Part shown: positions 1-64,000 of the stretch, piece after piece
Layout: each line of letters opens with the position of its first letter
How positions within the stretch are numbered: position 1 is the stretch's first letter
Assembly: GCF_963675165.1 (NCBI RefSeq)
Contig: NC_087385.1
Location: 6,056,912 to 6,120,911 of the forward strand
DNA length: 64,000 nucleotides
From: Halichondria panicea
Taxonomy: Eukaryota; Porifera; Demospongiae; Suberitida; Halichondriidae
Direction of reading: 5' to 3'
The notes under the pieces: generated by a model
Seen by the model: the letters and a program-made list of their open reading frames with translations, nothing else
The model's database searches: none
Told to the model about the DNA's origin: nothing
Translations under genes and position numbers: made by a program

Positions 1-161
1 CAATTTAGCAACAAAACCTCAATCAGACAATAATAAGAGTAGCTACATTGTTTTAATTCAATGGGAAAATCCACACTATACATATGCAAATGCATGTTAG
101 TTCCATCAGGGCTCTCAGCTGAACTGTACATATCATGCGTACACACACACAACAGTCTTAC
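1..161. other. Intron sequence of the left collagen gene
   Basis: No Gly-X-Y exon is readable on the minus strand here. It appears to be intron between the exon ending at 162 and further exons beyond the left edge. A short CA run lies at 141-150. Confidence 0.5.
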
Positions 162-3100
162 CCTCTCTCCGTTTGATCCCACAGATCCGGCAGGTCCTGG
201 GTTTCCTCTATCACCATCAGGTCCATGTGGTCCATCAGCTCCAGCCTCACCCACTGGGCCAGGGGGTCCTTTTCGTCCGGGTGAACCAGGTCGGCCATCG
301 GGGCCAGGGTGGCCAGTCTCTCCAGCAGGTCCAGCTGGGCCACTATCTCCGTTCATTCCTTTAGCTCCAGTGAATCCGATTGATCCAGCAGGGCCATTGG
401 GGCCAAGTAGACCTTGTTCTCCTTGGGAACCCTGGTAAAAAAGAATGATTTCATGCATGTACATCTACATGGGTCTATCTAAGTGTTAGAGTAAATGCTG
501 CAACTGATGCAGTCAAGATATACTCAAGTCTGTGTTAGTCAGAACTATGGATACCCATCACAACGTACTGGCTCTCCACGTTGTCCTTTTGGTCCAGATG
601 CTCCAGGGCCACCGGCTGCACCAGGCTGACCAGAGGCTCCACGAGCTCCAGCCTTACCGGGGGCACCATTGCTTCCCTTCTCTCCCTCGTCTCCTGATGA
701 CCCACTGTCACCCTGTACACAGATGTTTGCTGACATGAAGCATAAACACGTAACACAAAGTAGACATCAGAATCAACAAAATGAATGCTTAAAACTAAAG
801 TCTATAGCCAGCTCACATTTGTACAATACGTGTTTGTCTTACTACAAGTAAGTGTTTTTAACGAGACATTTGAAGATCCTTTTTGTCTGTCAATTTATAA
901 GCAATGATTATAGCTAACTGTGTGTACTTACACCAGGTCCAGCATCTCCCTTCTGTCCTCGTGGTCCCTCTCGACCGTGTGCTCCCTTAGTTCCTCGTGC
1001 TCCAGCAGGGCCGGGGGGTCCAGTGGGGCCCTTGGCTCCTTGATCTCCAATCTCTCCATGTTGACCATGTTGACCTTTGGGGCCTGGGTGACCCTACGAG
1101 TGGAGAATTGGCAATGAGAATGATACAACAATTACAATAGAGACTAGTTTTTTATAAGTATACACATCATACATACATGTACACTGTTACTGTATAGGCA
1201 TCAAACATACATGTAGCCTCGCAAGATATTCAACAATTAGACTCTACTCACAGGTGCTCCATGAGGTCCATCTTGTCCAGGGTCTCCATCGTCACCAGGC
1301 TCTCCATCAGAGCCAGCTGGTCCAGGTCTGCCAGTGGGTCCAACTGGGCCGGGGGGTCCTGTGGGGCCAGGGAAACCAGATGGTCCTTTAGCTCCCTCAG
1401 AACCCTGTGTGTATAAATTATATTGTTGAAGTCTACATAATTGTTTTTATCATAAAATTTGAGCCCGACCACTGATCTAAGCAACCACATTGTAGCATTA
1501 GAGAGCTACTTTTAGTTTTGTTCCTAACTTAAGTAATGGTGTCTTAGAATTAGCTCCAAAAACTTCAGAAACAACATACATGTACATTGTACAGTACACA
1601 TTATTATCTTACATCAGAGCCAGATTGTCCAGGTGGGCCGGGTTGTCCAGGGAAACCAGGGGGTCCACGGCGACCGGGGAATCCACGACCTCCATCCTTG
1701 CCGTCTGTGCCAGCCTTGCCAGGAGGACCGTCTGGACCGTTGTCACCATTGTCACCAGAATCTCCCTGGAGGAGGGGGGAGGGGGGGAGGCGAGGTAAAT
1801 ACAGTAGTAGCAGTAAAATAAAGGGCTAAATAAACTTACCCTCTTACAGTCTCTTACAGTACAGTTGTTTTTTCCCAAATATATCATACACAGTAAATTT
1901 GTGTGGTACATGTACTTACAGAAGCTCCAGATTTTCCAGGTTTGCCATTGAATCCAGGCTCTCCACCGTTGCCCTGTGTGGATTGAGTATAGGTAATGAT
2001 CACTTCACGATCAAAATCACAATTATAGTCAAATTGAAGGGTATCTAAATAACTCTTACAGGTTCTCCCTGAGATCCAGCTGGTCCGTCTTGTCCGGGGC
2101 CACCCCTAAGTCCTTTGGGTCCGTCCACTCCGGGGTGACCAAGGTCTCCGAAGGCTCCACGTGCTCCCTTGTCTCCGAGAGGTCCCTTCTGACCCTTGGC
2201 TCCTTGTTGACCTGGGTGGCCATCATCTCCGTTGAAACCTGGGGCTCCGGTATCTCCTTGACGACCCTACATTGAGTCATATCATTATAATTAAAGAGGG
2301 ATTTTTATTGGCTAGCTGATTAAAGAACGAGAAATGACCTACGTATATGCACCATATTTAAACTACAGCACAGTGCATAATGGCATACAATGTAGCTCTA
2401 GAACATACACTATAAACAATTTTTTACGAAACGGCTGAATCATGCAATAATGAGAAATAGTTATGTATATATACTTACAGTTTCTCCGTGTCGTCCTGGG
2501 GCACCAGGTGCTCCTCTCTTGCCGGGATCTCCCTTCTGTCCAGCTGGTCCTTGTGGGCCTGGGGCACCATCAGTACCCTGGGAGGAGTGTGGGAGTGGAC
2601 AATAGCGTCACACAAATAGGCATAAATACTTTCTGTTCTTATATAGCTACTGACTGCACCAATCTTACATACATGTACATACAGGTACGCACATGAGCTG
2701 TTATAGTTGGCTACACTAATTGTTGCCTGGACTGAACTAGAGTACCAACTCAGACTGAGATCAACTTACATCACCTCCATCCTCTCCCCTGTCTCCAGGT
2801 ACTCCATCTTTGCCAGGTTGTCCAGGGTTGCCTGCCTTGCCCTTAGATCCAGGGTGTCCGTATGGACCCTACAAAACGCACATACTGTAAAAACGGTTGA
2901 ATTTTCGTTGCACATGTCTACAACTTTCGATCCAGACACGCTATACATAGAATACAGTACACCTTTTTTTGACTAGAAGATCACGCTCAAGATATAATTA
3001 TATACAGAAAATTGGTGCAAAACATACGGTGTCTCCAGCTATTCCCTTGGGTCCCTGAGGGCCAGTGGCTCCCCTCTGACCAGCGGGTCCCTCGACTCCA

Positions 3101-5406
3101 GCTGGGCCATATGGTCCAGGATCACCCTACATAATCACAGGAACAAGACTCAAATAATGCCAACATCATAACTATATGTCAGTATCTTGATATCCATTGC
3201 AAACTAGACTTACAGGTTGTCCTTTGTCTCCAGCCTCTCCACGACCTCCAGTAGGTCCAGGGAATCCCTAAAAACAATAATTACAAAATTGCATAAAAAT
3301 AGCCAGCACCAGTGAAATATCATCTATAAATTATAGCAAGTCAATGGTTTATTATTCAGACCAGGAATGGAGTAACAGACTCACAGGTGGTCCAGCATTT
3401 CCAGGTGGGCCCTTGGCTCCATCGTTACCAGTATCTCCAGGCACTCCTTGATCTCCGTTGGGTCCAGGTGGGCCCTGAACTCCTACATTACCAGCAGGTC
3501 CGCCCTGTCCAGGTGCTCCAGGCACACCACTAGGTCCCTATAGGGGGGGGGGGGAACAATTGGCTTAATACATGTATTGGTATTATCAATTATTGGCTTA
3601 TTAATATCAAGATCACTGTGCACTGAGTAAATAGTAGATGCTATACTTCCAAATCTTGCTACGTGTATAAATATTTTACCTTAGGTCCAAAGTCGCCAGC
3701 AGGTCCAACTGCTCCAGGTGGTCCAACATAACCCTGTATATAACAAATACAATAATGTAGTCGTTAGGATAACTATAACATTGTATCGGTGATTCAAATG
3801 GCTCCAGTTTCTCTACTAGTGTTGCTGTATGCAACGACTCACCCTCTCTCCCTTGGGTCCTTTCTTTCCCTGTGGTCCCTTGAGTCCTGGGTATCCCTTG
3901 GGTCCTGGCCAGCCCACTAAACCAGGGACACCCTGAGGGCCCTTCGTTCCCTTAGATCCAGGCACTCCGGGGTGACCAGGGTAACCAATTCCTCCCTAAA
4001 GGCACAATCGATATGAATTATGCAACCTTTCAACAGTAAAATCAAACAGATTTGTGGCATTGTGTGGAATGCACATCTGATGCACTACTCTACAACATTT
4101 GATCGGCTCACTTTTGGTCCTTTGGGGAATCCAATGACACCAGGGGGTCCAGGCACACCTGGAGCACCAGCTGGGCCCACACCTCCGATTGGACCTTGAT
4201 CTCCATCACTACCTTGGTCACCATCAGTACCATCATCTCCCTATGATACACAATAAAATATGGATTGTTGAAAACATGGACTCTGCTGATGTGGTAACAT
4301 TTCACCTGTGGGCCCTAGGAACAAGCCATAAAGCTATGGGGTAGGGTTAGGCTTAGGGTAGGGTTAGCGTGCACTAGCTGGTCAATGTTTACAGTGATCA
4401 TAGGAATTGAAGCAAGCATCCATTGTCACAAGGACAAAGAGTGAGATATATTGAGTCTAGCCTAGGCTTTGTTTAGACTAAGTGTAGCCCACACCCATCC
4501 AGCCATTCTGAGGGCTGCTGTGGACACAGAGGACAGCATACTCAAACAGGATGCACTCACTCATCGTTCTTTTAATTAAGGATGCAAGCAATGCAGTACT
4601 GCATGCCTCTTTACTAAGAATTCTGACTGATGACTCACATTGGGTCCAGGATTTCCAGGTGGGCCAGCGGGACCGGGAAGTGGCTGCACAGGAGGAAGGA
4701 TACACGTTGTAACAATAAGTATTTGTAAATAAAATAAATTGTCATTTGGCACTGAAACTAGATATACGTGCAGTAATAGCACTCTTTTAGGCCTTTTTTT
4801 ATGAGGTGAACTGAGACTTACTCCTCCAACCACATTGCCAGAGTCGCCGGGTGGTCCAGCGGGTCCATTAGGATCTGTAGAGAACACAATAATAAGCATT
4901 CAAAGAGTTGGTCATTTCAGAGTTTTGCAACTTTTTAAAATAGACATTTTGGTTGGTATCCGTTCACTCATCAACGTCACAACTTACCGGTAACAGTCAT
5001 ACAAGATTTGCAATCTTCATTGCCTCCTCCTAACACATAGCCCCCTGCTCCTTGTGTTACGCAACAGTCCTCCGGAGTCGTCATACCCATAAACTGCCCT
5101 CCACACTGGCCATTGCCCTCAGCCTCAGTGAATTCCTCGAAACAGAAGACTTGCTCCTGAGCAGCTGTAGTCAATGTGATGAATACGTAATAGGTGTCAT
5201 CATAGATATTGATAAAAGTGTACATATCTCGTAAATAAGACGGCACTAAGTTGCTCAAAAATACACGACTGTTGAGGATGCTAATACATGGGATAGTCAT
5301 AGGCCTAATGTGTATGACACGCATAACCATGCAGGCACTCACCCGCTTGTGAGGAGATGCAGGCAAGAGCCAGCACACTGATCAACAACTTGACCGACAT
5401 TATCAT
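162..5406 (-). CDS. Fibrillar-type collagen alpha chain with N-terminal six-cysteine TB-like module (3' part outside window)
   Basis: Secreted matrix collagen. Exons, 5' to 3': 5406-5343 (signal peptide), 5164-4988, 4874-4822, 4683-4639, 4240-4112, 3995-3843, 3733-3680, 3537-3385, 3267-3214, 3126-3028, 2868-2770, 2577-2479, 2266-2060, 1973-1920, 1765-1613, 1404-1252, 1093-932, 712-569, 431-162. They join into 774 open codons. Exon 2 has the pattern C-x12-C-x12-CC-x16-C-x2-C, close to the properdin N-terminal TB-like domain. Gly-X-Y begins in exon 3; a one-residue break (GFP-K-GPK) closes exon 5, and the repeat is then unbroken as far as read. Helix exons are mostly multiples of 9 nt (54, 99, 153, 162, 207). 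The start is the first ATG after a 5'-UTR intron; an in-frame ATG follows at 5400. The C-propeptide would lie left of the window, so 'fibrillar' rests on exon pattern and on similarity to the right-hand collagen. Confidence 0.9.
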
Positions 5407-5410
5407 GATC

Positions 5411-5600
5411 TGCAACAGCACAGGAGATAGCATAAGCTGCTTGCAATATGCACTAAATTCTCAGCTCTTACCTTGGAAGATATAGTCCTCTTCAGTGCAG
5501 TAAGGTGTGCACGTAACTTGCTGGTTGATTCTAGCTACTACCTTCTCACTACCTACTGGCTAACAGCAGACAAAGAGAACAGTAGAACTCTATCAGATCT
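5411..5600 (-). promoter_or_regulatory. 5'-UTR intron and non-coding first exon of the left collagen
   Basis: A donor (AAG|gtaaga) at 5471 and an acceptor (gttgcag) ending at 5411 bracket a 61-bp intron just upstream of the ATG. This implies a non-coding exon from 5472 up to an unknown start near 5560-5650. The right-hand collagen also has an intron just before its ATG. Confidence 0.55.
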
Positions 5601-6227
5601 TTGAGCACAGAAGGCAGCTACAGTCCTAGCTATCCCTCTTGGCAAGTGCAAATTGAACACACTGAACTGCACAGCAAGCTATAATAGCTGCACTACACTG
5701 ACTGAGCTCCGTGGAATGCAGGAGGATGGATTAATGCCTGCCCATGCATTGAGCTATTGTACTGACATTAGGACAATGAAGCCTGGGACAGGAAGAATGA
5801 GGAACTTGAAAGGCTGAGACGACAATAGGAGAGTTTGGGTGCATTAAAGACACAACAGTACTGCAATAGTTGGTGTATGTTGTGGATTTGGCTACGCCCC
5901 ATATCAAACATTCGAAATATAGACCAAACTAGAATGGCTGCATAGAGACGAAGTCAATGGCAAGACAACAATAGGTCACCACCCATCTTTGTTGCAAAGC
6001 TCCCCACATAAGCTAATAATAAGGGTTGTGTTAGTACACATCAAATCTGTAAGTCATAACATGCCAAACCACTACTCAAAACAAAGGAAGTTCACTGCAC
6101 ACATTCTTGCACACATTCCAAACAAGTTTAACATTCCAATTTTAACTCCATCACAACAATAATAATTATTACGTAATTGATAATGGTAATAATTAACATG
6201 ATCTCTAACTATAGCAAGTGTTTAAGT
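5601..6227. other. Intergenic: collagen promoter region and 3' flank of the RIIa gene
   Basis: No coding potential or repeat was recognised. The stretch should hold the left collagen promoter and, near 6100-6227, the AT-rich 3' UTR of the RIIa-domain gene. Confidence 0.4.
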
Positions 6228-8254
6228 CTATTGAGTTTGTTCATCATCAGTAGGTGTGTCCTTATTGGCAGTCTGCTGGTCGCTTGGTTCGTCCCCAGGG
6301 GGTGTACTATCTACTCTACTCTCAGGTGTGGACTCAGGCTCTGTCTCTTCAGGGCCTTCTGCTAAACTGGTGCTGGAGGGAGCTACCTCACCTTCAGTGT
6401 CTCCTTGCTCAGGCTCAGAGGGCTGAATGGAAGCACAGTATTTTAAGCTTTCAGAAAAGCACAAAATTGTTGAAATTGAATCAACATAATTTAAGTCCTG
6501 TTTTAGGTGTGCTAATGATCACTGTCTATGGCCCAGGCCCGCTGCACATAACATACTAATGTTTACATTAATTATTGTGGCACAGTAGTGAATCAGCACA
6601 CTTTAAAGTAAACACTCCAAAACACTAAAATTCTACCTTTATAAAACGATGCGTATGGACACTACACAATTGCACACACCACACTATACCTACCTCTTCT
6701 TGATTTTCTTGTGCACTGGTGCTCTCCACAGGATCTGCTTCAACTGTCACAGGCTCATCTACAACAGGCTCTACATCACCACCCTCTGGCGAGCTGTAGC
6801 AAACATGTGACACATTAGATATAGGGCCTAATTTTACGCATAAATTAATTTACCTTTCAAGTACTGGCTCCTCCACAACAGGCTCCCCCTCACCACTGGT
6901 AACCTCTGGCTCACTGTGTAGCAAACACGGGACATTGGATAGCAGGCCTAAATAAATGTGACCCGGTGTACCTTTCAAGTACTGGCTCCTCCACAACAGA
7001 CTCCCCTTCACCACTAGTAACCTCTGGCTCACTGTGTAGCAAACACGGGACATTAGATAGCAGACCTAAATAAATGTGACCCGGTGTACCTTTCAAGTAC
7101 TGGCTCCTCTACAACAGGCTCCCCTTCACCACTGGTAACCTCTGGCTCACTGTGTGGTAAACACGGGACATTGGATAGCAGACCTAAATAAATGTGACCC
7201 GGTGTACCTTTCAAGTACTGGCTCCTCCACAACAGACTCCCCCTCACCACTGGTAACCTCTGGCTCACTGTTTGGTAAACACGGGACATTGGATAGCAGA
7301 CCTAAATAAATATGACCCGGTGTACCTTTCAAGTACTGGCTCCTCTACAACAGGCTCCCCTTCACCACTGGTAACCTCTGGCTCACTGTGTAGCAAACAC
7401 GGGACATTAGATAGCAGACCTAAATAAATGTGACCCGGTGTACCTTTCAAGTACTGGCTCCTCTACAACAGGCTCCCCCTCACCACTGGTAACCTCTGGC
7501 TCACTGTGTAGCAAAAATGAATAGAGGAATGCTTACATTTATTTCCTGATACCTTTCGGGTGCTGGTTGGTCATCCTTTGCTTTGCTATCATCTTCACTT
7601 TCAGTGACATCATCGTCAGTCGTTCCCTCTTTCATTTCCTGTGCCACACCCACTTCTTCATCACCGTCTTCTGCCCCTTCATCAGCTGTCTCACTGGGTG
7701 GAGCATTCTCCGGGGGACTATCCTCACTTTCATCTTTTGCTGCTTCTTCATATGTGGATGGAACGGCTTCACTCTCAGGAGAAGTTGCTCTACTGGTATC
7801 CGCTGTTAGTTCATCTTCAGTAACACCAGGTTGTGAACCCTCATCAGCACTAGCATTGTTCGTATCTCTTGCATGTGTGTCTTCCTGTGGTCCTTCCACT
7901 AGTTCTACTGGACTGTCTTCAGTAGTAGGCCTTGCATCAGTGGTTGCCTTGTGCAGTGGAGTGTCTAAAATTCCTCCCTCTGGTGCAGAAGGAACAAAGT
8001 GGTTAAAATAATTATTTCTGAATAATGCACATTTACTGTCACATGCTCAGTGATAATAAATAATTATTAGATATATTATACATTTAAATGACTCACTTAC
8101 CATCTCTGACTATCACCTTTCCCTTGAAGTATTCAGCAGCAAAAGCGATGATGTCTTTAGGTTGCTCCCTGAGGACCTCTCGAGCAAGACTCTCCAGGAT
8201 GTACTCAAAACCCAGCGGGACACTCAAACGACTAGATGCATACGAGACAGACAT
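6228..8254 (-). CDS. RIIa-domain protein (CABYR/SPA17-like N-terminus) with an acidic repeat region
   Basis: Exons: 8254-8101, 7979-7553, six 60-nt exons (7503-7444, 7385-7326, 7267-7208, 7149-7090, 7031-6972, 6913-6854), 6793-6694, 6422-6228. Together they give 1236 nt, or 411 aa. Residues about 12-47 form an RIIa dimerisation/docking helix pair (VPLGFEYILESLAREVLREQ, then PKDIIAFAAEYFKGKV), as in PKA RII and the sperm proteins SPA17, ROPN1 and CABYR, which bind AKAP helices. The rest is acidic and low in complexity, rich in E, D, S, T and P. The six 20-residue repeats read (S)EPEVTSGEGE(P/S)VVEEPVLE. All 60-nt exons enter and leave in the same phase, so repeat number can change without a frameshift. 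A role in cilia or sperm flagella is inference from the RIIa relatives. The closest family member cannot be named. Confidence 0.85.
6854..7503 (-). repeat. 118-bp tandem repeat, each unit = one 60-nt exon + one 58-nt intron (6 exon copies)
   Basis: Exon starts fall exactly 118 bp apart at 6854, 6972, 7090, 7208, 7326 and 7444. Each unit has a donor (GAAAG|gtacac) and an acceptor (cag|TGAGCC). The five internal introns are nearly identical. The unit flanking the array on the 3' side has a diverged intron of similar length. Confidence 0.93.
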
Positions 8255-9323
8255 TATTAACTTTCAAGTTTCAAGTTTTAAAAAGTTTCAAGTGAAGTCT
8301 AGTCAACATTAGCAAGATTGAGGTGGCTAGGCTCTCATGGTTGGATGCAAACTTGTTTCCATAGCAACTTTGTTAGCCACGCCCATAAGGTTTGGTTAAA
8401 TTTTATTCCAATTTCAGATTCCATACATTTTTCACATTCCTTGTAAAACCATTACTTCCTCTCCCTTACAATAAAGCATTGTGCCATTGTCCTTGTTAAT
8501 TTTGTCTACCACTTGGCAGTGTGGCCCCAAACAGTAGTATGTGTTTATGCAACAGTATGACATTTATTTAGTCTTTACTGCAAAGTTGGTTGCTAGGAAG
8601 TCCTCACAATATTGTCCTCCGCTTTTTCTATGGTTCTATTATTGTCTGGACTTGCGTTATTATTCTGTCTATGAGCTATGCCATTGTGCATTCCTTTATT
8701 GGTGTACTTAGGGCTATAGTTGCTGAGCCAACTGGGCAGAGTTTGGGGCTTATTAGCTCAGTCAAAAGGCTATTACAATATCCTTTAGCACTTTTCAGAG
8801 CTGCAGCTCAGTTGGTAGCCAGCTAGTTTGTTAGCAGTTTGTCAGTCTAGCAGCTTAGCTTACGAGATTGTATGTCCCTAGATTCTGCTGCTGAAACCAC
8901 AGCTGCAAGTAGCTAAGGACCACTCGAAGAGCGTATTCCTGCAACCCTCACATCTACCTCTGTGATCCGAGTAGCCACTCTCAAGTGCTAGCGGTGCAGA
9001 GTGAACTGTTAAGCATTAGTACTAACAAAAGTAAGTTGTATGGTATTCGGCATGTATGATTTAGCTGGTGCTGTCTGACAGTGCATGCATAATTATACAC
9101 TGCAGTGCATGCACACACATTATATTCCACATTATATACCTTAGTACGGCATTAACTCAGTTTGAAGTAAAACATTCTTGCTGACTGAATGCTGAGCTTG
9201 AGGCTTAGTTAGGTTAATAAGAGCTTGAGGGATCATTTACCTTTATCTCTTCTGCATGGTGTACTGTTATAGCCGTGTGCATGCATCATGTAATTATTGT
9301 TTCTCTTTCCTTGCAGGGTCAAA
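8255..9323. promoter_or_regulatory. Divergent intergenic region with the 5'-UTR exon and intron of the right collagen
   Basis: It separates the RIIa gene start (8254, minus) from the right collagen start (9324, plus). A strong donor (AAAA|gtaagt) at 9030/9031 and an acceptor (ccttgcag) ending at 9316 imply a non-coding exon ending at 9030 and a 286-bp UTR intron. A short TTTCAAGT repeat lies at 8262-8295. The promoter position is not resolvable by eye. Confidence 0.45.
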
Positions 9324-12300
9324 ATGATGACTCTGAGACCTCTAATCATCCTCTCAATTGCAGCACTAGCCCTGCTCAGCGTAGCTGGTACGTTGTGGCA
9401 GTATTTATGGTTGCCCTATTGCTGCAGGACCAGTGCATGTGCTATCAATGACGTGTGTACGTGTGTGATTAGGTTAGGGTCAGAGTGATCTTGATTATGA
9501 AACTAGGCAAGTACGTATAAGGCTGTTTATTCATTGCGTTTTATTCTGCATGAACCGCAGCTCTCAGAAAAGTTTGCTTGATATTGTTAGTACTGTTGAT
9601 GGTACATTTGTCAGTAGAGAGTGTGATTTGACTCAACAGGAAGAGACTGCACCACACCTTCTTACAATAAGATTGTTTATTTTACAGTAGACATAATTGT
9701 TGTGTCTTTGCTGTGAATGGGAGTGGTCCACTTTATACATCACAGCTCAGTCTTTGTTGGGACACAATGATCTTTTGTTCTGCTGCCACTGCAACTATGC
9801 ATGTACACGTATCTCTACTGCAGCTGTATGAATGCACGTTTGTACTGCAGAATCAACTGTATACTAAATTTGTTCACTTTCTTCTTTTTCCTTACAGATG
9901 CAGCTAGTGTGCGAGCTAAAAGACAATCTGCAGCGGTAAGTACTCACAAAATTAAATCCTACTTGTTTTTTGCCGGAATGTTTATATGTAGATGTACATA
10001 TCATTTACTTTCAGTAATGTATCTGTGTCTCATTTTTTGTACCCTCCCATCAGATGCCAGGCCCCGCTGGCCCCCCCGGAAGTGATGTAGCAGCCCAACC
10101 TGGACCACCAGGATCTCAAGGCCCACCAGGCTCAAGCGTAAGCAACCACAATAGTTATATTCTCTTCATTCTACGTGCTTTAGTTGTCATACAATTCACG
10201 AGCTCTAAATTTCATCTGACGATGTGTTCTCCTTAACAGGGAGATGATGGTAGTGATGGTAAATCTGGAAATGATGGTCAAGATGGTTCCGGAGGAGAAA
10301 GTGGCCCACCTGGTCCCCCTGGACCCCCCGGACAGCCAGGAGCACCTGCCTATGTACCCATTGTAAGGAAATTGTGTTTAAATCTGCTGTGTGTGGTTAT
10401 GCTGTGTTGCTTTAAAGTAGTACCATTTTGATGCATCTCGCCTTTGTACACTGCAGGGTGGTGGAGATAAAGGACCCATTGTGATTCCAATTGTTGGTGA
10501 CCGTGGTGCCAGAGGACCACCTGGACCTCCAGGACCTTATGTGAGCCAGCAGCACCACTTCAACAACTAGTATAGATTGTATTCACTATAGCACTATAGT
10601 TGTTAGTATAGTTAGCTTCGTTGTTATTATATTAATACTGTGCAGGGAGCACCTGGCTATCCTGGACACCCAGGAGCTAAGGGAATCAGAGGACACAGGG
10701 TAAAATTAATTATTGTATGTACATGTTACGTATTTTGGTTAATGGCGTTCACTTTTTCTTGAGAGCTTGGTTTAACACTGCCAATTTTCACAGGGTATGG
10801 AAGGCACACAAGGAGAGCCTGGAGTTGTTGGAAATGCTGGAAAGACCGTAAGTGGCTTATATGGCTATTAAGTGGTGCTGTAACATGCTTGTCTCCTCGC
10901 TATGCATACAGGGAAGCCCTGGGCCAACTGGACCCACTGGACAGCCAGGAGAGCATGGACCCAGTGGACCCCCAGGACTGCCCGGTATCCCCGGATTCCC
11001 TGGACTCAAGGGAGATGATGTGAGTAGCTATAAATATCTATATTTTAGCCAGTGAGCATTATGGAAGTCTAAAACTTACCTAATTGGTTTTAAATGGTAT
11101 GATTTTTAATGATCTCATGCCCTCTACCTGTACTAGGGTGATGCTGGAGCTGCCGGTGACCGTGGAGAGCAGGGTTCAAAGGGCGTTCCTGGACCTAGCG
11201 GCGAGACTGGACACCCAGGACCTGACGGAAACAGGGTAAATTGTATTTGAAAAATTGAAGCTTAATTGTGTATCTACTTGCACAATGACTCTAATTGGCT
11301 AGCTGCATTACTTACAATGAATGACTTTGTGTGCACTTGCTGCAGGGAGGACAAGGATCTGTGGGAATGAAGGGAGACTCTGGACCAGATGGCAACGATG
11401 TGAGAGACATGTACTCTGTGTGACTATCTCAGAGTCAGCATAATTTTTACTATGCAGCATTATCCATTATGTGCATGTGTACTTTGCTGCAATGGTACTT
11501 TATTTGCACTGTTGTGTACAGGGCCCTGATGGACCCGCTGGCCCAGCTGGCTATGCTGGACCTGGTGGTGAATCTGGAGAAACTGGCCCCGGTGGATCTC
11601 AAGGACGAAAAGGGGCTGCGGTGAGATAATCTGAACTGTGTGTATACTTGTATGTATGCTTCTTCCCTGTTGTACAATTATGCATATACATGTACTGTAT
11701 TTTTCCGGCTGATTTGAAGTTTTGCATGAGAGATTCCTCTCTGTGTGCAATGCATAGTGGACTGAAATTATGCTGTTTTGAATTTGTCTGCAGGGACCCC
11801 GTGGTGCCACTGGCCCAAGAGGAGGACAAGGCGCAGATGGTGATAAGGGCGCTGATGGAGTGCCTGGTCATCCCGGAGCAGGTGGTAATCCAGGTCAGAA
11901 TGGAACTCCAGGCTCAGCTGGGCTTGGTGGTCAGAAGGGGCTCATGGGTAACCAAGGCCGACCTGGTCCCCCTGGTATCCAAGGACAGACTGGAGAAGCT
12001 GGTGCCACTGGACCTAGAGGTCAGTCTGGTGCCAAGGGAGAGCCCGGTATGGATGGAGACAAAGGAGTGAATGGTGCTCAAGGAAAGGCTGTAAGTCCTG
12101 AATTTATTGATAATTATGAGTGGTTTGAATTTGTGGAATTTATAAGGCTTTCATCCTAATTTATCATTACATAGAGCTTTAGTAACTAGCTATTGAATGT
12201 ATCCAGGGATCTACTGGAGAACAAGGACACAAAGGAGCCACTGGTCCCCCTGGAGATCAGGGACAATACGGCAGACCTGGGCCACAGGGCTCTGTTGGAC

Positions 12301-15300
12301 CCAAGGGCCCAAAAGGTCCATCTGGACATAATGGACTCGACGGTAGTGACGGAAAGAACGGAGCCAAAGGTGCCAAGGGAGAGAAGGGTGGTGACGGAGC
12401 ACCTGGAGTGGCTGGACTAGATGTGAGTTAATGTTTACGAGACCTACAGTAAACACAGTGGAGAGCAAAACATTTCGTTTAAAAACTGGTTTGCATTCTA
12501 ATTAAATGGTTAAGTATCTGCTGTATTATACCGTTGCTATAACAACTTGTGTTGCGTTATCAATGGTGCCTCCTCCTGCAGGGTCTTAATGGATATGATG
12601 GTGGCCCTGGGTCATCAGGCCGTCCTGGATCTCGTGGAAAGACTGGAGATCAAGGAGCAGCTGGTAACTCTGGTAGCCCTGGAAGTGCAGGGGCACCCGG
12701 CACACACGGACCTCCTGGACCTAGGGTACGTCATCTCAATGAATTGTGTGGAACTCATGACAATACTCAACATTCTGTGCATGTGTATAGATAGGTACAT
12801 GCATGTGTATAGATAGGTACATGCATGTGTATAGATAGGTACATGCATGTGTATAGATAGGTACATGCATGTGTATAGATAGGTACATGCATGTGTATAG
12901 ATAGGTACATGCATGTGTATAGATAGGTACATGCATGTGTATAGATAGGTACATATGCATGTGTATAGATAGGTACATGCATGTCACTCTAAGACTGTGG
13001 ACGTGCATTATTATGTGTGCTTACATATACAATCATATATACACCCTACTTACAGGGATTGGACGGACCAGCTGGACCAGCTGGAGCTCATGGCGACCTT
13101 GGTATCTCAGTAAGTACAAGATTACATTCTACCTAACAAATAGTTGATCCTGAAATATGTACATTGAAACATCTTATTTGAGCTACATATACAGCTGTGG
13201 TGACGATGCCATTCTCTTATTCTCTTTACAGGGACATAAGGGCTCTCGTGGAGAACATGGCGTCCCAGGGGAGGCTGGTCCCATCGGCCCCCCTGGTCAG
13301 CCAGGAGAGGCTGGATCACCCGGAGCTAAGGGTAACACTGGCATTCCCGGAGGATTTGGAAAGCCCGGACACCCAGGACAGTCTGGACCTGCTGTAAGTT
13401 ACACTCTTTCCCCCTGAGCACACTCTTAATTGCATGTATACTTAGAGATTGAGACAGCATTAAATGCTACCTATAATATATAATACCTAAATTCAAGAAT
13501 CTTCGTATATACACTCTTGCTTTAGAAAAGTTATTTTAGTCCAATCGCTTCATTGACAACACGTATTTGCATGGTACAATCACTCTTAGCATTCAGTTCA
13601 TACATGTACAATGTACGTAGCTCACTGACTCCACTTATTCATACAGGGTCCCACTGGCCCAGCTGGAGATGTTGGCCCTCGTGGAGGACCTGGAGGCGCT
13701 GGACCCGTTGGAGCCAAGGGAGATCAGGGGCCCAAGGGTGGACCCGGAGGATCTGGTGATATTGGAGCTGTTGGAGGCCCAGGACAAACTGTAAGTCAAC
13801 ATTGTTTTGGCAAGTATCCAGCAGACAGTGTATGGAGTGTATTAGACAGTTGAAGTATTATCCAACTGTACACTTAACATTCATTGATCTTGTTTCTCAT
13901 GCTTAGGGTCGTGATGGTCCTGATGGTCCTGATGGTAACCCAGGCCCCCAGGGAGGAGCAGGTACACCTGGACCCAGAGGAGGAATCGGAGCTTCTGGAC
14001 CAGCTGGATCTAGAGTGAGTCATGCAGCACAGTAGAATGCATGGTACTAGCTGTAACAGTTGATTAATGTGCATGTCTGTAACTAGCAAGATGAGCATTG
14101 GTATCAAAACTACCGAATACACAACCCCAGCCAACTAGAGAATATGTCAAGTTTATATTGCACTCTCTCTCCGCCCTCCACACACAGGGTAGAGCAGGAG
14201 ATCGTGGTGCTAAGGGTCCTCGTGGTGGACCTGGAAACGCTGGTCCCAGAGGAGAGGATGGAGAAGCTGGACCTGATGGTATCCCAGGACGACCTGGAGG
14301 CGTTGGACCCCCTGGACTAGCTGGAGATAGGGGATTCCCCGGAGAGCAAGGCTCACATGGAGGAGCTGGAAAGCCTGGAGTAGCTGGAGATAAGGGAGAC
14401 AAGGTGAACACACTTTGCTGGTTGTCTCTCTTTCATTCATTCTATGTTTTTCCACGTTTCCGTATTTACTTGCTTCTGAACCATCTGTATAGGGTTCTGA
14501 TGGCCCACAAGGAGCAAGCGGCCCCGCAGGACCAGCCGGAGGATCTGGACCAGTCGGACCAGTCGGACCTCAAGGAGAGGAGGGACCCGATGGTGTTCCT
14601 GGATCTCAGGGCAATGCTGGCAAACCAGGCAAACCTGGACAGCCCAGCCCCCAAGGCAACAAGGGACCAGCTGGTGCCACTGGCAACGCTGGACTGCCTG
14701 GACGAGCTGGCCCTGAAGGACCCAGCGGTGGAAAGGGACCAGTCGGACCCGACGGCTTCCCAGTAAGTACCTCATGCAACGCATAGTTTTCTTTGGCATA
14801 CATGCAAATATTCATACGTATTCTGTATTTACAGTTTAAAATTAATACGTAACTGTGCTTTTAAGACTATTGTCTGTCTATAGGGAACTAAAGGATCACG
14901 TGGTCCACCCGGACAAGATGGACCCTACGGACCCCGTGGACCTGCTGGACCTAGGGGATTCCCCGGAAAATCAGGAGAACCTGGTGTATCTGTAAGTTTG
15001 TGCCGACCTGTCAAAGCCTAGCAAGTGTGTGTGTGTGTGTGTGTGTGTGTATTTACAAACGTCCATCTCAATGTCTATTACATGGTGAGTTTACAGTGTT
15101 GTTGTCTCACCATGCCAACAGGGCAAGGCTGGAGCTGATGGTGAGAAGGGAAGACCTGGTTCCCAAGGAGAGGCTGGACTGACTGGACAATCCGGGCCTC
15201 AGGGACCCAAGGGAGCACAAGGAAAGAGTGTAAGCACAGCTGCATGTAATACGTGTAGAACATTACATTTGAATGGACTGTATATTGTATAGTTATATTT

Positions 15301-17491
15301 ACCATTTAGCATTTGATTGATTGTGGCATTTTTAAAACATCTTTCAGGGCATCCCTGGCTCAGCTGGAGAGAAGGGAGATATGGGTGATGCTGGACCACA
15401 GGGACAGAAGGGACCATCTGGGCCTCAGGGACTCAAGGGAGCCAAAGGAAGATCTGTAAGTAGTATCTAATATTGCTTGGTAAAGCGTCTCTACACAAAT
15501 GATAATCGCAATTTGATAAAAGTCAACCCCCTCCCCCCCACACACAGGGCCCCAAGGGCTTCGAAGGACCCGCAGGAGACAAAGGAGCACAGGGACTTGA
15601 TGGTGATCCTGGAGCATCTGGACGAAACGGACCCCCTGGTGATGCTGGAGACAAAGGCCGTGCTGGACCCCGTGGGTTCCCCGGTAAACCTGGCCCAGAT
15701 GGAAAGAGAGTGAGTTTCCATTTTTGAGCAAACTGTTAGTTGAGTGCAATTTTGCATTCCTGTGTGTACGCTCCATTGTAAAAAATGCTTTTCGCTCATC
15801 TTCATGGATAGCAATCATCGTGTCCTTGTCCTTGTAGGGTGAGCCTGGTACCACTGGTGGCCCTGGAGAAACTGGCAGAGACGGCCCCACTGGTGCCAAT
15901 GGAGACCCTGGACCCGCTGGACGAACTGGAACACCTGGACAAGCAGTAAGCTCACGTTACAGTAACTTCCTGCATTGTACCCTATTTTACAGTATAGCCA
16001 GCTATATTTAGATTGCTTTGTGTTTAAATACATGTACAGACATACCCGAAGATTGTGTAATTACGAGTGAACTGTTTGCAGGGTGATCCAGGTCCCAAGG
16101 GACCACGTGGAGACAAGGGAGACCAAGGCAAGAAGGGCGACCAAGGACACAAAGGAGACGCTGGATTCGATGGAATCCCTGGAATGGTTGGAGATGTTGG
16201 ACCCAAGGGTAACCAAGGAACACAGGGACCACAAGGACCAGAGGCAAGTGGCCCAACAAATTGAATAGAAAAGCTATCATTCACTTTCTGTACTTGTAGC
16301 TATTCACCTAAAGCTTAGTACATGCACATAAGTGTTTATTCGTGTATATGACTCATCATCTTTGTGCTATCACAGGGTCCCAAAGGAGATACAGGATCAG
16401 TTGGCCCCAAGGCAGCTCTTGGACCAGAGGGAGAGAAAGGATCTGCTGGACCACCTGGTCCTGATGGAGGTGATGGCCCCAAGGGATACCTTGGACCACC
16501 CGGACCTCCCGGACCTCCTGGAGATGGTACTAAGGGTCCAATCTTCTACAGAGGCAGGGATGACACCTACAACCTTCAGAAGATCGAAAAGGTGGGCTGA
16601 TTGTTTGTGTGTTGATACTGCTAGTACGTCGATCATGTGTACTTAAAATTTTGGCTGCATACAAATACGTAGTACGTACAGTACATTACATTCCATGCAT
16701 CCTGCAGCAATTCCTCTACGTGGAGCTTACTTCAATGGCCAAGGAGCTTCAGGAGCTCTCTTCTCTCAAACCAGCTCGTAGCTGCAGGGACGTTCAACTG
16801 GAGAAACCCGATGTTTCCAGCGGTACATTCACCGTGGACCCCAACGTGGGCTCATCTTTGGACTCTGTGAAGGCATACTGTCACTTTGAGGGAGAGCAAG
16901 CCACTACCTGTGTGCAGAACTCTACCACTTTCTCTCAAATCAACCACCTTCATCTGCTCCACACCCGGGCCTCTCAGACTATCCAGCTGCCCTGCAGCCT
17001 CAAGGGACCCCTCAGGTGTGTGTATGTGTGTGTGGAGAGTGGGCGGATGGGGCGCATTCTTATGTGTGTTTATTCAGCTGATATTTTATGGTTCACCCAA
17101 TGTTTTATTGCTCCTACAGCCTCACTCCTTTCGATAGTGATAACAGTGTTGATGTATCTTTCTCAAAGAAGGGAAACCTTGATGTTGTCATGTCCAAATG
17201 CAATTCAGTGAGTTTATGAGCGCACACTCTTCTTGACATGCACACCTTTCATCCCCTATATGTGTACATGTTATTGCTTGAACACCTTTACCCGGCATAC
17301 TAGTCCTCCCCTCGTCTCCACACCCCCCACTTCACACACACTTCACACACACACACACACGCACACAGTTCACGATGATGCGAGAAGTGACGTTCAAGAC
17401 TGAGAACAGTATGGAGCAGTTGGTGCCATTCACCGAGGCTATCCGATACAACTACCAGGACTACCACTTCAAGGAGACCTGCTTCTACTGA
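9324..17491 (+). CDS. Fibrillar collagen alpha chain, complete
   Basis: Thirty coding exons: 9324-9387, 9898-9935, 10054-10137, 10240-10362, 10457-10540, 10646-10699, 10794-10847, 10912-11019, 11137-11235, 11346-11399, 11522-11620, 11794-12090, 12207-12422, 12582-12725, 13056-13109, 13232-13393, 13647-13790, 13907-14014, 14188-14403, 14493-14762, 14884-14991, 15122-15229, 15348-15455, 15548-15709, 15838-15945, 16082-16243, 16376-16591, 16708-17015, 17120-17207, 17369-17491. The sum is 3963 nt, or 1320 aa. A signal peptide is followed by a furin-like RAKR site at residues 29-32, a short Gly-X-Y minor helix and a break ([16 protein letters not shown]). A helix of about 1010 residues runs from Gly116 to about 1127, close to the 1014 of vertebrate fibrillar chains. 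The COLFI C-propeptide has six cysteines, an NST glycosylation site and ends ETCFY. There is no TB or VWC module. Two helix glycines are replaced (Ser786, Ala1089). The intron after 16243 starts with GC. Confidence 0.95.
12781..12980. repeat. 22-bp minisatellite (about 9 copies) in a collagen intron
   Basis: The unit GTGTATAGATAGGTACATGC+AT is repeated almost perfectly within the intron 12726-13055. One copy carries a 2-bp insertion (ACATATGCAT). Confidence 0.95.
15027..15050. repeat. (GT)n microsatellite in a collagen intron
   Basis: An uninterrupted run of about 12 GT units in the intron between 14991 and 15122. Confidence 0.9.
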
Positions 17492-18011
17492 GCATGCTCG
17501 GTAGCCATAGTAACAGTTGGTTGACTAACTGGTTAGCTAGTAAACTCTATACTCTGTTTTTGCATGTGTAGCTCATAATTTTTTCTTTGTGATATACAGA
17601 ACAATATTTTAACCCATATACTGGATTTATTGTAGTTTCTTGTCTTCAGTGGATTTGTAATATGACACGAATTTTTTTAAAGAAGTGATATTTATTGAAA
17701 ACATTGAGGCATCTACGAAATAATGAAATAGAGCATGTACTGAAGTGAAGTGCTAACCCTTGGCCTGAGGTGCATGTGGGCATAATTAGAAACAGTGCAT
17801 AGGATTATGAAGGATTGAGTCTATAGTGGCAACCTAGCTATATACAGTACGGTACATGTACATGGAAATGTGCTTACCCTATACTAACCCTAATTTAACT
17901 GGAGTGGATCGTACTAAACCACCAACTGCAAGCAGTTGCCTTTACCTTACTTCTGCATATGAAATTCATAATGAGCAAATTAATTAAGTAGACAAATTAC
18001 AAAAATAATAA
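17492..18011. other. Convergent 3' region of the collagen and SECISBP2
   Basis: AT-rich 3' flanks of two convergent genes. No ORF or structured element was recognised. Confidence 0.5.
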
Positions 18012-21000
18012 TCACATTTCAGGACAGAATTCAGGAGCATGAACATTAAATAATGGTACAAATTCTTTAGCGAGGACATTGAAAGGGGTAGTCTCATGAC
18101 CTTCACTACTAGTCACATGATCAGAGTGGTGAGGGTATGCAGTAGGAAAGTCAGGTAATGAGCTAGTGACTGGAACAGTGTTTGAAGATATAGGGACAGT
18201 TTGTTGGGCTGTGTTGTTGTAGAATACACCCCACGGACTTCCCTTGAGGGCATCAGTAGTCGAGTCAAGCTCTCTGCCAGGACTGGCTTCAGGGAGGGGA
18301 GGGTGGCTCGCTGTTAGGAGATCAGCCTCTTTGATCTTGTATTGTTCTCGAGCATTTTCGACGAGTTCCAATAACCGTTTGTAGTGACTCTGTGTGGTGT
18401 GTGGGCGGGGGGGGTACGTGTATAGTGGGTGTGGCTATATACCTTTAAAGTGTGCTCACCTCAGCCCCCTCGTATCTGAACACGCCCACGCATCCAACTT
18501 TATGGCTTTTCTTGAGAGTGACAGCCAGTCGTCGTCGTGACAATGCAAATATAGTAGGTAGAGACTGCTCCTCCGCTAGACTCAAGATCTGAGCAATCAC
18601 ATCGTCAATACCACCTGTGGGGGGGGGGGGGGAACAGTACACTCGACATGTCCCGATAGACCACACCTTCTGACCACACCTTCTGAATGAATCCTCTCCA
18701 TATTAGGAGCCACTATCAAACACTTGACCCTCCGAGACTTGACGTGTTTCAACACTTCACGCATCCCACACACATACCTGTGGAATTAACACAATGCCAT
18801 GATTGAATCAACTACTACCGTATAGCGGAACATTTCCGCGGTTCAATGTCTCAAAACCACACCCACCAAGAGTTTTACCGGTGTGTGGGAGTTTATCCCA
18901 TTTTTAATTTTCGCGTTAACTGCACGAACATTTCCCCGTCATACAGCATTATAACAGGCTTAAAGTGCTTACACACCTTTTCTTCATCTTGGCCTTAATG
19001 GGGTCCTTGAGGAACTGCCGATCTTGAAACCGTAGCAACTCAGAGAGCAGCATGGCAGCACACTCATTGATCTCCTCCGTCAGCACATGTGTGCAGTAGC
19101 TGTGTGTAATGATGAGGGGGCGGTGTGGTGGTGTCAGGGTTAATTTCAGGGGAGAAATTATATTGGAAAATGTTTGACATTGGATCAACAGTACTAAAGT
19201 TATGGCTGTTGAAAGATATTAAACTACCTCCTTCCAGTTCAATAAGAATAATACTAGCTACATTGTATATCTTTGATGGTTTGGGGACTCTTTCAACTGC
19301 CATAACTTGAATTCCGTGGATCCAATTTCAACGATTTTCTAATTTTCTGAAAGCTTAGAAAGAGACCTTTCAAATAGTGTCATCAAAGTTCATATTTGAG
19401 CGATAAAACTATTTGCCAATTTGGCCACACCATGGATTATTATCCATGGTCCAAGGCCGAAAAGTGACAAATTATGGCCCCATCTAAATTTTGGATTGAA
19501 GCACATCATTTGAAAGGTCTCTTTCTAAGCTTTCAGAAAATCATAACATTTTTGACATTGGATCAATTGTACTAAAGTTATAGCTGTTGAAAGACGTTCA
19601 ACTACAACCCCCCACTCCCCGGAATAGTACTATCTTTAGTTTAATCAATGGTTCGGGGACTGCCATAATGTGGATCCAATTTCAACAATTTTATGAAAGC
19701 TTAGAAAGAGACTCAGACCTTTCAAATGGCGTCATCAAAGCTCATCTTTGAGCGATTAAACTATAGTGCCTCCACAAAATGTGGGGTTTGAAATAAACCC
19801 TGACTTACTCTCTAAATCGTCTGTTATGTCCTGGTTTCCGTGGGGGTGGTACCACTTCCTCTGTGTCCACTTCTTCTGTGTCCTTCTTTGTTGCCTCCGT
19901 ATCATGGACCTCACTTTCGTCCTTTGCTGTGTCCACACTGTCATCTTTGCTCTCCTCATTTGTTGCCTCTATCGTAGGGTTTGTTTTTCGTTTCTCCTTT
20001 TCTTTGTTGATAATTTTCCTAAGGGGGGTAGGCTTTCGTTTCTTTGGTTGTTCCCTCTCCTTGCCCCGTCTTAACTGGGGGGCAGTAGAGTCCAACATAT
20101 TGCCCCCTCGAGGAACCACCTACGTACGGGCAGGCAATGCAGACAGTGTGAACCAATAATATACACACCTTAGCGTCGTCAGCTGGTGCAGGTTGAGAGT
20201 GTAAAGTGGGCGTCGGTTTGCTGACTGCTAGCCCACTCCCTGTTGAGAACACCACCTTTTTACGGCCAGATGACTTCACCTGCAGAGACAAGTAGAACTG
20301 ATAAAAAAACAAGCCTTGGTAATAAACGGAACATTTAAATGCGAAAGCAATCACTGTATCTATATAATATAGGCCTTTTAAAGGGATACAAAAATGGATT
20401 ATTTATAATGTTACTCAAAACAGGCTGTACCTGTAGTCCATCAAACAGTGCTCCCAACTCCAGCATCAATGGCCGTTTGTCAGTGATGAGTCCCTCCTGT
20501 GCCTTCTTTTTCTTCTTCTTCTTCTTTGTTGGAGCCTCCTCCTCACTCCCACTGTCGCCACTCTGAACCGTCTCAACAACGGTGGGTTTCTGATGGCAAC
20601 AAAAATCAGTAAACTTGAGCTATGAACATACTCTACCAACCTTCGCGGGGGCAGGTGCCTTCAACACTTTACTCCAAGACTTTCCATCACTTCGTTGGTC
20701 ACTAACAGTTCGTGTGATGGTTTCCGGGAAACCTGGCCAGTCGCTAGGGGAGTCCAGTGAGAAATCAGGCACTCTGTCTGTGAGGGATGAGAAATACATA
20801 CGTCTACCGTGGCTCAGGTATGAATGTAACGTTTACGGTTTTCCATTTCTATCTTTTGTTGAGGTGTCAACCTGAGAACTCCTCTCCCTTCCTTCTGAGT
20901 CTCCATCTTTAGTTGAGGTGTCAACCTGAGGACCCCTCTCCCTTCCTTCTGAGCATGACCACTAGCAACACCAACTTCAGCGTCACCTAAAAAACACATG

Positions 21001-21318
21001 TACAAGCTAACGTTGATGTGATCGTATTAAACACATGATTGTATCCTCACTGTGCTGACTGATAAAGAAGGGGGTTCCGATAAGGTCCCTGTCACTTGAA
21101 GTAGTCTCGCAAGCCAGCGGTCTGGTCCGCGAGACTACACTTGAGGATGGTTGAGTTTGGTACACAAACGATCCAATCAGACACTGATCACTCTTATCAT
21201 TCTTATGAGAGTCCATCTCCTCCTCAGTGCTCACATTGTTGCAGCCCTTCTGCTTGTCTCTGTGAGAGACAACACTCCAGCCTTCGCTGACATCTGTATC
21301 CATCTCGATATCCATCAT
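18012..21318 (-). CDS. SECISBP2: SECIS-binding protein 2 (SBP2 / SBP2L family)
   Basis: Binds the SECIS element in selenoprotein mRNAs and recruits selenocysteine insertion factors to the ribosome. Exons: 21318-21051, 20986-20837, 20777-20641, 20589-20431, 20279-20169, 20119-19809, 19099-18977, 18777-18680, 18614-18460, 18389-18012. The sum is 1890 nt, or 629 aa. The N-terminal half is divergent and disordered, with a lysine run (KKKKKKKKA). The diagnostic part is the C-terminal L7Ae-type RNA-binding region, about residues 379-515: LLRFQDRQFLKDPIKAKMKK, then MREVLKHVKSRRVKCLIVAP, then GGIDDVIAQI and IFALSRRRLAVTLKK, ending with SHYKRLLELVENAREQY. These follow vertebrate SBP2 block by block. 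Exon 2 contains a duplicated KEGRGVLRLTPQ block. The protein is shorter than human SBP2 (about 850 aa), mostly in the N-terminal half, so whether the gene predates the SECISBP2/SECISBP2L split cannot be told here. Confidence 0.9.
19170..19770. repeat. Fold-back (palindromic) interspersed repeat in a SECISBP2 intron
   Basis: Arms such as AAGCTTAGAAAGAGACCTTT and its inverted partner AAAGGTCTCTTTCTAAGCTT flank a palindromic core CCATGGATTATTATCCATGG near 19432-19451. A related element sits in an NFRKB intron (35270-35720). No coding potential. Confidence 0.8.
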
Positions 21319-22080
21319 GTAGATCGTAGAAGCAAACCGCGGTAGCTTATCGAAACTATGTCGAAACAGACAATCAAGGAGGTGGGGCTCGCCTGTGCAC
21401 AGAACATTGCGTTCTGTATGCGCATGCGTAGATCTGGAATCGACCTATCACGGTGAGAAAGAAGCACACGGACTGGTCAGGCAAATCCAATGGAGTCCTC
21501 TCATCACTAAGCCAACACAAACCAAGCAACTGGTAAGTTGATTTGTTGTGTACTTATTTTTCATATGTAGCAACTTTTGTGCTATAATATTGTATGTATG
21601 GTTGGTCATTTATGCCGTTTAGTAGACCTACATTACACTCTGCATTCTACATTCCTCCTTTCTCCAACTATGCAAAGTTGTATTTATTGCAGAAAAATGT
21701 TCAACCAAAATAACAGCAGAGACTGCTGCATGGAGCTATGATCGACTGCACACTGTTACAGCGTTCACATTGCCTTGTCGTTGCTGTTGCCATTAAGGTT
21801 GCCGTTGCGGAAGCACTCAAGTGAGTAAGCACAATGATATCATATCTTCTTATAGAGCTATGTTTAATACACTCTGCATTATAATTAATGCATAAAGTAA
21901 TAAGATGTACATACGAAAGTAGCAGTTTTAGAAACTGACAATCCTTTTTCGTTCCATGCAGTCCTTAACTCTGCAAATGCATGGACAAGATCTCTGATCT
22001 CTGAGACCTGAAGAGATCCAGCCATTTAAATTAAAGGTTGGCTCATGCAGCTGTGATAAGTAGGTAGGTCTTATGGTGGT
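21319..22080 (+). ncRNA. Intergenic region with a possible short spliced non-coding transcript
   Basis: Upstream of SECISBP2 there is a plus-strand donor (CAACTG|gtaagt) at 21532/21533, an acceptor (attgcag) near 21691, a second donor (TCAA|gtgagt) near 21819 and an acceptor (catgcag) near 21960. The intervening exons hold no long ORF. This could be a divergent non-coding RNA or chance splice motifs. Confidence 0.2.
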
Positions 22081-22297
22081 CTGTGGGTTCTCCTAGAGTA
22101 AGCAGATTAAATTACTGTCTAATCTGTGGGTTCTCCTAGAGTAAGCAGATTAAATTACTGTCTAATCTGTGGGTTCTCCTCGAGTAAGCAGATTAAATTA
22201 CTGTCTAATCTGTGGGTTCTCCTAGAGTAAGCAGATTAAATTACTGTCTAATCTGTGGGTTCTCCTCGAGTAAGCAGATTAAATTACTGTCTAAAAG
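22081..22297. repeat. 43-bp minisatellite, 5 copies
   Basis: The unit starts CTGTGGGTTCTCCTAGAGTA and ends ATTACTGTCTAAT. Copies differ mainly at one A/C position (CTAGAG versus CTCGAG), which alternates between copies. Confidence 0.95.
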
Positions 22298-22565
22298 TAG
22301 TCCAATTGTTAACAGCATTTAACATGTATCCTTTGACTGTTGTGACTTTCCTGTGCCAATTATCCAGTTGTTTAATTAGTTGTGTGACATCATTATTGTG
22401 ATTGGTGCGGTTGACAAAAGTTACGTAACTATCAAGTGATGTGTGGGTTATGTCCGTGGTTTTTGTATGTCACATGACGTTACTTCTGCACAGTGATTGG
22501 TCATTTCGAATTCAGTAATGAGAGCAGTTGACCAGTACAGCCCCAATGCCCCTGAGGCCGAGGAT
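22298..22565. other. Non-coding stretch
   Basis: No gene, repeat unit or splice pattern was recognised here. Confidence 0.3.
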
Positions 22566-23672
22566 GGACTGACCAGCGAGTCTATGCTCTATACTCTTGT
22601 GCATATAATTGTAGGTGAGCTGTATGTGCATCTTTATGTTTACAATAATTATGAGAGAGAGCTCCTGTTCAATTATATCTAAAAGCTTTACTATAATTAT
22701 TGTTGAGCCTATTGATACAAGGGAGCGTACTCAGATTACCTTTTCACTCTTCATGCCATTACCATGTACAGTATAATTATATGCAAAAAAAAATAACTAG
22801 CTGTTTTATCTGCTGCTACAATGTACGTCTATTGATACGCGATTAGATTTGTGCGAGAGGCATTAGCACATCGCAGCTTGCAACACTCGTTACATGCAAC
22901 AAAGACGAATATGTATAACTCATATTATAGTGCAAAGTGGTACGTCCTTACTTCACAGATATAGAATAAATTCCTAAACTTGAATTATGCAGTTGCTGCA
23001 TTTGATGTTTTGAATTATTAAGTATTAGTTCAGCCTCCTTCTGATGTTTTTTAGGAACCATCTGGAGATAACAACAATTCAATATATAGCGCATGCATGC
23101 ACACGGTATACTGACTTGTACTGTATATTATTATAGTCAAGCATTACAGAGTAACAGGAAATGCCCTAACAGTGAGCTTGTAAAAGACATAGAACAGACA
23201 TACGTGTGAGGTTTTAAATCATAAAAATCCAATTGTTGCTCGTTCCACCACTCCCCTTCCTTCTTTATAATCTGTGTGGGACTGACCAGCGAGTCTATGC
23301 TCTATACTCTTGTGCATATAATTGTAGGTGAGCTGTATGTGCATCTTCATGTTTACAATAATTATGAGAGAGCTCCTGTTCAATTCTATCTAAAAAGCTT
23401 TACATACGTCTCCTGTGGTCTGACCTCAAAATGAAATCAGGGAACCCACGAAATTTGTACTTTAAAACTCGGGAACTTCTTCTTTTCATTCCCGCAGGAT
23501 ATGCCTCAATTTCTATAATTATTGTTGAGCGTATTGATACAAGGGAGCGTACTCAGATTACCTTTTCACTCTTCATGCCATTACCATGTACAGTAAAATT
23601 ATATGTATAAAACATAACTAGCTATTTTATCTGCTGCTACAATGTACATTATTGATACGCGATTAGATGTGT
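22566..23672. repeat. Direct segmental duplication (copies about 22566-22850 and 23278-23672)
   Basis: Both copies contain GACTGACCAGCGAGTCTATG, then ATTATGAGAGAG, then AGGGAGCGTACTCAGATTAC. The second copy carries about 110 bp of extra sequence at 23401-23510. Neither holds a convincing ORF. Confidence 0.85.
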
Positions 23673-24095
23673 CTTAATAAATAGACTCCAACAAAGCCGA
23701 CTATGTTGAGTAAACCAAACCACTCAGAATGTGGACGTTTATTGATACGCGATTAGATGTGTCTTAATAGACTCCAACAAAGCCGACTATGTTGAGTAAA
23801 CCAAACCACTCAGAATGTGGACGTCTATTGATACGCGATTAGATTTGTCTTATTAGACTCAAACAAAGCTGACAATGTTGAGTTGAGTAATCCAAACCAT
23901 GTACAATAATTATTTGTGATCTTACCGCTGATCTGACATCACCCGGGTCCCTGATCATGATATGGCAGGCTTGGATGTGTTCCCTCAGCTTGCGGTTGTA
24001 TCAGAATGTGGACGTCTATTGATACGCGATTATATTTGTCTTAATAGACTCCAACAAAGCCGACAATGTTGAGTAAACCAAACCACTCAGAATGT
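23647..24095. repeat. 86-88-bp tandem repeat, four copies, one interrupted
   Basis: The unit starts ATTGATACGCGATTAGAT and ends CCACTCAGAATGTGGACG. Copies begin near 23650, 23738, 23824 and 24016. The third is broken by unrelated sequence at 23905-24000, which on the minus strand reads as an exon-like stretch (NRKLREHIQACHIMIRDPGD) followed by a gtaaga donor. Confidence 0.85.
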
Positions 24096-24197
24096 GACAC
24101 TCATTGCGGAATTTTCTTACAATACTCTCAAGAACATATTTTCTAGAGGGTTTGTTGGTCACAGTTCAGTGGGCACAACCACAGCTATAACCTTCCG

Positions 24198-24298
24198 TAG
24201 ACACTCTGCCTCGCTCAGTAGATCTAATGCTGTTAGTAAGAGGTCTGCCTACTCTGCCTCGCTCAGTAGATCTAATGCTGTTAGTAAGAGGTCTGCCT
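24198..24298. repeat. 48-bp unit duplicated in tandem
   Basis: CTGCCTCGCTCAGTAGATCT followed by AATGCTGTTAGTAAGAGGT occurs twice in a row. Both strands are open over it, so coding status is undetermined. Confidence 0.85.
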
Positions 24299-24394
24299 AT
24301 AATAATTATGAGGAGTATAATCGATGCAGGTTACTAATACCATTAGAGAAACATTCTAGGTTGTATACACGTGTGCACGTACCTGTTGAGACCG

Positions 24395-24690
24395 AATGGG
24401 AGGAATAATGGGGAATACCCGATTTCTATTCCAGCGACAGAAACCCAAGTCTCGCAGTTGCCAGGCGAGGAACTTGTTGGCCCCTTGCCCCTGGTGGGCC
24501 TTGTAGGCCCTGTGCCCCTGGTATACCCTGCGCCCCTGCTGGACCTGCTACATCTAGAGGAATGGGAGGGGACGGATTATGGGGAATACCCTGTTACGGT
24601 TCCAACGGCAGAAACCCAAGCCCCGCAGCTGCCATGCCAGGAACTTTACGGATTGGTGGATTGGTGGGAAGGGGGCCTGCAGAAATAAAA
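24395..24690 (-). pseudogene. Collagen-like exon fragment within a local duplication
   Basis: Minus-strand reading gives GPAGAQGIPGAQGLQGPPGA preceded by an acceptor-like TAACAG. It is flanked by two copies of a block that in another frame reads KFLAWQLRGLGFCRWNRNRV. Because the Gly-X-Y stretch and the duplicated block use different frames and a stop follows, this looks like a decayed exon of a short-chain or transmembrane collagen. It could instead be a live exon with boundaries I cannot place. Confidence 0.45.
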
Positions 24691-25129
24691 CACATTAGCA
24701 ACCTTGAACGTGCATATTAGTATAATGTGTGTGCATGGTAACGAGGACATGGACGGAGGGGGCCATGGTCATGCAGTGGAGGTGTATGGTACAACGGCAC
24801 GTCTGTGGTGATGGTGTTTGTATTTGGAAAGACAACCAGTTTTCTGAATTTCGCAGTTAAGGATTAATCATTTTTTTGTTTCATGCGTCTAGTCGCTCGA
24901 GTCATCTTTATATAATTTATACTTTCGACATAATTTTGTTCTGAAATTTGTCCTGCTGTTTTTTAAATGTAGCATGGCAGGCAGTAAAGCTTCATTTGAG
25001 AACATAATTATGAGTAAATATTAAATTTGTTTTGGATATTTTATTTTTTGCAAAAGCACTAAGATTTCTGAAAGAACAATTATTGTAACTGACGTTTATA
25101 ACTACTTAGCTACTACGCACGCTGCAACA
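24691..25129. other. Non-coding AT-rich stretch
   Basis: No gene seen. It contains the first diverged pieces (GCAAAAGCACT) of the repeat family described next. Confidence 0.3.
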
Positions 25130-27354
25130 CCACTCTAGCTGTACTATAATTATAGCGACTTACTGTGGCGGCAGCTCCTGTCTGCAGATACTGTGTGGAC
25201 ATAGAACTTCTCATTGGTCCAACTCCTTCCCGTACTGGAATAAATTATTCTAATTTGGTTATTTTATTTTTTTGCAAAAGCTCTTATTATTGCAAGAAAC
25301 AAGTCCTCAACTTAAACTATACTAGCAGCTACTTCTGATTGATAGTGACAGGGGCGTTGCTACTCGAGGACTTCTCATTGGTCCAACTCTTCCCTGTACT
25401 GGAGTATTAAGTGATTAAGTGATTTTTTTTTTTTAAGCACTGGATTTCTGAAGAACATTATTTTTAACTACTTACGCTAATATGTGGACATAAAAACTTC
25501 TCATAGGTCCAACTCCTATTCCCATACTGGAGTAAATTAATTGAGTGATTTGTTTTATTTTTTGAAAAAGCAAATTTCAGTAATACAGTCACTTAATTCC
25601 AAATAATGTTGGTGGTATCTAAACTCTTAAATATGCTCAGCACATTGTAAGTGTTGATGCAGCCTTAGTTTATTAGAAGATATCACCTTCAGATACTTCC
25701 TATAACAGATAAAAATAGAATGTAAAAAATACATCAATAGGAGTGTGTACATTAATTAAAGAGTTTTTTGGCAAATGTTGGCTTTATGTCGTTATTATCT
25801 TGGTTAGCTTGCTTTTCAGCGACCAATCGTAAATATTAATATTAATTAATTTTTTATTATATTAGTAAACTGACATTTATAACTAAATATGCTTTCATGT
25901 CTCAGTGACTTCATTCTCAAATGGCAATAGATCATCAGCATAAGAAACAACATTTGGATCAGTAATAAAATGACAACAAATGAACAGCAATGATATTACA
26001 TATCCGTCTACAAAAACACACATACGTTATAAAAAAAATAACTAAAAATGTCTTTAACTACTTTTGTCTTCGGTTGCTCGCTTGATATTACACTAATACT
26101 TGGACGAGTGTACCACAGAGCAACAGAGAGTTGCAGTCAGTGTTAGGGCCACTTCATCATCGATCGTACCACAGAGCAAGGATGAAGAGGCACTGGGCAC
26201 ATAAATGACATCATTTATGCTTACGAACACTGGCCATCATCTTCGCCAATATGTCTTGCTTCTTGGTTAGCTTGCTTTTCAGCGACCAATCGTAAATATT
26301 AATATTAATTAATTTTTTTACTTATTACAAAAAACAAGCCATACTATAATTATTACTACTTCTGGTTGATAGTGACAGGGACATTGAAGATCTAACTACT
26401 TAGCTACTACGCACGCTGCAACACCACTCTATAGCTGTACTATATAGCGACTTACTGTGGCGGCAGCTCCTAGCTGCAGATACTGTGTGGACATAAGAAC
26501 TTCTCATTGGTCCAACTCCTTCCCGTACTGGAGTAAATATTCATCCTAATTTGATTATTTTATTTTTTTTGCAAAAGCACTTATTGTGCAAGAAACAGTC
26601 CTCAACTTAAACTATACTAGCAGCTACTTCTGATTGATAGTGACAGGCATTGACTACTCGAGGACTTCTCATTGGTCCAACTCTTTCCCGTACTGAGTAT
26701 TAAGTGATTAAGTGATTTTTTTTTGATTTTTTGCAAAAGCACTGGATTTCTGAAGAACATTATTTTTCAATAGTAAACTGACGTTTACAACTACTTTACG
26801 CTAATATGTGGACAGAATCATAGGTCCAACTCCTATTCCCATACTGGAGTAAATTCATGTTACGTAATTAAGTGATCATTATTTTTTTGTTTTATTTTTT
26901 GCAAAAGCACTAGATATCTAAATTTACAATAGTAAACTAACGTTTATAACTACTTACGCTAATACTTGGGCGGGTAGGATGAAGAAGCACTGGGGCACAA
27001 ACATTGACATCATTTATGCTTACGAACACTGACCATCATATCTTCGCCAAGATGTCTTGCTTCCTGGTTCGCTTGCTTTTCATTCACTCTAACTGTTCTT
27101 TTAGCGACCAATCCCAACAAGAGCCCGTGGCCAATCACCTGGAGAACGACCCTCTTATGATAGCGCCCGATTTCTTTCAGGCATGTGAACAATAATTCAT
27201 GTTTGAAATGCATCAGGAATAAACTCTAACATGTTGGCTACGCACGCTGCACAACACCATCCTATAGCTACTTCTATACCGGTAGCTCCTGGCTCCAGAA
27301 GCAAAAAAAACCTGCAAGAAAGGAAACAATCGGTGAAAAATTAGAAACTTACTA

Positions 27355-27465
27355 TCTGCTTCTTGAGATCATCAATCTCGTCTGTGTTGGCTGGATCACC
27401 CTTCTCTCCTCTGAAACCTCTTTCCCCATCCCGACCAATGGCTCCCCTCGTGCCCCGTTATGTTC
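27355..27465 (-). pseudogene. Frameshifted collagen-like exon followed by a coiled-coil start
   Basis: On the minus strand, GRDGERGFRGE and EKGDPANTDEIDDLKKQI lie in two frames joined by a single-base slip, with a GT donor after the coiled-coil segment. Collagen followed by a short coiled coil is typical of transmembrane and short-chain collagens. The frameshift points to decay, or to an assembly error. Confidence 0.45.
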
Positions 27466-27746
27466 TGTAGCATGTGGATATAAGAACTTCTCTCGTTGGT
27501 CCAACTCCTCTTTTCATCTGGAGTAAATATTTAGTTTTTATTTTTTTGCAAAAGTACTGAAATAACAATTATCTAAGCGAGCGTACTGAGGTAATATTTT
27601 CCCCCACTCTTCATTTTCCTTGCTTCTATCATTTTCCTCTTCCTTCCTCCTTCTCTTTCTTGAAACCCACAAGACAGGTGAGTTGGCGCCGATGTTTTTG
27701 CCTCCACACTGCCAACGATACTTTATGTCACTGGAATGGCCACTGG

Positions 27747-28205
27747 CTATACAATAAAATTAATAGGCTGATCTTCACGAAGCTTCATATACATTTCTAC
27801 ATAGTCTCTTAGTTTAGTTCTATTGGTCAGGTCGTCCCATTCAATGGGTGACCCCTTCGGTTTCTGGAAGTGTATAGACATTTCTTGAGGATCGATGAAC
27901 CTAGCACTTGGACGGGTAGGATGAAGAAAGCACTGGGGCACATAAACGTTCACTGCTGTGACTGAACTAAACAAGACTAAAAAAATTAAATGGAGACTTT
28001 ATATCGTTGTACCGAGATTCTCATTCTGGATCCTTGTAGTGTGCATGAACGTCTCTCTCACACAATTTATGTTTGCATGCACTAGCTTTATCTTGGGCAC
28101 TGTAAACTTACGAAACTTACGGTGGACCTGCTCCAGGTGTTCAACATACTGTGTCGCCTCTAGGAAGGAGTATTCCTTACTGGATCCTTTTGGAGTCGTT
28201 GACAA
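27747..28205 (-). CDS. Candidate C-terminal exons of an unrecognised gene
   Basis: A segment ending in KEYSFLEATQYVEHLEQVH meets a donor (CCACC|gtaagt) near 28114. The acceptor (gttcag) near 27965 opens an exon reading NVYVPQCFLHPTRPSA, then EWDDLTNRTKLRDYVEMYMK, then stop at 27747. The phases match (1/1), which supports a real junction. A damaged copy of the second exon lies at 29280-29430. I do not recognise the family. The upstream exon start is undefined. Confidence 0.4.
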
Positions 28206-28505
28206 GATTTGGCATTCAGATTAGTAAAAGAACACAGCGAATTGCAAGCTGTTATAATTTATACCAATTCAATCTCGCATGTACTATAAGAACTTCTCAT
28301 TGGTCCAATTTATCTTCTTGTACTGGAGTAAATATTCATTTGATGAGTGACTTGTAGTTACATTTATTTTATTAATTTGCACATGGCTTGTTTGGGATTT
28401 TTTTCCTTTGGGGGTTCATGGGACAATCTCATTGTGGGTGCCGATTGCACACAGAACACGGCATAGCGTCATGCCGCCTAAGTCTGCACAGTACACACAT
28501 ACCTG

Positions 28506-28770
28506 GTGCAGGAGTGGAGGGTTTTAGAGACTGGAGATAGTCAATAACTCCAGCCTTTGTGCAGGAGTGGAGGGTTTCAGAGACTGGAGATAGTCAATGA
28601 CTCAAGCCTCTGTGCAGGAGTGGAGGGTTTTAGAGACTGGAGATAGTCAATAACTCCAGCCTTTGTGCAGGAGTGGAGGGTTTCAGAGACTGGAGATAGT
28701 CAATGACTCAAGCCTCTGTGCAGGAGTGGAGGGTTTCAGAGACTAGAGATAGTCAACAACTCCAGCCTCT
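28506..28770. repeat. 53-bp minisatellite, 5 copies
   Basis: The unit begins GTGCAGGAGTGGAGGGTTT and ends CAATAACTCCAGCC. Copies start at 28506, 28559, 28612, 28665 and 28718. It is related to the 62-bp array at 31690-31960. The minus strand of each unit reads DYLQSLKPSTPAP. Confidence 0.92.
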
Positions 28771-29060
28771 GTGGGCGGCCTTCCTGCTAGTGAAGGCAGA
28801 CAGTGTTAATCTGCTTAGTACTTTTACAGTTCTTGATAGGAGTACACACATACCTGGTTCAGGAGTGGAGGGGACTAGAGATAGTCAACGACTCCAGCCT
28901 CTGTGCAGGAGTGGAGGGTTTCAGAGACTAGAGATAGTCAACAACTCCAGCCTCTGTGGGCGGCCTTCCTGCTAGTGAAGGCAGACAGTGTTAATCTGCT
29001 TAGTACTTTTACAGTTCTTGATAGGAGTACACACATACCTGGTTCAGGAGTGGAGGGTTT
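28760..29060. repeat. Direct duplication of about 130 bp derived from the minisatellite
   Basis: The block CTCTGTGGGCGGCCTTCCTG through ACACATACCTGGTTCAGGAG occurs at about 28765-28866 and 28949-29048, each next to minisatellite units. Confidence 0.85.
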
Positions 29061-29279
29061 CCGTATAGACTGGCGCATGATTCACTTGCGTTCTCAAGCA
29101 CCAATTGTCACTCTTGAGTAACTACCGAATAACAATTATTACACAAATGCTGTTTATAACTTCCTACCCTAAGCGAGTTGGCTCCAATGTTTACTGACAG
29201 TACATGAATATGTGCCGGGTACCCAAACCCACAAGACAAGCGAGTTGGCGCCGATGTTTTTGCCTCCACACTGCCAACG

Positions 29280-29430
29280 ATACTTATGTCAATGGAATGG
29301 CCACTGGCTATACAATAAATAGATCTTCGTGCTTCATATAGACATTTCTTGAGGATCGATGAACCAGCACTTGGACGGGTAGGATGAAGAAAGCACTGGG
29401 GCACATAAACGTTCACTGGTGTGACTGAAC
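29280..29430 (-). pseudogene. Truncated copy of the exon at 27747-27965
   Basis: It repeats NVYVPQCFLHPTRPSA but then has an internal deletion and a shifted frame, with the same downstream non-coding sequence. Confidence 0.6.
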
Positions 29431-29623
29431 TAAAAAATAAAATGGAAAATTATATTGTTGACAATTCAAATATTTGTTAGTGCGCGCTGTGAACCTAAGT
29501 TAAGGTGCAGTAAAAAAAAAAAGTTGTGTACATGAACGTCTCGTATAATTTAATGGTACTTACGGTGGACCTGCTCCAGGTGTTTGACGTACTGTGTCGC
29601 CTATCAGAAGGAGTGATCCTTAC

Positions 29624-29743
29624 AATCAGCTCGTGTCCATGATCCAAGTTCATTCTGTAATTGAACACATTTTTGACCATTCTTCCACTACGAGGTGCAT
29701 ATCTCTTATGGTGCAGAAATGTTGGAACGGACACTGCCGCCAT
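29624..29743 (-). CDS. Candidate first exon of an unrecognised gene or pseudogene
   Basis: It starts ATGGCGGCAG, reads MAAVSVPTFLHHKRYAPRSG and later YRMNLDHGHELI, and ends at a gtaagg donor after 40 codons. The sequence just downstream matches the exon near 28114-28190 but carries an in-frame stop, so the full locus may be dead. Confidence 0.3.
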
Positions 29744-29957
29744 ACTGAATTTCTTCTAAAAGAATATTAATTTTTTTTTTCCAAATTATAACAATTATTA
29801 ACAGTTTTCTCCTCATGGCCCATGACATGGGGCCGGTGTACGGGTGGCAACATTTGGGGTGGCCATGGCCCCCAAAATCTCTTCCATGACGTCCTCCTGC
29901 TCTACGTCCACGTCCCCTATAACTATACAACTGACATTACTTGGTGCTTACTCCAAA

Positions 29958-30361
29958 TTAAAGTCGCGGCCTGCCATTTTTAGCAAAACTTTTGATGGCT
30001 GCGGCCAAAAGATGTTCTAGCTGCCCCATCACCTCCATAACTGCATGAATTGTGTATCTCCTTTCTCTGGGCTGGCCAGGATCTTGGAAAGAACGCCACT
30101 TGTACAACATAATCTGTAGAGATTTGCTACAGGTTTTCCTAAACACTCGAAAACTCGACCAGCTGAACCACTTGGACCTCCCTTACACAGGGGGGAGCTC
30201 TCATCAATGGTACAAATTACATGACTCCGCGGTATGAGTTTCGGCCTCCATAGCACTAGCCGTCGTCAGCCCTCTCAAAGCCTCCTCAACGGTGGGTGGT
30301 AGAGGTTGAGGGAGTAGTCCCGCCAGTGTAAACTACGAGGGCGTAAAGTTACTAGCGCTCT
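29958..30361 (-). other. Coding-like fragments of unknown identity
   Basis: Minus-strand stretches such as PPTVEEALRGLTTASAMEAE (stop near 30206) and MEVMGQLEHLLAAAIKSFAK (about 29975-30040) look protein-like but sit in different frames. I cannot join them into a gene. Confidence 0.2.
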
Positions 30362-31600
30362 CTGCAAGAAAAGGACACGGTGAAAAAATAATCAATGATT
30401 GTAATACACAATAAAATTAATTTATTTGTAAGCAGGTGCTACCATGAGTAGTAATTAGAGTCTACATGTTCAGTCACTCTGAGTCTTGTTCAGCCATTGA
30501 AGCTACGATCAGTTGGATCCTTCCACGAGAACTCTGTCTGTATGGAGATCAATGCAGCTGCATATACATTCTCCACGCTTACGTTTGATGAGGGTCCCTG
30601 GTTCTTTTGGAGGCTCCTCTACTTCATTTAGATTATAATTTATGTACATAAAAACGTATTGCCTCCATTACACATACAACCTCCTCGTCATGCTGATGTA
30701 CCTTGATTAGTGCTGATGCCCTATGAATTGTCACCTGGCTGCCAATAATGGTTTTTTCTATAATTATTAACTATAGTATAAATAAAGAAACTGCAGTTAA
30801 TCATGTCGCGTTACTATTATTACACTAAGCTTCGGTGCAACTTGAGGAATGAGTTCCTTCACATCGTATGCAAGCCACACCATTGCTACATGACCTGGGG
30901 CTTTGCCTGCTGTAAGGTCTTGAAACAGGAAACAAGCAAATCCAAACTGGTGTTTTACTATAAGCTTGTTCTTGAAGGTAGCCTATATCGTAAGGGCTAC
31001 CTGGAGGTCCCTCATGTACCTTGATCAGTGCTGATGCCCTATTTCTTTACATTTATAAATCGTAAGCAGTTAATCGTGTCACATTCTATCAGTACCACAA
31101 AATAGTAGCCCTGGACGAACATCAATAGTTCGTCACTTTCAATTTCTCTTTTTAAAGTTTTTCTTTGCTTGTGAAGTGATTTATTATGTAATTGAGAATG
31201 TTCCAGAAGGAAACAGTCTGTTCCAATTCACTTGTGACAAATTCCTCCACTAGACTTGAGTTGATGCTAAAATTAGAGCTCTCTTGTTCTTTGTAAGGAC
31301 CATTGTAACACACTTCGACAGGCCTGTTTTGGCCAAATAGCCAGTTGCATATATTCCAGCCTGGGCAACAGTAGCCTCAATATTGTTCAGTCCTGGTTTG
31401 CTTTGCGTTTCACCCACTGAAGTACACATCATCTTGTAGTCACCAGATGACTTTGTTCACCACTAGAGTGTGCCCTTTGTACCCTAATCAAAATGTAAAA
31501 GTACTGAATGACTGACACTACGCTGTGGTTAGGTTAGATTGGACACTGGTACCACCTAGATTTCCTTCCTCTGTAGTATATATGTGTGAATCTTACCGAA
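30362..31600. other. Repeat-rich stretch without a supported gene
   Basis: It contains isolated short ORFs: plus 30803-31024, and minus 31250-31432 reading TVAQAGIYATGYLAKTGLSK. Neither has a recognised family or a clear splice context. The phrase CTTGATTAGTGCTGATGCCCTAT occurs in two diverged copies near 30702 and 31020. Confidence 0.3.
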
Positions 31601-31619
31601 TTGTCTTTTAATTGTGACG

Positions 31620-31990
31620 TGTACATCACCAGGATTGCACACAGAACACGGCATAGCGTCATGCAGCATAAGTCTGCACAGTACACACATACCTGGTGCA
31701 GGAGTGGAGGGTTTCAGAGATTGGAGATAGTCAATAACTCCAGTACGCACATACCTGGTGCAGGAGTGGAGGGTTTCAGAGATTGGAGATAGTCAATAAC
31801 TCCAGTACGCACATACCTGGTGCAGGAGTGGAGGGTTTCAGAGATTGGAGATAGTCAATAACTCCAGTACGCACATACTTGGTTCAGGAGTGGAAGGTAG
31901 AGGCTTGATATAGTCAACAACTCCAGTACACACGTACTTGGTGCAGGAGTGGAGGGTTTCCGGAGATAGTCAACAACATCAGAATAAGAA
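31620..31990. repeat. 62-bp minisatellite (about 4-5 copies), related to the array at 28506
   Basis: The unit GTGCAGGAGTGGAGGGTTTC through ACGCACATACCTG begins at about 31697, 31759 and 31821, with diverged copies after. The flank at 31635-31700 repeats the flank at 28450-28510. The minus strand reads GVIDYLQSLKPSTPAP, like the end of the exon at 31938-32150, so the array probably grew from that exon end. Confidence 0.9.
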
Positions 31991-32358
31991 TCGTATGATT
32001 CACTTGCATTCTCTAAGATAATGATGTTAATTGATGCTACATAGCAACACAACAGTACAAATCTGTGGTAGGCTTGATACGGGGGCGGCCGGGTAGTATA
32101 GTCAGGCGGGGTAGTGGTAGGTCCTAGATTGTACACCGGAACTATATCACCTGTCAGAACAATCACTCACCAGGGTCCTCCCAGAAATATTTAATTTGGT
32201 GGTTCGTACGAAAATTTGGACCAACAAAAATTACCCGCTATAGGGACCATCATACTCCCAGCTGGGGGATAGCCATTCTTTTGAGCGCTTACCGTTGGTG
32301 GGACCATCCTCTTGTTTGGGGGTACATGTGTTTCATCATTCATTTTTCTCTTCATCAT
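31938..32358 (-). CDS. N-terminal exons of a putative membrane protein with a PPPY motif (rest of gene unresolved)
   Basis: Exon 1 (32358-32235) reads MMKRKMNDETHVPPNKRMV and later YPPAGSMMVPIAG, then a gtaatt donor. Exon 2 (32150-31938) follows after 84 bp with a matching phase and reads DIVPVYNLGPTTTPPDYTTR, then PPPYQAYHR, a short hydrophobic stretch FVLLCCYVASINIIIL, and an acidic tail ending PSTPAP at a gtacgt donor. PPPY is a WW-domain/NEDD4-ligase ligand. A basic-proline head followed by a membrane segment would suit a type II membrane protein, perhaps linked to the collagen-like exons downstream on the same strand. That link is speculation. A damaged copy of the PPPY/hydrophobic part lies at 33165-33245. 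Confidence 0.45.
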
Positions 32359-32639
32359 CCTGCGAGTCTAGTCTAAGCTAGCTATTAAGGTCACATTACG
32401 TCCGTGGGCGTACATTAAACTGCAATAGCTAAAATGATGAGTTCTTCCCTTTTAGTTATGTCTGTTGTGGTTTGGGGGATTCTAGTACCCCTTTGACAAG
32501 TTTTTTAAGGGAGGAGAAACTATATAATTATGTAATGATGTTGTTGGTTTAAATGGTGTGTGGTGAAAAGGGTTAGGGGGAATTAATTTTAGATTTTATG
32601 TAAATTTAAGTCGTTTAGTGCCGCTCTGCTGTTTAATTG

Positions 32640-33040
32640 TGGGGTGGCTGTTGTTAAGATCGTGTAGTAGCCTCTCCAGGTCCTCTTTTGAAGCATGAGA
32701 ATATCATCACTTTTTCTAATTTGCCCAGGAAAATGTTTGCATACGTAGTGGCCATCTTTGTGCCCATAGCTGGTGCCTCTGATTTGGCTCTAGGTTCTAT
32801 CCCCGAACTTGAAAATGTTGTACTTTAGGACGAACCTGAGAAAGCTTCCTTTGGGATGGGCAGGTTGTTTGTTAGTTCAATGCATGCCTGGATGCCCTCT
32901 TCTTGGGGAATAAGCCCATGACGTCTATACTGACCAGGATGGTATGTGGTAGAAAGGCTGGTCCCTGAGAAAGGATCTCGAGTCTTTTATGTATGAGGGG
33001 AATGGCCTTCATCACTAGTTAAGGTAGTGGTAAATAAATG
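32640..33040 (-). mobile_element. Penelope-like retroelement reverse transcriptase fossil
   Basis: Minus-strand translation shows, in shifting frames, SIDVMGLFP (about 32902-32935), EEGIQACIELTNN (about 32862-32900) and AMGTKMATTYANIFLGKLE (about 32714-32775), followed by degenerate sequence. The MGTKMAP-YANIFM-GKLE block is characteristic of Penelope-like reverse transcriptases. Frameshifts and stops separate the blocks, so the copy is dead and partial. No endonuclease part was seen. Confidence 0.75.
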
Positions 33041-33883
33041 TGTGAATGTATGAATGTACATTTGGTCTTCTTTAGGATGGCAGATGGATCGATGGGGAAC
33101 AGAAGTCCAATCAAGGTAATGATACTGTTCTAACAGGTGGCCGGTGTTACTATGCAGTTTATAATTATATTCATGATGCTACAGAGCAACACAGCAGTAC
33201 AAATCTGTGGTAGGCTTGATATGAGTGGCCGGCCGGGCTATTTCTAAATCTATGTGTTGATTGATTGTTTTGTTTTGCAGTTCACTTTCCTTGAGTCCCA
33301 AGTGCCAAGGGGGATACACTGCACATAGTCGACTGGAGAAATCTCTGTGATATGGATCCCATAAACCCTTAGCGACTACAAGAGACGAGAGACTATGTTC
33401 ATTATTTACACAGTAGGCTTTTCCCAATTATTCTATTTTTATGCCGAGAGAGTCTACTTATTATTCTTTTTTTGTCCCTTTATTCCCTAAATAAATTCAG
33501 TTTTAATCATTGTATATACTGTAACATAACTGAGGCCTCAATGTAATCGCTGAGTGTCATTAAATGAATTTTATAAAAGAGAGAACACCCTTTCTGTACC
33601 CCTATGTTACTTAGATCTATGATTCTAGAATCTATTATTTCAAAATTATGTGAAAAGCCTATACATAACTATTATTTGAACAAGATGCATTCACCCTGTG
33701 CGTTGAGCTTCATTGCACAGCTAACAGAAAACAGATTAACAGGAATGATTGTAAATCTATAATTTATAGTAATTTATAGTGCCTTTGAAATTGCACCATT
33801 AACATAATTCATAATAATATTCATAATTATACAATATAGGTACAATAATTATCTTAATATGATTATATATTAATTAGTGTTAG
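33041..33883. other. Intergenic, AT-rich, with a degenerate copy of the PPPY-exon segment
   Basis: Positions 33165-33245 match 32030-32095 with indels. From 33430 to 33880 the sequence is AT-rich and probably includes the NFRKB 3' UTR. Confidence 0.45.
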
Positions 33884-36800
33884 TTATGATGGGGTGGTGC
33901 TGCCGGAGCTCAGCCAAGGTTGTAGGCTCTTCTCAGCTCCATTGCCGCCAAACTGCTGACTCAGCACATCACTCTCGTCCCCCATACTGATATCAGGTAT
34001 AAAAGTGGGTGTGATCACAGTGGGTGTCCCTGGGAGGAAATTCTGTGTGGGCGTGAGGAAGTGTGATGGTCCGGCAGACTCGGTCATAAAAGTGGGTGTG
34101 GTTATTGAAGGGAGTCTAGCAGGCATCTGGTTGGTTGATGAAGGGAATCTGGGGTTGCTCTCCATTGCTATTGTAACACCTCCTTCCTCAGCACCACTGT
34201 CAGAGGAGTGCCAGCTGGAGGCAGAGTCTTGACTCAGCTTGTCCTCGATCGACACGAGAGAGCTGTCTAGGAACGGCAAGACCTGTGTGTGTAGTGTGTA
34301 GTGTATAGTGTGTGTGCGGTGACAGTGTGTGTGTGCATGTGTGCGTGTGGATATTTGATATCTAGTGTACATGACATATATCAGTAGATGTCCAGGCAAA
34401 CAGTTTACCTATGTTGTACCCACAGCTCTTTAATTACAGTCACTATCAGTTAACTTGACTGACCTGTTCCTCATCGCTGGAACCCCAGTCGGAGCTCTGT
34501 AGGGAGGTGGTGGGTTGGGCAGTGAGTGGAGAGGGGTGTATCTTGCTCGTGGACTGCTGACGCTGCTGCTGGCTTGTCTGCTGGTCTGACAATTTCTGAG
34601 AGTGTTTCGTCTTTTTTTTGGATGAGCTCTGAGCACCTGCTGTTTGAGTGACAATAATAAATTTGGGCCTCAATAGCTCAGAGTAGTATATATTTAGAAA
34701 GGCTTACATACATGTACCTTACATGAAACTATATTTGTGTTGCTATTAAACTACCTATCAGGGAGGAACAATCCCACACACCCACCTTGATCAGCCCGTG
34801 GTGTCTTCCCTCCCGTTCCTTCACTGGGTGTGGTCCCACTAGAGCGGGAGGGGGCAGTCTTGGGGGTGGTGTTGGTGGAGCGTTTCTTGGGTGGCGGCTT
34901 GACGGGAATGTCCTCCAATGGGTGGGCGGGGCCACCTGGGTCCAGGATCACTTCCCCACTGTCCACGCTCATGATCACCCTCTACAAGTGGTGAGCAACA
35001 TGTGATACTGATTCATTATAGTACGTGCATCTATTGATCTGAATTGCCTATAATTATGTGTTTAAAATGAACTCACTGGTCTGATACGAGGTCGAGACAT
35101 GAGCTTCTTCCGCTGGTTAGCAGCTACCTCACATGCCCAGAATATCCTCTCTGCAAGCAAGAATGATTATCTATATACATGTACAGTACCACTTCAGTGC
35201 TCCTGACAGGACGTATAAGGCTAAGCTACGAGAACATTAGCCCCAGAACACTAGCCCCACAACACAATGCAGATCGAAATAGTTAAACATATTTTAACAG
35301 CCGTAACTTTAGCACCGTTGATCCAATGTCAACATTTTTATGATTTCTAAGTGCTTGGAAGGATACCTTTCAAATGAATGTGTTTAAACCCAAAATTTCG
35401 TCGGAGCCATAATTTGTCATTTTTCGGCTTTGGACCATGGGCTATTATTCATGGTATGGCCAAATCGACCAAAAATGTTATCTCTTAAATATGAACTTTG
35501 ATGATACCATTTGAAAGGTCTCCTTCTAAGCTTTCATAAAATCATAAAATGGTTGATAATGGATCCACGGAATTCAAGTTATGGCAGCTGAAAGAGTCCC
35601 CCGAACCACATTAAACAGCGTTGTACATGTTGAACATATATACAGCCATAACTTTAGTGCTGTAGAACCAATGTTAAAATTTTTATAATTTTCTTGAAGC
35701 TTAGAAGGAGGCCTTTGTGGGAAGATCCTCAACAATGCTCTCAAGAGACTACATAATATCACAGTACACTCACCGAAGTCTTCCTCGTTCCTACTTCGGT
35801 GCAGGTAGATCCACACCTTCCTAGAGCCATCGTAACGAACGCACGGGTCCTTCTCATAATGGAGTCTGTCCAGGGCACCACTCACGGCATTGTTCAACTG
35901 CATGCATCAACATGTGCAAAAGCATTAATCAAACAAATCTTAACTGTACAGTTAGTGTTTGTCAACGCAATTTCTAAATCCAAAGTTGGGTAAATTTTTT
36001 TATAATACTATGGATCGATATAAACTGTGTCAGGAGTTGGCTCCTGACTGTGCACTAGGAACATAATGCTACAATACATGCTGTAAACATACACACACAA
36101 GTATTCATGATACCTGACTGTCGGACACATTGTCAGAGAGGTACTGGGAGTCCTGCACCAGGACACACAGCTACAAGCAAAACAATAAACAAGGGTAACA
36201 CTTCAGTACACACATTGCTATATAGCTCACATCAATTCTTGTTCCTTCTCCATTGGGTAGTCTGGAGGTGGCATCACGCACTGCAGGGATATGGTATATG
36301 ATATACAGTGACAATAGAGCTATAGGGTTCTCACCGAGTGAGAGTATAGTGACACAGGTGGGTCGCTCGGGTATGAGAAGGGCGTGGCCTCGGGCCTTGC
36401 TGCTCGCCTCCCTCTTGGTGGAACGAGAGCCCTACAACAGGAAGGGGGTCACGATGGTAGGAGGAGGGGGACATGGATAAGTATAAAACAAATAAAGCAA
36501 TGTCAGGCTATGGGTAAGGATCTCTCACATGATAAACTGAATCAAAATCACAGGGAAAACAACTAAGATCTCGCATAATTTTATACATAATAACATACTT
36601 TGACAGGCCCAACTGGTGCCTCAAAGCCATGCACCATGTAGGTAAAGGACTTCTGAGGGGAGGCATAGCGATCCCTTTCCTGCAGTGGGGAGATTACCAT
36701 TACAACCATACTGGACTATTTAGGAGGACTGGAAACAGTTTCTGGGGGCTGAGATTTATCACTAACAGTACTGTATTGCTGCATAGAACAGCTAGTACAC

Positions 36801-39563
36801 AAAATAGTACTCCACATACCAGTTGTTGGAATTTCATGATCTCCTTTGGAGAGCAAGACCTGAAAGTGAATCGAGTCCATCTGCAGAATTGGAAAAAGTC
36901 ATATGATACAGTTGGAGAATCACATGACTATCAAATGATACTCACACATGAGGAGGCGGAGGCTCGTACTCTGAATAATCCACCACGGGCTATAAGAGCA
37001 AAAAAGTGTGTGCGTATACATACAAAGAAGTAGCGCTCAAAAGTAATAAACAGCCAATGATATTAACAACGCATACATGTATCCAATTAGGGCATCACAT
37101 GATCACTCACGAGAATTTTGGGCAGGCTCTGTAGCCAGTGATCGCAGAGAATGAGCAGATCCACATCATTGTCTCTACCAGCCCCTGAGCAGGAAAGAGG
37201 GAGGTAATATCTTAACATACATACAACAATGGACACTCTTACCGATCCACTTCCAGTGGTCTATTCTGTCCCGGAACTCAATGACAGGTATGAAGTGAGC
37301 CAGAGGAGAGAACGAGGACACAGCTGCAGAGAGAGAGGATATGTATATAGAAATTATAGTCATTAAAACAACTAACACACTGACCTCCCACTTCAGCAGC
37401 TAGATAGCAGATGGCAGAGAGAGTGAGCTGGGACCAGTTAGGGCGCCTCCTACCCCACACACAGCAGGACACCTCAGGAGACCTCTGGGTAGTGAAACAA
37501 TACCTACTGAGTGATGGATAACTAGGTGCACACACATAAATTGCCTGCCAATTTTAATACTGTTTCCCAACAAAATTGTACCAACTTGCACTACAGTATA
37601 CTTACCATAGCATGCCTCACATACTTCACCAGCTGCAAGGGTTAAAATTCACAGTCATTACACATAGCATATATAGCATATAATAACACGAACCTTGCTC
37701 AGTTCTCCCTTCCCATCTAGATTATCTGTGAAGATGTGTCTTAGTAGAGAAAAGAAACTCATAAACTTGGCCACCGGGAGTGGTCCCTCGATCCTGAGAG
37801 AATGAAAAGACATGCCTAAAAATAAACAAAAATGAAAGAGATTGGAACCAGGAAATACAGAAGAGAAACGCATGGCATAATGAGTGAAGTCCATACAACA
37901 CACGTACTGCCTCTGGCGACAGTGAGAACACACCTGACTGGCTCTAGTGGCGGGTCAGCTGTTGAGCCAGTATTGTCCAGTGGTCGATACGCCTCGTACA
38001 CGGCCTGGTGGGCGTCAGTATTCACATCCATCCCTGCATCATGAGGTAATAACATGGTTGGATGTGTACGTATGTACAGTGTATATGTGCACACTCACCT
38101 TCCACTCTTTGCAAAGATCGAGACCTGTGCAAGACTGGTTGGGCCACACCCACTTCCTGATCTGTTTTCAGCCTCTTACTGACCGCATGTTGTTTGTCTC
38201 TCACTCTTCTCCTCGAAAAACCTGCACAACAGTGAAACACAAAACAGGATTGTAATATTAGGATAAGAGCTCTATTGGGTACAGCTGTAACAGTTAGTGT
38301 TTGCTTACTTCTACTATAGTCGAGGTTCTGTCTTGTCTCCAGACCTTTCACTGCTTGTTCGGCACTTGTCTGCGAGTGGAGACCGACATGCAGTTAATAA
38401 TTATGTTAATTCCCCGGCGGCCTGATAAAGTACCTTATTCATCTTTCTCTTAGTTCTGTGGATTTGCAACATCTGTCTGTACTCATCATCAGTGACGACA
38501 GTATCGTCTGTGATCTGATTGGCTGGTTCTTCCTCGTCTGACGACATATACGCGCTACCTTGATCACACTCTTTCCTTATCTCGTGCAACAACCTACATT
38601 ACAAACTCCTTCCTTCATGTCCTTTATACTTCCTACAATAAATGTTTAAATACAATACCAGCCAAGGGACTTAGAGGTTTCCTGCTGCACTTCAAAACAT
38701 GATTTTTTTGTTAAAATTTATTTGGGCCATAATTTACACACCTAGTGAATGTGGACTCCCTCCTCCTCTGACCGGCTGGTTTCTCTGTGTCTCTGCTTGA
38801 GGAGAGGTTCTCCAGTGCCCCTGAGAATAGTGCCTCCTGCAGTAGGTGTTGTCTTGACAATAACAGCTCCCTCAGAATGGCCACATAGCGGGCCTGCTGA
38901 CTCAGCTATATAGTGTGGGGGGAGGGATCGTAACTAAGTGCATGTACATATATTGGGCTACCTTATACTGGTGCTGTTTCAGCTGTACAAGGTGTTGCTG
39001 TGAGGCCACGACCTCAGGGGAGAGAGAACCATCTGTAGTGTATAGCAAAAAAAGTGTAAAATAGTGTCGTGAAAAAAAAAGAAGAATAAACTAACAATGC
39101 ATTTTTTCCCAAAGTTTCTGGATAGGATTGCCAAATCTCACGTTGCCACCGGAGAATAGCAGTCTGTGGGTGTGGAAAATGAGTTTACATAACGACCACA
39201 ATTGATACTAACGTACGTTAGCAACGCACTGTGACTGTTACGGAAAAACAAAACGCACTTGAGCATGTCTTTGTCTGGTTGAGGGTGGTCTCCCTTGGTT
39301 TGAGGTAGCAATGCTTCAAGCCTTGTCCGCTCTTCCTCTGTTAGTACATTGTCCCATGTGTTCCCACTGAGGACCTCAGAGAATATGTGGCTCTAGGGGG
39401 AATGTTAGTGAGCATGATTTTCCAACAGTGCTGGCTTATTAGGCTACCATACATCTTCTAGAAGACAGGCTGGGACATTCAGTTGCTCTCCTCCCAATGA
39501 AATAGCTTCCATCTTGGTAGAGCATTGCAGAATAGGGTCACTTTGGCTTTCAGTATCATCCAT
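33884..39563 (-). CDS. NFRKB: NFRKB, subunit of the INO80 chromatin-remodelling complex
   Basis: Nuclear INO80 subunit that binds the deubiquitinase UCHL5. Twenty-five coding exons: 39563-39453, 39392-39259, 39163-39096, 39032-38962, 38905-38742, 38593-38434, 38369-38309, 38221-38099, 38033-37934, 37793-37694, 37632-37606, 37484-37385, 37323-37243, 37184-37111, 36989-36946, 36880-36820, 36679-36599, 36431-36335, 36280-36231, 36170-36114, 35897-35774, 35150-35077, 34981-34786, 34639-34464, 34282-33884. The sum is 2733 nt, or 910 aa. Residues about 25-95 match the DEUBAD domain (SEVLSGNTWDNVLTEEER, LLFSGGNVRFGNPIQKLW). Residues about 490-640 match the winged-helix-like domain (VRDATSRLPNGEG, NNAVSGALDRLHYEKDPCV, IYLHRSRNEEDF). 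The Ser/Pro/Thr-rich tail is shorter than in vertebrates (about 1300 aa). One exon is only 27 nt. The start follows the sole suitable ATG. Confidence 0.92.
35270..35720. repeat. Fold-back interspersed repeat in an NFRKB intron
   Basis: Shares GCCATAATTTGTCA through CGGCTTTGGACCATGG with the SECISBP2 intron element, in opposite orientation. It has the same arms (AAAGGTCT, CTAAGCTTTC) around a palindromic centre near 35445. Confidence 0.8.
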
Positions 39564-39834
39564 ACTTCTTAGCTTTTAATTTTAGGGGGTTGACACGTGG
39601 GTACTTGGAGGTCAGAGATCAAAGTTCAGAAGTTGGTGGGTGTGGAAGGGGTGGGGGAAGTTAGTGTACGTACTGTAGTTGAGTGCGGTTAAGGAGTTCC
39701 GGTTGCGGTGGCCGGCCAGCCACTCCGGATATGATTCAAGATCCAGTCTAGTCGAGTCGAGTCGAGTCGATCTTGTCCTCGATCCTGTGATTCCGGGATT
39801 CCATAAGCAGGAGTTCTCTGCCGGAACTATAACT
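39564..39834. promoter_or_regulatory. Divergent promoter region between NFRKB and the PNT-only gene
   Basis: 271 bp separate the two start codons. The stretch includes a (TCGAG)n run at 39751-39770 in the probable 5' UTR of the plus-strand gene. The two genes probably share regulatory DNA. Confidence 0.5.
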
Positions 39835-40346
39835 ATGCTCGAAGAAACAGCAGACAAACTTCCATCAGGTAGGTCATTTGAAATAATCTAGACTGATCAA
39901 TATAATATTATCTATATAAATATGTACCTTGTATAGAATAATAGCCTTCACATTGCAATAATTTGTATGCATTGTGTTGGATGTGATTTCTAAAACCGTG
40001 GCAGCGTTAATTGCTGTTTTGCAATGACAATAATCCACTTACTCCCTCCCCTCCTATCTGTCTCTCTCTCTCTCTCTGTCTTCTCTATGCAGACCCGAGA
40101 TGCTGGACTCGTGAACATGTCACAGTGTGGCTAAAGTCCTCCACTGTTCGATACAGACTGGAAGATGTGCAATCTGAACGTTTCCCTATGAATGGCAAAG
40201 GCCTACTGCTCATGACCAAGGACATGTTTGTGTATCGTGTCTGTGAGGGTGGCGGTATCTTGTATGAAGACTTACAACTGAAATTACAGAGGGTGTTCAA
40301 AGAATGTCTAAAACAAGTGTCGGGTAATGCCCAAACTGTCACATGA
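39835..40346 (+). CDS. Stand-alone Pointed (SAM_PNT) domain protein, ETV6/TEL-like
   Basis: Two exons, 39835-39868 and 40093-40346, give 95 aa. Almost the whole protein, residues about 12-88, is a Pointed domain: CWTREHVTVWLKSS, ERFPMNGKGLLLMTKDMFVY, GGGILYEDLQLKLQRVFKE. MNGKGLLLMTK with F-Y-R and ILYE is closer to the ETV6/TEL PNT than to the ETS1/GABPA type. There is no DNA-binding ETS domain; the stop comes soon after the PNT. The frame stays open upstream of the ATG but has no earlier ATG. PNT-only proteins are known (Drosophila Mae/Edl), where they bind and modulate PNT-bearing ETS factors. That role here is inference, helped by the neighbouring ETS gene, which has its own, different PNT domain. 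Confidence 0.85.
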
Positions 40347-40687
40347 AAATCACACGCACTTATTTGCGGAGAAGGGACTTAACTCTGTGTAATTGTTTCC
40401 TGTTGACAGTTTTCATTCTTGTTCCATTTCCTTTTTTATTTTATTTCACACCTGTGATGAATCTACTATTCTCTCTGTATAATTATACCATTTCCTTTAT
40501 GATGTCGGGTGTACGTCTACAATGCATAATTCATGCAGTGTATAATTGTAATGAAATTTGATATCAAAAGGATGTCGTATACGTACATGTCATGTCCTGA
40601 ATAATTATAAATGATCGTGAAGAGTAATAATTAGTCGTAATCATAAGAAATAAGTAATATAACAGAGACTGTAAGTTACAATAATGC
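40347..40687. other. Convergent 3' UTRs, AT-rich
   Basis: AT-rich sequence between the stop of the PNT-only gene and the stop of the ETS gene. No separate gene was seen. Confidence 0.5.
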
Positions 40688-41756
40688 TTATTGCGATGAC
40701 GGTAATACATTTGCCATAGAGAATACAGGATGATAGAGAGCTTGTAGTACATTCATAGCTGCAGGGTCTGGTGTTGCTATAGAGGGTGGTGTTTGCTCCA
40801 GCTTTACTGTGGTGGAGGGTTGAGGGGAGGGTGTGTGCTGTGTGGAGGAGGGAGGAGAGGGAAGACTGGTGGCTTTCACAAGAGTACCGAGATCTTGAAC
40901 TGTACAGCTCTCCACAGTGTTTGGTAGTGCCTCTAATTTCGCAACGTTGTGATAAGAGTTGGTGTTGGCTATGGCAGGTTGTTGATGCTCATCAGAGCTG
41001 CTTCTTGAAACAGTGCTAGGATCACTGCCAAGGTATTTTGCAATTGTGTCAAAGTTGAACTGGTACACATATCGCTTCCCATGAACTTTGTGCATAATCT
41101 TTTTATCGTAGTAATATCGTATTGCACGACTGAGCTTGTCATAATTCATTGCCGGCTTTCGTTTGCGATTCCCCCAGAGTGTGGAGACAGCCTCAGGATC
41201 GAGCAGCTTGAACTCTCCATCTCCTCCGGCCCAGTTGATAATGTTAGAGTATTTGCTGTCTTGCAAGAGCTCGTACAGAAACTGCCACAGTTGAATTTGT
41301 CCTGCAGGTAACAAGTATAACACACTGTCTTAGTGATTGTTCATTCAATCGGATAATTATTATTGTGTGCTAACTCTATTAAACAGGTACAACCTTCAAT
41401 ATCCTTTTTCTACAATCATGATAATTATACGACTAACTAGGACCACATTCAGACAAATGAAAATGAGGACAATGCTTATGTTAGCAGCATTTCCTTTAGG
41501 AGAATGTTGAATAGAACATTTGAGTATAGAATCAGTAACTTTTTCTATTACTGTTTACCCAAGAATCTACTCGGGTAACAGTGTAGTATTCACTTGAAAC
41601 AGACAAAGCTGACTTCCTTTGAAACCTAATAGCTTCCTGTAACTCTCATGAAAACTTCCTGGCTCATGTATCAGCACTACCTCAAACAACCTCTCATTGT
41701 TATTAACTATTCACATGACGATACATAGCATTACACACATTGCACACACTGCACAC

Positions 41757-41813
<57 letters not shown>

Positions 41814-44053
41814 CACACACACTGCACACACACACACACTGCACACACACACACACACTGCACATACCTTGTTGATTTGTTGAAGGGGAGAGTGGAGTAG
41901 CTGGAGTCTGACTGGGATCTTCCTGCACTGTCATCATGGGGATATTGATAGGAGGGGGACGATAGGCTCCACTATGGCTGGAGGTGTGAGGTGGTTGGGG
42001 GGAGGGTGTGGGAGAAGTGTGGGAGTGGGTGGGGGACGGTGTGACACCAGGCCGGCTAGGTACAGAAAGTGAGCGTTGCATTGGGTTTGCACTGGCAGAA
42101 AGTTTCAAAACGTCGGCTATCGTAAGAGAGGAGCCCAATGTGGGTGGTGTTGACATAGTATACCTGCTCTCTGCAGCGGATACTTGGGGTAGAGCAAAGG
42201 TGGATGAGATGGCAGTGTGTGTTGGTGTGAACACTGTGGTGCTCCTGAGGTGGCTCTGTGCAGCCAATGCAGCAGCATTCATCATTGCAGAGTAGGCACT
42301 CCAGTCTGTATTCAACTGCTCAAGAGAAGATACATCTGCAGGGGGAGAATCATTGTATAAAAAAAGTTGAGGGTAACATAAGTTTGTTATGGCTTTCATG
42401 CTGCTTAGGGAGTCGCTTTGCATCACATGCACAATTCTTAGGAAACTAGCAGGATGCTAGGTTCGGACAAAGGAAATGGAGGTCAGTGGGTACAGAGGAA
42501 GTGCCAACATAACAGGAAGTTGACATCTAACAATAACTGGCCAGTCTTTTGACCACTTATGGGAGGACAATGCACTAAAATGTGCCCTCAGGAGATTAAG
42601 TTAATGTAGACATCAACAACACATGAACTTGGAGAATCCCTACCAGTAATTGAGGATACTGTGGGTGCTGTAGATGTCAAAGGAATAGGCAAGCTTGTCA
42701 AGGGCATAGGGTTTCTCAAGAGTTGAGGATTCACTGGAAAAAAAAAACAGAATATTAAGATAATGATAGTAGTAAGGGATTGTTTGGGGCTATGCTTGCT
42801 GACGTTATGTCAGAGGAATTTGGTCAAGAGAAGGAAGTCTGCACGGATAATTTCCCCTTGTATTGTATTCTAGGTAGGAAACAATTGGGCGAGCCATACA
42901 ATCGCCCCTAAGCTCTTCGCACAAAGCGGAAAGCTGCTACCCTAATAGATCTCCCACGTACAACTGCCCATGTAGGGGGCCTTTTCCTGAGGCCCACCAA
43001 CAAGGAAGCAATAATTCGCTTAAGTAGGAAATTAAACTAAGTGTGAACAATGAATACCTGAAAAATTCCAACTTACAGAATAGTCCAGAGTTTTGTAATT
43101 GAGATTTGTACATTGCCTCCTGTGACTGCTTCTGAAACCCTGCAATAAATATATAATGTTATAAATGTGTGCACAGCATTATTGTGTTGTATATACTTAC
43201 GAAGTAGAGAAGAATAATCCGATACTGAGTTAGGCCATAGGCAGGTAGGCCACATTCCAAAACCAGGTACCTTCACATCTGGGTCAGGTTTAGCGTCAGC
43301 CTTTGATAAGCCAGCAACAGCTGCATTAAAACAATCATATTAATTATCACCATTTCCTGATTTTGTAGCTACTAAATAACGCTATCTTTTCCTATAAGGA
43401 AATATGAATATCACACATGTCACCATGGCAGTATAAGGAAGTTTGTGTGCGTATAGCTATGCAGCTATCCCATTTCCTCACCACTTTTTGCCCTAAGCAG
43501 GTTCAGATGAGAATACAGGATATCTCCAGTGAATGGAGGTGCTCTGCTCAGGAATTCCTCTTTACTAAGGCTGCACAGCTGAGGACCAGAGAAGGAAAAG
43601 TTGCACAAATTGATTTGGCTCATGTCAAACTCCTTTGCTGCCCAGTTTAACCATTGGCAGACATTCCTTTGTGTCCATTGCATTGGGTCTGAAAAAACAG
43701 TGCAAGCAGTTAATAAGAGAGTGCAGTGCAGTTAATAATTATTATTAGTGTTAACCAGTTCTGCATGCACTGTCATTTATTCAAGACAAGATACAAACTG
43801 AGAAATGCAAGCCCTCCAACTCACCAGAAGGAAGTTCTTCACTATCAGTTGGCTTTGGTTCATTCCTGTCTGCAAGGGCCGGTCTTTTCGGCACATGATT
43901 CAGCTCCGAGCTTGTGTCATTAGCTGGTCTCTTTCGATTGAACAATGATACATTCACTTGAGCATCAATTTGCTGAGATTCCATGTGCTTGGTAACTTCC
44001 AGCTCCAATGGTGAAGAGATGCTATGTCTTCTTGTTCTTACTTTTGCAGCCAT
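40688..44053 (-). CDS. ETS-family transcription factor with PNT and ETS domains (ERG/FLI-like DNA-binding domain)
   Basis: Seven exons: 44053-43825, 43688-43482, 43320-43201, 43139-43077, 42733-42644, 42335-41868, 41301-40688. The sum is 1791 nt, or 596 aa. Residues about 77-145 are a Pointed domain ([45 protein letters not shown]). The middle is rich in Pro, Ser and Thr. Residues about 393-485 are the ETS domain: [53 protein letters not shown]. The recognition-helix arginines (SRAIRYYYD) are present. [11 protein letters not shown] fits ERG/FLI/ETS1 better than ELF, SPI or ETV6. After the ETS domain about 110 residues remain. The first exon carries basic patches and RKRP, a possible nuclear signal. 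The start ATG at 44053 has no upstream in-frame ATG before a stop. Confidence 0.92.
41740..41866. repeat. (CA)n microsatellite with TGCACA interruptions in an ETS intron
   Basis: Long CA runs are broken by regularly spaced TGCACA, immediately next to the donor of the 42335-41868 exon. Confidence 0.95.
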
Positions 44054-44504
44054 TGAAATCACAGTGAGCTCTTAAACCACAGTAGTGAAGAATAGTGAAG
44101 TTGTGTAGATTTATATTGAGTATAATTTTGTAAAAGCTGAGGCTAGCTAGCAATATGCAGTAGCTCCAAATTCTGGTGAATGGCCTTTTATTATGACATG
44201 GCACAGGAAGGATGTAATTAAAGACATTGTGCATTCTGCGGTTGATTGTTGTCAGTCGACAGTGACCTTCCTTCCGGTACCTTGCTGTAAACTGCTGCTG
44301 TGATTATTATATGACATGTGGGTGTGTGTTGTGAGCTGCATCAGAGTGGAACGGTGCAGCTGCCAACCATTGCCCCTCTTTCCACTGCACTGTACTGTAG
44401 CTATAGCTAGCTGTAGTACTGAGCTGTGTGGCAAGGAGTAAAAGTCATGGCACAAAGCGTAATTCTTTTTGTGTGATTCTGGCTTGCTGTGATTAATTTT
44501 GCTC
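44054..44504. promoter_or_regulatory. Divergent promoter region between the ETS gene and the Na+/K+-ATPase
   Basis: 451 bp between two divergent start codons. No core promoter element could be fixed by eye. Confidence 0.45.
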
Positions 44505-52797
<8,293 letters not shown>

Positions 52798-53116
52798 GTG
52801 TGCGGACCTATCAGTCCCGAGGCCTATATCGTGCCCCTATACAGCCTTCAGTATTCTATTCAGCAGATGCTAACCACCTATTGTCAAGTAACTCATTTTA
52901 CAATTCAGAAAACTTTATGGCTATGTACTAGTGTATAATGGTATGTGTTATTCCTTATGTGCTATTATCAAACTAGAAAGGGTATTATGATTAGCCAGTG
53001 GAGGAATGACAGAGTATTCAGAAAGAGGGGGTGGGGCTGGGCCTAGCTAGCTGACAAATGAGATATTTGCCAATTTGGCCACGTGTGCTTTCTCTCAACC
53101 ACGTGGAGTAGTCAAG
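52798..53116. other. Short intergenic region between the ATPase and TOMM70
   Basis: 319 bp between co-directional genes. Positions 53061-53082 (ATATTTGCCAATTTGGCCAC) match part of the SECISBP2 fold-back repeat, a small remnant. Confidence 0.5.
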
Positions 53117-56100
53117 ATGAGTGATGAGAGCAAAGGCTTGGTGAAGTGGAAGGCAGCTCTAGCTGTGGGCGTGGGAGCTGCGGCACTAGCTGGAGGGGCA
53201 CTGCTTGCTTACTATGCGCTGACAAGAAGTCAGAGACGCGCGAGGAGTGAGGAGAATGCAGGGGAGACAGGTACAAGCACTCCGTGTACAAGCCCACCCA
53301 CTACCGACGGAGGCAAAACTAACTCTGGTACCACTTCTCAGGTATAAAGTCATAGCTCTGTACACGGGTAGCTAGGGGATAGCAGTTTAGATGTATCGTA
53401 ACTGGAACTTTGTTTCAATCCTGTATTAAACATACGCTTTAAATATAATTTAATATCGTTAATATTGCCACTATAATTATAGAGTACGTTGGAGAGAGCC
53501 CAGGCCATCAAGCAGCAAGGAAACGAGTTCTACAAGCAGCAAAAGTATGAAGAAGCAATTAAATGCTATAAAGAAGCCATCAGTGTGTGTCCCGTGTCCA
53601 AGCCGGCTGACCTTGCCATCTTCCACCAGAACCTCGCAGCAGTGTACGATGTGATGGTGCGTTCCTTACTGTAGCACTCAATGATGTCTTTACACAAAAT
53701 TATACATTCATATACTCACAGGCCCAAAAAGCAACGGATCCTGACCAAAAGGTAAGCATTGCAGTATTAATCATTGCAATGTTGATTCACCCTGTGTTAA
53801 TGATATTATTGTAGACCAGCTGCTTGCACCAAGTACTGGAGAATTGTACACGAGCGTTTGAGCACAATCCACGCTATGTAAAGGCCATGACACGGAGACT
53901 AAAGGTGTACGAGGCTCTGGGCAGGAGGAAGGAGGCTATCTTAGGTGAGGGGAAGTGTACTAAATAATATATAGATCTAGGCTTTAATTGATCACTGTTG
54001 TAAGAGAAAGCTTCCACAAAACTAGTGTGTGTATGCGAGGCTAGATTGTGATAGACCTTGTTATTCATAATTATTCACATGTACAATGTATAATCAGTGC
54101 ATTTATTCCTTGTAGATGTGACTCGAGTACTGGTGTTGGACGAGAGTCAAGGAAGAGCACTCTCTCAAACTGTCGCCAAGTTGCTAAAAGATTTTGGCCA
54201 GCTTCAAGCCACTGAAAACTTTCCTGTACGTGTCTTTATACCATTCCTAAATTAATGTGTACTTTTTTATCTTTAGAAATTGGGACCACTTGCACCGAGT
54301 AAATCTCTAATCAAGAGCTACTTCCAATCATTCTCCTGGTCTGGTAAGAGCCATTATTTTACACCAGAAAAATTAACATTAACATTGCGTGTGTGTGTGT
54401 GTTACTCTGTAGATGATCTCTCAGAGAGCCGACTAAAGCAGCTTTGGAGTACCAAAACTAAACCTAAAATTGTTGAGCCACCACCAGAAGAGATTCCGAG
54501 GGAGGATGGATCAGAATTGATTACATCCGACCAACCAGAGGCCCAGGAGCTGACAGATGATGCTGACTTCAATGAAGAACCTTTCGTGAAGGCAGCAACT
54601 GCTTTTAGGGAGGAAAAGTATCACGGAATACTGGAGCTTCTCACCGAAGCCATCACTAACGGTAAAGTGTAGACAATGCAGGTGTTCCTATTCATGACGC
54701 TATTGTTGTAGTTTCAACTACTGTTCATGAATTATATGAATTACAAATATATGAAAAAAACAATGGGCCTCCAAAACCCCACAACAGTGTTGTATGTAGT
54801 CATCGTTAATACCTATTCATTTTCCCATTCAGGTAATGCAGTGTTTGTCGCACATGCTCTATTGTTGAGGGGTGCTCTGAACTCACTGTGGAGACAGGGA
54901 CAAAAGGCACTCAAGGATCTGCAGGATGTTGTCAATACACAGGGGCTCTCTAAAGAGGTGTGGGTAGTTGCTGTTCAATGGCCATTTCCCCAGTAATAAT
55001 CACTCAATAGGGCCTTGACAATATTGTGTGCGTGTGTGTGAGGGGAATTGCTTACTCTAAGTTTTCTAAGTCCTAATACTGGGCAAATACCTACCCTCTT
55101 TGTTGTTTTGCACTGTTAACCATGAAGCATTTCTTATACAACTATATATAGGAGATTTGTTGTATGGTCAGTGGTTGTTTCTCTTGTTGCAGATGTACAC
55201 CAATGCGTTGGTGCAGAGAGCGTCCATGATGGCCCTGCATGGTGAGATGGAGAAATGTCACACTTGCTTCACTAAAGCACTGGCCATTGACCCAAACTGT
55301 GCCGATGTGTACATTTACAGAGCTAGAGTGAGTGGACTGAACGTGTGTAGCTACCTCCCCCACGTTCTCGTGTTATGTGTTATTGCTTACATGTACTGAT
55401 AATACCCATTTACAGTATTGGTGAGTTGATTATGTGGTGATTGTTAGTAAACTGAGGGCATATTTTTCGGAGGGCCCACCACAGTTTGTCCACTATCACT
55501 TTAATTTTCTTGTATACATACAGTGCCTTCAGCTTTGAGAGTAAATTTAACCACAGAGTGAATAGTTGTACTTAAATCTATCTCAAGATTGGAACATTTC
55601 TAAGAAATTGTGCTGATACCATTGTGTAGGTGAATAAATAAGCTACAACCTTATTTGAAAATAAATCCCCAAAAGTTGTTGTAGTGGGAAATCATTTTAG
55701 GTAAAAATGGAGGTGATCGTAAAATATATATGTAACATGAAATATCTCTGGAACTAAATTATTTCTGGACAACTTTTTTGTATCAAAAGATAGAAAATTT
55801 AATGTGCAAAAACAATTAGACCTTAGCCGACAAATTTGCTTGAGTTCCATCGCTAAGCGAAAAGGCACCTAAAATATCCCATAATTGAGTATTAATCAGT
55901 ACGTGTATTTATGTAAGCTATACGTAACCATGCATATGTTAGCTTAACTATTCAGGAATGTTGTGCCAAAGTTCCATACCTTAGCCGAAAACAATTGGTC
56001 TTTTCCATCGCTAAGCGATTGTCCACTATAGAAAAATGTTGGTGGTTTATAAACCACCACATACCCACCACCTTTGGTTGCCATGGAAATATTTTTGGAT

Positions 56101-57659
56101 ATGTTTTAGATAATTTGTTCACCAACACAATGGTATCATCATATTTTCTTAGAAATGTTCCAATCTCAAAATATTTACATTTATGTACTAACACGTACCA
56201 AAATTGCGTTTATTTACTCTATAGACTAAAGGCACTGTATCTATTTGGTACTATATCTGTATCATGTGACTGTGTTTACATTTGTTACACTTTGAGCGGA
56301 TGTTTGATTTTGATTGACTTGAAAATCTTTGTACACTCTTTCCTGCCTCCCTTGCAGCTTGTCCTAGAGTCTGAGGAGCAGCAATCGTTCACTAGTACAG
56401 TAGTGGAGGACCTAGAGAAGGGACAGTCCCTTGCCCCCACCTCCCCTCAGGCCGCCTACCTCCTCTCCTCTGCCTATCACAGGATGGCCGGGATGCAGCA
56501 GTCCATGCAGTTACTCGAGACAGCAAGGGGACTGTTCACTGAGGCTATTCAGAAGTTTCCTGACTTTGGAGATGGTCTCCTACTTTATGCAATGGTGTGT
56601 GAAATGGAAATTTAAGTAATTTGTGTGTTTGTAAACATGCAGTGTGGCTCTCTATAGTAATAAGATAGTATGTATTATAATTATGTAGTAGGCTCTAGTC
56701 AATGGCTTAACGATAACGTTTCTGTGCTTTCTTTGTAGTTCTTACAAGACGCCAACCAGGTGAAAGAAGCACAGGAGATTCTGAACAAAGTGATCAAACT
56801 GGAACCAGATAACCCCATCGGGCATTTCACATTAGGGTGAGTAACACAGTTCCTTGTAGAGAAGCCATTCTCATACAACCACGTGTATTTTGTAGGCCTA
56901 TAGTTAAGTTATGGTGTGAAGTGTTCTAATCCCTCGCTCTCTTTACAGACTAACCACCCTCATGGTGACCCAGGACATTGACAGAGCAGTGGAGCACATG
57001 GAGACTGCCATCGCTAAAGATAACAGCTGTGTTCAGGCTTACAATACACTGGCTACCATTGAAATGCAAAGGTCAGTGAATGAATGAGAGTGCTGTGCAC
57101 TGGTCATGCAGCATTAAGCATGGAGTGCTCTGAGCTAATTCCTTGGTATTTAAGATGCGTGCACTTTAGACTATCTTAAAGGTGTACGTGCACTGCTGTG
57201 TTACAAAAGGCAGATACATACGTGTTCTCCCTATGTGTACTCCCTATGTGTACTCCCTACTAATTGCTCAGTTTCTCAGTACATTACACAGGAAATAAGC
57301 AAGCTTTGTAATCAAGTAATTGCTGTCTTCCAATAATTATATTCACTCTCCCCCCCCATTGTCCTCCCCCTTTCTTCCCCACTATTGATTGACAAGCCTT
57401 CCCCACTCCTAACCTAACATTCTATTTCCCAATCAAGCCATCATGATCCCTATTGTATCCCTACAGAAACAACTCAGAGAGAGCCATGGATATGTACGAC
57501 AAGGCCATATCTTACTCCCGCTCTGAGGCTGAGATGTCCCAGGCATACATCTCCCGGGAGGTCGTGACGGCCCAAAACCAAGCCTGTAAAGAATACGGAG
57601 TGACACAGTCTGAGCTGGCAAGCAGGGCGTTCGGTGCCTCTGGTGCTGGAGCGTACTGA
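53117..57659 (+). CDS. TOMM70: TOM70, mitochondrial import receptor
   Basis: Outer-membrane receptor that takes Hsp70/Hsp90-bound precursor proteins for import. Thirteen exons: 53117-53341, 53483-53656, 53722-53751, 53815-53944, 54116-54225, 54277-54343, 54413-54661, 54833-54957, 55193-55327, 56358-56594, 56739-56836, 56949-57071, 57467-57659. The sum is 1896 nt, or 631 aa (human 608). An Ala/Gly-rich N-terminal membrane anchor lies at about residues 13-33, followed by a Ser/Thr/Gly linker. The clamp TPR starts at ERAQAIKQQGNEFYKQQKYE and FHQNLAAVY. Further TPRs read AFEHNPRYVKAMTRRLKVYE, CFTKALAIDPNCADVYIYRA, ILNKVIKLEPDNPIGHF and AMDMYDKAISYSRSEAEM. One exon is only 30 nt. The ATG at 53117 is the first in frame. 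Confidence 0.93.
55521..56237. mobile_element. Tc1/mariner-like MITE in a TOMM70 intron
   Basis: 717 bp flanked by a TA target duplication (55519-55520 and 56238-56239), with long imperfect terminal inverted repeats of about 120 bp. The termini are CAGTGCCTT and AAGGCACTG, and GATTGGAACATTTCTAAGAA near 55588 pairs inversely with 56142-56165. Inside is a direct repeat of CCTTAGCCGA with CATCGCTAAGCGA (about 55832 and 55978). No transposase ORF, so it is non-autonomous. Confidence 0.88.
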
Positions 57660-58032
57660 TTAGAACTGTTGTCCTTGTACTGTCGTAGCTGTGCTCAATC
57701 AATGTGTGCATTATCATTAAAGTATTATAGTCACTGTTGGTTTTAATTAATTTGATAATGAGATATATACCTTTTCTGATGGCTATAATTATCATGATTA
57801 ATTGAATCAAATTGTGTGAAGTTATATTTAATGGCGTGACGTGCTTTAATGTGGTCATGCTCCTACAGCTTAATGGATACATCTGCTTGCATGCACATAG
57901 CATAGCAGACAGATAGCTCAGAAATGTTGGAATGTTGCTTTTTAATTTTTAATATAGAAGAATCAATAAATAATCTTGTGAAATGACACACACATAACAT
58001 AAACATTAACAATAAGTGCACGATTGCCTCTT
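57660..58032. other. Convergent 3' UTRs of TOMM70 and the filamin-repeat gene
   Basis: AT-rich, with AATAAA-like signals on both strands: ATTAAA near 57717 (plus) and a reversed TTTATT near 57966 (minus). Confidence 0.55.
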
Positions 58033-60169
58033 CTACAGTTCTACTGTCTGTCCTTTCAAGTGTTTATGCTTAAACCTTCCACTGCTTCTCCACACCTGCA
58101 ACCAGCTCCCATTGATACCCACATTTGTCACATTCTCCAGGAAGATATCGTGTGCCTTGTCCAGTGTGTTCACTTCATCCTCTCCTCTCTTGCTCTTCGA
58201 AACACTGATGTTGAATGGACTCAGAGGTATGGGTCTATCAGACCACTTCACATTCATTAGGTAGGACCCAGCCAAACGACTACGATATGTAACATGTATC
58301 AGTCCGGTTGAGGAATTCTTTGTAGTAGTGATATCGAACAAATCTTGGTTGCCATTGATACTGACAGAGAGTAAACCGAACCCAGCCCTGCTCACGTCCA
58401 CAGTGAAGTCCCCCTCTCTGTTCAGAGTGGTTCCTACTAGGCCGGGGCCCCATGCTCGCACTAGTTGAGGGGTGGCGACCGGATCGATAATTGTGGTGAC
58501 AAACGGACTACCCACGATGTGCGTGTCTCTGAACTTGATACTAACGGGATACTTGCCAGTTTTCTCAGGTTTTAGGACACAGCTGCATATAGTGAAAGTA
58601 TAGATCAGAATGAAAAACTTTCTGAATTGCCTATGTGGGTGCTATACATGTAAAACCTTACTACAAACAATAACATTGATTCCTCATTCGAAAGCAATGT
58701 TTATATAAACAAGCAATACATGTATCTCACCAATAACAATCATTGCTAGAGTCCCACAGTGCATGTCCAAGTGTCTCCTTCCCAGCACTGTCTCGAGCAC
58801 TGATCTTCAGAGCTCCCTTCCCTTGTACACAACCTAGAGGCTTGACTTTAAAGCATATCGTATCGCCAAGAGTGACATCTCCTGTGGGGCGATCAGCCAC
58901 TGCCAATGACGGTGAGGTGCAGGCTACCTGAAATGGTGATCCAGGAGCTCGTGCCTCCCCCCATTGTATAGAAATTGTGTACACACCAGGCGTCTTGGGG
59001 TAGTAACTAACGTCAAAATGGAGTGGGGATCGCGAAGAAACCACTGTTTCGACTCTCTTGTTGTTGATATCGTGAATATCGACCTTCAATACTCCTTGAT
59101 GCTTACAGCTTTTCTCTGCTTTCACACTGAATAAATTCCATGCTCCAGCTTGTGCCGATTCCAAACCTAGACCCTCAGCTGTACAGTCGGCTAGCTCATT
59201 GAATTGCAATCTGAATGGGGAACCAGTGATGTGGACATTGTCATATTTAACTGCCAGTACACATTCCAAACTCAAACCAGGATTGAATTCTAGCATATAT
59301 TGATGTTTACGTGTTCTTGAGACAACCAAATCGACCGGTTTGTTACTAGCAGTGTCTCTTACTCCAGCTTTCAGTTGACCAAAACCAGCTTCAATTGTGT
59401 CAACTTGCAGTACTACTTTAGTGCCTAATCTGTGTTGTGGGGTGGAGGTAGAGAGCGTACATTTTGATGCATCACCAGGGTAACCAAACTCGGCACTGAA
59501 CGGGCTGCCATAGATATGTTTGCCAGAATAAATGAGAGAAAGTTCATGTTTTCCAGTCTCCAAGGGAACTATTTTGCACAAGTAGGTTTGAGGGTGGCCT
59601 GGCGGAGTGGCTATTTCAATCCTTGCAGCAGTAGGTGGAGACACACTGAAAATGAGGTTTCCTTCTTCCAAATCGGAGCAGTCTAACTTGAACTTGTGAG
59701 CAATTCCCAGTCGATATCGAGTACTTTGCAAATTCAGTCCATTACTATAAATCTGTGTTCTTGGGAACTTAAAAAGCAATGAAAACGGACTCCCTCTAAT
59801 GTGTGATCCATTCCACAAGACGTCAAGTTGGTACTTTCCAGGTTTAGAAGCAGTGATTTCACATCTTTCGACTCCTTTGCACTCCTCACTTGCTCTCACT
59901 TTTGCCTCAGCAGGTCCAGTCATAGAAAACTCAAGTCTATTCTTCAAATACAGTGTGTTCTTCTTGGAGACACGGACAGTCACTGAGTCTCTACCACACG
60001 GTAATGGATTTTGGATCTTCTGCTCATCTTTTTCAAGCATAAAACATTTGATGGCTTCGACATGAGCTTCTGCAGCAGTCTGTACTACAGAAGGCTCCAC
60101 AATTGCCTTCTCAGAAGTAGCCATCTGTTTCCTGGCCAGAAATGATTGAATCTCCCTTGCTAAATTCAT
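58033..60169 (-). CDS. Filamin-type immunoglobulin repeat protein, no visible actin-binding domain
   Basis: Two exons, 60169-58731 and 58582-58033, give 662 aa. At least six filamin/ABP280 repeats of about 95 residues each end in the hallmark G-S-P-F: GSPFSLLFKF (about 126), GSPFSAEFGY (221), GSPFRLQFN (315), GSPFQVAC (411), GSPFVTTII, and PLSPFNIS in the last. Repeats also show the usual PGKYQLDVLWNG-like strands (TPGVYTISIQW, LAGSYLMNVKW). The N-terminus (MNLAREIQSFLARKQMATSE) is short and helical, with no calponin-homology domains. Full filamins have two CH domains, so this is either a repeat-only relative acting as scaffold or a gene with unseen upstream exons. An acceptor-like AACAG lies just upstream, and the frame stays open to WIVIVLLAAMNLA. 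Mostly intronless, unlike its neighbours. Confidence 0.85.
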
Positions 60170-60859
60170 AGCAGCTAGCAACACGATTACAATCCACTGT
60201 TAGTTACTCTTGCAACACAAAAATACTGCAGTTATGGAAACTTCCCAGCTGTTTTACTTTCATATACAAGCTCTTACTAGCACTATGTATGTATGTATGT
60301 AGCAATCTTTCTAAGTAAACTTTTCTAAGGACTAGGTCTATAGCTGCATGACACTTTGCAGTTTGAATTCACACAATTGATCACTACTAATGTTTGCAAC
60401 ATGCACTCAGGGAAGCTGCTGTATAGGGAGCGTTGATTGCGTGGTATTTCAACAATGTGTCAGTACTTCCTTAGTCTGGGAAAGCACACTAACAACTTTG
60501 TTCAAAGGAAGTTGAACACAGAAGCCACTCTACACCGACAACCGTCTGTACCACAATGTGTGCATACAAACCAAATACACCGCTTTAAGAGGGCAAACAT
60601 ACACATACTAGTTGTATCCCTGGACAGAATTAGTAAGCTTTGAACAAGATCATAGAAGAAAATGGTACTGTATGATTGATGTTGGGTCAAATATCAACCC
60701 CACACATGATAATGAAAGGAATGCACAACAGTCTACTAATGTGACATATGCTGTCACAGTACACCTCAGCAACAAAAAATTTATAGAGTAACACACACCC
60801 TAAATGAATAAATTTGATCAGCTTATAGAGTTACCGTTCTTCAGTTATTTAGGAGGGGC
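60170..60859. promoter_or_regulatory. Intergenic region: filamin-repeat gene promoter and ASCC2 3' flank
   Basis: 690 bp between two minus-strand genes. A short (GTAT)n run lies near 60284-60300. No gene recognised. Confidence 0.45.
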
Positions 60860-63800
60860 TCACATTCCTCGAGACCTCTTCTTGTCAGCCATTGCCTTTC
60901 TGTTGTGGTTGCCTCTCTTGCTTTTGTTCTTCTCTTTGAGTTGACGAGCTCTCTCGCTCTCCACTGGTGGTTTAACCTCTGAACTCTGCCCTTTTGAACT
61001 CTGGGGTTTCCGAGAAGACAGATTGAAAGGTTTTGATTTGGGCATGGAATCGTTAGATGGCCTTTTAAGTATAGTCACATTGCTTGGAGGTCTAGTCATA
61101 TGACTGGCGCCCGATGATTGTTCCTCTGAGCTCTCATTCAAGTCTGGAAACTGAGAGTAGTGTCGTGAATACCGTCCCTTGTCATTCAACCTGCACGTAC
61201 ACAATCAATACAGAGGGCAATAAGCTGCAGATCCAGCACACAATACAGTACACTCTCTAAAGTTTGCTCATTACAGTTGAACAATATCAAAGGAGCTATA
61301 CTCACCGTCTCACAGAGAAGAGGTCCTCTGCTGAGTCATTGTCAGCTGCTCCCACCACGTGAGAGTCATACGTATCATCATACTCATCACTGTACTGGTC
61401 AAACTCGTACTGGTCGCCTGAAACTCCGCCCCATTCCCTCGGCTCCTCATACGTCCAGGAGGTCTCCACGTCATACTGCTGATAGGTCTCTCGTGTCTCC
61501 TCCAGGTGTGTCTTGTCGTTGAGAACAGCCGAGGAGGAGGTGGGGTCAAACCTGCATGGGGAAATTACTTACTATTATCAATAGCAAAAGTCATTACATT
61601 TTCAATTGTGATGCGACAAGCACTAATATAAGCTGTGAATTGGAAATAAAAGGGAATCACCTTTTTCCAAAGTGTACTCTGGACATATCCACACTGACAT
61701 CTTTGTTGAACACATCGAACTCATCGTCATCATACACATTTAGCCGATCATCCAGCACACTGGTAGCAGTGCTTTCATCTGGTGGAGCAGTGTCTTCAGT
61801 TTTTGGCTGTGATGATGTTTTCTTTAAGTCCTCCGTTGACGGATTCTGGTTCATTGCTCTAAGATGTGGGGGCAGGTTGTCCTCCAGAATACGATCCACC
61901 ACCGTCTCAGGACTGTTGCCAAACTCATTCAGGCAGAGCTACAAAGACCAAGAATTATCATTCAAATTTAACAAAGTAGTCACGGATCTAAACATAATCA
62001 TTAGATAGGCCTTTTAAAGGGCTACAAAATACATATTGTGGAATTGTACAACCTAACGTTACTGGCACTCAAAGTTAATTATCGAAACAGGTCCATTTCG
62101 GACAAATCACCAACGCCATGAAGTACACTGCACTGCACACACACACCTCAATAAAGGCATCCCCAAGATGAGGTAGCAACTCTTTGACATGGGACACCAG
62201 TTTAGCATCACGCCCAGCAGTCTTCTTCTCCTTCATCTTTGGTACCTCCAGTGATGAAATAATGTAGTCAAAATGAGACTCTGGTCTGGGAGGAGAGTGA
62301 AGGAACCTACGATGTACAGTGTAGCCTACCGACAGTATTCATTATTCATGTATTCATTGTACAATACAGTATGGTAAAGATTGGGCCATCTGCACGGTAT
62401 AAGGTAACTCCTATCAAACAGCAGTACAATGACTGAGGGTGACTAGTGTAGGGATCCACCGATCCCTAGTCGGCATAGTTAATGGTTAGTACTACTGATC
62501 GTCTCTTCGAACTCCTAAAACTTTCGTTCGTTGATTAATGAAATCATGGGATACAGTTCAGGGTGTAGTTGTCGCATCTCTTGCACAACACTGGCTAGGT
62601 TGTAATGCTTCTCATACTCACGAAGGAAACTGCAGAGAACAGCAACACTTGTGCTGATACATGAACCAACGTACAGTAACCTAGCCTAGTGTTCACGGTG
62701 GCTCACCTCTTCTCAGTCAGCACTGTGGTCACGGCTGAAATGAAACTGTCGAGTGGGATTTGTGACGATTCCCCGGCCTCTATGAAGCTGGGGTCAAAGT
62801 ACAATCGCAGGATACTGTTAACAATCCATGTGGAGTCCTTCTTGAAATTCCTGAAACGAGCTTTCACAAAGGAAGCACTGGAGTGGACAAGATGCTTTGT
62901 AATGCTATTTCCAGTATGTACATGTATATAGAAAGTATAGTGCAGTGGTGGTTTGATGGTTTGGTGCTCTGGTATACAATGTCGCTCTTGATATGTATGC
63001 ACACGCAATAACTACACAGCAATGCAGATTGACGTACTCTGAGACGTCCCGGCATACTTCCAGCCATCGCGTTTGCAGAACAGGCACCACGGACTCGTAG
63101 AAGGCAACAAGAGTCTCCACAAACTCTCCGTGCATGAGCGCCTCGGTAGCTGGAGGATACACGTCTAGGAAAGCCTTGAGTGTGGAGGTGATGTCACTCA
63201 TGTAGAGGATGAGGTCAGACAGCTCCACTGGAGACAGACTGCAGGGGGGGGCAAGGGATACAATAGTAGAACATGATGACTATGCAGTAGAAGTTTTGGA
63301 CTGAAATACTGCATGTACAGTGATAGCTGTAGGGTTCAGTTTAATTTGGTGAGCAAGCTATTATCGTCTTTCCTATGTCTGCCCAAAAAATAGTAGAGAA
63401 AGGTCATTAGGTAATGGCTGACTTACATTTTAGGTTGCTCTATGAGCAGCATTGGTTTCTGAACAGGTAGAACCTCATCAGAAACTTTCTTGAAAATCTG
63501 TCAAACACATGCAGGGAGATAGGGGGTGGATAGAATTATGTTTTTCATAGGCTCACTTTAGCAAAACTGCGCACAGCCAGTGACCAGTCTTGTTTGTATT
63601 GTGGCTGCCATTTGAATACATTGGCCACCAGTTTGGCTAGCAAGGCCTTGTTGGAGTTGCCGTAGAGAATGCATAAATCAATCAGTTTAGGCACGTCGAA
63701 TAAGTACTTCTGATAGATGATGTCTGCATGAGCAGCTGGTGTAAAATAATGAGCCTGAGGGTGTGTGTGTGGGGGGGAGGGGAGGGTGTGTGTGTCACAT

Positions 63801-63943
63801 GTATGTGTGTATTGCATCAAAAAATCTCCACCTCAGATTCTTTAGCTGTGGACATTCTGAGAAATGTCATAAACATTCTCTTGTGGATGTTTCTTTGCGT
63901 CTCTTTAACGTTCAGAGGAAGGTTCAAGGGTCGATCATAGCTC
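60860..63943 (-). CDS. ASCC2: ASCC2, activating signal cointegrator 1 complex subunit 2 (N-terminus outside window)
   Basis: ASCC2 binds K63-linked ubiquitin through its CUE domain and brings the ASCC3-ALKBH3 complex to alkylation damage; it also acts in collided-ribosome rescue. Exons in the window: 63943-63832, 63754-63557, 63497-63427, 63238-63038, 62877-62707, 62629-62555, 62285-62147, 61938-61661, 61551-61306, 61190-60860. They give about 607 codons, all in phase. Family blocks: SYDRPLNLPLNVKET and FMTFLRMSTAKESE, DIIYQKYLFDVPKLIDLCIL, the region before the CUE (LVSHVKELLPHLGDAFIE), and CUE residues LCLNEFGNSPETVVDRILED with NLPPHL. An acidic segment follows, then the conserved tail GNHNRKAMADKKRSRGM. 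The first exons lie to the right of 64000. Confidence 0.93.
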
Positions 63944-64000
63944 CTGAATACATAAAGACACCATTATCTTACACCCCATCACTCCCACTGTAAGTACCTA

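Follow-up and report, generated by a model that had tools for sequence, protein, structure and literature searches.

The minus strand of the window, by which we mean the 64,000-nt stretch of Halichondria panicea DNA analyzed here (C9:6056912-6120911), contains a tandem array with an exact period of 118 bp, and this array probably consists of complete exon-plus-intron units of a real SPA17-like gene, duplicated in tandem, in which each of six 60-nt exons would be spliced separately. A repeat of minisatellite size would thus bear its own splice sites, and its instability would become clean changes of protein length.

Results

Organization of the array

The 650 nt from 7503 to 6854 on the minus strand are made up of six segments of 60 nt and, between them, five of 58 nt, free of indels, and TRF over 6851-7515 reported a period of 118, 5.6 copies, 95% matches, 0% indels, and a score of 1204. 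The first-pass annotation had placed six 60-nt exons and five nearly identical 58-nt introns at 6854..7503, with a 118-bp period, and the tiling of segments reproduced that layout to the base. The predicted array exons E1 (7444..7503, phase 2 in and out), E2 (7326..7385), E3 (7208..7267), E4 (7090..7149), E5 (6972..7031), and E6 (6854..6913) vary at 4 of 60 sites, and E2 is identical to E4. The predicted introns I1 (7386..7443), I2 (7268..7325), I3 (7150..7207), I4 (7032..7089), and I5 (6914..6971), each of 58 nt, vary at 6 of 58 sites, and I1 is identical to I4, which agrees with the near-identity noted for them earlier. No two of the five whole exon-intron units are identical. Each 60-nt exon encodes the 20-residue repeat SEPEVTSGEGE[P/S]VVEEPVLE, with 7 acidic and 0 basic residues, where E3 and E5 carry the Pro to Ser variant. 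When the 118-bp unit was used as a query against the genome (131.46 Mb in 39 contigs, of which C1 to C17 are 5.7 to 18.1 Mb in length), at least six matches were obtained at E ≤ 0.001, all of them within the array, and with a protein query composed of the repeat and its flank, every one of at least six matches at E ≤ 1 fell at the array locus.

Gene model and reading frame

An inferred ten-exon model on the minus strand gives an open frame of 411 residues up to the stop codon, with GT-AG at all inferred introns. Exon 1 (8101..8254) supplies the ATG start and the RIIa (docking/dimerization) domain, and is followed by a putative GT-AG intron of 121 nt (7980..8100), whose retention would bring a stop 3 codons in. 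Exon 2 (7553..7979), recognized by its open frame, is an acidic, low-complexity coding exon that ends in phase 2, and its tail, CCAGCACCCGAAAG, aligns with the end of an array exon. Between exon 2 and the array lies intron 0 (7504..7552, 49 nt), the last 12 nt of which match array introns I1, I4, and I5 in the alignment. On the other side of the array, intron 6 (6794..6853, 60 nt) aligns with the array introns as their diverged homologue, and its donor (GTAAAT) is stronger than theirs. The start of exon E7 (6694..6793, 100 nt) aligns as a diverged version of the repeat of 20 residues. The last intron (6423..6693, 271 nt) and exon E8 with the stop codon (6228..6422) complete the model. The predicted tail beyond the RIIa domain is strongly acidic, with 116 Asp or Glu residues versus 10 Lys or Arg in 359 residues.

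Retention of any one of the nine introns of the model leads to an early stop, while all 28 donor-acceptor joins that are possible from exon 2 to E7 across the array preserve the frame. The exon-intron reading of the array in this predicted gene is likely, and the earlier proposals that the repeat unit is a complete exon plus a complete intron, and that units could be lost or exons skipped free of frameshift, are supported, the former as an inferred gene model with an open 411-residue frame and GT-AG borders and the latter by the frame being kept in 28 of 28 joins.

RIIa domain and relation to SPA17

The suggestion in the first-pass annotation of a probable RIIa protein was borne out by exon 1, which scored 34.8 bits against Pfam PF02197 (cut-off, 22.4 bits) and 38.8 bits in a genome-wide RIIa profile search. 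Comparison with PDB sequences gave zebrafish Sp17 at E = 1.1e-11 and Sp17 at 7.4e-9, followed by PKA-RII alpha at 1.1e-5 at best and ropporin-1-like at 0.83, and so among the PDB sequences, to which the comparison was confined, the RIIa domain is nearer to that of Sp17 than to that of PKA-RII. At E ≤ 10, RIIa had seven matches in the genome, four of them above the cut-off: the SPA17-like gene, a PKA-RII gene on C13, a PKA-RI-like gene on C17, and a fourth locus on C14, the loci other than the SPA17-like gene being named by eye. The PKA-RII-like gene (L007, around C13:1012753) has eight introns, the shortest of 53 nt and the longest of 279 nt, and adjoins a gene that ends in an Arg-Gly-rich stretch. 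SPA17 carries a C-terminal IQ (calmodulin-binding) motif, and no IQ motif was found with one pattern in the 411-residue predicted protein; we therefore class the protein as SPA17-like and not as a SPA17 orthologue. Judged by its domain, the gene is predicted to encode a SPA17-like docking-and-dimerization protein of the R2D2 class, for which AKAP docking is predicted. In the parts of PMC8339350 used here, SPA17 is described as conserved across metazoan phyla, and its binding to AKAP18 is weak when alone (9.6 μM) and reaches 82 nM together with ROPN1L.

Evidence for coding beyond chance

The phase-neutral GT-AG split of the unit had been offered as evidence for the exon-intron structure. The split is indeed present, but its strength is less than was claimed: the consensus unit has 23 phase-neutral GT-AG splits versus a mean of 25.7 in dinucleotide shuffles, and a stricter split test was passed by 21% of 2000 shuffles, a comparison that slightly favors the shuffles because observed splits were required in five copies and shuffled ones in one sequence. 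By itself, the phase-neutral split into exon and intron is no evidence beyond chance, and the case rests instead on the frame, the composition, the synonymous bias, and the homologous flanks. That all five introns carry GT and AG also says little, because the copies are nearly identical.

In the frame required by the gene model, the array exon scores 18.3 bits for the residue composition of the non-array exons of the gene, and at least this score was reached by 0.06% of 20,000 random 60-mers from the window, which is a single-frame figure before correction for six frames. The remaining sense frames of the array exon score -16.5 and -14.3 bits, its antisense frames -30.7, 0.7, and -13.3 bits, and intron I1, in its three frames, from -20 to -31 bits. 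Three of the four variable exon sites are synonymous, where 14 of the 60 sites are synonymous (Fisher p = 0.036). Downstream of the array, the alignment identifies intron 6 and E7 as diverged homologues of the unit in which the splice junction is preserved.

Splice-site strength

Splice sites were scored against a reference set of 46 introns, comprising 34 collagen introns from the window located by Gly-X-Y periodicity, 8 from the PKA-RII gene on L007 placed by eye, and 4 from the SPA17-like gene; the set is biased because 34 of its 46 introns are from collagen genes. Periodicity had placed 38 collagen introns, 4 of which were dropped as mis-placed before scoring, and the spliced translation across the eight PKA-RII introns is open. 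A genome search with kinesin exons gave at least 128 matches, and no kinesin introns were included in the reference set. The array donor, AAG/GTACAC, scores 3.1 bits and is exceeded by 43 of the 46 reference introns. The acceptors of I1, I4, and I5 are outscored by 42 of 46, that of I2, the weakest, by 44, and that of I3 by 40. The donor of intron 0, upstream of the array, is nearly as weak (3.3 bits), and that of intron 6, after the array, reaches 8.7 bits, intron 6 itself being within the reference set. A cryptic donor, GTG/GTGAGG (4.5 bits), occurs in E1, E3, and E6. In E1 and E3 it scores higher than the array donor, while the own donor of E6 is stronger than its cryptic one. Use of this cryptic donor would, by arithmetic, shift the frame, and in E2, E4, and E5 its score falls from 4.5 to 1.4 bits through a G/A difference at position 25 of the exon. 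With a smaller matrix built from 12 introns, the array donor scores 4.6 bits, lower than any of the 12 references (8.4-11.0), and E5 contains another cryptic donor that also exceeds it, at 6.5 bits.

The shortest reference intron is 49 nt, and 4 of the 46 do not exceed 60 nt, two from the SPA17-like gene and two from the PKA-RII gene (53 and 60 nt, placed by eye); the 58-nt introns are thus short yet within range. At the position where I1, I4, and intron 6 have CTAAT, introns I2, I3, and I5 have CCAAT, and this motif may be the branch site. A putative hairpin, in which GTACACCGGG pairs with CCCGTGTTT and would bring donor and acceptor close to each other, can be drawn in the array introns at 7386-7443, 7150-7207, and 7268-7325 (minus strand). 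With z of -1.4 to -1.9 in the three introns, the hairpin was not used as support; two whole 118-nt stretches fold no better than shuffles (z of 0.8 and 2.3), and the GGG/CCC stem is absent from introns 0 and 6.

Evolution of the array

Exons and introns of the array have diverged alike (4 of 60 versus 6 of 58 variable sites, Fisher p = 0.53), and exon and intron were therefore apparently copied together. The best single tree for the five exon-intron units takes 13 changes versus a minimum of 10; introns alone fit a single tree perfectly, and exons alone take 5 changes versus 4. A four-gamete pattern is found at nine pairs among the 10 variable sites. E2 and E4 are identical yet are followed by different introns, and I1 and I4 are identical yet are followed by different exons. 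Such conflict between haplotypes would be expected from exchange between copies, although the ten sites that carry it are few and it depends in part on a G/A site at which the same mutation could have happened on two occasions. The exact steps of 118 bp would be most simply explained by unequal exchange in register, with slippage or conversion also possible.

Other repeats and neighboring genes

Other arrays were surveyed in 254 kb, composed of the window and 19 segments, each of 10 kb, sampled across 17 contigs (190 kb outside the window). TRF returned 155 rows, 43 of which had a period of at least 30 and at least 1.9 copies; the arrays of L015, L029, and L032 were translated, those of the window were inspected by eye, and the remaining rows were judged from the TRF table. 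One further exon-intron array was recognized, at 276-1327 of L032, with a period of 412 and 2.5 copies. Its 412-bp unit encodes a WW domain (PF00397, 49.6 bits) followed by a putative intron; one possible length of the WW exon is 99 nt, its true donor being unsure. Five WW exons are found in L040 (C1:2997734-3001271, about 3.5 kb), two further units match the whole 412-bp query at 98% and 95%, and partial relatives lie on C1 and C7. No rate of exon-intron arrays can be derived from these results because there are two cases and one of them was the starting point.

Within the window, the arrays at 22080-22294, 28506-29057, and 31679-31960 were rejected as exon-intron units, their 43-, 53-, and 62-bp units being too short for both an exon and an intron of the lengths found in the SPA17-like array. 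At 28688-29057 the 185-bp unit offers enough room, but a candidate exon picked by eye had stops. Read-through frames in these arrays are closed, except for one frame of 28860-28958. The minus-strand regions 28500-29057 and 31679-31960, 3 kb apart, hold related repeats of 53, 62, and 185 bp with a common CCCTCCACTCCTG core.

Collagen genes stand on both sides of the SPA17-like gene, at about 160-4870 (minus strand) and 10500-17200 (plus strand). Many of their exons, as delimited by Gly-X-Y periodicity, measure 54, 99, 108, or 144-162 nt and some are longer; at the right-hand end there is a COLFI domain. Pfam domains detected in the window include fibrillar collagen C-terminal, Ets, filamin, and cation-ATPase domains, which together with the SPA17-type domain indicate an animal genome, and an Rfam scan of the window at gathering scores returned nothing. 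A profile search with PF05018, which we take to be a cilium family, gave matches to which no weight was attached.

Discussion

The structure of the array can be explained if one phase-2 exon and its adjoining short intron were duplicated in tandem to form the six near-identical copies, presumably by unequal exchange in register. Each 60-nt exon would be spliced on its own and would add one acidic 20-residue unit, and the units would extend a long negative tail, probably disordered, behind the domain for dimerization and AKAP docking. Because exon and intron travel together, the gain or loss of a unit in register would change the protein by 20 residues and leave the frame untouched, and it is reasonable to propose that the array may mutate in the manner of a minisatellite and that its exons may be skipped.

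The splice-site scores, however, also allow other readings. Array splice sites that are weak relative to the 46 reference introns, the stronger donor of intron 6, the occurrence of CCAAT in three of the five array introns in place of the CTAAT seen in I1, I4, and intron 6, and the 28 joins that all remain in frame are what might be expected if the exons were facultative cassettes, such that any donor from exon 2 to E6 could pair with any later acceptor up to E7 and one allele would give rise to a protein ladder that climbs from 291 to 411 residues, each step adding 20. We regard such free pairing as unlikely, given that the donor of intron 0, which lies outside the array, is about as weak, and that introns this short are usually recognized as intron units, in which case nearest-neighbor pairing would be dominant. 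The same weak donor and acceptors, together with the cryptic donors, could instead mean that the array is non-coding, that is, a minisatellite derived from an old exon, lying within a single long intron that separates exon 2 from E7 and never or rarely included in the transcript. The frame is kept when all six exons are skipped, and phase-neutral splits come cheaply, but the coding composition in the needed frame and the synonymous bias argue against a non-coding array, which we consider less likely again than the cassettes. An error of copy number in the assembly, where identical units might have been collapsed or expanded, is conceivable, since identity between copies reaches 100% for some exons and for some introns; yet the five whole exon-intron units are all distinct and 650 bp is a short span for long reads, and such an error is very improbable.

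Separately spliced exon-intron units in a SPA17-like gene thus seem to us the probable structure. A far more speculative extension, which has only a slim chance of being correct, is that the array acts as a two-layer length dial in a docking protein of the cilium or sperm type, where germline unequal exchange would set the number of units and weak, interchangeable splice sites would produce a frame-safe ladder of 291-411 residues, while the synonymous and intronic sites at which the copies differ would tune which exons are skipped. No matter whether protein length has any such role, if transcripts confirm the gene model, the 650-bp array would be small enough for genotyping in single reads and for counting of exons in full-length cDNA, and exchange between copies and competition for splice sites among near-identical exons would become directly measurable. 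The WW-domain array encountered in the 190-kb sample hints that the process may recur in the same genome.

Among the matches listed in the open-licence literature, which was covered through titles and the openings of abstracts, no comparable array in a SPA17-like gene was found, and a search of prokaryote genome contigs for relatives gave 372 pattern matches and 0 confirmed. Schistosome micro-exons are symmetric and non-identical to each other. The genes that contain them resemble the SPA17-like gene in their series of short exons, but the introns are long, up to 5 kbp, in contrast with the 58 nt seen here (PMC10526429, in the part consulted). Earthworm metallothionein, in which exon duplications are described as absent from the transcript in the section of PMC12783039 that concerns them, provides no close parallel. 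In human segmental duplications, internal tandem repeats with units of 9-228 bp in coding sequence alter exons or introns (PMC2812944); as far as that account goes, the repeats modify an exon or an intron or create an intron, whereas the unit of the SPA17-like array would be a whole exon plus a whole intron.

Tandem exon-intron units with homogenized introns are already known, among them those of human LPA and of spider silk genes. In human LPA, the kringle IV type 2 repeat is a 5.5 kb unit with two exons (160 and 182 bp), present in 1 to more than 40 copies in people as an established polymorphism (PMC4378929). As in the SPA17-like array, each LPA repeat contains its exons and introns in full and contributes a single module to the protein, but according to the portion of the paper used here the LPA unit is a 5.5-kb, two-exon kringle repeat and is polymorphic, while the sponge array was read in one assembly. 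In the excerpts of PMC9779670 available for comparison, Argiope MaSp2 and flagelliform spidroin are made of repetitive exon-intron pairs whose introns are homogenized within the gene, unequal crossing over aided by the repeated introns is the suggested cause, and alternative splicing would be likely to alter protein length alone; Tenascin-X and Coccidioides SOWgp are cited there as further genes in which introns are homogenized with the repeated coding units. The likeness to spider silk lies in the repeated exon-intron pairs and homogenized introns, and no homology is claimed. Silk proteins, as presented in that source, are nearly all repeat, whereas the SPA17-like array comprises 118-bp units, each with an intron of 58 nt, in the tail region of a docking protein, and it is this tiny unit that is distinctive here.
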